Positions 1-36,961 of a stretch of 36,961 nucleotides of DNA are shown in pieces. Positions within the stretch are counted from its first letter, which is position 1, and each line of letters begins with the position of its first letter. Where the stretch lies: positions 1 to 36,961 of the forward strand of contig JACRNX010000043.1 of the NCBI GenBank assembly GCA_016214755.1, given 5' to 3'. The translations under genes and the position numbers were made by a program. The stretch is from Candidatus Falkowiibacteriota bacterium. Lineage in GTDB: Bacteria > Patescibacteriota > Patescibacteriia > UBA11705 > JABHMO01. The notes beneath the pieces were generated by a model. The model worked only from the letters and a program-made list of their open reading frames with translations, did no database searches and had not been told where the DNA came from.

Positions 1-53
1 ATTAGATGATACTTTGCATAATATGTGCTATGTCCTTGTCTATAGAATTTCAT
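1..53 (-). CDS. tnpA: N-terminus of an IS200/IS605-type TnpA (Y1/HUH transposase), truncated by window edge
   Basis: Minus-strand ATG at 53 gives MKFYRQGHSTYYAKYHL..., resembling the IS200 TnpA start (R-H-S-x-Y-x-x-K-Y-H-L). Confidence 0.7.
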   Translation of the reverse strand, partial: MKFYRQGHSTYYAKYHL

Positions 54-115
54 ATACTGCTATTCTACCACGAGGATAGCGGGAAGTCTTCATCCACGGG
101 CTTACGCCCGTGGGA
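54..115 (-). mobile_element. Putative end of the IS200/IS605-like element, with subterminal hairpin
   Basis: Perfect hairpin CCACGGGC-TTAC-GCCCGTGG at 94-113 just upstream of the TnpA start. Confidence 0.5.
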
Positions 116-328
116 TTAAGATCTGTTTTTCTAAATCCTAAACAAACTCCAATTTCCCAATGTTTTAAATTCCAACATAAAAAAGTATTTGATAAATTGT
201 TTGTCATTTGTTTCGAATTTCGATATTCGGATTTAGAGTTTAAAGTTTAGGATTTCGGATTTCGAATTTGCTTTAAATTAAGATTTAGAATTTTTTTCTA
301 AAAACAAATTACGATTTCTATTTTCATT

Positions 329-1279
329 TTATCTATTGCGAAACCCAATCAATTGCACCTCCTCTTCCAACTGCACGCCAAACTTTTCTCGCACTTTTGT
401 TTTTACTAAATCAATCAGCCGCGCGACATCATCAGCGGACGCGCCGCCGGCGTTAACAACGAAATTCGCGTGCTTGCCGGAAACCATCGCTCCGCCAATT
501 TTTGCTCCTTTGAGCCCAGCTTCTTCGATAAATCGAGCGGCGGGAATTTTTCCGTACTGTTGCCATTCTTTAAAAGGACTTAATTCATCACTATACAAAA
601 CGTTTTTAAACGAACTGCCGGCGCTGGGAAAATCCAGCGGCTGTTTGGCGCGACGTTCGCTGTATTCCCGTTGAATTTGAACTAACTTTTCTGCTGCTTT
701 TTCGTCTTTTTCCAACTTAAACGCCAATTCAGCGATAATCCAATCCTTATGTTTTTTAAAAATACTTTCGCGATAAGCGAATTGGCATTCTTCCTTGTCA
801 AAAATTTTCAGACGGACTTCATCGTCAACGATAATCGCCTCGGCTGATTCGACAAAATCGCCCGCGCCTTTTCCGTACGCGCCGGCATTGCCGAAAACCG
901 CGCCGCCGACTGTTCCCGGGATATTAGCGCCAAACTCCAAACCGCCAAAACCCGCTTCGATTGTTTTTCTGACAAACCCGGCCCAATTATTGCCCGCGAA
1001 AACCGTGATTTGATTTCCTTTAAACTTAACTTCGCCTTCCTGCAATTTTATAACCAACCCGTTAAATCCGCGGTCAGCGATTAACACGTTACTGCCGCCG
1101 CCCAAAATAAAAAACGGCAAATTGAATTTCTTCGCCGCTTGCAATGCTTTAAATAAATTGGCCTTATTATTCACGACAACGAAAAACTTGGCCGGCCCGC
1201 CGATTTTGAATGTCGTGTAATCGCGTAAAGCCACGTTTTCCCTTGCCTCCAAACCAATTTTTTTTAATTCTTCTATCAT
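329..1279 (-). CDS. murB: UDP-N-acetylmuramate dehydrogenase MurB
   Basis: FAD-binding motifs ([40 protein letters not shown]) and C-terminal ANFVVN. Confidence 0.95.
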
Positions 1280-1349
1280 AATTCCATTTTATCAATTTCC
1301 GCAAAAAAATCAATCCTGATCATAGTCGAAGTATCAAATGAATAACCCC

Positions 1350-1460
1350 CTTCGTCCCCCTTATTCTAAGGGGGAAATTAAACATTATCCCCATCTTCTC
1401 CTTATTCTAAGGGGGAAACTAAACGTTATCCTCATCTTCTCCTTATTATAAGGGGGAAAA
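1350..1460. repeat. Three tandem ~42-bp units each carrying a CCCCTTATTCTAAGGGG-type palindrome
   Basis: CCTTATTCTAAGGGGGAAAyTAAACrTTATCCyCATCTTCT recurs, with a final partial unit. Confidence 0.8.
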
Positions 1461-1548
1461 ATAGACATCATTCGGCGCTCACATGCCGACATACAAAACA
1501 TCGCCCCTTAGCAATCCTGCCCGCCTCTGGCGGGGAGGGGAATGAGGG

Positions 1549-1730
1549 TATGGACATCGCATTATGAAAACGCACTAAGGAATAAGAAAAAATCGATGAG
1601 CGGCGAAGTTTTGGAGCGTGAAAAAATTTGAGTCGTAGCCATAGCTACGATGAAAATTTTTTCCGCGAAAAACAAGCGGATCGCGATTTTTACTATTTAT
1701 GGAGTGCGGAGTCAAAATGTGATGTCCATA
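1549..1730 (-). mobile_element. 182-bp MITE-like element with ~28-bp imperfect terminal inverted repeats and internal hairpin
   Basis: Ends TATGGACATCgCATTaTGAaaaCGCACT and (reverse complement) TATGGACATCaCATTtTGActcCGCACT; central CGTAGC-CATA-GCTACG flanked by AAAAAATTT/AAATTTTTT. Confidence 0.65.
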
Positions 1731-1889
1731 GGTCTTAATTCGAACGCTTTTCTTGCGCTTCCCTCTGTATTCCCTCGCTGTTCTAACGCGTAAAATCTGT
1801 CCCGCCAATGTCGCCGAACTTTTCGCCAACTTTCTTTTTTCCGTCTTTTTAATTCTGCCTTGTTTTTTTACCAATTTTTCCTCGTCCAT
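1575..1889 (-). CDS. Small basic hypothetical ORF whose C-terminal half is encoded by the MITE-like element
   Basis: Lys/Arg-rich MDEEKLVKKQGRIKK... then YGHHILTPHSINSKNRD... from 1730 downward inside the element. Confidence 0.4.
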   Translation of the reverse strand: MDEEKLVKKQGRIKKTEKRKLAKSSATLAGQILRVRTAREYRGKRKKSVRIKTYGHHILTPHSINSKNRDPLVFRGKNFHRSYGYDSNFFTLQNFAAHRFFLIP

Positions 1890-2037
1890 ATTTAATTAGG
1901 TTGTAGGTAGAGTAGGTTGTAGGTAGTAGGTGGTAAATTGTGGATTGTGAATCAACTGCCTGCATCTATTCTGTCTCAATTAACTACTCACTACTCACTA
2001 TTCACTATTCACTATTCACTACTCACTACAAACTAAT

Positions 2038-3405
2038 CTATATCTCATTCACTATTTTATAAACATCCCCCGCGCCCATCACCAACACAATATCCTCGGG
2101 CTTAATTAATAATTTCACTTTATCAACTGCTTCAGCCAAATCCTGCGCATACACTATTTCTTTTTTCGGATTTTCCGTCTTAAGCGCGGCCGCTAAATCC
2201 TTTGAACTGATTTGCTGTCCTGTTTCTTCCCGTCCGGCGACATCATAAATTTCTGGCAGGACAACGACATCAACCAAATCAAAACTCTTGACGAATTCAT
2301 TGAACAACTTTTTTGTTCGGGCGCGCTGGTGCGGCTGAAACACGGCGACAACTCGGCGGCCGGGCATAAACTCGCGCGTTGCTTTGATGGTGGCGCTGAC
2401 AGCCGTCGGATGATGGGCGTAATCAGAGATAACCGCGATTTCCTCGTTTTTAATAATTTCGAATCTGCGCCAAATTCCTTTAAACTCTTTCAGGCATTGT
2501 TTAATAACGCCGATCGGAATATTTAAAGTTAAACAATAAGCGCTCGCCGCGAGCGCGTTGTAGATATTTATGTCGCCCGGAATTTTCAACTCGAATTCGC
2601 CGATATTTTGCCCGTAATAAACGACATCAAAAATTTGCTTGCCAGGCAATTTGCGAACATTCTCGGCCAGCGCGTCCGCGCCCGGAACGAATCCAAAACG
2701 CGCCATTCTGCATTTCGGCAAATTCAGTTTCCTGATGTTCAAATCGTCGTTATTGTAAACCAATAAATCATTTTCTGACTTCAAACCGCCGACGTATTGC
2801 TGGAACGTTTGAACGATATGATTTAAGTCCTTATAAAAATCCAAATGATCGGCTTCGATATTCGTCAAGACGATTGTCCGCGGCCTTAGAAGCAGCATGT
2901 GAGCGCGATATTCGCACGATTCAACTACGAATAAATCGGACTGGCCGTCGCGGAAATTCGCATCCAGTTTTTCAAACCGCGAACCGACGATTACGGTCGG
3001 GTCTTTGCCGGCGTCAATCAGAATTGACGCGATCATCGCCGTGGTCGTTGATTTGCCGTTCGTGCCGGAGACAGCGATCGTGTTATAATCGCGGCTAAGT
3101 TCGCCGATAATTTCATAATAGCTTTTGAGCGGAATATGCTGTTCTTTCGCTTTTTTCATTTCTGGATTATCAAACGCCACGGCCGCGGAATAAACGAACA
3201 AGTCAACCGCGTAAGTGACGTTTGATTCTTTGTGTTCATAATAAATTTTGACGCCGCGGCGTTCGAGCTCTTCTGTTATTTCTGTTTTAACCAAATCCGA
3301 GCCGACGACATCAAGCCCTCGGCTCAAAAAAAACTTTGCCATCGCCGACGTGCCGATGCCGCCAATGCCGCAGATAAAGACCTTTTTAACGTTTGTTAAG
3401 TCCAT
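2038..3405 (-). CDS. murC: UDP-N-acetylmuramate--L-alanine ligase MurC
   Basis: Mur ligase motifs: VFICGIGGIGTSAMA, VSGTNGKSTTTAMI, SDYAHHPTAVSATIKA. Confidence 0.93.
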   Translation of the reverse strand: MDLTNVKKVFICGIGGIGTSAMAKFFLSRGLDVVGSDLVKTEITEELERRGVKIYYEHKESNVTYAVDLFVYSAAVAFDNPEMKKAKEQHIPLKSYYEIIGELSRDYNTIAVSGTNGKSTTTAMIASILIDAGKDPTVIVGSRFEKLDANFRDGQSDLFVVESCEYRAHMLLLRPRTIVLTNIEADHLDFYKDLNHIVQTFQQYVGGLKSENDLLVYNNDDLNIRKLNLPKCRMARFGFVPGADALAENVRKLPGKQIFDVVYYGQNIGEFELKIPGDINIYNALAASAYCLTLNIPIGVIKQCLKEFKGIWRRFEIIKNEEIAVISDYAHHPTAVSATIKATREFMPGRRVVAVFQPHQRARTKKLFNEFVKSFDLVDVVVLPEIYDVAGREETGQQISSKDLAAALKTENPKKEIVYAQDLAEAVDKVKLLIKPEDIVLVMGAGDVYKIVNEI

Positions 3406-3521
3406 AATCGGTTATAAATTCCAAACCCAAAATCCTAAATCCAAAATAAATTCAAAATTTTAAATGTAAAATACAGACCACCGCTTGCTTTCTTACATTT
3501 TATCTCAAATCAACTATTTTT

Positions 3522-4271
3522 TCAATAAATTGATTTTGCGATTGTGACAATATTTTCGCCGAAGAACAAATTGCTCGGTTTCCCCTTTCGGCTGTAATAA
3601 TTTTTTTTAATTTCAAAACCGTTTCTGTTCAACAAACGTTTAATTTCGCCTTTGGTAAAAGCGTAATAATAAAGTTGCGCCTCAACCCCGCCGCTTTTCC
3701 ACGTCGTAACAACATCTTTCCACCTGCTAATTAAACTTTCTCGTCTGTCATCCTGAACTTGTTTCAGGATCTTCCTTGATTTTTTGACCAAACGCCAGAC
3801 CGACTTTTTATTCCTCACATTCCACATATTCCAGTTTGACATTAGCAGACAGCCGCCGGGTTTTAAAACTTTTTTGACGTTCTCGATAAAACGCTGATGA
3901 TTTTCTTTCGCGAAATGATTCAAGACAGAAACCGACAGAACAATATCAAATGATTTTTCCGGCAGATTCAAATTCAGAGCGTCCATCACTTCAAATTTTT
4001 CATCCGGATAATTCGCGCGCGCGCGTTTTATCAATTCCCCGCTGGAATCTACGCCCAAATAATCAGGACGGACAGAATAATATTCTGTCTCTACATTATT
4101 TTTAAATAATGCGATTAACCGGCCGTTACCACATCCTAAATCCAAAACCCGAGCGCCGTCTTTGACGCAATCGCGAAACAATTGAACGTCTGGCCAAACG
4201 TAAGCGCGCGCGGCTGAAAATTGTTTCGCGATTTTATCGTAACTTTGTCTATTGAGTTCATCAAAATCCAT
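3522..4271 (-). CDS. Class I SAM-dependent methyltransferase with two in-frame palindromic repeat insertions
   Basis: RVLDLGCGNGRLIALF, VLKPGGCLLMSNWN; inserts VETEYYSVRPD and KILKQVQDDRRE. Confidence 0.88.
   Translation of the reverse strand: MDFDELNRQSYDKIAKQFSAARAYVWPDVQLFRDCVKDGARVLDLGCGNGRLIALFKNNVETEYYSVRPDYLGVDSSGELIKRARANYPDEKFEVMDALNLNLPEKSFDIVLSVSVLNHFAKENHQRFIENVKKVLKPGGCLLMSNWNMWNVRNKKSVWRLVKKSRKILKQVQDDRRESLISRWKDVVTTWKSGGVEAQLYYYAFTKGEIKRLLNRNGFEIKKNYYSRKGKPSNLFFGENIVTIAKSIY
3742..3777. repeat. Dispersed palindromic repeat inside the methyltransferase CDS
   Basis: CTGTCATCCTGAACTTGTTTCAGGATCTTCC; inner TCCTGAAC/GTTTCAGGA imperfect palindrome. Confidence 0.75.
4062..4094. repeat. 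Palindromic repeat encoding 11 in-frame residues in the methyltransferase CDS
   Basis: Core GACAGAATA-A-TATTCTGTC; minus strand reads NNVETEYYSV, like NNVETQYIAS next to the RAYT remnant. Confidence 0.7.
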
Positions 4272-4362
4272 ATTTGAAAAATTGTTCCTTTAAAGGTATA
4301 ATTATAAAAGTAAACGTTACTTGCATTTTAAACGCTACAAACGATTCAGAAGCACCAAGGGG

Positions 4363-4472
4363 TTTGGGGTGAGCAACTGAGCGTCAAGGCGAGCAAAAAT
4401 GACAAAATTTGACGAGATAGCGAATTTGCCACCCCAAAACTTTTTGCCCACTTTTTGGTTACAAAAAGTGGG
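4363..4472. repeat. Cluster of inverted repeats upstream of the secreted protein gene
   Basis: TTTGGGGTG (4363-4371) / CACCCCAAAA; CCCACTTTTT-GGTTAC-AAAAAGTGGG. Confidence 0.6.
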
Positions 4473-4524
4473 TCTGCGAAGCAAACCGTCTTTAATAACC
4501 CCTGCTTTCCCTAAAAATTATTAT

Positions 4525-5619
4525 ATGTCAAAAACAAAACTTTTTCAACTGCCTCTCGTCGTCTTATTGTTTTTAATATTTGCTCTCTCGCCGTTCAACG
4601 CGCTCGCCGCGTTAAATAATTCTGGAAAAATATTTCTGCAAATCGAGCAAAACGGCGAAGCGTGGTACGCCAATCCGAGCGACGGCAATTTGTATTACCT
4701 CGGCCGGCCGCTCGACGCGTTTAACGTGATGAAAAAATTCGGCGTCGGCATCAGCGATAAAGACATTTCTTTAATCCCCATGGGCCTCATTCCTTCGTCA
4801 GCCGCTGACACTGACCAAGACGGCTTATGCGACGAACTGGAAAATCTGCTCGGGACAAAATACACGAGCGCGGATTCTGACAATGATGATTTTTCCGACA
4901 AAGCGGAAATTGAAGGATGGCATAATCCAGTCGGCTCAGGCGTCTTGAAAGCGAACAAGGCGCTGGCGGAAAAATTAAAAGGAAAAATTTTAATTCAAGT
5001 CGAGAAAAAAGGCGCCGGCTGGTATGTCAATCCAGCGAACGCCAAACGTTATTATCTCGGCCGGCCAGGGAACGCGTTTGAAATAATGTACAACCTCGGC
5101 ATTGGCATTTCCAATAAAAATCTGGCGAAACTGCCGATAAATTATTTTAAAGAAACATTCAAAACCGACTATTACGAACTCAAATATCCGAATACCTGGT
5201 CAAAAACGGTTTTGTCTCCAGCTGCTAACGCCGCTTACAACAAAATTCCAATCATTCATCAAGTCGAATTTCAACTCCCCAGCGGCATCGGTTATCTCAA
5301 CGTGAACGTACTCGAAGGCAATGACGACCATACCTTGGGCGATTTTAACATCAGCGCTATCGCCAAAGCCGATAAATTAATCGATAATAATTTTTTAGTA
5401 GGGATTAAACCAGCCAAAGTGCAAAAATTTAAATTTCCTCTGCCGATAACGATCAATGGTAAAAAATTCGAACGCGGCGCGCAATTTTTCGCTGACATCA
5501 TGATTTCAACCAAAAAATTCATCCATTTGTACTTTGCCGTTTATAACGAAGGCGATATTACTCTCGCTGAAAGTTATTTCAATAAACTTCTTAAAGACCT
5601 GAAACTTATAATCAAGTAA
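4525..5619 (+). CDS. Secreted protein with two ~45-aa 'YYLGRP' repeats and a thrombospondin type 3-like Ca-binding segment
   Basis: Signal peptide from MSKTKLFQLPLVVLLF; repeats GKIFLQIEQNGEAWYANPSDGNLYYLGRP and GKILIQVEKKGAGWYVNPANAKRYYLGRP; DTDQDGLCDELE. Confidence 0.85.
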   Translation: MSKTKLFQLPLVVLLFLIFALSPFNALAALNNSGKIFLQIEQNGEAWYANPSDGNLYYLGRPLDAFNVMKKFGVGISDKDISLIPMGLIPSSAADTDQDGLCDELENLLGTKYTSADSDNDDFSDKAEIEGWHNPVGSGVLKANKALAEKLKGKILIQVEKKGAGWYVNPANAKRYYLGRPGNAFEIMYNLGIGISNKNLAKLPINYFKETFKTDYYELKYPNTWSKTVLSPAANAAYNKIPIIHQVEFQLPSGIGYLNVNVLEGNDDHTLGDFNISAIAKADKLIDNNFLVGIKPAKVQKFKFPLPITINGKKFERGAQFFADIMISTKKFIHLYFAVYNEGDITLAESYFNKLLKDLKLIIK

Positions 5620-5748
5620 TCCGTACAAATCCGTAATCCGTCCCTTCGACAAGCTCAGGGTGACAGAGAAAACACAATTGTCATCCTGAGGTGCGAGTCC
5701 CGACTTAAAGTCGGGACGAGCCTCGAAGGACGTAATCTGTATCTATAA

Positions 5749-7362
5749 ATGAACCCTAGCGCCGAAGAATTGATTAGGCGATTGGCGAAATTGAAAATCA
5801 AAAACTACAACCGTTTGAATAAAATCAAACGCCAATTCGCCAATCAGCATAAAGTCAGCATGCTCAAAAATGCTGAACTTTTAAATTTTTATAAACGTTT
5901 AGTCGCTGAAAATCGTTTAAAACCCAACGCGGCACTGGAACAACTGCTCCGCAAACGAAAAATTCGAACACTCTCGGGCGTGGCGCCAATCGCGGTTTTA
6001 ACCAAACCATACCCCTGCCCCGGCCGATGTGTTTATTGTCCGACGGAAAAACTTATGCCCAAAAGTTATCTGTCAAACGAACCGGCGGTCATGCGCGCCG
6101 TGCGGACAAAATTCGACCCTTATAAACAAGTTGACTGTCGCCTATCCGCGCTCGCTGACAACGGTCATCCGACTGACAAAATCGAACTGATTGTCATGGG
6201 CGGCACCTGGTCCTGCTTGCCAAAAAAATATCAGCGCTGGTTCATCAAACGCTGTTTTGACGCTTGCAATGGAAAAACAGCGTCAAACCTGTCCGAAGCG
6301 CAAAAACGAAACGAAAAAGCCGCCAACCGAATCATCGGCTTAACGCTCGAAACTCGGCCGGATTATGTTGACGAAGAAGAAATACAACGCTGGCGGGCGC
6401 TTGGCGCCACCAAAGTCGAGCTTGGCGTTCAGTCGCTCGACGACGAAATTTTAAAACAAAACAAACGAGGACACGATGTCGCCGAAATTGTTCGAGCGTC
6501 AAAATTGTGCAAGCAGACGGGCTTTAAAATCGCTTATCACATTATGCCGAATTTGCCTGGTTCAACGCCGGCAAAGGATTTACGGACCATTAAAAAACTA
6601 TTTGACGATCCGCGCTTCCAGCCAGACATGCTGAAAATTTATCCGACCGTGGTGACAAAAAATTCCCCCTTATATCGTCAATGGAAAGCGGGAAAATACC
6701 AGCCATACACTGATAAACAATTATTCAAACTTCTCCTTAAAATAAAACAACAAATTCCGCCCTATGTCCGTCTCATTCGACTTATCCGCGACATTCCGAA
6801 AGAAAGCATTGTCGCCGGCAACACAATTTCCAATTTGCGGGAAGAACTGCAAGCAACGCTCAAAAAATCTAATCAGACATGCCGCTGTATCCGCTGCCGC
6901 GAAGCGCGCGAAGATGTCAAAAACTTAAAAGACGCGAGAATGTCAATCACCAAATATCGCGCGTCCGACGGAGAAGAATATTTTCTTGAATTCGCGTCAA
7001 AAGACAAAAAAAATCTTTTCGCTTTCCTGCGCCTGCGCCTACCTGACAAAAAAGAGCGAAACTTTATTCCGGAGATCCAAAACTGCGCGATGATTCGAGA
7101 AGTTCATACTTATGGCCGCTTAATACCGCTTAAAAAAACAAAAGAAAAAGCCGTCCAGCACGTTGGCTTCGGCAAGCATCTTGTCCGGACAGCGGAAAAA
7201 ATAGCGGCCGCGCGCGGTTTTCAGAAAATCGCGATCATCTCCGGCATCGGCGTCCGCGGGTTTTATCGGAAATTAGGTTTTAAACGCGCGGGGACGTACA
7301 TGATTAAAAAATGTAAAACGAAAAATGTAAAATTAAAGAACACAGATAAAGTGCAAAATTAA
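5749..7362 (+). CDS. elp3: Elp3-type tRNA uridine carboxymethylation enzyme (radical SAM + GNAT)
   Basis: TKPYPCPGRCVYCPTE cluster motif, KIELIVMGGTW, C-terminal QHVGFGKHLVRTAEKIAAARGFQKIAIISGIGVRGFYRKLGF. Confidence 0.92.
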   Translation: MNPSAEELIRRLAKLKIKNYNRLNKIKRQFANQHKVSMLKNAELLNFYKRLVAENRLKPNAALEQLLRKRKIRTLSGVAPIAVLTKPYPCPGRCVYCPTEKLMPKSYLSNEPAVMRAVRTKFDPYKQVDCRLSALADNGHPTDKIELIVMGGTWSCLPKKYQRWFIKRCFDACNGKTASNLSEAQKRNEKAANRIIGLTLETRPDYVDEEEIQRWRALGATKVELGVQSLDDEILKQNKRGHDVAEIVRASKLCKQTGFKIAYHIMPNLPGSTPAKDLRTIKKLFDDPRFQPDMLKIYPTVVTKNSPLYRQWKAGKYQPYTDKQLFKLLLKIKQQIPPYVRLIRLIRDIPKESIVAGNTISNLREELQATLKKSNQTCRCIRCREAREDVKNLKDARMSITKYRASDGEEYFLEFASKDKKNLFAFLRLRLPDKKERNFIPEIQNCAMIREVHTYGRLIPLKKTKEKAVQHVGFGKHLVRTAEKIAAARGFQKIAIISGIGVRGFYRKLGFKRAGTYMIKKCKTKNVKLKNTDKVQN

Positions 7363-7446
7363 AAAATTTTTAATTTTCGTTTTTAATTGTGATTTTACAT
7401 TTTTCATTTTTCATTTTACAATCAATACTATTAGTACTCATTTACC

Positions 7447-9330
7447 ATGAAATTTTATTCAAACCACCCCTACGCGGGGAATTATTATAAAAAATCATTC
7501 TTCAAAACAAGAGGATTTATTTTTTTGCTGATCTTCATTATTTTGGCGGCCGGCTTTGTCTGTTTTTCAATCCGCACCAATAAAAACGAAACTCAAACCG
7601 AACAAAAATTTACGGACCAGACGGAAATGCCGATAAATTCCGCGAAAATCGTTTTCACCGCAGGTAAAGTTGAACTCAAAACGCCGAATGAGGATTGGCA
7701 GGAGGTCGCGGAAAATTATCAGGCGCAGAGCGGCGATTACGTTAAAACTAATCTTGACGCCAAAGCGATTATCGAATTTCCAGACAAAAGCGTCTTGCGT
7801 CTGGCGGGAAACGCGGAAATAAAAATCAGCGCCATGGGCATGGCTGACATCATCGTCGAGCAAATTAGCGGTCCCGCGTTCCATCGCGTGAACAGCGAAT
7901 CAACCGCGATTTACCGCGTCAAAAATGGCGAGACGGAAATAACCGCTCTCGGCACTGGCTTCAATGTTCTCGCCAGCGGTCCCCTAACCTATCTCACGGT
8001 CACCGAAGGAAAAACAAAAGTAAAAATTTTCAGCGGCGAAGATATTATCAATATCCGCACGGTCGAAGAAGGAATGGAAGCGACTATCAATCCAACTTTA
8101 ACGCCAGAAGAATCAATAAAAACCGAAAATATAAAGATGGAAGAACTACTAAAAAACGATTGGTACTCATGGAATCTTGACCGCGACCGCGAAAAAAATT
8201 ATTATTTAGGAATTTTCGAAAAGACGATCAAGTTGATTATCAGCGAACCCAAAGAAGTGGAAACAACGACGGACAGCGAAAAAATAACAATTAAAGGCGC
8301 GACCGATCCGGCGGCGGAAATTTTTATGGCGGGCAAGGAGATCGAAAACAACCAAGGCCAGTTTCAAACTGAATTAGCACTATCGGTCGGGAAAAACGAA
8401 ATTGAAATCACCGTCAAAAAAGAAAAAAATGTCAACAAAAAAACCATTATCGTAAACACGTCCAAACAGAAAGAAAATATCGTCTTGACCGGAAACATAG
8501 TAGGAAAGAACTCTATCGTTTTGTCGTGGGAAATGAAAAATATAAACGATTTTCAAGAATTCAAGGTACTGCAAAGCGGCGTAAAAAACCCGACCTATCC
8601 AAACGCGCCCTATCACACAATCGCGAAAACAACGGCGAGCGACAAATGGAGCGAACTCCCGCCGGGAAATTATTTCTTCCGCGTTTGCGCTTTCAACCTC
8701 GGAAAATGCGACGTCTATAGCAATGATTTCGCCATCAACTTAAGCGACAAAGATTACTCCGCGGAACCGATTGTTCTTAGCGCCGCTGTTGACAAAGCGA
8801 ATGTTTCGTTAAATTGGATCATGAATCCGTCTTTAAATGCGACCGAAGGATTTAAATCCGTGATTGGGACAGCCAAGGATCCAGTTTTTCCGGGCAACTC
8901 CTATCATTCCTTGTCTGGCAATCAACGCAATGATATTTGGAAAAAATTGAATGCCGGCACTTATTATTTTCGCGTTTGCCTGTTAAAAAACGGAAGTTGC
9001 GGCGCTTACAGCGGCAACGCGTCCGCCACGATTTCAGCATCTTCCGAAGAGGGTTCTATCACTCTTACTGGTTCAGCCGGGGACGGGCAAATCAATCTTT
9101 ATTGGACAACAGAAGGATTAAAAATAACAAAAGGTTTTAAAGTGATAATGGACGAATCAGCGGACGTGTCTTTCCCGGGCAAAGCCCATCACCTCAATAC
9201 TTCTTCGAGCGCCAGTTCGGATGTTTGGACGAACCTACAAACCGGCGAGACGTACTATTTCCGCGTTTGCCAAAATCTCGGCAGTGAATGCGGGACATAC
9301 AGCAATGAAATTGAGGTTGGTTTTAAATAA
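7447..9330 (+). CDS. Membrane-anchored FecR-domain protein with three FN3-like modules containing paired cysteines
   Basis: N-terminal TM; FecR-like IVFTAGKVELKTPNEDWQEV...GDYVKTNLDAKAIIEFPDKSVLRL; three FRVC...C..YS modules. Confidence 0.8.
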   Translation: MKFYSNHPYAGNYYKKSFFKTRGFIFLLIFIILAAGFVCFSIRTNKNETQTEQKFTDQTEMPINSAKIVFTAGKVELKTPNEDWQEVAENYQAQSGDYVKTNLDAKAIIEFPDKSVLRLAGNAEIKISAMGMADIIVEQISGPAFHRVNSESTAIYRVKNGETEITALGTGFNVLASGPLTYLTVTEGKTKVKIFSGEDIINIRTVEEGMEATINPTLTPEESIKTENIKMEELLKNDWYSWNLDRDREKNYYLGIFEKTIKLIISEPKEVETTTDSEKITIKGATDPAAEIFMAGKEIENNQGQFQTELALSVGKNEIEITVKKEKNVNKKTIIVNTSKQKENIVLTGNIVGKNSIVLSWEMKNINDFQEFKVLQSGVKNPTYPNAPYHTIAKTTASDKWSELPPGNYFFRVCAFNLGKCDVYSNDFAINLSDKDYSAEPIVLSAAVDKANVSLNWIMNPSLNATEGFKSVIGTAKDPVFPGNSYHSLSGNQRNDIWKKLNAGTYYFRVCLLKNGSCGAYSGNASATISASSEEGSITLTGSAGDGQINLYWTTEGLKITKGFKVIMDESADVSFPGKAHHLNTSSSASSDVWTNLQTGETYYFRVCQNLGSECGTYSNEIEVGFK

Positions 9331-9470
9331 AATACGAATTACGCCTGCTTGTCGGCCATAAAGCTATAAAGCTGTAAAGCTTTACGGCTATAAAGCTCTA
9401 AAATTCTACAACCTACTCCCTACCACCTACAACCTATTTTTACCATTTTTATATTCTTAATCTATCCCTT

Positions 9471-10757
9471 ATGCGACTAAACGATACTGACCCGCAGATT
9501 TCAACAGCGATAAAAAACGAACTCCAGCGCCAGCAAAACGCGATCGAGCTGATCCCATCGGAAAATTTTTGTTCGCTGGCCGTGCTCGAAGCGCTAGGCA
9601 GCGTGCTGACGAATAAATACGCCGAAGGATATCCGGGCAACCGTTACTACGGAGGAACGGAAAACGTGGACACAGTAGAGGACTTGGCGCGCGCGCGGGC
9701 GAAACAATTATTTGGCGCCGAGCACGTGAACGTTCAGCCGCTTTCCGGCGCGCCGGCCAATCTCGCCGCCTATTTCGCTCTTCTAAATCCCGGGGATACG
9801 ATTTTGGGAATGGATTTGTCGCACGGCGGCCATTTAACCCACGGCCATCCAGTAACAATCATGGCCAAACTTTTTAATTTTATCCGTTACAAAACTGATC
9901 GAACGTCTGGACTGATTGATTACGACAATCTGCGGCAGATGGCGCGCGAAAACAAGCCAAAGCTGATTCTCGTCGGTTATTCCGCTTATTCGCGTGAAAT
10001 CAATTATGAAAAAATTAAAGAAATCGCGGATGAAGTCAACGCTTATACCATGGCTGACATCGCCCACATCGCGGGACTGATTTGCGCCGGACTAATGAAC
10101 AATCCAGTGCCGCTTTTCGACGTGGTTACCACGACCACGCACAAAACATTGCGCGGGCCGCGCGGCGGCATGATTATGTGCAAAGCGAAATGGGCAAAAC
10201 AAATTGACAAGACCGTTTTCCCCGGCTTGCAGGGCGGCCCGCACATGCACAATATCGCCGCCAAAGCCGTTGCTTTCAAGGAAGCGCTCGAACCGTCGTT
10301 TAAAAATTACGCCGAGCAAATAATGAAAAACGCCAAGGCATTCGAAAAGCGGCTCAAAGAACACGAGTTCACCATTATGTTCGGTGCGACGGACAATCAC
10401 CTTTTGCTGATTGACTTAACGAATAAAGGGCTGACCGGCAAACAAGCGCAGATAACGCTGGACGCGGTTCAGATAACCTGCAATAAGAATATGATTCCCG
10501 ACGACCCGAGAAACCCAATGGACCCGTCCGGCATCCGTTTAGGCACGCCGGCCATGACCACTCGCGGGTTTATCGAAAGCGACTTTGAACTCATCGCCGA
10601 CTTAATCAACGAAACATTATCTAATCCGGACGATTTGGAATCGCGCGAAAACGTCAAGAAACAAATCATGGAACTAACCAAAAAATATCCGCTCTATCCG
10701 GAGTTAACAACAATCCAACGTACTGATTTGGCAGGGCGAGCCCTCTTGTCACCCTGA
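9471..10757 (+). CDS. glyA: Serine hydroxymethyltransferase
   Basis: [48 protein letters not shown]. Confidence 0.97.
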
Positions 10758-10865
10758 GGTGTCATCCTTCGAGGCTCGCCCCGCAAAATGCGGGGCGAGC
10801 CTCGAAGGATCGAAGGGCGACAAAATCCTTCGTCTGTCATGGTTCGAGAGCCTCACCATGACAAG
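10748..10865 (+). repeat. Composite palindromic repeat between glyA and folD
   Basis: Perfect 21-bp stem ATCCTTCGAGGCTCGCCCCGC / GCGGGGCGAGCCTCGAAGGAT; 3' part shared with 14750-14845. Confidence 0.85.
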
Positions 10866-10880
10866 ATTAACGCCATCACA

Positions 10881-11714
10881 ATGCCTGATAAAAACAAAAT
10901 CCTCGACGGAAAAACGTTGAGTGAAAAAATAATCAAAAAACTCGCCAAAGAAATAAAAAAAATGCCGCGCAAACCTGGCTTGGCGGCGATTTTAATCGGC
11001 GACGACCAGAGTTCGCATCTTTACGTCAAACTGAAAAAACAGGCCTGCGAAAAATGCGAGATTAATTTTCATTATTATTATTTCGAAAGCGACTGTTCGG
11101 AGGAAGAGATTATCAAAGCGATAAACTTTCTCAATCGCGACGATGACATCTACGGCATCTTAATCCAACTCCCTCTGCCGGAAAAATTCCATACAGACAA
11201 TATCATCAGCGCCATTGCGCCGGAAAAAGACGTGGACGGTCTGCGCCCAAAAAATTTGCATCAACCTCTGGCCGCCTACCCAACCATTGTCTCACCACTC
11301 GTTCTCGGCATCGTTGAATTGATTAAATCAACCAGGGAAAAAATTGAAAATAAAAAAATAACCATTCTCTGCAACCATAAAATATTCGGCGAGCAGTTTC
11401 ATGGCTTCTACGGCGCTGACAATGAAATCAAAATTTTGACGGCAAACGACGCGAATTTTGAGCAGGAATTAACATCCGCCGACATTCTCATTGTCGCCAT
11501 CGGCAAACCGAAATTCATCACTGAAAAAATGATAAAAAAAGACGCCATCATTATTGACGCCGGCATAAATAAAATTGACGGAAAAGTTGTGGGCGATGTT
11601 GATTTCGAAAACGTTTTGGAAAAAGTAAAATTCATCTCGCCCGTGCCGGGCGGCGTCGGGCCAATGACTATTGCCATGCTTTTGCGAAACCTAATAAAAC
11701 TTCCTTTAAAATAG
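10881..11714 (+). CDS. folD: FolD-like methylenetetrahydrofolate dehydrogenase/cyclohydrolase with divergent dinucleotide-binding motif
   Basis: SSHLYVKLKKQAC, EKDVDGLRPKN, SPVPGGVGPMTIAMLL; ATG 10881 is likelier than the predicted 10788. Confidence 0.88.
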   Translation: MPDKNKILDGKTLSEKIIKKLAKEIKKMPRKPGLAAILIGDDQSSHLYVKLKKQACEKCEINFHYYYFESDCSEEEIIKAINFLNRDDDIYGILIQLPLPEKFHTDNIISAIAPEKDVDGLRPKNLHQPLAAYPTIVSPLVLGIVELIKSTREKIENKKITILCNHKIFGEQFHGFYGADNEIKILTANDANFEQELTSADILIVAIGKPKFITEKMIKKDAIIIDAGINKIDGKVVGDVDFENVLEKVKFISPVPGGVGPMTIAMLLRNLIKLPLK

Positions 11715-12086
11715 TTAAGCCGAACCAGCGCTGGGTTCGGCTTATGATTGTGAGTCCATCAGAACTGAAACTTCAACTTTGGACGGACTCACACATTGAC
11801 TCGCTTTTAAAACGGAGGAGCTCTCGCCATTCTCTCTCCATTTATCTATGCGCAATCTTCGCGCGCACGACGATGATGGCACTCCATCTTTTCAACCCCT
11901 GCTTTCATGCTGTGCCCGCAGGGACGGGGCACTCAAATTGTCAGCAGTCGAGAGTCATTCGTGGTCCCCCCTTTTTTAATCACCAAGAATGCGGTTCCTG
12001 CTAACTTGCCATGGAATTTCCATGGACTTTCCCTTGCGAATTGGAAAGGAACGCCTATATGCGTTCCTTACAAATCCGCATTAGGC
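11706..12086 (-). ncRNA. Candidate structured ncRNA (~380 nt), family unknown
   Basis: TTGACG-N17-TATAAT promoter, 3' hairpin, several stem-loops, no convincing ORF. Confidence 0.6.
11717..11743. terminator. Stem-loop terminator, usable from folD (+) and the ncRNA candidate (-)
   Basis: AAGCCGAACC-AGCGCT-GGGTTCGGCTT. Confidence 0.7.
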
Positions 12087-12092
12087 AAACGT

Positions 12093-12121
12093 ATTATATC
12101 AAAGAAAATGTAAACCGTCAA
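12093..12121 (-). promoter_or_regulatory. Sigma70-type promoter for the 11706-12086 candidate
   Basis: Minus strand TTGACG (12121-12116), 17-nt spacer, TATAAT (12098-12093). Confidence 0.75.
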
Positions 12122-12384
12122 GCGTATATTCTTGGCTAATTTAAGACACGAATATAATCACAACTTATCCAGATATTTGGCTTGCTTTAATGCAAAAATC
12201 GAATTAAGATGAACTTAAAGAAACACTATAGCACTAAAACACTAAAGCACTGTAAAAGGGAACGCACGGACGCGAAGCGAGGTCATCTATTTGTAGCATT
12301 TGTAGTGATGAGCTTGCCCTGAGCTTGTCGAAGGGTAATTTGTAGCCGATACGAGTTTCTACATTTTTCATTGTTACTTTTGTC

Positions 12385-13755
12385 ATGCCTAAAGACATTG
12401 ACTTATTAAAATTGCCGCCGCAAAACATTGAAGCAGAGCAGTCCTTGCTCGGCGCGCTTTTGATTGATAAAAAGGCGTTTGACAGAATCGCCGACATCGT
12501 TGAGCCGGATGATTTTTACCGAGACGCGCATCGTTTCATTTTCGAAACAATGCAAAATTTGTACACCAAACAGGAACCGATTGACATTTTAACCGTCGCC
12601 AACGCGCTGGAAGAAAAAAATCAAATTGAAAAAATCGGCGGCCGCAGCTACCTCGCCTCCCTCGCCCACCTCGTGCCGACCGCCAGCCACGTTGTTCAAT
12701 ACGGTCAAATCATAAAAAAGAAAGCCACCTTGCGCCGATTGCAGGGCGTTTCTGCGGAAATCGCCGAACTCTGCGATCACGAGCAAGAAGAAATAGACAC
12801 TCTGCTCGATTCAGCTGAACAAAAACTCTTTTCGGTCTCGCAACGTTTTCTGAAACAATCTTTTATTTCCATCAGCAATATCCTCGGCGAGACATTCGAC
12901 CGCATTGACGAACTGCACAAAAGCAGCGGCAAATTGCGCGGCGTGCCGACCGGTTTTTCTGATTTGGACAACTTGCTGGCTGGCCTGCAAAAATCGGATT
13001 TAATTATTCTCGCCGCCCGGCCATCTGTCGGCAAAACGTCTCTGGCGCTCGACATCGTTCGCCTAGTGGCGGTCAAGGCGCGCGTGCCAATCGGGATTTT
13101 CAGTTTGGAAATGTCAAAAGAACAATTGGTTGACCGCCTGCTTTGCGCCGAAGCGAATGTTGATTTATGGAAAATGCGCACCGGCCGGCTTTCTGACCGC
13201 GAAGAAGACGATGATTTTCCGCGCATTGGCCACGCCATGGGTCTGCTGGCCGAAGCGCCGATTTTTATTGACGATTCTGCCTCGCTCAATGTGATGGAAA
13301 TCAGAACTAAAGCGCGACGGCTGAAAGCCGAGCGCGACCTCGGACTGATTGTTATTGATTATCTGCAACTGATGGAATCGCGCGCTGACGTGGAAAATCG
13401 CGTGCAAGCCGTGGCGGAAATCACCCGCTCGTTAAAAGGCATTGCCCGCGAACTTGACATACCGGTACTCGCGCTCTCCCAGTTGTCTCGGGCGGTGGAA
13501 ATGTGCAAACCCGCGATTCCCAAACTGGCGAACCTGCGCGAATCCGGTTCAATCGAACAAGACGCGGATGTCGTTTTATTTATTTATCGCAAAGCGGCTG
13601 ACCGCAATTACCGAATCGAAGAACTGACGGCGCAAGAGCGGCATCTGGCGGAAATCCATATCGCCAAACACCGCAACGGACCGACCGGGTTGGTCAAATT
13701 ATTTTTTGACGAACAGCGCGCCAGCTTCCGCAGTTTGGATAAAAATTTTTCTTAG
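12385..13755 (+). CDS. dnaB: Replicative DNA helicase DnaB
   Basis: PPQNIEAEQSLLGALL, LIILAARPSVGKTSLALDI, GLIVIDYLQLM, LANLRESGSIEQDADVVLFIYR. Confidence 0.97.
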   Translation: MPKDIDLLKLPPQNIEAEQSLLGALLIDKKAFDRIADIVEPDDFYRDAHRFIFETMQNLYTKQEPIDILTVANALEEKNQIEKIGGRSYLASLAHLVPTASHVVQYGQIIKKKATLRRLQGVSAEIAELCDHEQEEIDTLLDSAEQKLFSVSQRFLKQSFISISNILGETFDRIDELHKSSGKLRGVPTGFSDLDNLLAGLQKSDLIILAARPSVGKTSLALDIVRLVAVKARVPIGIFSLEMSKEQLVDRLLCAEANVDLWKMRTGRLSDREEDDDFPRIGHAMGLLAEAPIFIDDSASLNVMEIRTKARRLKAERDLGLIVIDYLQLMESRADVENRVQAVAEITRSLKGIARELDIPVLALSQLSRAVEMCKPAIPKLANLRESGSIEQDADVVLFIYRKAADRNYRIEELTAQERHLAEIHIAKHRNGPTGLVKLFFDEQRASFRSLDKNFS

Positions 13756-13775
13756 TTCTTCGTGTATTCTTTTTT

Positions 13776-13894
13776 GTCATTGCGAGGAGCCCCGACGTAC
13801 GTCGGTGCAACAAAGCAATCCCAGCGCCTATAGTCTCGAGATTGCGGAGTTTATTCCGAGCTTACCGAGGGATCGTCTAACTCCTCGCAATGAC
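13776..13894. repeat. Large composite palindrome of the GTCATTGCGAGGAG...CTCCTCGCAATGAC type
   Basis: Terminal arms complementary; shares CAATCCCAGC..CTATAGTCTCGAGATTGC with 17624-17719. Confidence 0.85.
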
Positions 13895-13988
13895 GGTGCC
13901 GCTTCGCTCTCCAACTTTCAAATTGAAAGTCACCCTTCGAAGCAAACCGTCTTAAAAAATCTTTGACTTCTCCCCTAAATCACCCAAA

Positions 13989-14594
13989 ATGAACAACGAA
14001 CAGTCAATTACAAACAAACTGATTAACGCCTTTTCCGCTTTGCCCGGCGTCGGCCGCAAAACCGCCGAACGTTTTGTTTTTTTCCTGCTCAAACAGCCGA
14101 AAGAATTCCTTGAAAATTTCGGCGCCGACCTGAAAGAATTGCCAAATCACAATTTCTTCTGCCCGCAGTGCTTTAACTATTCAGAAGCGCGGACCGTCTG
14201 CCCCGTCTGCGCTGATTCAAAACGCGACCGCGCGGCCATCTGCGTCGTGGAAAACTTTCACGACCTGAACGTTATCGAAGCGACCAAAGAATACAACGGA
14301 CTTTATCATTGCCTCGGCGGAAAAATTGATCCGCCGGAAGGAATCACGCCGGACAAACTCCGCGTCAAAGAATTGCTCGAACGAATCCAAAATGATCATA
14401 TTCAAGAAGTCATCCTCGCTTTGAATCCTGATTTAAGCGGCGAAGGCACGATTATTTATCTGAAAAAAATATTGGCGCCGCTCAACGTGAAAATTTCATT
14501 GCTCGCGCGCGGCCTGCCGATGGGCGGCGAAATCGAATACGCGGACGAAGTGACGCTGGCCAACGCCATTAAAGGACGGAGAATTCTAAATTAA
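13989..14594 (+). CDS. recR: Recombination protein RecR
   Basis: LPGVGRKTAERFVFFLL, CPQCFNYSEARTVCPVC, ICVVE, Toprim region. Confidence 0.96.
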   Translation: MNNEQSITNKLINAFSALPGVGRKTAERFVFFLLKQPKEFLENFGADLKELPNHNFFCPQCFNYSEARTVCPVCADSKRDRAAICVVENFHDLNVIEATKEYNGLYHCLGGKIDPPEGITPDKLRVKELLERIQNDHIQEVILALNPDLSGEGTIIYLKKILAPLNVKISLLARGLPMGGEIEYADEVTLANAIKGRRILN

Positions 14595-14647
14595 CGTATA
14601 TACACACCTTTTTCGCTCGTCCATAATTCGTATCCATTGCTATAAAA

Positions 14648-14845
14648 CATGTATATCACGGGGTCTGGGGCACTTCGTCGGAGTTTATCCTGAGCCCCGC
14701 AGGATGCGGGGTCGAAGGGCTCAGTGTAAATTCCGCCCGCCCCTTTTGTCACCCTGAGGAATGTCACCCTGAGGTACTCGAAGGGCTCTCGAAGGGCGAC
14801 AAAATTTTTCGTTTGTCATGGTTCGAGAGCCTCACCATGACAAAA
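14648..14845 (+). repeat. Composite repeat block downstream of recR
   Basis: TATATCACGGGGTCTGGGGCACTTCG...CTCAGTGTAAATTCCGC recurs at 17559-17611; CGAAGGGCGACAAAATyyTTCGTyTGTCATGGTTCGAGAGCCTCACCATGACAA recurs at 10811-10865. Confidence 0.85.
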
Positions 14846-14864
14846 ACATTTCTCAGCGCTTTTT

Positions 14865-14928
14865 GGCTACTTTTTGCCTGCCCTAAACCGGAGAGAATCG
14901 ACTGGTTTAGGGGCGCTAAAAAGTAGCC
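14865..14928. repeat. Long inverted repeat
   Basis: GGCTACTTTTT..CCCTAAACC ... GGTTTAGGG..AAAAAGTAGCC. Confidence 0.75.
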
Positions 14929-14970
14929 CTTCGAAGAACCAGCTTGTAAAGCAAAAACTGCCTTAGAAAT

Positions 14971-15010
14971 AAACAAAAAGCCACAGGTTAATGAACCCTG
15001 TGGTTTCTTT
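14971..15010. terminator. Rho-independent terminator, apparently bidirectional
   Basis: CCACAGG-TTAATGAAC-CCTGTGG with A-rich left and T-rich right flanks. Confidence 0.8.
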
Positions 15011-15013
15011 ATG

Positions 15014-15481
15014 TTAGACCGCTTCCGTTGGAACGCGTTCTTCCGCGAAACGATCAGCGATGTCCTCAAAACGTTCTCGAATGTGAGCCGCCACCGCTGG
15101 ATCTTCAACTTCCGCGACAATCGGTTCGATTTCCACCGGCAATATGCCAAGGCAATCGAAAACTATATCTACCACATCGCGTGGAATGGGCAATCGCGCC
15201 CTCTTCCACCCTTTGCCCGGAACTTCAACGTAATCAATTACCCAATCCTTCATTATCAAATCCACGAACATGGCATTCCGATGCGCTTTCGTATCTTTGC
15301 CAAAAGTAAGTATCTTGACGATTCGAACGCGATCTTCCTTTGAATCAAGATCATCCTCGACATCGTGCACTTCCTTATCATCCGAACGCCGCGTAACATT
15401 AATGAAGTTTTGATCGCTCTCAACGAACCTTGATAGCCGCTCGAAATTTTCCGGCCGGATATTATTGAATTTCGCAATCAT
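15014..15481 (-). CDS. Hypothetical protein
   Basis: 155-aa ORF with SD (GGAGAAGCGCGATG) and downstream terminator. Confidence 0.7.
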   Translation of the reverse strand: MIAKFNNIRPENFERLSRFVESDQNFINVTRRSDDKEVHDVEDDLDSKEDRVRIVKILTFGKDTKAHRNAMFVDLIMKDWVIDYVEVPGKGWKRARLPIPRDVVDIVFDCLGILPVEIEPIVAEVEDPAVAAHIRERFEDIADRFAEERVPTEAV

Positions 15482-15522
15482 CGCGCTTCTCCTTTGCGGG
15501 CGGTTGGTTGTTGTTTTTTTTA

Positions 15523-15846
15523 TCAGCTGATTTTAATGATCTTTACTTTCGTGTATGGCTGGCGATGGCCGACATTGCGGCGATAATGCCCTTTTCTTTT
15601 GAATTTAATCACTGATATTTTTTTATCTCTCGCCTGCTCGATAATTTCACCTTCAACTTTTTCATCTTTGATAAAATGATCGCCGATCTGAATTTTATCT
15701 CCCTTTTCATTAGTCAACAACAAAACATTGCTAAAAATTATTTTTTCTCCTTGCTTGCTATTTAATTTTTCAATTTTAATCACCTGATCTTTTCGAACTT
15801 GATATTGTTTTCCGCCAGTGGCGATGACCGCTATATCCATATTCAT
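15523..15846 (-). CDS. rplU: 50S ribosomal protein L21
   Basis: AVIATGGKQYQVRKDQVIKIEKL ... KFKRKGHYRRNVGHRQPYTKVKI. Confidence 0.95.
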   Translation of the reverse strand: MNMDIAVIATGGKQYQVRKDQVIKIEKLNSKQGEKIIFSNVLLLTNEKGDKIQIGDHFIKDEKVEGEIIEQARDKKISVIKFKRKGHYRRNVGHRQPYTKVKIIKIS

Positions 15847-15936
15847 GAACGCGTTTTTTGGTAACGCGCTTTTAAGGGGAAACGAAAATTTTTATTCCCT
15901 GCTTTATCTGAATCTAATGATATTAAATTTTTTCGA

Positions 15937-17049
15937 TTAAGTCAAGCCCATTCCATTCAATTTTTTCCTTCTAAATAAATACGCTAAAATTAGCAGGAAA
16001 ATAATCAATGCCACGATCGCGATCAACAACAGTGCCATGTTTATCTCCTGCAAATAATAAGCGATAATGCCAAAAATTACGGCCATTGAATAAAAAAACA
16101 ATACTGCTCTTTTGACCGAGAAACCAGCTTCAAGCAATCGGTGATGGAGATGCTGGCGGTCAGCGGATAGAAACGGCGATTTTTTCCCAATCATTCTGCG
16201 CGCGATCGTCCACAAGACATCAAGAACTGGAATGCTCATCAGCATCAAAGTGACGCCGACTTTACTGCCGCTGACGATGGAAAGCGCGCCGAGCAAAAAA
16301 CCAGCCATTGTGCTGCCGCCTTCGCCAAAAAAAATCGAGGCCGGATGGAAATTAAATACCAAAAATCCGGCAAAAATTCCGACAATAATTATCGCCAGCA
16401 GAGCGACGTCATATTGCACGATTTCGCCTTTATTCAAACTCGTCAGAAACACGAAAACGCCGCCAATGACGGCCATGCCCGAAACCAAACCATCTAAACC
16501 GTCCAGCAATTTGGTCGTGTACATCATCGCCAATAACCAAAAGAAAGTGAAAAAATCAGCGAGCAAAGTTATTTTATACGGAAAACCATGGTACCAAAAA
16601 AGCGTGTATTGATATTCATCAAGATAAACCAAGCCCTGGCCGAAAGGATTAGTAATCCAATCAATGCCGATGCCGCAGATAATCACGCTGGCGATGGCGC
16701 CGATTGGCCAGATAATTTGCCACTTTGGCTTCAAGTCATATTTATCATCGAGAAACCCGCCGATAAGCAAAAATATCGTGCCGATAGAAATGCCGAATAA
16801 GTTGCGCAGAGTAATCGTGTCGCCGGTTAAATTCTTGGTGACTAAAGCGTAAAAAAGCAAAAGCGCGTTAAAAACGAAAAAGATCGCCAACCCGCCGAGC
16901 AATGGCGTCGGTTTTTTGTGAACTTTTCGTTCGCGGTCAGGATAATCAATAACTTTCAATTTTCTGGCAAGCCAAATAACAGCCGGAACAATCAAGAGCG
17001 ACAGTAAAAACGACAATCCTAAAGCGATGATATAATCATAGCTGTTCAT
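15937..17049 (-). CDS. Glycosyltransferase family 4 (WecA/TagO-like polyprenyl-phosphate sugar-1-P transferase)
   Basis: Multi-TM; DYPDRERKVHKKPTPLLGGLAIF, LLDGLDGLVSGMA, DRQHLHHRLL; start placed at internal Met (ORF extends to 17106). Confidence 0.88.
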   Translation of the reverse strand: MNSYDYIIALGLSFLLSLLIVPAVIWLARKLKVIDYPDRERKVHKKPTPLLGGLAIFFVFNALLLFYALVTKNLTGDTITLRNLFGISIGTIFLLIGGFLDDKYDLKPKWQIIWPIGAIASVIICGIGIDWITNPFGQGLVYLDEYQYTLFWYHGFPYKITLLADFFTFFWLLAMMYTTKLLDGLDGLVSGMAVIGGVFVFLTSLNKGEIVQYDVALLAIIIVGIFAGFLVFNFHPASIFFGEGGSTMAGFLLGALSIVSGSKVGVTLMLMSIPVLDVLWTIARRMIGKKSPFLSADRQHLHHRLLEAGFSVKRAVLFFYSMAVIFGIIAYYLQEINMALLLIAIVALIIFLLILAYLFRRKKLNGMGLT

Positions 17050-17115
17050 AATTTTTTGGAAGCTGTCTCCTTTTTCAAGTTTAGCTGAATTCAATTGATT
17101 TGACAAATTACGGTA

Positions 17116-17144
17116 TTGACTTTCCTGACACGATTTGCTATTAT
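17116..17144 (+). promoter_or_regulatory. Sigma70-type promoter for the 17194 small ORF
   Basis: TTGACT-N17-TATTAT. Confidence 0.7.
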
Positions 17145-17193
17145 TAAACTTCTGTTCTTTTCACTTTAATAGACGGCAAGAAAAGGAGGAATA

Positions 17194-17466
17194 GTGATGT
17201 GGATAATAATTTCACTGGCAATCAGCAATCGGTTAGCGTTGCTAATTATTTACTTGACGACGAACTTCATGGAAAAAGCGTTCAGCGGCTGGTTCTGGCC
17301 GCTGTTGGGCTCGCTCTTCATGCCGTGGACAACTCTCTGGTGCGTCTATGTTCTCAACAACAACGGCTTCACTGACTGGCGGACATTAATTCTCTTTAGC
17401 TGTATAGTCGCTGATTTGGCGCCATATCTAACGGCAATTATGCCGGCAACGCAAACGCGCAAATAA
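17194..17466 (+). CDS. Small membrane protein, hypothetical
   Basis: 90 aa, hydrophobic; SD AAGGAGG; promoter upstream and terminator downstream. Confidence 0.7.
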   Translation: MMWIIISLAISNRLALLIIYLTTNFMEKAFSGWFWPLLGSLFMPWTTLWCVYVLNNNGFTDWRTLILFSCIVADLAPYLTAIMPATQTRK

Positions 17467-17479
17467 CTTTCTTCAAAAT

Positions 17480-17511
17480 AAGACAGACCAAACGCGGCCT
17501 GTCTTTTCTTT
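17480..17511 (+). terminator. Rho-independent terminator
   Basis: AAGACAG-accaaacgcggc-CTGTCTT then TTCTTTT. Confidence 0.8.
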
Positions 17512-17558
17512 TAACTTTGATTAACGTCTTGTCTTTAATTCGTATTTTTTACTTTTAA

Positions 17559-17611
17559 CATATGCATATCACGGGATCTTGGGCACTTCGATATACTCAG
17601 TGTAAATTCCG
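17559..17611 (+). repeat. Short version of the composite repeat at 14648
   Basis: CATATCACGGGATCTTGGGCACTTCG-atata-CTCAGTGTAAATTCCGC. Confidence 0.8.
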
Positions 17612-17623
17612 CTTCGCCTTCTT

Positions 17624-17719
17624 GTCGTTGCGAGGAGCCCCGACGGACGTCGGGGCGACGAAGCAATCCCAGCATCTATAGTCTCGAGATTGCTTCGTCG
17701 TTGCGCTCCTCGCAATGAC
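17624..17719. repeat. Composite palindrome, same family as 13776-13894
   Basis: GTCGTTGCGAGGAGCcccgacggacgtcgggGCGACGAAGCAATC...GATTGCTTCGTCGTTGCGCTCCTCGCAATGAC. Confidence 0.88.
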
Positions 17720-17760
17720 GGTGTCGCTCCTCCCCGACGGACGTCAAAGAGTTTCCAACG

Positions 17761-20583
17761 TTAAATTTCCTCTGCTTTTTCAATCCTTAGCCTCCCTCCA
17801 ACCTCCAAAATAACCTTATCCCGCCGCTTTATTTCGCCGCGCAAGAGATAATTCGCCAAAGCGTCGTCAACATGTTCTTGAATCACGCGGCGCAAAGGAC
17901 GGGCGCCGAATTTCGGGTCAAAACCCAATTCCGCCAGCTCGGCGACTGCTTCGTCTTCTGTTTGAAATTCAATGCCTTTATCAGCCAATTGTTTAATAAC
18001 TTGATTCAAAAGCAAATGGGCGATGCGGATAACCGCCACCATGGAAAGCGGCTTGAAAACCACCACACCGTCGAACCGATTTAAAAATTCCGGTTGAAAA
18101 TAATCGCGCAACTTCTCCTCCAATAAATTTTTCCTTATTTCCTCCGCTGGCGCGCCTCTTTTTATTTCGTCTTGAATAAATTGAGCGCCGGCATTGGTCG
18201 TCATTATTATAATCGTGTTGGTAAAATCAATCGTCCGGCCGGCCGCGTCCGTCAATCGTCCATCGTCCAAGACCTGCAAAAATAAATTCAAAATATCAGG
18301 ATGAGCTTTTTCAACTTCATCAAACAGGATGAGACAAAACGGTTTTTTTCTGATTGCTTCGGTCAACAGTCCCGGATTCGAGCCATGGCCAATCAGCCGA
18401 TTGACGCTTCCCGACGTCTGATATTCCGACATATCAAAACGAACCATATTTTTTTCATCGCCGAAATAAACGCTGGCCACGGTTTTCGCCAATTCTGTTT
18501 TACCCACACCAGTGGGACCGAGAAACAGCAAACCAGCGATCGGCCTTTTACCCTCGCGCAGCGACAGCCGCGCGCGACGCAAACTGGCGGCCACGATTTT
18601 CACTGCTTCATCTTGCTCAATTATCCGTTCTTGAATTTTTTCTTCAAGGTTCAACAATTTCTCGGTTTCTTTTTCCGTGATCGCGGTCAAAGGAATTTTC
18701 GTCATTCCAGAAATAATTTCAGCCACATCTTCCGCCAGCACGATTTTATTCTCACCGCGCTCTTGTTTGACTTTAATTCCCGCTTGTTCCAAAATTCCAA
18801 TCGCTTTTTGCGGCAGATATCGCTCGTGAATGTATTTCGCGGACAACACGGCCGCCTGTTCAATGGCGCCGTATGAAAAATAAACTTTGTTTTGATATTC
18901 AATCGGCCCGCTCTTCGCTTCGAGCACGCAAATCGCGTCGTTCAGTTCCAATTCTTCGATTTTAACCGGCTGGAACGCCGCCGCCAAGCTTTTATTTTCA
19001 ATCGCAGACGCGAACCCTTCGTTGGTGGTCGTCGCTAAGCAATAAAATAATCCTTTGGCCATAAATTCAGCGAAAACTTCCGCCATATCTAAACTGCTTT
19101 CCGCGCCAACGCCTATGCCATAAAGCAAATGCGCGTTTTCAATCACTAAAACAATATTGCCCGCTTCCACGATTTCATTCACCGCGTTAATCAGCCGCTC
19201 TTCCGCGCCAGACGGCCCGACGCCGGCGACCAACGCTGAAACATTCAAGCTGACTAACCGCTTGTCGCGCAAAATCTCTGGCACGTCTTCCGCGACCATT
19301 TTTTCCGCCAACCCTTGGATTATCGCGCTCTTGCCGACGCCGACAGGGCCGACCAGCAGAGCGCCTTGGCGGCTGGCTTCGAATATCCTGAATATCTTTT
19401 CAAATTCTTTTTCACGGCCGAGGCACGGAAAAAATCGGCCGTATTTCGCCGCCAAAGTTAAGTCCTCGCTGAACTGATCTAAATATGGCGTAGCGACAGC
19501 AGTCATCGCTCGGTCAATGCCTCTTTTCGGTTTATATCGGGCGCGCGCCCTGAATCGGCCCAAACGCTGCCGGAGTGATTCTTGGATTCGAATCCAAGCA
19601 ACAACATTTTTTAACTTTTGAAAATTAACGTCAAAGTCCGTCAAAATATCTTTTATCGTGTCGTCTTCCGCCATAGCCATCTTTTCCGGCGACGCGAAAG
19701 CCAGAATCAAATCATCAAGTTCAACATTTTTTTTGCCGGCCTCATGCGCTTCGGTGTACGCCAGCAGTAAAAGTTGCGTGAACGCGGACGTAAAAACCGG
19801 ATTGCCGCCGCGGCCGATTGTCCGCTCATGCAAATGACGGCTGATTTTCTGTTTGAATAATTCAAAATTTATTCCCAGCCGCGCCAAAATAATCGCTGAT
19901 TTATCAAAATGAAACAAAACGCCGAGCAAGTGCATTGGCAATACTTCATGACTTTCAAAATGCCGCGCCAATTCCCACGCCGCCTGCACCGCCCTGAATG
20001 TTTCTTCGGCGAAAGCGCGGGAGACATCAATCAACTGACCTGACCTGGATTCCACGTCGCGCCACGATATCAGCGCTGGTGCGGAGAGAGAGCTATTGCC
20101 GAATTGCTTGGCGACAACGTTTGCTTTTTTTGAAGTTTCTTGTTCCAGCCGATAATACAAATATAAATCTAACAACAGTGTCAACCAGAAATAAAATTTT
20201 TCCGGCCGCCCGGGCGCGAGCCAGTATTTAATTGAAAAAAATGACTGAAAATTATCCAAATAACCGAGATACGCCATTAGCGCTATTCCGGACAGACCAA
20301 TTACCCCCAAGGCGACATTGATAATCATTCTTACTTTGCGGGTAATTTTTTCGTACAGTAAACTTTCAGGACTGAACAACAAGCCCCAATATAAAATTTT
20401 ATCCTGCAGAGGAAGAACGACTTCGCGTCCAGAGCAGACAGAACAACCCGCGCCAGCGCTTCCGACGTCTTTGCAGGAAGGACAAACGAGAAAATTTAAT
20501 TTTGTTTTTGCTGGATTTGACACAAAGAAAGGATACTTAATAATAAACAGTCGGATGACGGAAACTTCGATAAAGGAACGCAT
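17761..20583 (-). CDS. Membrane-anchored Clp-family (ClpB/ClpC-like) double AAA+ protein with N-terminal zinc ribbon
   Basis: CPSC..CSVC ribbon, two TM helices, Clp_N-like region, Walker A GPVGVGKS and GPTGVGKT, D2 Walker B LILFDE, C-terminal FGARPLRRVIQ. Confidence 0.9.
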   Translation of the reverse strand: MRSFIEVSVIRLFIIKYPFFVSNPAKTKLNFLVCPSCKDVGSAGAGCSVCSGREVVLPLQDKILYWGLLFSPESLLYEKITRKVRMIINVALGVIGLSGIALMAYLGYLDNFQSFFSIKYWLAPGRPEKFYFWLTLLLDLYLYYRLEQETSKKANVVAKQFGNSSLSAPALISWRDVESRSGQLIDVSRAFAEETFRAVQAAWELARHFESHEVLPMHLLGVLFHFDKSAIILARLGINFELFKQKISRHLHERTIGRGGNPVFTSAFTQLLLLAYTEAHEAGKKNVELDDLILAFASPEKMAMAEDDTIKDILTDFDVNFQKLKNVVAWIRIQESLRQRLGRFRARARYKPKRGIDRAMTAVATPYLDQFSEDLTLAAKYGRFFPCLGREKEFEKIFRIFEASRQGALLVGPVGVGKSAIIQGLAEKMVAEDVPEILRDKRLVSLNVSALVAGVGPSGAEERLINAVNEIVEAGNIVLVIENAHLLYGIGVGAESSLDMAEVFAEFMAKGLFYCLATTTNEGFASAIENKSLAAAFQPVKIEELELNDAICVLEAKSGPIEYQNKVYFSYGAIEQAAVLSAKYIHERYLPQKAIGILEQAGIKVKQERGENKIVLAEDVAEIISGMTKIPLTAITEKETEKLLNLEEKIQERIIEQDEAVKIVAASLRRARLSLREGKRPIAGLLFLGPTGVGKTELAKTVASVYFGDEKNMVRFDMSEYQTSGSVNRLIGHGSNPGLLTEAIRKKPFCLILFDEVEKAHPDILNLFLQVLDDGRLTDAAGRTIDFTNTIIIMTTNAGAQFIQDEIKRGAPAEEIRKNLLEEKLRDYFQPEFLNRFDGVVVFKPLSMVAVIRIAHLLLNQVIKQLADKGIEFQTEDEAVAELAELGFDPKFGARPLRRVIQEHVDDALANYLLRGEIKRRDKVILEVGGRLRIEKAEEI

Positions 20584-20594
20584 ATATGCGTTCC
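20575..20594. repeat. GGAACGCATATATGCGTTCC palindrome overlapping the Clp-like start codon
   Basis: Perfect palindrome; near copies at 12049-12070, 23002-23021, 23042-23064. Confidence 0.85.
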
Positions 20595-20614
20595 CTACTT
20601 TCGACTTCTAACCT

Positions 20615-20986
20615 CTAACCTCTTATATTGAAAAGCATCAACGCGATTAAGCATATCGGCAATGCTAACCAAATTACGAACACAAGCCCCGCGAATATGA
20701 ACCAAAATGAAAATATTATCGAACGAAAAACAATCTGCGCCAAGCGCATAAAAAAACTGATAATCCTGCCGTCCCAGCTATATTGCCCGTACATCGGCTT
20801 GAATATGTTTTTGAACCAGACGTCGAGCGACAGCTCGTCGTTCGCCTGCGATAAAGTATCTAAAAAACGACTTGCCGCTTTTTTCACGCCGCTCGAGTAC
20901 CACCATATCGGCCAATACAAAATGTCAAAAATAATATCGCGAAAAATAAATTTTATTGATTTAACGACAACGCTTTCTTGAATCAT
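20615..20986 (-). CDS. Hypothetical membrane protein, directly upstream of the Clp-like gene
   Basis: 123 aa with C-terminal hydrophobic segments; same strand, 31-bp gap to the Clp-like gene. Confidence 0.75.
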   Translation of the reverse strand: MIQESVVVKSIKFIFRDIIFDILYWPIWWYSSGVKKAASRFLDTLSQANDELSLDVWFKNIFKPMYGQYSWDGRIISFFMRLAQIVFRSIIFSFWFIFAGLVFVIWLALPICLIALMLFNIRG

Positions 20987-21067
20987 AATTAATTTATACT
21001 TTTCTGGAATTTATTATACCACAAATAAAGAAATGATGAAATAAAGTTTGGAATTAATAGGCAGTAA

Positions 21068-21141
21068 ATAGAAAGTAGAATCTAGAAAATAGAAAAGCGC
21101 TCTCTAACAAACTTCTATTTTCTATTTTCTACTTTCTAAAT
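21068..21141. repeat. Imperfect inverted repeat made of TAGAAAGTAGAATCTAGAAAATAGAAA-type sequence
   Basis: AATAGAAAGTAGAATCTAGAAAATAGAAA ... TTTCTATTTTCTACTTTCTAAATTC. Confidence 0.6.
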
Positions 21142-21145
21142 TCTG

Positions 21146-21185
21146 TTTAAAATAAAGAAGGGAACCCGTCATGCCGGACTCCCTT
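21146..21185 (-). terminator. Terminator of the large ncRNA
   Basis: Minus strand AAGGGAGTCCG-GCATGA-CGGGTTCCCTT (11 bp incl. 2 wobbles) then CTTTATTTT. Confidence 0.8.
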
Positions 21186-22154
21186 GTTTGTGTGGTTTGC
21201 AGTCGCTATGGCCGCTCTTATTCAGATTGGCCCAGACCCAATACCCAACTGCTTTTACCATCAAAGTAGTGATTAGAAAACTCGCTGGAAACTCTCAAAG
21301 CCATCGCTGACTTTGAGCCCAAACAGACTTTACGGGTAGGCCTAAGCCCTTTTAATGGGAAGACCTCTTACGAGGATCTCCTCACCCAAAATCCGTCTGG
21401 ATTTCTTAAGTTTCCTTTGAATTCCCTCTTCTCTACTTACCGAGAAATTTCATCTGCCTCGCGGCTGAATTACATTTCCCGATCCAGCATCTCTCCTTTG
21501 TCTTCTCGACATTCTTTCTTCAAGTACGACTAATGACGATTTTGGTTCTTCAACGCCTTTGATTTGCCGAACTAACTCGACATGAAGTAAAAGTTTGGAC
21601 TTGCGTCTTTGCTTTCGCTCCTTGCTCTGTTAGTTCCTTGAACCATCGGCTCCAGACCTCAATCAATCATCAATCAACTATTCAAATGACTATCTAAATC
21701 TTTCATTGCCTCTGATTTTCCGAACTGACTCGGCTTGAAACTTGAGTTTGGACTTTCGCCCACTCCCTTGCTTCTCACTTTATCAGTTCTTCCGATCATC
21801 AGCTCCAGATTCAGATTGGCCATCTGTTTGAAGAAAAAACCCTTTCGCTGGCTTGACTCATAATCAAGTTCTGTCTAACCTCTTGACTTTTGAGCTTCAA
21901 GAAAAGTTCCGCCTAACATTTCGATTAAGATTTTTTGACATGTTGCCACGCCCATCATCTCTTTCGTCACGTTAAGTTTCACCTTGCTTGACTCCCTTGG
22001 TCTTAAGGCTAAACTTCCTTCAACTACGAATCGCCCCAGTTACCTTTTGACATTAGAAAAATGTGTTGATGGTGCAAATAGCTGGTTTCGACTAATTTTC
22101 ATAGCCGGCCTTTCTACCTGCCACAGTCTTGTAAAGAGCTTTTCGCGACTGCAA
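21150..22154 (-). ncRNA. Large (~1 kb) structured noncoding RNA candidate
   Basis: Promoter, 10-bp terminal helix (22145-22154 with 21197-21206), internal duplicated domain with compensatory changes, GNRA hairpins, terminator, no long ORF. Confidence 0.88.
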
Positions 22155-22159
22155 TAGCA

Positions 22160-22188
22160 ATGATACACCAATAAAAAAAAGGCGTCAA
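22160..22188 (-). promoter_or_regulatory. Sigma70-type promoter of the large ncRNA
   Basis: Minus strand TTGACG (22188-22183), 17-nt spacer, TATCAT (22165-22160). Confidence 0.8.
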
Positions 22189-22278
22189 ATGCCCCCTGTG
22201 GATAACTTTTACAAGTCAGAAATCGGAAATCAGAGGTCAAAAGTCAGAATTTAAATCCTGTCCCCTAAACGTTTGTTT

Positions 22279-22893
22279 TTACTTCACGTATTCTACAAAC
22301 ACCTCCACAAATCTTTCGAAATCAATATTTGAATTTTTTAAATCTAAATCATCGTAATTAATCACCACCACTGGCGCCAACTTAAAATTGCCGGCCCAGT
22401 CGTCGTATAAATCATTCAAATCCGAAAGGTATTGCTTGGAGATATCCTTTTCAAACTCGCGGCCGCGACTCTGAATGCGCTGAATGATTTTATCAACCGA
22501 CGCTTTGAGATAAATAATCAAATCCGGCGCCGGCAAAATTTTAATGCCTGTTTTGTAAATCGTTTGATAAACATCCCAATCGCGCCGAGCGATGAAACCG
22601 CGCTTGAACATATACTTGGCGAACACCTCCGCGTTTTCATAAAGCGAACGATCTTGAATGACCGATTGCTTCTCGTGAATTAAATTATAATGGTCTTGCA
22701 ACCGTTTGCCGAGAAAAAACATCTGCGAATGAAACGCCCATTTTTTCATGTCAGCGTAAAAATCTTTCAGATACGGATTTTCCGTTACCGGTTCCAGATA
22801 TTGCTTCCAATCAAAATGTTCGGCCAATTTTTTCGTCAAGGTTGATTTGCCGATGCCGATGTTGCCGGCGATGGCGATAAATTTCTTATTCAT
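22279..22893 (-). CDS. Deoxynucleoside kinase
   Basis: MNKKFIAIAGNIGIGKSTLTKKLAEHF, EPVTENPYLKDFY, QDRSLYENAEVFA; start at Met 22893. Confidence 0.92.
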   Translation of the reverse strand: MNKKFIAIAGNIGIGKSTLTKKLAEHFDWKQYLEPVTENPYLKDFYADMKKWAFHSQMFFLGKRLQDHYNLIHEKQSVIQDRSLYENAEVFAKYMFKRGFIARRDWDVYQTIYKTGIKILPAPDLIIYLKASVDKIIQRIQSRGREFEKDISKQYLSDLNDLYDDWAGNFKLAPVVVINYDDLDLKNSNIDFERFVEVFVEYVK

Positions 22894-22923
22894 AGTTTTA
22901 AAGGTTGTAGGTGGTAGTGAGTA

Positions 22924-22952
22924 GTAGGGACAGGGCACTGCCCTGTCCCTAC
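22924..22952. repeat. Palindromic repeat
   Basis: GTAGGGACAGGGCA-C-TGCCCTGTCCCTAC, perfect 14-bp arms. Confidence 0.8.
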
Positions 22953-23001
22953 GCTCTGTTATATTTTACCAAATTTTTTAAAAAGAAAACAGAGCTTGTA
23001 G

Positions 23002-23064
23002 GGAACGCATATATGCGTTCCCTACCGCGAAAAACAGAAAAGGGAACGCATGTGTGCGTTCCCT
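23002..23064. repeat. Two adjacent GGGAACGCAyrTrTGCGTTCCC palindromes
   Basis: GGGAACGCATATATGCGTTCCC and GGGAACGCATGTGTGCGTTCCC. Confidence 0.85.
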
Positions 23065-23092
23065 CTGTTATAATTCTTCTAATGTTTTTCCA

Positions 23093-24841
23093 TTATTCGA
23101 GGAGTTCTACTCCTCTTCCAACCCCCGCCTTCAATTGTTTAGCTGACGGTTCAAGCACGACCGACAAGTTGTCGAACGCGGCGAGAGAATAGACATCCTC
23201 TCCCGAGTCAATGTACTCGCCCGTCACCGCGTCGCCCGGCTGGGTGAAAACCAGTTCCAGCGAAATGCCGGCAGTGCCTGCCAGCGCGTGCGGAATGTCT
23301 TTCACCAGCAAATAGTAATTCGCGCCGTCTTTGGCGACGCGCTCAACTATCCCTAGGAATTGCGTCCGCTCGCCTTTTTCAGAAAGCGGCGCGTTGATTT
23401 GCTCAAGGCCGAGTTCAGCCCGCAATTTCACGAAACAGCCGAACGGATTCGCTTCATCCCAATATATCTTTTGAGTCGTGGCGTCAACCAGCGCGACGCC
23501 CTTGAAAGTATTGCTTGCCCCAAGGACAGTGCTCACCCAAATCGCCTGATCGTAAAAGTTGAACAGCATGGGCGCCGTGCCTTTCCATCCTTTATACGCA
23601 AGCTCGTTATTGACGACTTGAAGCACTGCTTCTTCCGTCATTCCTGAAATCTTGTATTCTGTCGCCTTGCCTGTTCTTGTGTGAATATACATCACGCTGA
23701 CAAGAGCGCTGTCTTCCTTGCTGGCAGAAGTAATGCCAGTGAAAAAGTATGGCTCGCCGTCGCTTCCGTAAACAATCTCCACGTAATCCTCGTTTTTGCC
23801 ATACGGCGTAACATCAACCAGCTCGTTCTTTCCCCACCATGAATTCAGCCAGCCGTGAGGAAACTTTCCCCACATTTTCATATAATCAACCACGAATTCT
23901 CGAGGAATTGCGCGGTCAATCCAATCAGGAATTTTGTCCTTTGCGTGGAAGGTAATTTCGCCGTCCGCCGGGTCAACCACAGCCACACCGACGATTTTTT
24001 TGCCCCAGTAACTTATCGTCGGTTCAAAAACAGAAACCACCCACCATGCCTTGCCATTTTCATCTTCTTCAAAAGTGTAATCAGTCAATCCCAGTTTCAA
24101 ATAGCCGTTTGTCCAGAGATGGCGCTCAAGATTCTCGCTGAAGTAGGCGCCCGGTGTATAGACATAGGACTGGCCGAGGACAAGTTCAACTTTGCGGAAA
24201 GGGTCTTCTGCGTTGATTTTCACGTAGCCGGGAACTTTGCCGACTGATGTCCAGACGGAAAAACCATTGTAATCAAGCGGCGCCACGTACCACAGATCGC
24301 CCTTGATTCTCTGCAGGGTCATATATTCTTTGGCAACCTTGAATTGGCTACCGATTGACGCCTCTGCTTCGCCAAGCTGTTTGTCGGCCATGAAAGCCGC
24401 CAGTTCAGGCGGCACGAATCTGATGTGCGCCGGATCGCTCGGCTGCATGTCTTTCTTGAAATCGCGTTTTTCAACTTGGCCAATCAGTTCTCTGTATTCG
24501 CCACTGCGAAACGCGCCCCAGCCGCTCAAAGCGACCACGATAATAATGACGATTCCGACAACAGGAAAAAAGGCTATCCATGTTGGTCTCTCTCTTTCCA
24601 ATCCGTACTCATCGGGCGATACAAAATCTATGACCGCTCCGATAATCCAGTTAATAACAACAGGAAAAGCAAGAAAGCCCCAGAGCGGCCACACCAATGA
24701 AGGACAAGCTTTGTAGAAAATAAACCACCAAAACAGTGTTGTTGTCGCGAAGAGAATGCCTGCGCCAAGAAATTTTTTCCTAATTACAAGCGGCGCTATG
24801 CCAATGGCTGATACCAGTATCGCGAGTAGCAATGCGTACAT
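23093..24841 (-). CDS. Large membrane-anchored protein of unknown function
   Basis: 582 aa; N-terminal TM segments then a large soluble region; SD AAAAGGAGG before ATG. Confidence 0.85.
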   Translation of the reverse strand: MYALLLAILVSAIGIAPLVIRKKFLGAGILFATTTLFWWFIFYKACPSLVWPLWGFLAFPVVINWIIGAVIDFVSPDEYGLERERPTWIAFFPVVGIVIIIVVALSGWGAFRSGEYRELIGQVEKRDFKKDMQPSDPAHIRFVPPELAAFMADKQLGEAEASIGSQFKVAKEYMTLQRIKGDLWYVAPLDYNGFSVWTSVGKVPGYVKINAEDPFRKVELVLGQSYVYTPGAYFSENLERHLWTNGYLKLGLTDYTFEEDENGKAWWVVSVFEPTISYWGKKIVGVAVVDPADGEITFHAKDKIPDWIDRAIPREFVVDYMKMWGKFPHGWLNSWWGKNELVDVTPYGKNEDYVEIVYGSDGEPYFFTGITSASKEDSALVSVMYIHTRTGKATEYKISGMTEEAVLQVVNNELAYKGWKGTAPMLFNFYDQAIWVSTVLGASNTFKGVALVDATTQKIYWDEANPFGCFVKLRAELGLEQINAPLSEKGERTQFLGIVERVAKDGANYYLLVKDIPHALAGTAGISLELVFTQPGDAVTGEYIDSGEDVYSLAAFDNLSVVLEPSAKQLKAGVGRGVELLE

Positions 24842-24935
24842 TTTAGCACCTCCTTTTCGTTCAATTTAGCCCAATTGTCAAGGAACACCCTTGAACAAGT
24901 TATTATATCAAAATTTTATGTTCGTGTCAAATAAG
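24842..24935 (-). promoter_or_regulatory. Promoter and conserved 5' leader (copy A)
   Basis: TTGACA-N17-TATAAT, hairpin TCAAGG-GTGTT-CCTTGA, AATTGGGCTAAATTGAACGAAAAGGAGG shared with 26180-26275. Confidence 0.85.
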
Positions 24936-24956
24936 CGTAAAAATTATGAAATTAAA

Positions 24957-24980
24957 AGATCCACCAATGTTGGTGGATCG
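24957..24980 (-). terminator. Terminator downstream of pilM
   Basis: GATCCACC-AACATT-GGTGGATC then TTTTAATTT on minus strand. Confidence 0.85.
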
Positions 24981-25015
24981 TCCTATAAGTAATCGCGACC
25001 GCACGTAGTGATCGC

Positions 25016-26152
25016 TTATTTTTTACTGCCTAAAAGATTAATCCTTGCGTCACTTCCGCCCGGCTTGGCATCTCCCTTGAACCGCATGGCTAAACCGAGT
25101 GCCACTGTGGCGAGCGGCATCATCTCATCAAGCACATCCAAGTTGAATTTTCGCGAGTCAATGACAATGTTATAGAAAGGATTGATCCGCTTAACAGGAA
25201 TTTCGAGCCTTCGCTCGAGCGCCCGGCTAAGAGCACCCATCTCCGACATCCCGCCGAGCAAGTAGATTCGAGCGATGTCAGAATTGAGGGTCGTGGCCTC
25301 GAAAAAATCAAGAGTGTGTTGCACTTCGGCCACGAGCGCCTCTGCAACGCGTTCACTGCACTTTTGAACTCCTTGAAAAATGCCACCACTAAAGGGCATA
25401 TCATCAACACGCATCTTCTGATAATGCTCTGCCTCCTCCCATGGGACATCGAGCTCTTTCATAATCGCTTCTGTCAGCAATGACCCGCCCATTGAGATGT
25501 CGCGCGTGTACACACTAGCCCCATTCGAAATCACGTTAATACTTATCGTCGAAGCGCCGACGTTCACGAGCGCGATGACTTCCTTTGGCGGAAACTCGTA
25601 ATTCAACCAAAACGCGTTCTGAATTGCAAACGTGTCCACGTCCACGACCACGGGACACAGCCCTGCCTCCTTAACCACGCTGACATAATCGTCAACCACG
25701 TCTTTTTTGGCCGCGACGAGCAGGACATCCATAAACCCTCCGCCGACCTTGGGATTGAGTATCTGCACGTCAACGTTGACATCCTTGATATCAAACGGGA
25801 GATACTGCTCTACCTCTGACTGAATGGCTTCGTCCAGTTCTTCGGGTGGCATCTCCGGTACGCAAATTTTCTTGATAATGACCGAATGGCCGGACACGCT
25901 AATGGCGCAGTTTTTGGCGCGGATCTTGTTCCGCGAAATCAACTCCCGAATCTTCTCAACAATAGCCGCGCGATTGATCAACACGCCGTCCTCGATTGCC
26001 CGCGGAGGTAGCGGGACCATATCAAAATGGAGGAGTTCCACCGCCTTGGCGGTCTGCTTGAATTGGCACATCTTGATTGACGATGACCCAATGTCCAATC
26101 CCAGGAGCAACTGTTTAGAGGATGGTTTTGACGCACGTCTCGAAGTTCCCAT
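25016..26152 (-). CDS. pilM: Type IV pilus assembly protein PilM-like (actin-like ATPase fold)
   Basis: LLLGLDIGSSSIKMCQF, LPFDIKDVNVDVQIL, LVNVGASTISINVI, IYLLGGMSEMGAL; start at Met 26152 preceded by GGAGGGAATAAAA. Confidence 0.88.
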   Translation of the reverse strand: MGTSRRASKPSSKQLLLGLDIGSSSIKMCQFKQTAKAVELLHFDMVPLPPRAIEDGVLINRAAIVEKIRELISRNKIRAKNCAISVSGHSVIIKKICVPEMPPEELDEAIQSEVEQYLPFDIKDVNVDVQILNPKVGGGFMDVLLVAAKKDVVDDYVSVVKEAGLCPVVVDVDTFAIQNAFWLNYEFPPKEVIALVNVGASTISINVISNGASVYTRDISMGGSLLTEAIMKELDVPWEEAEHYQKMRVDDMPFSGGIFQGVQKCSERVAEALVAEVQHTLDFFEATTLNSDIARIYLLGGMSEMGALSRALERRLEIPVKRINPFYNIVIDSRKFNLDVLDEMMPLATVALGLAMRFKGDAKPGGSDARINLLGSKK

Positions 26153-26179
26153 TTTTATTCCCTCCTTTTGTAAGGCCCA

Positions 26180-26275
26180 TTTTCGTGCCTCTTTTTCGTT
26201 CAATTTAGCCCAATTATCAAGGTACATCCTCGACATATCAATTTATCAAACTTATATATCCCGTGTCAAGCAAGC
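26180..26275 (-). promoter_or_regulatory. Promoter and conserved 5' leader (copy B), upstream of pilM
   Basis: Gapless alignment to copy A including TTGACA, TCGAGG-ATGTA-CCTTGA and AATTGGGCTAAATTGAACGAAAA. Confidence 0.8.
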
Positions 26276-26284
26276 GTAGCCGTT

Positions 26285-26325
26285 GTTTAAAAAAATAAAA
26301 CACCAGCCGCTGGCTGTTGTCCTAT
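26285..26325 (-). terminator. Terminator of the AbiEii-type operon
   Basis: Minus strand ACAGCCAG-CGG-CTGGTGT followed by TTTATTTTTTT. Confidence 0.75.
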
Positions 26326-26369
26326 CACGAAAACGAGAACTACTATAGAACTACTTTGGACAAAACTTT

Positions 26370-27044
26370 TTATTTCAATATCTTATCCGCGATTAATGGA
26401 ATTTCTTTAATAAGAAACTTTTTTACTTTTTTCCAGTCGGCCTTAAAATATATTTGCGGTTCAGGATCGCTCTCAGCGTCTTCAAAATACACCAGCGCTT
26501 TTAAAACATGATGATAATCATGGGCGATTGACGGATACTGAATTTTAAGCCGCTTAATAATATTTTCTAACGGCTCGATATTGTGCGCGCACCAATAAAG
26601 GTCAAAAAAATCCCGCTTTTTACCGCGCTGGGAAATGGCAATAACTTTCATTACAGCAACATCTAATTTGTTTAACACGCGAACAGCGCCATATTCAAAC
26701 GGTCTTTGTTTTGGAATAAAAAATGGATAGGCGATGAAACTTATTTTGGCCTCAAACAAAGAACCATAGATGGTATTTTTTCTATCCAAGGTTACCTTCC
26801 AGCCGTTCAGTCCAAAAAATTTTCCCAGAAGTTCTTCATTAACAAAATTTTTTGTTTCGCAAAAAAAATCCAAATCAACTGAACGACGATTGCCTGTTTG
26901 CAAAGCCAAAGCCGTGCCGCCGGCCAAATACCACGGCGAATTTTTCAACCACTCTTGTTTTGACAAAAAATCAAGCGCCTTTTTTGTCGCCCGAGGCAGA
27001 ATATTAAAATGAAAATTTATTTGTTTTTTAGAATCAATGTCCAT
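26370..27044 (-). CDS. AbiEii/AbiGii-type nucleotidyltransferase toxin
   Basis: PWYLAGGTALALQTGNRRSVDLDFFC ... VLNKLDVAVMKVIAISQRGKKRDFFDLY. Confidence 0.92.
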   Translation of the reverse strand: MDIDSKKQINFHFNILPRATKKALDFLSKQEWLKNSPWYLAGGTALALQTGNRRSVDLDFFCETKNFVNEELLGKFFGLNGWKVTLDRKNTIYGSLFEAKISFIAYPFFIPKQRPFEYGAVRVLNKLDVAVMKVIAISQRGKKRDFFDLYWCAHNIEPLENIIKRLKIQYPSIAHDYHHVLKALVYFEDAESDPEPQIYFKADWKKVKKFLIKEIPLIADKILK

Positions 27045-27244
27045 AAATTTTTAGTATCTGGTCTCAAACATCTTGATTTAGCGATAACTTTTTTAAGTAA
27101 TTTTTTATTATAAAAATTCAAAACCCATCTCGCTTCTTTATCATTGCCAAAATCAGCCACCCGCTCAATGATGTATTGCGCGTTTTTGCGAGGGTCAATT
27201 TTGCGCGGGTCAACATCCCAAAATAATGTTTGCCTGAATTTCAT
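27017..27244 (-). CDS. Small partner protein of the AbiEii-type toxin (putative antitoxin)
   Basis: MKFRQTLFWDVDPRKIDPRKNAQYIIERVADFGNDKEARWVLNFY; overlaps the toxin start by 28 nt. Confidence 0.8.
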   Translation of the reverse strand: MKFRQTLFWDVDPRKIDPRKNAQYIIERVADFGNDKEARWVLNFYNKKLLKKVIAKSRCLRPDTKNLWTLILKNK

Positions 27245-27248
27245 ATTT

Positions 27249-27412
27249 AGGAACCTCTGAAAAATATAGTTTCTACTGCAATTTCCAAATTTCAACTGCA
27301 AATTGTTAAAAGCTCGTCAGCTTAATTTAGTCATTAAACCTCCTCGCTTTTCACAATTTTCGCTTTGAAATTTAAAAATTTCGTAACAAAACTATATTTA
27401 TCAGTGGTTCCT
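27249..27412 (-). promoter_or_regulatory. Long-hairpin 5'UTR of the AbiEii-type operon with apical SD + 5-codon ORF
   Basis: 24-nt end arms with 22 matches; inner AAATTTCAA/TTGAAATTT, AATTGT/ACAATT, AAAAGC/GCTTTT; loop GAGGAGGTTTAATGACTAAATTAAGCTGA. Confidence 0.8.
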
Positions 27413-27417
27413 TTATA

Positions 27418-27450
27418 TTATATCAAAAATTAACCTAATTGGCAACAAAT
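27418..27450 (-). promoter_or_regulatory. Sigma70-type promoter of the AbiEii-type operon
   Basis: Minus strand TTGCCA-N17-TATAAT, predicted start at the first base of the hairpin. Confidence 0.75.
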
Positions 27451-27470
27451 CGCGGATAGTTCTTTAACCT

Positions 27471-27520
27471 TATGGACATCACATTATGAAAACGCACTCC
27501 ATAAATAGCAAAAATCGCGA
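27471..27520 (+). repeat. Solo terminus of the 1549-1730 MITE-like element
   Basis: TATGGACATCACATTATGAAAACGCACTCCATAAATAGCAAAAATCGCGA. Confidence 0.8.
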
Positions 27521-27551
27521 ATGCCTTGAATCTGGTTTGAAATGCAATCCC

Positions 27552-27580
27552 TTGACAAAAACTATTAATAAAGATATAAA
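27552..27580 (+). promoter_or_regulatory. Sigma70-type promoter
   Basis: TTGACA-N17-TATAAA. Confidence 0.8.
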
Positions 27581-27636
27581 ATGAAGGTAATAAATCATTT
27601 ATTGTTCTTTCCAACAATCAACAGGAGGAAAGTGTG

Positions 27637-28329
27637 ATGGAAAAATGGGAACCGAATGCTCTTGAAATGATGCAGGCGATGTTCGCGGTTTTAAACGATC
27701 CTTGTCAACACACTGAAGCAATGTTCATCCATGGCGCGCCAGCGCGCGATGATCAATTGGATTATCGTTTGCTTTCAAGGGTGGTACAGGCGAAAAATGA
27801 AAAATTTATTTTAAACGGCCTTACAGCAAAACAATGTCAAGAATTGAACCTGTCTTATGTCGGATTCGAAGAATGGCAACGCTTGCTACGCGAGAACAAC
27901 GTAGCGCAAGAGAATATCATCATTATGCCTGCCTCGAAACACACAGCCGAAGAATCAAGGAATTTTCTTTTACTGGTAAAAAAGAACGGCTGGAAAAAGG
28001 TGGCCATCGCCTCCTATCCATACCACATCTTGCGCTGTTTTTTGCAAATTATCGAACTGATAAAAGAAATGGACATGATAGATCTCCGTGTCTCTTGTGT
28101 GACTTTTTATGGAATCGATTGGAATCGAAAGCTGGAAAAACCGGTTCTCAACGGCCAAACCGTTTTAGGCACAGGCAATGTAATTGGCGCTTTGTCAATA
28201 CATATTGCCGAAGAATTTAAGCGCATTGTCGCTTACGCGCAGAATATAGAATTGAGCGGAGGACAACACTTTACGCGTCACGCGAAGATTTCAGAAATGT
28301 TCACTTATTTAGAAAGACGGGATAAGTAA
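27637..28329 (+). CDS. DUF218/YdcF-like protein
   Basis: AMFIHGAPARDD, TAEESRNFLLLVKKNGWKKVAIASYPYHILRC; ATG 27637 after SD AGGAGG. Confidence 0.7.
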   Translation: MEKWEPNALEMMQAMFAVLNDPCQHTEAMFIHGAPARDDQLDYRLLSRVVQAKNEKFILNGLTAKQCQELNLSYVGFEEWQRLLRENNVAQENIIIMPASKHTAEESRNFLLLVKKNGWKKVAIASYPYHILRCFLQIIELIKEMDMIDLRVSCVTFYGIDWNRKLEKPVLNGQTVLGTGNVIGALSIHIAEEFKRIVAYAQNIELSGGQHFTRHAKISEMFTYLERRDK

Positions 28330-28396
28330 AAAAATTAGGGGTGCAAGCGCACTCCTTTTTCTTTACATTAAATTTTTATTTCGCAATATCTGACGA

Positions 28397-30364
28397 TTAG
28401 TCAACGCGGATAACTTTATCTTCATCATCAAAATCATCGCTAAACGGCTGATATTGCTGGACCGCGTATTTCGTCTCGTCAAGCTCGCGGATGAACATTG
28501 ACGGTTTTGAATAGAGCTCGCCGAATTTATAACTGAACGAACGGACGGGAAAAAGCATGTTCAACTCATCTTTGGCGCGAGTGACGGCGACATAAAACAA
28601 ACGGCGCTCTTCCTCGAGTTCCGCTGGTTTTTCCAGTGATTTGTGATGCGGAAAGTAGCCGTCGCGCAGGCCGATGATAAACACGACCGGCCACTCCAAG
28701 CCCTTCGCCTGATGAATGGTGGACAAGACCACGGCGCGGCTGTCATGTTCATGCTCGCCGGCGAAATTCTCGCTCAACATCACGTCGGACAATAATTTGT
28801 CCAAGTCATTGTAAAAAGCGACGAAATTAATTAATTGCCCCAAATCATCCAATCGGTCGCGGTAATTTTCATAAGCGTTTTTCAAATAATCCTCGTAGCC
28901 GAACGTCAAAACCTGTTCAATGACTTCAGCCATAAATCCTTTTTGATTGCGCGGCATTGCCAGCAATGAACGGAAGGTATGCAAAATTTTATCCCAACTT
29001 TCTGCCGCTTGCCCGGTTAGCTCGATTTTACTGTTAATCAACTCGCTTAACGCGCTGAATTTTTGAATCCTCTGCCAAATTAGCGTTGCTTTTTTTTCGC
29101 CAATGCCTTCGTATAAATTCAAAACCCGTTTCCAAGCGATTTCATCCTGAAAATTCGCCAAGACCTTTAAATATGCGATAACGTCTTTAACGTGCGCCTG
29201 TTCAAAATAGCGCAGGCCGCCGCGGACGACGTACGGGACGTTCAGTTTGCTTAACGCCAGTTGCAAATCCGCCGCTTGATAAGTGGCGCGGTACAGCACC
29301 GCGCATTCATTGTAATTTTTCCCTTCGCGATACAGCTCCATAATGCGGCGCGCGACGGCCGCCGCTTCGGCGTGCGCGTCGCGCGCCGGTATTAGAGACG
29401 GTAAAATGCTTCCTTCCCTTCTGGCCACTAACTTCTTTTCGAATTGGTCAATATTATTGGCGATAATTTCATTCGCCAAATTCAAAATCTGCGGCGTACT
29501 GCGGTAGTTGGTTTCAATCTTATAAACCTTAGACGGGCGGAAAAGCTTGGGAAAATTTAAAATATTTTTCACGTCCGCCGCCCGAAAAGAGTAAATGCTT
29601 TGCGAATCGTCGCCGACAACCAAAACATTATTGTGAAATGACGCCAGCTCGCGGATAATCTCCGCCTGGATATGATTCGTGTCCTGATATTCGTCAACCA
29701 AAATGTATTCAAACTGTTCGGCGTATTTTTCTTTGACTGTTTGGTTTGTTTGCAAAAGCCGCAGCCAATTAACGAGTAAATCATCAAAGTCCATCACGTT
29801 AGCCGCCTTCTTTTTTTTGTCATAGACAAAACTGATTTCGCCCATTTTCGCGCTGACGAAATCCGGATAATCGTAAGTTGTTTGGCAAACTTCGGCCACT
29901 TCCTGATTAGTATTCCGCGCGAAACTGATAATTGAACGAACCACGCCGGCTTTCGGAAAATTTTGGCCCTTGACATTCAAACCGATTTCCGCCATCGAAT
30001 GTTTAATCAAGGACTCGCTGTCTTGTTCGTCCAAAATGTTAAAATTGCGCTCATAGCCGAGCAAATTGGCGTAACGCCGTAAAATCAAATTGCCAATGTG
30101 ATGGAACGTGCCGCCCCAAAGATTTTCGGGTTTAAACCCTAACAATTTCTCGACGCGATTCAGCATCTCCCTGGCCGCTTTATTGGTAAAAGTGACTAAC
30201 AAAATATTTTCAGGACTAACGCCCATTTCCGTCAAATAAGCGACGCGGAAAACCAATGTCCGCGTTTTCCCCGAGCCAGCGCCGGCCAACACCAAACACG
30301 GCCCGTCCGCTTCGGTAACGACCTTGTACTGTTCGTCGTTTAGCAATTTTTTATAATCAATCAT
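28397..30364 (-). CDS. UvrD/PcrA-type ATP-dependent DNA helicase
   Basis: LNDEQYKVVTEADGPCLVLAGAGSGKTRTL, VDEYQDTNHIQ, GDDSQSIYSFRAA, LSTIHQAKGLEWPVVF, LFYVAVTRAKDEL. Confidence 0.96.
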   Translation of the reverse strand: MIDYKKLLNDEQYKVVTEADGPCLVLAGAGSGKTRTLVFRVAYLTEMGVSPENILLVTFTNKAAREMLNRVEKLLGFKPENLWGGTFHHIGNLILRRYANLLGYERNFNILDEQDSESLIKHSMAEIGLNVKGQNFPKAGVVRSIISFARNTNQEVAEVCQTTYDYPDFVSAKMGEISFVYDKKKKAANVMDFDDLLVNWLRLLQTNQTVKEKYAEQFEYILVDEYQDTNHIQAEIIRELASFHNNVLVVGDDSQSIYSFRAADVKNILNFPKLFRPSKVYKIETNYRSTPQILNLANEIIANNIDQFEKKLVARREGSILPSLIPARDAHAEAAAVARRIMELYREGKNYNECAVLYRATYQAADLQLALSKLNVPYVVRGGLRYFEQAHVKDVIAYLKVLANFQDEIAWKRVLNLYEGIGEKKATLIWQRIQKFSALSELINSKIELTGQAAESWDKILHTFRSLLAMPRNQKGFMAEVIEQVLTFGYEDYLKNAYENYRDRLDDLGQLINFVAFYNDLDKLLSDVMLSENFAGEHEHDSRAVVLSTIHQAKGLEWPVVFIIGLRDGYFPHHKSLEKPAELEEERRLFYVAVTRAKDELNMLFPVRSFSYKFGELYSKPSMFIRELDETKYAVQQYQPFSDDFDDEDKVIRVD

Positions 30365-30672
30365 AAAGCGGTTTTAAATGAAAGGGATTGTTTTTGTCAT
30401 AATCCCATCGAAGCGGGTTGAATTTAATGCATTCCCGAATTTTGTCTAATGATTTTTCCGTGCGAATAACATGCTCATAAAAACGCGCCTGCCATTGAAA
30501 TTCAGCGGGAATTTGATGGATAAAAAACGAAGATTTCCCTTTGAACCATCGTATAATTTCACCTAATGTTTTTTTACCCATGGGATTATGTTCGCCAGTC
30601 GCGCCGCCATCCAAAACTGTAGAGACGCGATTTATCGCGTCTCCGCGAGAGACGCAATATATTGCGTCTCTA
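30357..30672 (-). pseudogene. C-terminal remnant of a REP-associated tyrosine transposase (RAYT / TnpA_REP)
   Basis: GKKTLGEIIRWFKGKSSF...PAEFQWQARFYEHVIRTEKSLDKIRECIKFNPLRWDYDKNNP; N-terminal HUH region absent. Confidence 0.8.
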
Positions 30673-30722
30673 CGTTATTTTCAATCATCACGGTGAGACG
30701 CGATAAATCGCGTCTCTACATT
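30618..30722. repeat. REP-like palindromes of the GTAGAGACGCG..CGCGTCTCTAC family
   Basis: GTAGAGACGCGATTTATCGCGTCTC; GAGACGCAATATATTGCGTCTCTACG; GAGACGCGATAAATCGCGTCTCTAC. Confidence 0.88.
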
Positions 30723-30762
30723 ATTAGCAATCGCCAAATCAATTTTATCATATTATCGGATA

Positions 30763-30790
30763 TTGACAAAATTAAAATGACTGCTATAAT
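30763..30790 (+). promoter_or_regulatory. Sigma70-type promoter for the 30830 ORF
   Basis: TTGACA-N16-TATAAT. Confidence 0.75.
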
Positions 30791-30829
30791 TGTTTTTGTT
30801 GATTTGGCGAAACGCCAAAGGAGGGAAAA

Positions 30830-31153
30830 ATGCCAATAACCAAAGTGATTGCTAACCAGCCGTTCATTTGCATGATCAGCGGGCAAAGAAAAATCAGCGA
30901 CGGAATAGTAAAAATCAAAGCCGTGGCGCCAGAAGGCAATGTCTTTATCATGGTGGCCGACGAAGTGATGGCTCTTCCGAAAGGGACACATATCGTCGTC
31001 AGAAAATTCCAGGAAATCAACGATGACAAACGCCGACTGATTAGGCCGATTGAATGGTCGCCTTTTTCGCGAAAATCGCGCCGGGTATTCACCCAACCAG
31101 AAATACCGCAAACGCAAACGAGAACGCTTCAATCATCATTTCCCTCATGCTAA
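30830..31153 (+). CDS. Small hypothetical protein
   Basis: SD GGAGG; leader hairpin TTTGGCG-AAA-CGCCAAA abutting the SD; own promoter and terminator. Confidence 0.7.
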   Translation: MPITKVIANQPFICMISGQRKISDGIVKIKAVAPEGNVFIMVADEVMALPKGTHIVVRKFQEINDDKRRLIRPIEWSPFSRKSRRVFTQPEIPQTQTRTLQSSFPSC

Positions 31154-31160
31154 CAACCGA

Positions 31161-31195
31161 AGAAGGCCGGCCACGCCGGCTCTCTTTTCTTTTAT
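31161..31195 (+). terminator. Putative terminator
   Basis: GCCGGC-CAC-GCCGGC followed by TCTCTTTTCTTTT. Confidence 0.65.
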
Positions 31196-31217
31196 TCTAG
31201 TTTCTATTTTCTAGATT

Positions 31218-31751
31218 CTACTTTCTAACGCTGAACTCGCATCCGCAATAATTTTGCCGATGAAAGTTCTCTTTCGCTGAAAGCGCGCAGGACTTTTTAA
31301 AGCCGTCAGCTTTCCGCCAGACAGTGTCAATAAATTTCAAACCGTAAAACTCCGCCAGCTCGCGTCCTATTTTGTTTATCACTTCCGCCGGTTTATGCGG
31401 ACTAATCGTCAACGTCGTGGCGAAACCGTCAAATTTTTCCTCCATCGCTTTCTGCGCCGTTTCATTCAGTCGCTGCAAAAAACATTTTTCACAGCGCTGG
31501 CCGCCTTCCGACTCATTTTCCAATCCGCGGACGGACTCAAGCCATTCGTTATGGACGTACTGGCCGACAATCAACGGAATATTGTTTTTCTTACAATAGC
31601 GCTCCATTTCCGAAAGACGCGACTTATATTCATCTTCTGGAAAAATGTTGAGATTATAAAAATAAACCATTACTTCATGGCCATTTTTTATTAGCTCTTG
31701 AACGACAAACGCGCCGCACGGCGCGCAACAATCGTGGAGCAATATCTTCAT
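31218..31751 (-). CDS. queH: Epoxyqueuosine reductase QueH
   Basis: MKILLHDCCAPCGAFV, RCEKCFLQRLNETAQKA, TTLTISPHK, CGCEFS; start at Met 31751. Confidence 0.92.
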   Translation of the reverse strand: MKILLHDCCAPCGAFVVQELIKNGHEVMVYFYNLNIFPEDEYKSRLSEMERYCKKNNIPLIVGQYVHNEWLESVRGLENESEGGQRCEKCFLQRLNETAQKAMEEKFDGFATTLTISPHKPAEVINKIGRELAEFYGLKFIDTVWRKADGFKKSCALSAKENFHRQNYCGCEFSVRK

Positions 31752-31926
31752 AAAATACAAGATGTACTGATTTGTACAGATATACAGATGAAAGGGGGAA
31801 GAAGATAAACAGGATAAACAAGATAATTTAGATTTAGACCACTCTTTCATACAATCAGTATGTCAGTACTATCAGTAATCAATTACCGTTCGCTCTAAAA
31901 AATTACAAGTTACGAATTACTAAACC

Positions 31927-32277
31927 TCAATGCATATACGATTCGCGGTACAGCCAAGCGCTGAAGGTGGTGACAATCGTGTAAAGCGCAGCGCCCAGAA
32001 ATCCAGCCCACCAAATCGTGATCGCAAATCCCTGAATGAACGTCGAGACAAACCAAAACACCAACGCGTTGATAACCAAATTCGACAGACCCAGAGTAAT
32101 CACGTTAATCGGGAAGGTAATGATTTTCAAAATCATGCCCGGCACGAAATTTATCAATCCAATCACCACCACCAAAATCATCGCATAATAAAAATTTTCA
32201 ACCTCGATTCCTGGAACAAAATATCCGATTGCCAAAAGCCCGAGCGCGTTAATCAGCCAACGTAGGATTAGGTACAT
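31927..32277 (-). CDS. Phage holin family 4 / YvlD-like membrane protein
   Basis: LRWLINALGLLAIGYFVPGIEV...LINFVPGMILKIITFPINVITLGLSNLVINALVFW. Confidence 0.88.
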   Translation of the reverse strand: MYLILRWLINALGLLAIGYFVPGIEVENFYYAMILVVVIGLINFVPGMILKIITFPINVITLGLSNLVINALVFWFVSTFIQGFAITIWWAGFLGAALYTIVTTFSAWLYRESYMH

Positions 32278-32372
32278 AATAAAAAATTAAAAGGTAAAAA
32301 TGAAAAATGAAATTAGTTACAAATTACAAATCAATACAAATGTTACAAATAAATGAACTCACTGCCAGTCTT

Positions 32373-32948
32373 TTATCCCTTGTATTGCTTTCTTGTTTTT
32401 TGTTTTCTTGATTTCTTGTTTTTTTGATTTCTTAACTGAATGATTCGCTCCACCCAACCATGCTCGTCAAGCAAATCAAGAAAATATCGCGCCTCACGGC
32501 TGACGCGCCGGCGATTAAAAAGATAAATTATCTTCGCCGCCCAATAATAAAAAATCATCAAGATAACCACCAGATACACCGCCCACCAGAACCAATTATT
32601 CTTCAGCGACCAAAAAAGGATTTCCAACTCCATCGTGTCGCTTCGGCTGTTCCCGTACTGATCCATAACTTTTACTCTGACAACCTGCTTGCCCATCGGA
32701 AAAAAATACCGGAGCTTGCTCGTGTGGAAGGTTTCCGCGTTATTCACCAACCATTCATATGTTAAGCCATTCGTCTCTGGCAAATTCGTCAAAACATCAA
32801 ACTCATATGTCTGCCAGCCGACCTGTTTGTATTTTATAAAGGCCTCTTTCAACGGCTGAACATCTTTGCTTTGATTCTCTTGCGCCGAGCAAACGAACGG
32901 CGCGATTAAAAACAAAACCAAGATGGCGATTTTAATTTTATTTTTCAT
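32373..32948 (-). CDS. Membrane protein with PKD-like extracytoplasmic domain
   Basis: Signal peptide, WQTYEFDVLTNLPETNGLTYEWLVNN..., TM, basic C-tail; resembles the C-terminal region of 33016-34245. Confidence 0.78.
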   Translation of the reverse strand: MKNKIKIAILVLFLIAPFVCSAQENQSKDVQPLKEAFIKYKQVGWQTYEFDVLTNLPETNGLTYEWLVNNAETFHTSKLRYFFPMGKQVVRVKVMDQYGNSRSDTMELEILFWSLKNNWFWWAVYLVVILMIFYYWAAKIIYLFNRRRVSREARYFLDLLDEHGWVERIIQLRNQKNKKSRKQKTRKQYKG

Positions 32949-33015
32949 TGTTATTTCTTCCGCCAAAGGCGGAGCCGCCTCTGGCGGACATTTTTATTTT
33001 AAATAATCTGACACG

Positions 33016-34245
33016 CTACTCGTCCGTTGAACGTTTCTTCGGACGCCGGAGTTCGCGCTCTGGCTTTTCCGCGTCAGTCGCGGAAAGCGACGTCCGATGT
33101 TTGAATTTGCCGGCGAATAAATACACCATGCCGCCGAGCAACAAAACGACAATCCAGAGCCAATAATTATTTATTGACCAAAATTCAACTTTTATCGCCA
33201 CGCTGTCATAAATAAAATTATCAAACGGCCCCTTCACTTTTAATGTCGCATAATATTCACCAACGCCGCGATAACGATGCTCGCCGTTCTTTTTGCTTTC
33301 GCGGCCATCGCCGTAATTCCACGAATAATCCAACCCGGCGATGTCCAAATTAGGAACATTCGTTGAAAAACTAAAATGATACGTGTTCCAATTCAATTGC
33401 TCGGCTTTGATTTTTACTTCTTTCAGCACTTGTTCCGACGACGGACTGAAAACCCCTGCCACCAATTCTGCCGTCTTTGAAATTTTTTCATTCGCGCTCG
33501 CGCTTGATTCTTTCTTTTTATCGCTAACTATATTTTTTTTCTTTGCCTCATTTTGTTTGTCTTGCTGGTCTAGCTCGTCTTGCTTGTCTTTTGCTTGAAT
33601 TTGGGGCAACTGTTTTGCCGGCGCGACTATTTTTGGAATTTCAACTGGCTTAGGCGGCGGCAATGGTTCATCCTTGCTTTTTTTAGCATCCAGCGGATAT
33701 TTGTCCTCTTTATCATTCACGCCATCGCCATCTGTGTCCGCTTTATTTTTGTCCGTTCCTTTCAGCGCTTCTTCCGCGTCCGTCAGTCCGTCGTTGTCAT
33801 CATCGCTGTCAATGTCATCGCCCAGTCCGTCAAAATCATGGTCTTCTTGCGCGTGAAACATCGGGCTCAACATTTCATTATTTTCAATATTCTGGTCCTG
33901 CGGCGCGACATTAACAACCTGCACCGTGATATTGAAATCCTTATCCGGAATGATAAAATCAACAAAGGCCTCATCTTTAACGCCATTGGCCACCAAGGAA
34001 ACAGGAACCTGCCCGATGACTGTACTGCCGAGAGCGAAAACAACCAAGCCCGAAGCGTCTTTCTCGCCCAGATTGACGATCGAAGTGTACGCTCTCACTT
34101 GTTCGCCGCGAATTAAATTATTCGTATCCTTCGACAACCATATCTCGCCCGCGCTGGCGGCCAAATCAACTTGAAAAGCAGTCGCTGCCGTCCATGGCAA
34201 CGCTGATAAAATCAAAATCGCGGTGAATAAAAAAATTTTTCTCAT
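33016..34245 (-). CDS. Surface protein: CARDB-like region, thrombospondin type 3 repeats, PKD domain, C-terminal TM
   Basis: DHDFDGLGDDIDSDDDNDGLTDAEEALKGTDKNKADTDGDGVNDKEDKYPLD; YSWNYGDGRESKKNGEHRYRGVGEYYATLKV. Confidence 0.87.
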   Translation of the reverse strand: MRKIFLFTAILILSALPWTAATAFQVDLAASAGEIWLSKDTNNLIRGEQVRAYTSIVNLGEKDASGLVVFALGSTVIGQVPVSLVANGVKDEAFVDFIIPDKDFNITVQVVNVAPQDQNIENNEMLSPMFHAQEDHDFDGLGDDIDSDDDNDGLTDAEEALKGTDKNKADTDGDGVNDKEDKYPLDAKKSKDEPLPPPKPVEIPKIVAPAKQLPQIQAKDKQDELDQQDKQNEAKKKNIVSDKKKESSASANEKISKTAELVAGVFSPSSEQVLKEVKIKAEQLNWNTYHFSFSTNVPNLDIAGLDYSWNYGDGRESKKNGEHRYRGVGEYYATLKVKGPFDNFIYDSVAIKVEFWSINNYWLWIVVLLLGGMVYLFAGKFKHRTSLSATDAEKPERELRRPKKRSTDE

Positions 34246-34682
34246 AATACGTCCAACTCTTTCAACGCTTTTTTAATTAATTCCAAAACCTTTTCCGCTT
34301 CATTGTATTTAAGCGTGTAATGCACGTTGTGCACCACTTCGTTTCTCACCCTGTGCGCCCACCATGAATGTTTCAATCTGGGAAATTTGTAAGTGGCGAA
34401 TTTCAGCCGCTCGAAAGTCGTCGCGCCTGGCAAGTACATTAATTTCAGCGCCTCGTCCAGCAATTTGTCCGCTTCAATAACCGCCAGCTTATAATTCATC
34501 TCCTTGCCTAGCCCTAAAAGCGCGGCGATTTGCTTCCAACGCTCCTGGAAAAATTTTTTGTCAATCTCGCTTGTTTTACTTTTAAGATAAAAATAACGGG
34601 CGACGATGATTAAAATCGCCAAAAGAACTATTCCACCGGCAATTAGAAAGTCCAAAAATTTTAATTCCCAGTCTATTTCCAT
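34242..34682 (-). CDS. Conserved hypothetical single-TM protein
   Basis: N-terminal TM; overlaps the 33016-34245 gene by 4 nt, implying co-transcription. Confidence 0.78.
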   Translation of the reverse strand: MEIDWELKFLDFLIAGGIVLLAILIIVARYFYLKSKTSEIDKKFFQERWKQIAALLGLGKEMNYKLAVIEADKLLDEALKLMYLPGATTFERLKFATYKFPRLKHSWWAHRVRNEVVHNVHYTLKYNEAEKVLELIKKALKELDVL

Positions 34683-34946
34683 ATATTATTAGTGAGTAGG
34701 TTGTAGTGAGTAGGTGACAATCTTTTGTCATTGTGAGACTCTCAAAACATGAGATAATACACAAAAGCCACTGGATTCCGGATCAAGTCCGGATGACAAA
34801 AGGAAATGTCTTTCTGTCATTCCCGCGAAAGCGGAAATCCGCTATCATAATTCGTGTTTTGAATTTTGGTCATTTGGATTTGTGATTTGTTTGTGATTTG
34901 TTATTTGTGGTTTGTAATTTTCAATCTGTACATCTGTAATTATAAT

Positions 34947-36368
34947 CTATAAAATACTTTCTAACTGATACGCCGCGTTCAACAATGTCGCTTCGTCAAA
35001 ATGTTTTCCCATCAGCTGCAAGCCGACCGGCAAACCGCTGGTTTCGCCACCGGGAATGGAAATCGCCGGCAGGCCGGCGATATTCGCCGAAACCGTGAAA
35101 ATATCAGCCAGATACATTGTCAGCGGGTCGTCAAACTTTTCTCCCAGATTAAACGCCACGGACGGAGAAGTCGGCGAGATCAGGCAATCCACTTGTTGAA
35201 ACGCTTTGTCAAAATCCTCTTTTATCAGACGCCTGACTTGCTGGGCTTTTTTGTAATAAGCGTCGTAATAGCCGGCGGACAGGACGTAGGTTCCGAGCAT
35301 AATCCGTCGGCGCGCTTCCTCGCCAAAACCCTCGCGCCGCGTTTTCAAATACATTTCCAGCAAATTGCCGGCCTCACAACGCGCGCCGTAACGAACGCCG
35401 TCATAGCGCGCCAAATTCGACGAGACCTCGGCTGGCATTAAAATATAATAAACCGCTAACGAATACTTGATGAGGGGCAAACTGACGTCAATCAATTCCG
35501 CGCCGAGTTCGGCCAATTTTTTCATTGCCGCCTTGACGATTTTTTCGACATTTTCATCCATGCCTTTGATGAAAAAATCTTTGGCCACACCGATTTTCAA
35601 ACCTTTGATTGATTTTTTCAATGAAGAAACGACATTTGCTTTTTTAGGAGCAGTGGTCGAGTCGAATTTGTCCTGTCCGGCAATCGCTTCAAAAACATAA
35701 GCCGCGTCTTGGACGGTTTTAGTCAAAGAACCGATTTGATCCAAGCTGGACGCCATGGCCATTAGCCCGTGCCGCGAGACGCGGCCGTATGTCGGTTTAA
35801 AACCAACCACGCCGCAAAACGACGCGGGCAAGCGGACCGAACCGCCGGTGTCCGAGCCCAAAGCGTAGATCGCTTCGTCGCTCGCTACTGCTGCCGCCGG
35901 ACCGCTTGAAGAACCGCCGGGGACTTTTTCCGAATCGCGCGGATTTTTCGTCGGACCGAAAAACGAGGTCTCGCCTGAACTGCCCATGGCGAATTCATCT
36001 AAATTCGCTTTGCCCAAAATCACCGCGCCCATTCGTTTCAGCCGCGAAATCACCGTGGCGTCATAAGCCGCCACATAAGTTGAAAGGATTTTCGAACCAG
36101 CGGTCGCTTTCACGCTTTCGACTAAGATATTGTCTTTCACTGCCAGCGGAATGCCGGCCAGCGCGTTGATTTCTTCTTTGTCTTTTATTTTTCGGTCAAT
36201 CGCTTCTGCCTGCGCGAAGGCCTCGTCCTCGGTCAGCGTGATAAACGCGTTCAGCTTTTTCTCCTGTTTTTTTATCGCGCTAAAACACGCTTTCGTCAGC
36301 TCGCGGCTGGAAAATTCTTTATTAATCAATCCGCGATGAGCTTCCTCGATTGTCAGGATGTTTAACAT
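34947..36368 (-). CDS. gatA: Asp-tRNA(Asn)/Glu-tRNA(Gln) amidotransferase subunit A
   Basis: Amidase signature PGGSSSGPAAAVASDEAIYALGSDTGGSVRLPASFCGVVGFKPTYGRVSRHG. Confidence 0.97.
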   Translation of the reverse strand: MLNILTIEEAHRGLINKEFSSRELTKACFSAIKKQEKKLNAFITLTEDEAFAQAEAIDRKIKDKEEINALAGIPLAVKDNILVESVKATAGSKILSTYVAAYDATVISRLKRMGAVILGKANLDEFAMGSSGETSFFGPTKNPRDSEKVPGGSSSGPAAAVASDEAIYALGSDTGGSVRLPASFCGVVGFKPTYGRVSRHGLMAMASSLDQIGSLTKTVQDAAYVFEAIAGQDKFDSTTAPKKANVVSSLKKSIKGLKIGVAKDFFIKGMDENVEKIVKAAMKKLAELGAELIDVSLPLIKYSLAVYYILMPAEVSSNLARYDGVRYGARCEAGNLLEMYLKTRREGFGEEARRRIMLGTYVLSAGYYDAYYKKAQQVRRLIKEDFDKAFQQVDCLISPTSPSVAFNLGEKFDDPLTMYLADIFTVSANIAGLPAISIPGGETSGLPVGLQLMGKHFDEATLLNAAYQLESIL

Positions 36369-36533
36369 AGTAACTCGTAATCTGTAAATAGAAAATAGAA
36401 AGTAGAATCTAGAAAATAGAAAATTTGAAATTTAAATTTACTTTGGACTTTGAGCTTGAAGCTTTGAACTTTATTTTATCTCCATCTGTACATCTGTATA
36501 AATTCGTACATCTTGTATTTTGTACAACTTGTA

Positions 36534-36818
36534 TTATTTCAACACCATCGGCACTTTAATCTGCCGCTGTTCCAGTTCCGGCGCTTCGGCTAATGTTTTG
36601 TCCTCGGAAAATGGTTTTGCCTCGACGTCAGGTCGAAGGATATTTTTGGCCTCAAAAACCTGCGCCAATGGTTCAACTTCATCAGTGTCTAATTCGTTTA
36701 ACTGATTAAAATAATCTAAAATGCTCGAAATCTGCTCCGCGTATTTCTTTTTTTCAGCGTCATTAATATCCAAATAAGCCAAACCAGCCAAATGCTCAAT
36801 TTGTTCTTTTGTAATCAT
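36534..36818 (-). CDS. gatC: Asp-tRNA(Asn)/Glu-tRNA(Gln) amidotransferase subunit C
   Basis: ITKEQIEHLAGLAYLDINDAEKKKYAEQISSILDYFNQLNELDTD...LRPD. Confidence 0.93.
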   Translation of the reverse strand: MITKEQIEHLAGLAYLDINDAEKKKYAEQISSILDYFNQLNELDTDEVEPLAQVFEAKNILRPDVEAKPFSEDKTLAEAPELEQRQIKVPMVLK

Positions 36819-36843
36819 ATTTTTTGGTTTAATAGTAAATAAA

Positions 36844-36961
36844 TTAGGATGAATTCAGTATCGTTTCAATCAATTTGTAGCGGCGACAACGTTTCAGGCC
36901 ATTATGATTATTCAGTAGCTTTTTCAATTTACTAAAGTAGCCTTCCAAGGAGTTATTGGTG
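36844..36961 (-). CDS. C-terminus of a DDE-type transposase, truncated by window edge
   Basis: Minus strand TNNSLEGYFSKLKKLLNNHNGLKRCRRYKLIETILNSS*; TNNxxEGxFSxLK pattern. Confidence 0.6.
   Translation of the reverse strand, partial: TNNSLEGYFSKLKKLLNNHNGLKRCRRYKLIETILNSS

Follow-up and report, generated by a model that had tools for sequence, protein, structure and literature searches.

A putative giant structured noncoding RNA with a DnaA-box promoter and a boxA-like start in a family of Patescibacteria

What occupies the space between a nucleoside kinase gene and a small membrane-protein-like gene in a Candidatus Falkowiibacteriota bacterium? The window analysed here, a contig stretch of 36,961 nucleotides, carries on its minus strand, in this order, the kinase gene, a giant RNA, a gene for a 123-aa protein and a Clp-type ATPase gene (Table 1). 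We consider it very likely that the region between the first and the third of these holds a real structured noncoding RNA gene with its own promoter, although no expression data are at hand. Much of this layout had been claimed in the original prediction, made from the sequence alone, and held on inspection: the minus-strand promoter, the perfectly complementary RNA ends (10 bp, with a duplex energy of -17.4 kcal/mol and p = 0.0002 against shuffled 3′ ends), the inner GCTCTT/AAGAGC pair, the terminator stem with its T-rich tail, all of the internal hairpins it had named, and the motif GGCCAATCTGAAT, said to occur twice and indeed present in two exact copies. The DnaA box, the boxA-like character of the start and an internal tandem duplication had gone unnoticed. 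Just downstream of the terminator, at 21056-21141, lies an A/T-rich imperfect palindrome (TAGAAAATAGAAAATAG...), pieces of which recur at G000:C53:6583, at C34:12124, in G092 and in G079, so that it looks like a dispersed repeat. Elsewhere in the window, 23093-24841 encodes a predicted 582-aa protein with a hydrophobic N-terminus and no Pfam match.

Table 1. Features of the locus, in window coordinates
Feature	Position	Strand	Remarks
Deoxynucleoside kinase gene	22279..22938	minus	Upstream neighbour of the giant RNA; syntenic anchor
DnaA box TTATCCACA	22197..22205	minus	8 nt upstream of the -35
Promoter TTGACG-N17-TATCAT	22160..22188	minus	10/12 consensus matches
Noncoding RNA, ~1.0 kb	21150..22154	minus	Inferred from the -10 (start) and the terminator (end)
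Closing helix P1, 5′ strand TTGCAGTCGC	22145..22154	minus	
Closing helix P1, 3′ strand GCGACTGCAA	21197..21206	minus	
boxA-like element GCTCTTTACAA	22129..22139	minus	First six bases double as 5′ strand of the second helix
Second helix, 3′ strand AAGAGC	21214..21219	minus	Pairs with GCTCTT
Structural module A	21683..21832	minus	
Structural module B	21530..21679	minus	Tandem copy of module A, same fold
Intrinsic terminator with T-rich tail	21148..21185	minus	11-bp stem (6 GC) at 21185-21158
123-aa membrane-protein-like gene	20615..20986	minus	Downstream neighbour; own TATAAT at 21018-21013; syntenic anchor

No open reading frame of 60 aa or more overlaps 21200-22030, as had been predicted, and the six frames of the RNA stretch, with stops masked, gave no Pfam match even at E ≤ 1. 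A decayed protein gene, which the prediction itself had named as an outcome that would refute it, was thus looked for and not found, and we reject it. The related possibility that the RNA is merely a leader or attenuator of the downstream 123-aa/Clp operon can draw on its position, since a two-gene operon follows immediately and in the same orientation. However, the terminator ends the RNA, a separate TATAAT precedes the 123-aa gene in the genomes read, and in other genomes the RNA adjoins prmC, tRNA-Asn, glyA or other genes. Operon leader and decayed gene alike are therefore very unlikely.

Nor did the RNA match a known family: no Rfam model reached its gathering score, OLE, ROOL and GOLLD were all absent even among permissive matches, and the low-scoring matches that did arise in the window RNA were taken as chance, so that the family stays unrecognised, as in the original prediction. 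Like tmRNA and RNase P RNA, this would be a structured bacterial RNA with paired ends, and those two are known as stable; both, however, are located elsewhere in the same genome, the tmRNA at G000:C62:7701-8089 and the RNase P RNA at G000:C1:14110-14447. ARAGORN found no tmRNA, with its tRNA-like domain and tag ORF, in the window, and no Rfam model of tmRNA (RF00023), RNase P RNA (RF00010), 6S RNA or group I or II introns matched in the region. The predicted lack of tmRNA, RNase P and intron hallmarks thus held on these Rfam and ARAGORN searches.

The predicted minimum free energy of the minus strand is -356.3 kcal/mol; its dinucleotide shuffles average -250 +/- 8.4 kcal/mol (z = -12.6), and its complement, the plus strand, gets no lower than -221.7 kcal/mol. 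GNRA loops cap half of the hairpins (5/10), and GNRA and UNCG tetraloops together number 5, versus 0.8 in shuffles. Within the body we find a degenerate tandem duplication of ~150 nt, whose core (RNA positions 346-453 and 499-606; window 21809-21702 and 21656-21549) is 69% identical and scores 47 bits, where the shuffle maximum is 29. Extended to 150 nt, modules A and B each fold alone into the same long arm, and 42 of the 48 pairs of copy A are kept in copy B despite differences at 57 of 150 bases. When the same substitutions were placed at random in 5,000 trials, 32.6 pairs survived on average and 40 at most, so that none of the placements did as well as the observed one; the reverse comparison, from B to A, kept 41 of 47 pairs, a figure that none of 5,000 random placements reached. 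Taken by themselves, the modules' six double changes were not above expectation (699 and 469 of 5,000). We regard this retention of pairs as the window's strongest evidence of selection on structure. The RNAs of L044 and G002, two of the relatives described below, also harbour internal duplications, distinct from this one (80.6 and 64.4 bits).

Is the gene inherited? The original prediction proposed to find homologs by sequence and then to examine covariation, a route that failed in its simple form because the bodies beyond the first 26 nt cannot be aligned even between genera of one family. Searching 144 relatives by blastn with the window RNA returned only short low-complexity or repeat matches; phage sequences gave no match, and plasmids only two of ~35 bases at E = 0.9. 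The exact 5′ pattern had nine matches in viral contigs, none of them with a similar promoter and most reading like coding sequence, and with three mismatches allowed it matched the 384 genomes of the class about as often as a reversed control, those matches that were read yielding no new members. Loci in relatives were instead located by synteny, with the 123-aa protein as anchor, and not by sequence or structure. Another five genera carry, at the syntenic place, noncoding sequence of 0.66-1.25 kb that has a promoter and a terminator: L044 from Candidatus Kuenenbacteria bin.190 (~1.25 kb), L016/L047 from Candidatus Falkowbacteria RIFOXYC2_FULL_48_21 (~1.05 kb), L017 of genome G001 (~1.2 kb), L014/L045 (~0.66 kb) and L013/L043 from Parcubacteria group bacterium GW2011_GWA2_40_23 (~0.68 kb). 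We take the named genomes to be members of the GTDB class ABY1. An absence of homologs, which would have counted against the prediction, was therefore not borne out.

The kinase gene lies directly upstream of the RNA in the window, L044, G002, G003 and G005, and ends ~1.6 kb further upstream in G001. Genome G004 (L019/L051), of the same family, has at the syntenic site a promoter, a hairpin RNA of ~150 nt and a terminator, without a giant RNA and without a DnaA box, and in the sister family (G006) the kinase and 123-aa genes are 188 bp apart with no RNA between them, an empty site. The 123-aa protein also occurs in genomes whose corresponding site has no RNA, so a dedicated link between the two is not obvious. 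This protein family is without a Pfam match, is found in 33 of 38 relatives, and its gene is mostly followed by one for a Clp-type ATPase that has hydrophobic stretches at its N-terminus.

What, then, is conserved in the six genera? All share TTATCCACA, followed by TTGAC and a -10, with 8-10 nt between DnaA box and -35 in the alignment; for G005 this spacing was measured to the first TTGAC, and the promoter in use may instead lie 7 nt beyond it. The window and L044 show 92% identity over the first 26 nt. The bodies, in contrast, are 37-46% identical between genera, the level of shuffled sequences, unlike the tmRNAs of the same family at 59-69%, and covariation across genera is not testable because they do not align. 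RNA ends are complementary in most of the six, with differing sequences, as in TTGCAGTCGC/GCGACTGCAA of the window and TTACCATC/GATGGTAA of G001. P1 alone is not significant in L044, G003 and G005; the combined p for P1 complementarity is 7.6e-6, with the caveat that the 3′ stretches were selected manually. Pairing that survives changes of sequence, a criterion for a structured noncoding RNA gene, is met by modules A and B and by this combined P1 value. Each of the six syntenic RNAs has 3-13 GNRA/UNCG tetraloops against shuffle averages of at most 1.3, and their fold z ranges from -2.6 to -14.2. For the L044 RNA the margin over shuffles is small (z -1.7 to -2.6), and the antisense strands of the L044 and G002 RNAs fold as well as the sense strands or better. 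The same layout thus recurs at the same place in six genera, namely a DnaA-box promoter, a start with a P1 strand and a boxA-like element (weak or unrecognisable in two, see below), a long-armed body with hyperstable loops, the second P1 strand and a terminator. That a structured noncoding RNA gene is inherited within the window's family is, in our assessment, very likely, and the original prediction of a large structured RNA that belongs to no recognised family and has a promoter and terminator of its own is well supported; only the transcript itself is without data.

Two rival readings of this conservation pattern deserve attention. In the first, the leader or the act of transcription alone matters: the leader would serve to titrate DnaA, RNA polymerase or NusB/S10, while the body, though folded, would be filler that only needs to avoid translation, Rho termination and decay. 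The limitation of conservation to the promoter, the DnaA box and the first ~26 nt, together with the shuffled-level identity of the bodies, speaks for it, but filler has no need of 0.6-1.4 kb, of arms capped by tetraloops, of a closing helix or of duplicated modules that conserve pairing, and we hold this reading to be unlikely. The second is a sponge RNA of the CsrB kind, sequestering a protein through many copies of one binding hairpin. CsrB-type sponge RNAs carry repeated hairpins in varying number, and the giant RNA likewise has many similar hairpins, a variable number of them and duplicated arms. However, its loops and bodies share no motif: the loops are of the general GNRA/UNCG kind, and no 7- or 8-mer is enriched across the six bodies beyond shuffles. 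This reading, too, is unlikely.

The conserved start reads GCUCUUUACAA in the window and GUUCUUUACAA in L044. Its boxA-like element matches 11 of 12 positions of the degenerate boxA that we used (p = 0.001, shuffles) and, counted by eye, 10 of 11 positions of the published gamma-proteobacterial consensus GYTCTTTAANA (PMC5725501). Such a match beats shuffles in the window, L044, G002 and G001 (p 0.0005-0.021), is weak in G003 and is not recognisable in G005, so that five of the six genera share a boxA-like start. Similar elements are carried by rRNA leaders of the same clade (GAACTTTAACAA in G003 and GATCTTTACAAT in G006). In rRNA operons, a long structured transcript comes with boxA and with a leader-trailer helix (PMC10250234), and the giant RNA resembles rRNA operon leaders in its strong promoter, its boxA-like element near the start and its paired ends (PMC5725501, PMC10250234). 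It differs from them in that its unit contains no rRNA and has its own terminator, and in that its closing helix spans ~8-10 bp as opposed to a long leader-trailer helix. That the element is an rRNA-type antitermination signal is inferred from this likeness, without data on NusB/S10 binding or read-through, and is about as likely as not.

Do such RNAs exist in other families? We searched the 384 class genomes with a sequence model, R1, that covers the box, the promoter and the 5′ end. It matches many ordinary promoters, whose users include lexA, mraZ, rpoB and rRNA genes, and the DnaA-box promoter is therefore a common type in the class, unspecific to the giant RNA. Several of the best R1 matches lead into long, noncoding, hairpin-rich sequence and then a terminator, and a second model (R2) gave further candidates. 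Ten rRNA loci were rejected, seven as 16S rRNA (L280, L268, L332, L338, L351, L362, L367) and three as 23S rRNA (L292, L357, L360; L292 by sequence only). Their removal left ~20 likely members, mostly of 0.6-1.4 kb, in families f26, f50, f84 and perhaps f13, f28 and f48. None of the class-wide candidate RNAs matched Rfam over its length, and at most one was found per genome.

The neighbours of the candidate RNAs are kept within lineages: prmC lies downstream in G219, G205, G286, G117, G157 and probably G381, tRNA-Asn beside the RNA in G330, G265, G272 and G370, glyA in G183 and G290, and a serine-protease-like gene in G101 and G284, the last two gene names being read from translations without testing. 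The tRNA-Asn of G370 is apparently interrupted by a group I intron (L339:149-417, minus; 72 bits). One congeneric pair, L339/L340, is 86.8% identical over 683 positions, with perfectly conserved blocks adjoining replaced ones, and its changed pairs are kept somewhat above random placement (155 and 23 of 3,000), modest support from the sole alignable pair. The RNA of L293 folds no better than shuffles (z +1.0).

Two observations touch the promoter type rather than the RNA. DnaA-box and TTGAC promoters precede mraZ, lexA and rpoB, genes again read from translations, in the family and order (L175, L181, L182, L185, L187; promoters at ~1501), which could amount to a DnaA regulon. At L201 (G001:C2:33056), a DnaA-box promoter is followed by several hundred bases without a long same-strand ORF, possibly a further RNA gene.

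It remains possible that the class-wide set consists of several unrelated structured RNAs with one promoter type, and that only the six syntenic ones form a family. Box and promoter dominate the search models. Outside the family, members had been chosen first on their promoter and then on their tetraloops, and counting these loops therefore adds no independent evidence. Splitting all model matches by ORFs revealed no tetraloop difference (p = 0.34), a failure to separate tetraloop-rich RNAs that we ascribe to spurious ORFs in GC-rich RNAs. Against this rival, a start of the TTACCGTC / TCGC type recurs directly after the promoter in f1, f50, f26, f13 and f48, and size, closing pairs, terminator and occurrence as a single copy where found are the same. 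We thus judge giant RNA members across the class to be likely, and homology of the RNAs across families likely as well but not proven.

How does this RNA compare with the large RNAs already described? The comparison with OLE, ROOL and GOLLD in the original prediction is fair for size, while a common origin or function is unsupported. Like these, the window RNA would come from a large bacterial noncoding RNA gene and adopt a complex multi-arm fold (PMC12286853); OLE binds the membrane protein OapA, and the window RNA adjoins a membrane-protein-like gene. Unlike these, it matches no Rfam model, and whereas those families are defined by covariation on alignments, the giant RNA bodies cannot be aligned between genera. 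For all three, RNA-only homo-oligomers have been described (PMC12286853).

Taken together, we lean, without expression data, towards an autonomous giant structured noncoding RNA gene whose product is made as a stable RNA with rRNA-style synthesis. In such a scheme, the boxA element would recruit antitermination of the NusB/S10 type and let the long untranslated transcript be completed, as in rRNA operons; P1 would tie the RNA ends together and stabilise the RNA; and the DnaA box may link its synthesis to replication or growth. The body would act by shape rather than sequence, evolving fast by substitution and whole-arm duplication, and a role as scaffold or as a self-assembling particle like GOLLD, ROOL or OLE is possible, albeit inferred. 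A bolder reading, to which we would give clearly less than an even chance, is that many bacteria of one Patescibacteria class carry one such giant RNA with an rRNA-style leader, its body selected only for shape and size and rebuilt by arm duplication. No other large bacterial RNA is, to our knowledge, known to combine selection on shape and size alone with rebuilding by arm duplication. The literature searched holds no description of such an RNA in Patescibacteria, but as most subscription papers and preprints lay outside that search, this is no proof of novelty.

Large structured bacterial RNAs are few. If true, the present reading would place a giant RNA widely in a class of tiny-genome, mostly uncultured bacteria. 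If real, it has stayed hidden from homology-based RNA discovery since its body defies alignment, betrayed only by its promoter, its first ~26 nt and its neighbouring genes, which suggests leader models combined with synteny as a way to hidden RNA genes. It would also offer a concrete case in which to ask how the function of an RNA can persist when almost none of its sequence does.

Follow-up and report, generated by a model that had tools for sequence, protein, structure and literature searches.

A putative large structured RNA gene with a duplicated arm and a DnaA-box promoter in a Candidatus Falkowiibacteriota genome

In the 1.09 Mb genome of this bacterium, a deoxynucleoside kinase gene (dNK, PF01712) and a small conserved 123-aa gene without a Pfam match flank an interval that lacks any ORF of at least 80 aa, the longest overlapping sense ORF being 66 aa. 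Which molecule is encoded there, and what may it do? A first-pass annotation of the window (the whole stretch of DNA analysed, 36,961 nt) had placed in this interval two 108-nt copies of one RNA domain inside a large noncoding RNA, and had taken compensatory base changes between them as evidence for selection on RNA structure. Both copies were found on the minus strand exactly where this annotation had put them, and the motifs quoted from them were read correctly.

The RNA gene and its predicted fold

The features collected in Table 1 make a well-supported case, from sequence, for a putative stand-alone structured RNA gene of ~1.0 kb with its own sigma-70-like promoter and terminator. The promoter scan was weak by itself (5 found vs 2.9 expected), but the TTGACG-17-TATCAT promoter and the terminator were accepted because their position and conservation back them. 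The predicted closing helix P1 joins the two ends of the RNA directly before the terminator. Directly 3′ of the terminator there is an AT-rich near-perfect inverted repeat (window 21056-21145; TAGAAAATAGAAAATAGAA...TTCTATTTTCTAGATTCTA), which gave only chance-level microRNA matches.

Table 1. Features of the RNA locus, in window coordinates.
Feature	Position	Strand	Basis or remark
Noncoding RNA gene, ~1.0 kb	21158..22154	-	Start inferred from promoter, end from terminator
DnaA-box sequence TTATCCACA, 8 bp upstream of -35	22197..22205	-	Also before the RNA promoter in G001, G002 and G004
-35 hexamer TTGACG	22183..22188	-	Promoter scan
-10 hexamer TATCAT, 17-bp spacer	22160..22165	-	Promoter scan
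Closing helix P1, 5′ strand TTGCAGTCGC	22145..22154	-	Folding
Closing helix P1, 3′ strand GCGACTGCAA, 10 perfect pairs	21197..21206	-	Folding
13-nt exact repeat GGCCAATCTGAAT, adjoins copy 1	21809..21821	-	Repeat search
Copy 1 of the 108-nt domain	21702..21809	-	Ungapped alignment to copy 2, own fold
Copy 2 of the 108-nt domain	21549..21656	-	Ungapped alignment to copy 1, own fold
GGCCAATCTGAAT, second copy, near the RNA 3′ end	21220..21232	-	Repeat search
Intrinsic terminator hairpin, then T-rich tail	21158..21185	-	Sequence

The ~1.0-kb RNA was predicted to fold at -362 kcal/mol (z -15.6; z -17 for the sense strand and -12.9 in further runs), values obtained by a minimum-energy method on a 1-kb RNA, so that the details of the global fold are uncertain. 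As controls, 14 protein-coding stretches from the window gave z values from +1.4 to -3.3 and 0-1 GNRA/UNCG loops. In the long, branched predicted fold of the RNA, GNRA loops cap six of the ten hairpins (shuffles: mean 0.67, at most 3). Symmetric internal loops of at least 2x2 number 23, compared to 7.9 in shuffles, and 13 of these are all-purine, compared to 3.8. Being long, noncoding and more stable than its shuffles, the RNA can be classed loosely as a large structured noncoding RNA.

Two copies of a 108-nt arm

Copies 1 and 2 are identical at 75 of 108 positions in a gap-free alignment, while dinucleotide shuffles of one copy (n=5000) reached a mean of 31 and a maximum of 49 matches. Folded separately, both form the same arm (z -4.5 for copy 1 and -3.2 for copy 2), and their minimum-energy folds have 27 base pairs in common; three of the 30 pairs of copy 1 are lost in copy 2. 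The fold has been retained although the copies are ~30% diverged: when 33 substitutions of like kind were placed at random in each copy, an average of only 4.7 (copy 1) and 4.3 (copy 2) pairs persisted, compared to the 27 observed (P 0.001 and <1/3000, respectively). It is well supported by these comparisons that the two copies are paralogous arms, derived from the internal duplication of one 108-nt arm, and the predicted folds of both arms are robust, unlike the details of the global fold.

Among the 27 common pairs, 16 are unchanged, nine carry one-sided changes and two carry double-sided changes. One of the latter, a change from G-C to A-U in GAACTGAT/GTCAGTTC (alignment columns 26/83), had already been quoted by the first-pass annotation and is a true compensation, whereas the U-G to C-G change quoted with it is one-sided; the second true compensation, again G-C to A-U, is found at columns 43/66. 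Compensatory changes are indeed present, but their number is not significant by itself (P 0.42; 113/500 shuffles in a separate test). A further detail needs correction, as the GNRA hairpin that had been described as standing before the shared GTCCAAACT has its 3′ strand (GTCC) within GTCCAAACT. The one-sided changes are more telling: all nine exchange a G-U wobble for a Watson-Crick pair or vice versa. Such exchanges keep the pairing in the minus-strand RNA and break it in the complement, so the selected molecule is the minus-strand RNA. Folding of the whole RNA likewise gave z -17 for the sense and z -3 for the antisense strand. Together with the retained pairs and the six GNRA hairpins, these observations support selection on RNA structure more strongly than the first-pass annotation was able to.

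DnaA-box promoter and units in related genomes

The sequence TTATCCACA, the consensus DnaA box established in E. coli, adjoins the RNA promoter in the arrangement of a DnaA-controlled promoter, and expression of the RNA is probably tied to DnaA. Two perfect DnaA boxes are present in the window, of which only one lies at the RNA promoter; the other (17198-17206, minus strand) lies where a small plus-strand ORF (17194-17466) begins. The pattern TTATCCACA-N7-10-TTGAC was present in 234 of 380 genomes of the class, compared to 7 for the reversed control pattern. At the class sites inspected, the genes that follow are presumably lexA, mraZ, fur, a ribonucleotide-reductase-like gene, a Y-family polymerase gene, rpoB and 16S rRNA, names that were given by sequence recognition and not by family search. 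Since it also precedes growth, SOS, division, nucleotide and rRNA genes, the DnaA-box promoter appears to be a widespread type of which the RNA is one user. Examples are lexA (L079, L087, L088, L091, L092, L098), mraZ (L047, L081), fur-like genes (L059, L095, L096), a ribonucleotide-reductase-like gene (L048), an rpoB-like gene (L099) and 16S rRNA (L189, L203). At L085/L094 and at L103 (G007) two DnaA-box promoters stand before a common element, AAAAAGGCTTTYGGCNGTGGTTTATANACCACA.

The comparison covered five genomes from the family and ten from the order. When 54 relatives were searched with the RNA by BLASTN, a single weak match (L002) was returned, which was discarded as it lies inside a protein gene. 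A covariance model of the 108-nt domain (R1), run on 10 genomes of the order and on draws of 380 from the class and 380 from the phylum, recovered the two copies and nothing further, and in the candidate relatives it gave only a sub-significant partial match (L051, 16 bits, E 0.065). No match was obtained in viral contigs (searched with one exact pattern), phages and plasmids. A kinase protein search of genome contigs yielded distant kinases only, and a search for the promoter plus 5′ element yielded mostly chance matches and units already known.

Synteny was more informative. In three sister genera of the same family (G001, G002 and G004) the kinase and 123-aa genes flank the same locus, and the gap between them holds a noncoding unit of ~0.65-1.2 kb that starts with a DnaA box and promoter and ends with a strong terminator, with 8, 9 or 17 bp separating TTATCCACA from a downstream -35 box of the TTGAC type. 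The interiors of these units cannot be aligned with the RNA of the window. The syntenic RNAs nevertheless fold better than their shuffles (z -6.6 to -8.6; -4.8 in G004) and carry 10 (G001), 3 (G002) and 5 (G004) GNRA and UNCG hairpins, compared to a mean of at most ~0.5 in shuffles. The energy of the closing helix P1, compared with interior windows, is clear for the RNA of the window and mixed for its relatives, being not significant in several of them (e.g., G002, G004, G286, G144 and G280), which leaves an architecture common to the genera only partly demonstrated. In one genome of a neighbouring family (G005) the kinase and 123-aa genes are 188 nt apart and have no unit between them. Another genome of the family to which the window belongs (G003) also lacks the unit and has a shorter hairpin transcript candidate without a DnaA box. 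As both lack it at this locus, the unit is not indispensable to the order as a whole.

Some further elements were observed at these loci. The candidate RNA of G003 (L031, ~1150-1345, minus strand) lies upstream of the 123-aa gene and has a promoter, ends that can pair (GGTCATGAGC/GCTCATGACC) and a terminator, but no Rfam match. In G004, the space between the RNA unit and the 123-aa gene contains a 42-aa ORF (L029, 611-739, minus strand) that has a separate terminator; it ends in CRQCSGCHGCR and resembles the precursor of a modified peptide or a small protein rich in Cys. In G001, two related membrane-protein genes of ~230 aa separate the kinase gene from the RNA unit (L030, 2213-3616, plus strand).

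A second group of noncoding units (~0.6-1.1 kb) follows DnaA-box promoters in family f25 and one f84 genome (L042, L043, L046, L051, L057, L058, L060, L116 and L187). Homology is clear for several of them: the units of G326 and G365 show 84% identity over 778 nt, or 87% when only aligned bases are counted. By plain count, their two-sequence consensus comprises 188 pairs, none of them broken, with 14 one-sided and three double changes; the consensus fold of the 3′ domain in the G326 group is weak. In pairs of units such as G286/G144 or G262/G326 the 5′ and 3′ ends are common, while the middle differs in both sequence and length. Promoter type, size, terminator and tetraloop enrichment are common to this group and that of the window. 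Both groups also have a weak 5′ element (GNNCNTTGA / GNNCNTTACAAG), and a closing helix is present in some units, not in all. The f25/f84 units are similar to the RNA of the window in promoter type and plan, and may share a common descent with it. Two loci of this group are more complex. L057 (G262) carries tandem noncoding units (~1501-2160 and 2160-2530) between rpoD and tRNA-Asn, the second having a promoter without a DnaA box. In L116 the RNA unit of G365 is closely followed by a group I intron (149-417, minus strand; Rfam, 72 bits), at a place where the tRNA-Asn gene of relatives is uninterrupted.

Function, alternatives and comparison with known RNAs

We consider it fairly probable, taking the whole reading together, that the locus encodes a fast-evolving, stand-alone large structured RNA with a duplicated arm, which is tuned by DnaA and serves as a scaffold in trans. 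Transcription would start at the sigma-70-like promoter and run from ~22154 to 21158 on the minus strand, and DnaA at its box would tune it to the replication or growth state. The RNA would then act as an architectural scaffold, either in an RNA-only assembly or in a protein-binding particle, and such a scaffold would tolerate quick sequence change as well as gain, loss or duplication of arms. Action in trans as a scaffold is suggested by the lack of a conserved neighbour across the two groups and of a repeated exposed motif, and by the fast change of sequence and arm number while an ornate fold is retained, a behaviour reported for OLE, ROOL and GOLLD. A broader proposal remains tentative, and we would sooner doubt than adopt it: this bacterial class may harbour a group of hypervariable giant RNA scaffolds with DnaA-box promoters like those of cell-division, SOS, nucleotide and rRNA genes, in which only promoter, ends and overall architecture are conserved, arms turn over by gain, loss and duplication, and the dose is set by the replication initiator.

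Several other explanations were weighed. The duplicated arms, together with CAAGGGAGT (three occurrences in the ~1.0-kb RNA) and GGCCAATCTGAAT (two), would suit a regulatory sponge or antisense RNA in which unpaired repeats act as binding sites for a protein or for other RNAs, more of which come with the additional arm. GGA motifs are CsrA-type sites. They are not enriched in the RNA (18 vs 24.5 in shuffles) and none lies in a hairpin loop, which speaks against a CsrB/RsmZ-like sponge; besides, the motifs that recur in it are not kept in the syntenic RNAs and ~2/3 of the RNA is paired in its predicted fold, making this function unlikely. That the RNA is a relic or diverged version of some known catalytic or housekeeping RNA (RNase P, tmRNA, group I/II intron or 6S RNA) which escapes the models is suggested by size and compactness, which resemble those of catalytic RNAs, and by GNRA and purine internal loops, which are typical of RNAs with tertiary contacts. 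However, the ~1.0-kb RNA had no Rfam match at the gathering threshold and only chance-level matches at a relaxed one, though the same scan detects the group I intron of L116. The RNase P RNA of this genome is found elsewhere (G000:C1:14110-14447), with no RF00010 match in the window, and neither ARAGORN nor Rfam reported a tRNA or tmRNA there. Further arguments against an intron are the separate promoter and terminator and the absence of an interrupted host gene. We regard such an origin as quite improbable.

The perfect DnaA box occupies the same place in all four genera, as would be expected if the conserved element were the DNA, i.e., a site for DnaA titration or replication control, and the RNA a by-product. 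This seems very unlikely, as there is one box at the site, the sign of the GC skew is constant across the window (which also argues against a replication origin in it), and fold retention with G-U exchanges is evidence at the RNA level. Finally, the arms could be alike merely through the short time elapsed since a duplication in non-functional spacer, in line with the finding of the 108-nt domain in no other genome searched. A divergence of 30% with 27 pairs kept where ~5 are expected, z values of about -13 to -17, tetraloop enrichment, and the presence of a promoter and terminator make this hardly credible.

Few large structured RNAs are known from bacteria and most of them lack an explanation; the present one belongs to a bacterium with a tiny genome. 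Sequence searches miss it because it evolves so fast, and its relatives are linked only by synteny and the DnaA-box promoter, a route that could uncover many more such RNAs. The duplicated arm offers a natural experiment on the growth of large RNAs, and its promoter hints that a giant RNA may be connected with the state of replication or growth.

Group I and II introns are large RNAs with GNRA loops, and the RNA of the window resembles them in these two respects. A second parallel is CcnA, the cell-cycle noncoding RNA of Caulobacter, with 182 nt and a location at the replication origin (PMC8959179). In both cases the control region of a noncoding RNA points to cell-cycle or replication regulators, whereas the RNA described here is ~1 kb long and the window has no sign of an origin.

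The closest comparison is with OLE, ROOL and GOLLD, long bacterial noncoding RNAs with extensive stems and poorly conserved sequences (PMC12286853). Covariance models gave no match that would place the RNA among OLE, ROOL, GOLLD, HEARO or raiA, and the candidate relatives likewise matched none of the Rfam large-RNA models. It differs from OLE, ROOL and GOLLD in its host group, its DnaA-box promoter and the lack of an Rfam match, and in an interior that cannot be aligned even between genera of one family. A-minor contacts have been reported for RNAs of the OLE/ROOL/GOLLD type (PMC12286853), and the GNRA and purine internal loops of the ~1.0-kb RNA would suit such contacts. The formation of homo-oligomeric RNA particles characterises the three known RNAs, and the RNA of the window is probably a trans-acting scaffold comparable to OLE, ROOL and GOLLD while not being one of them.
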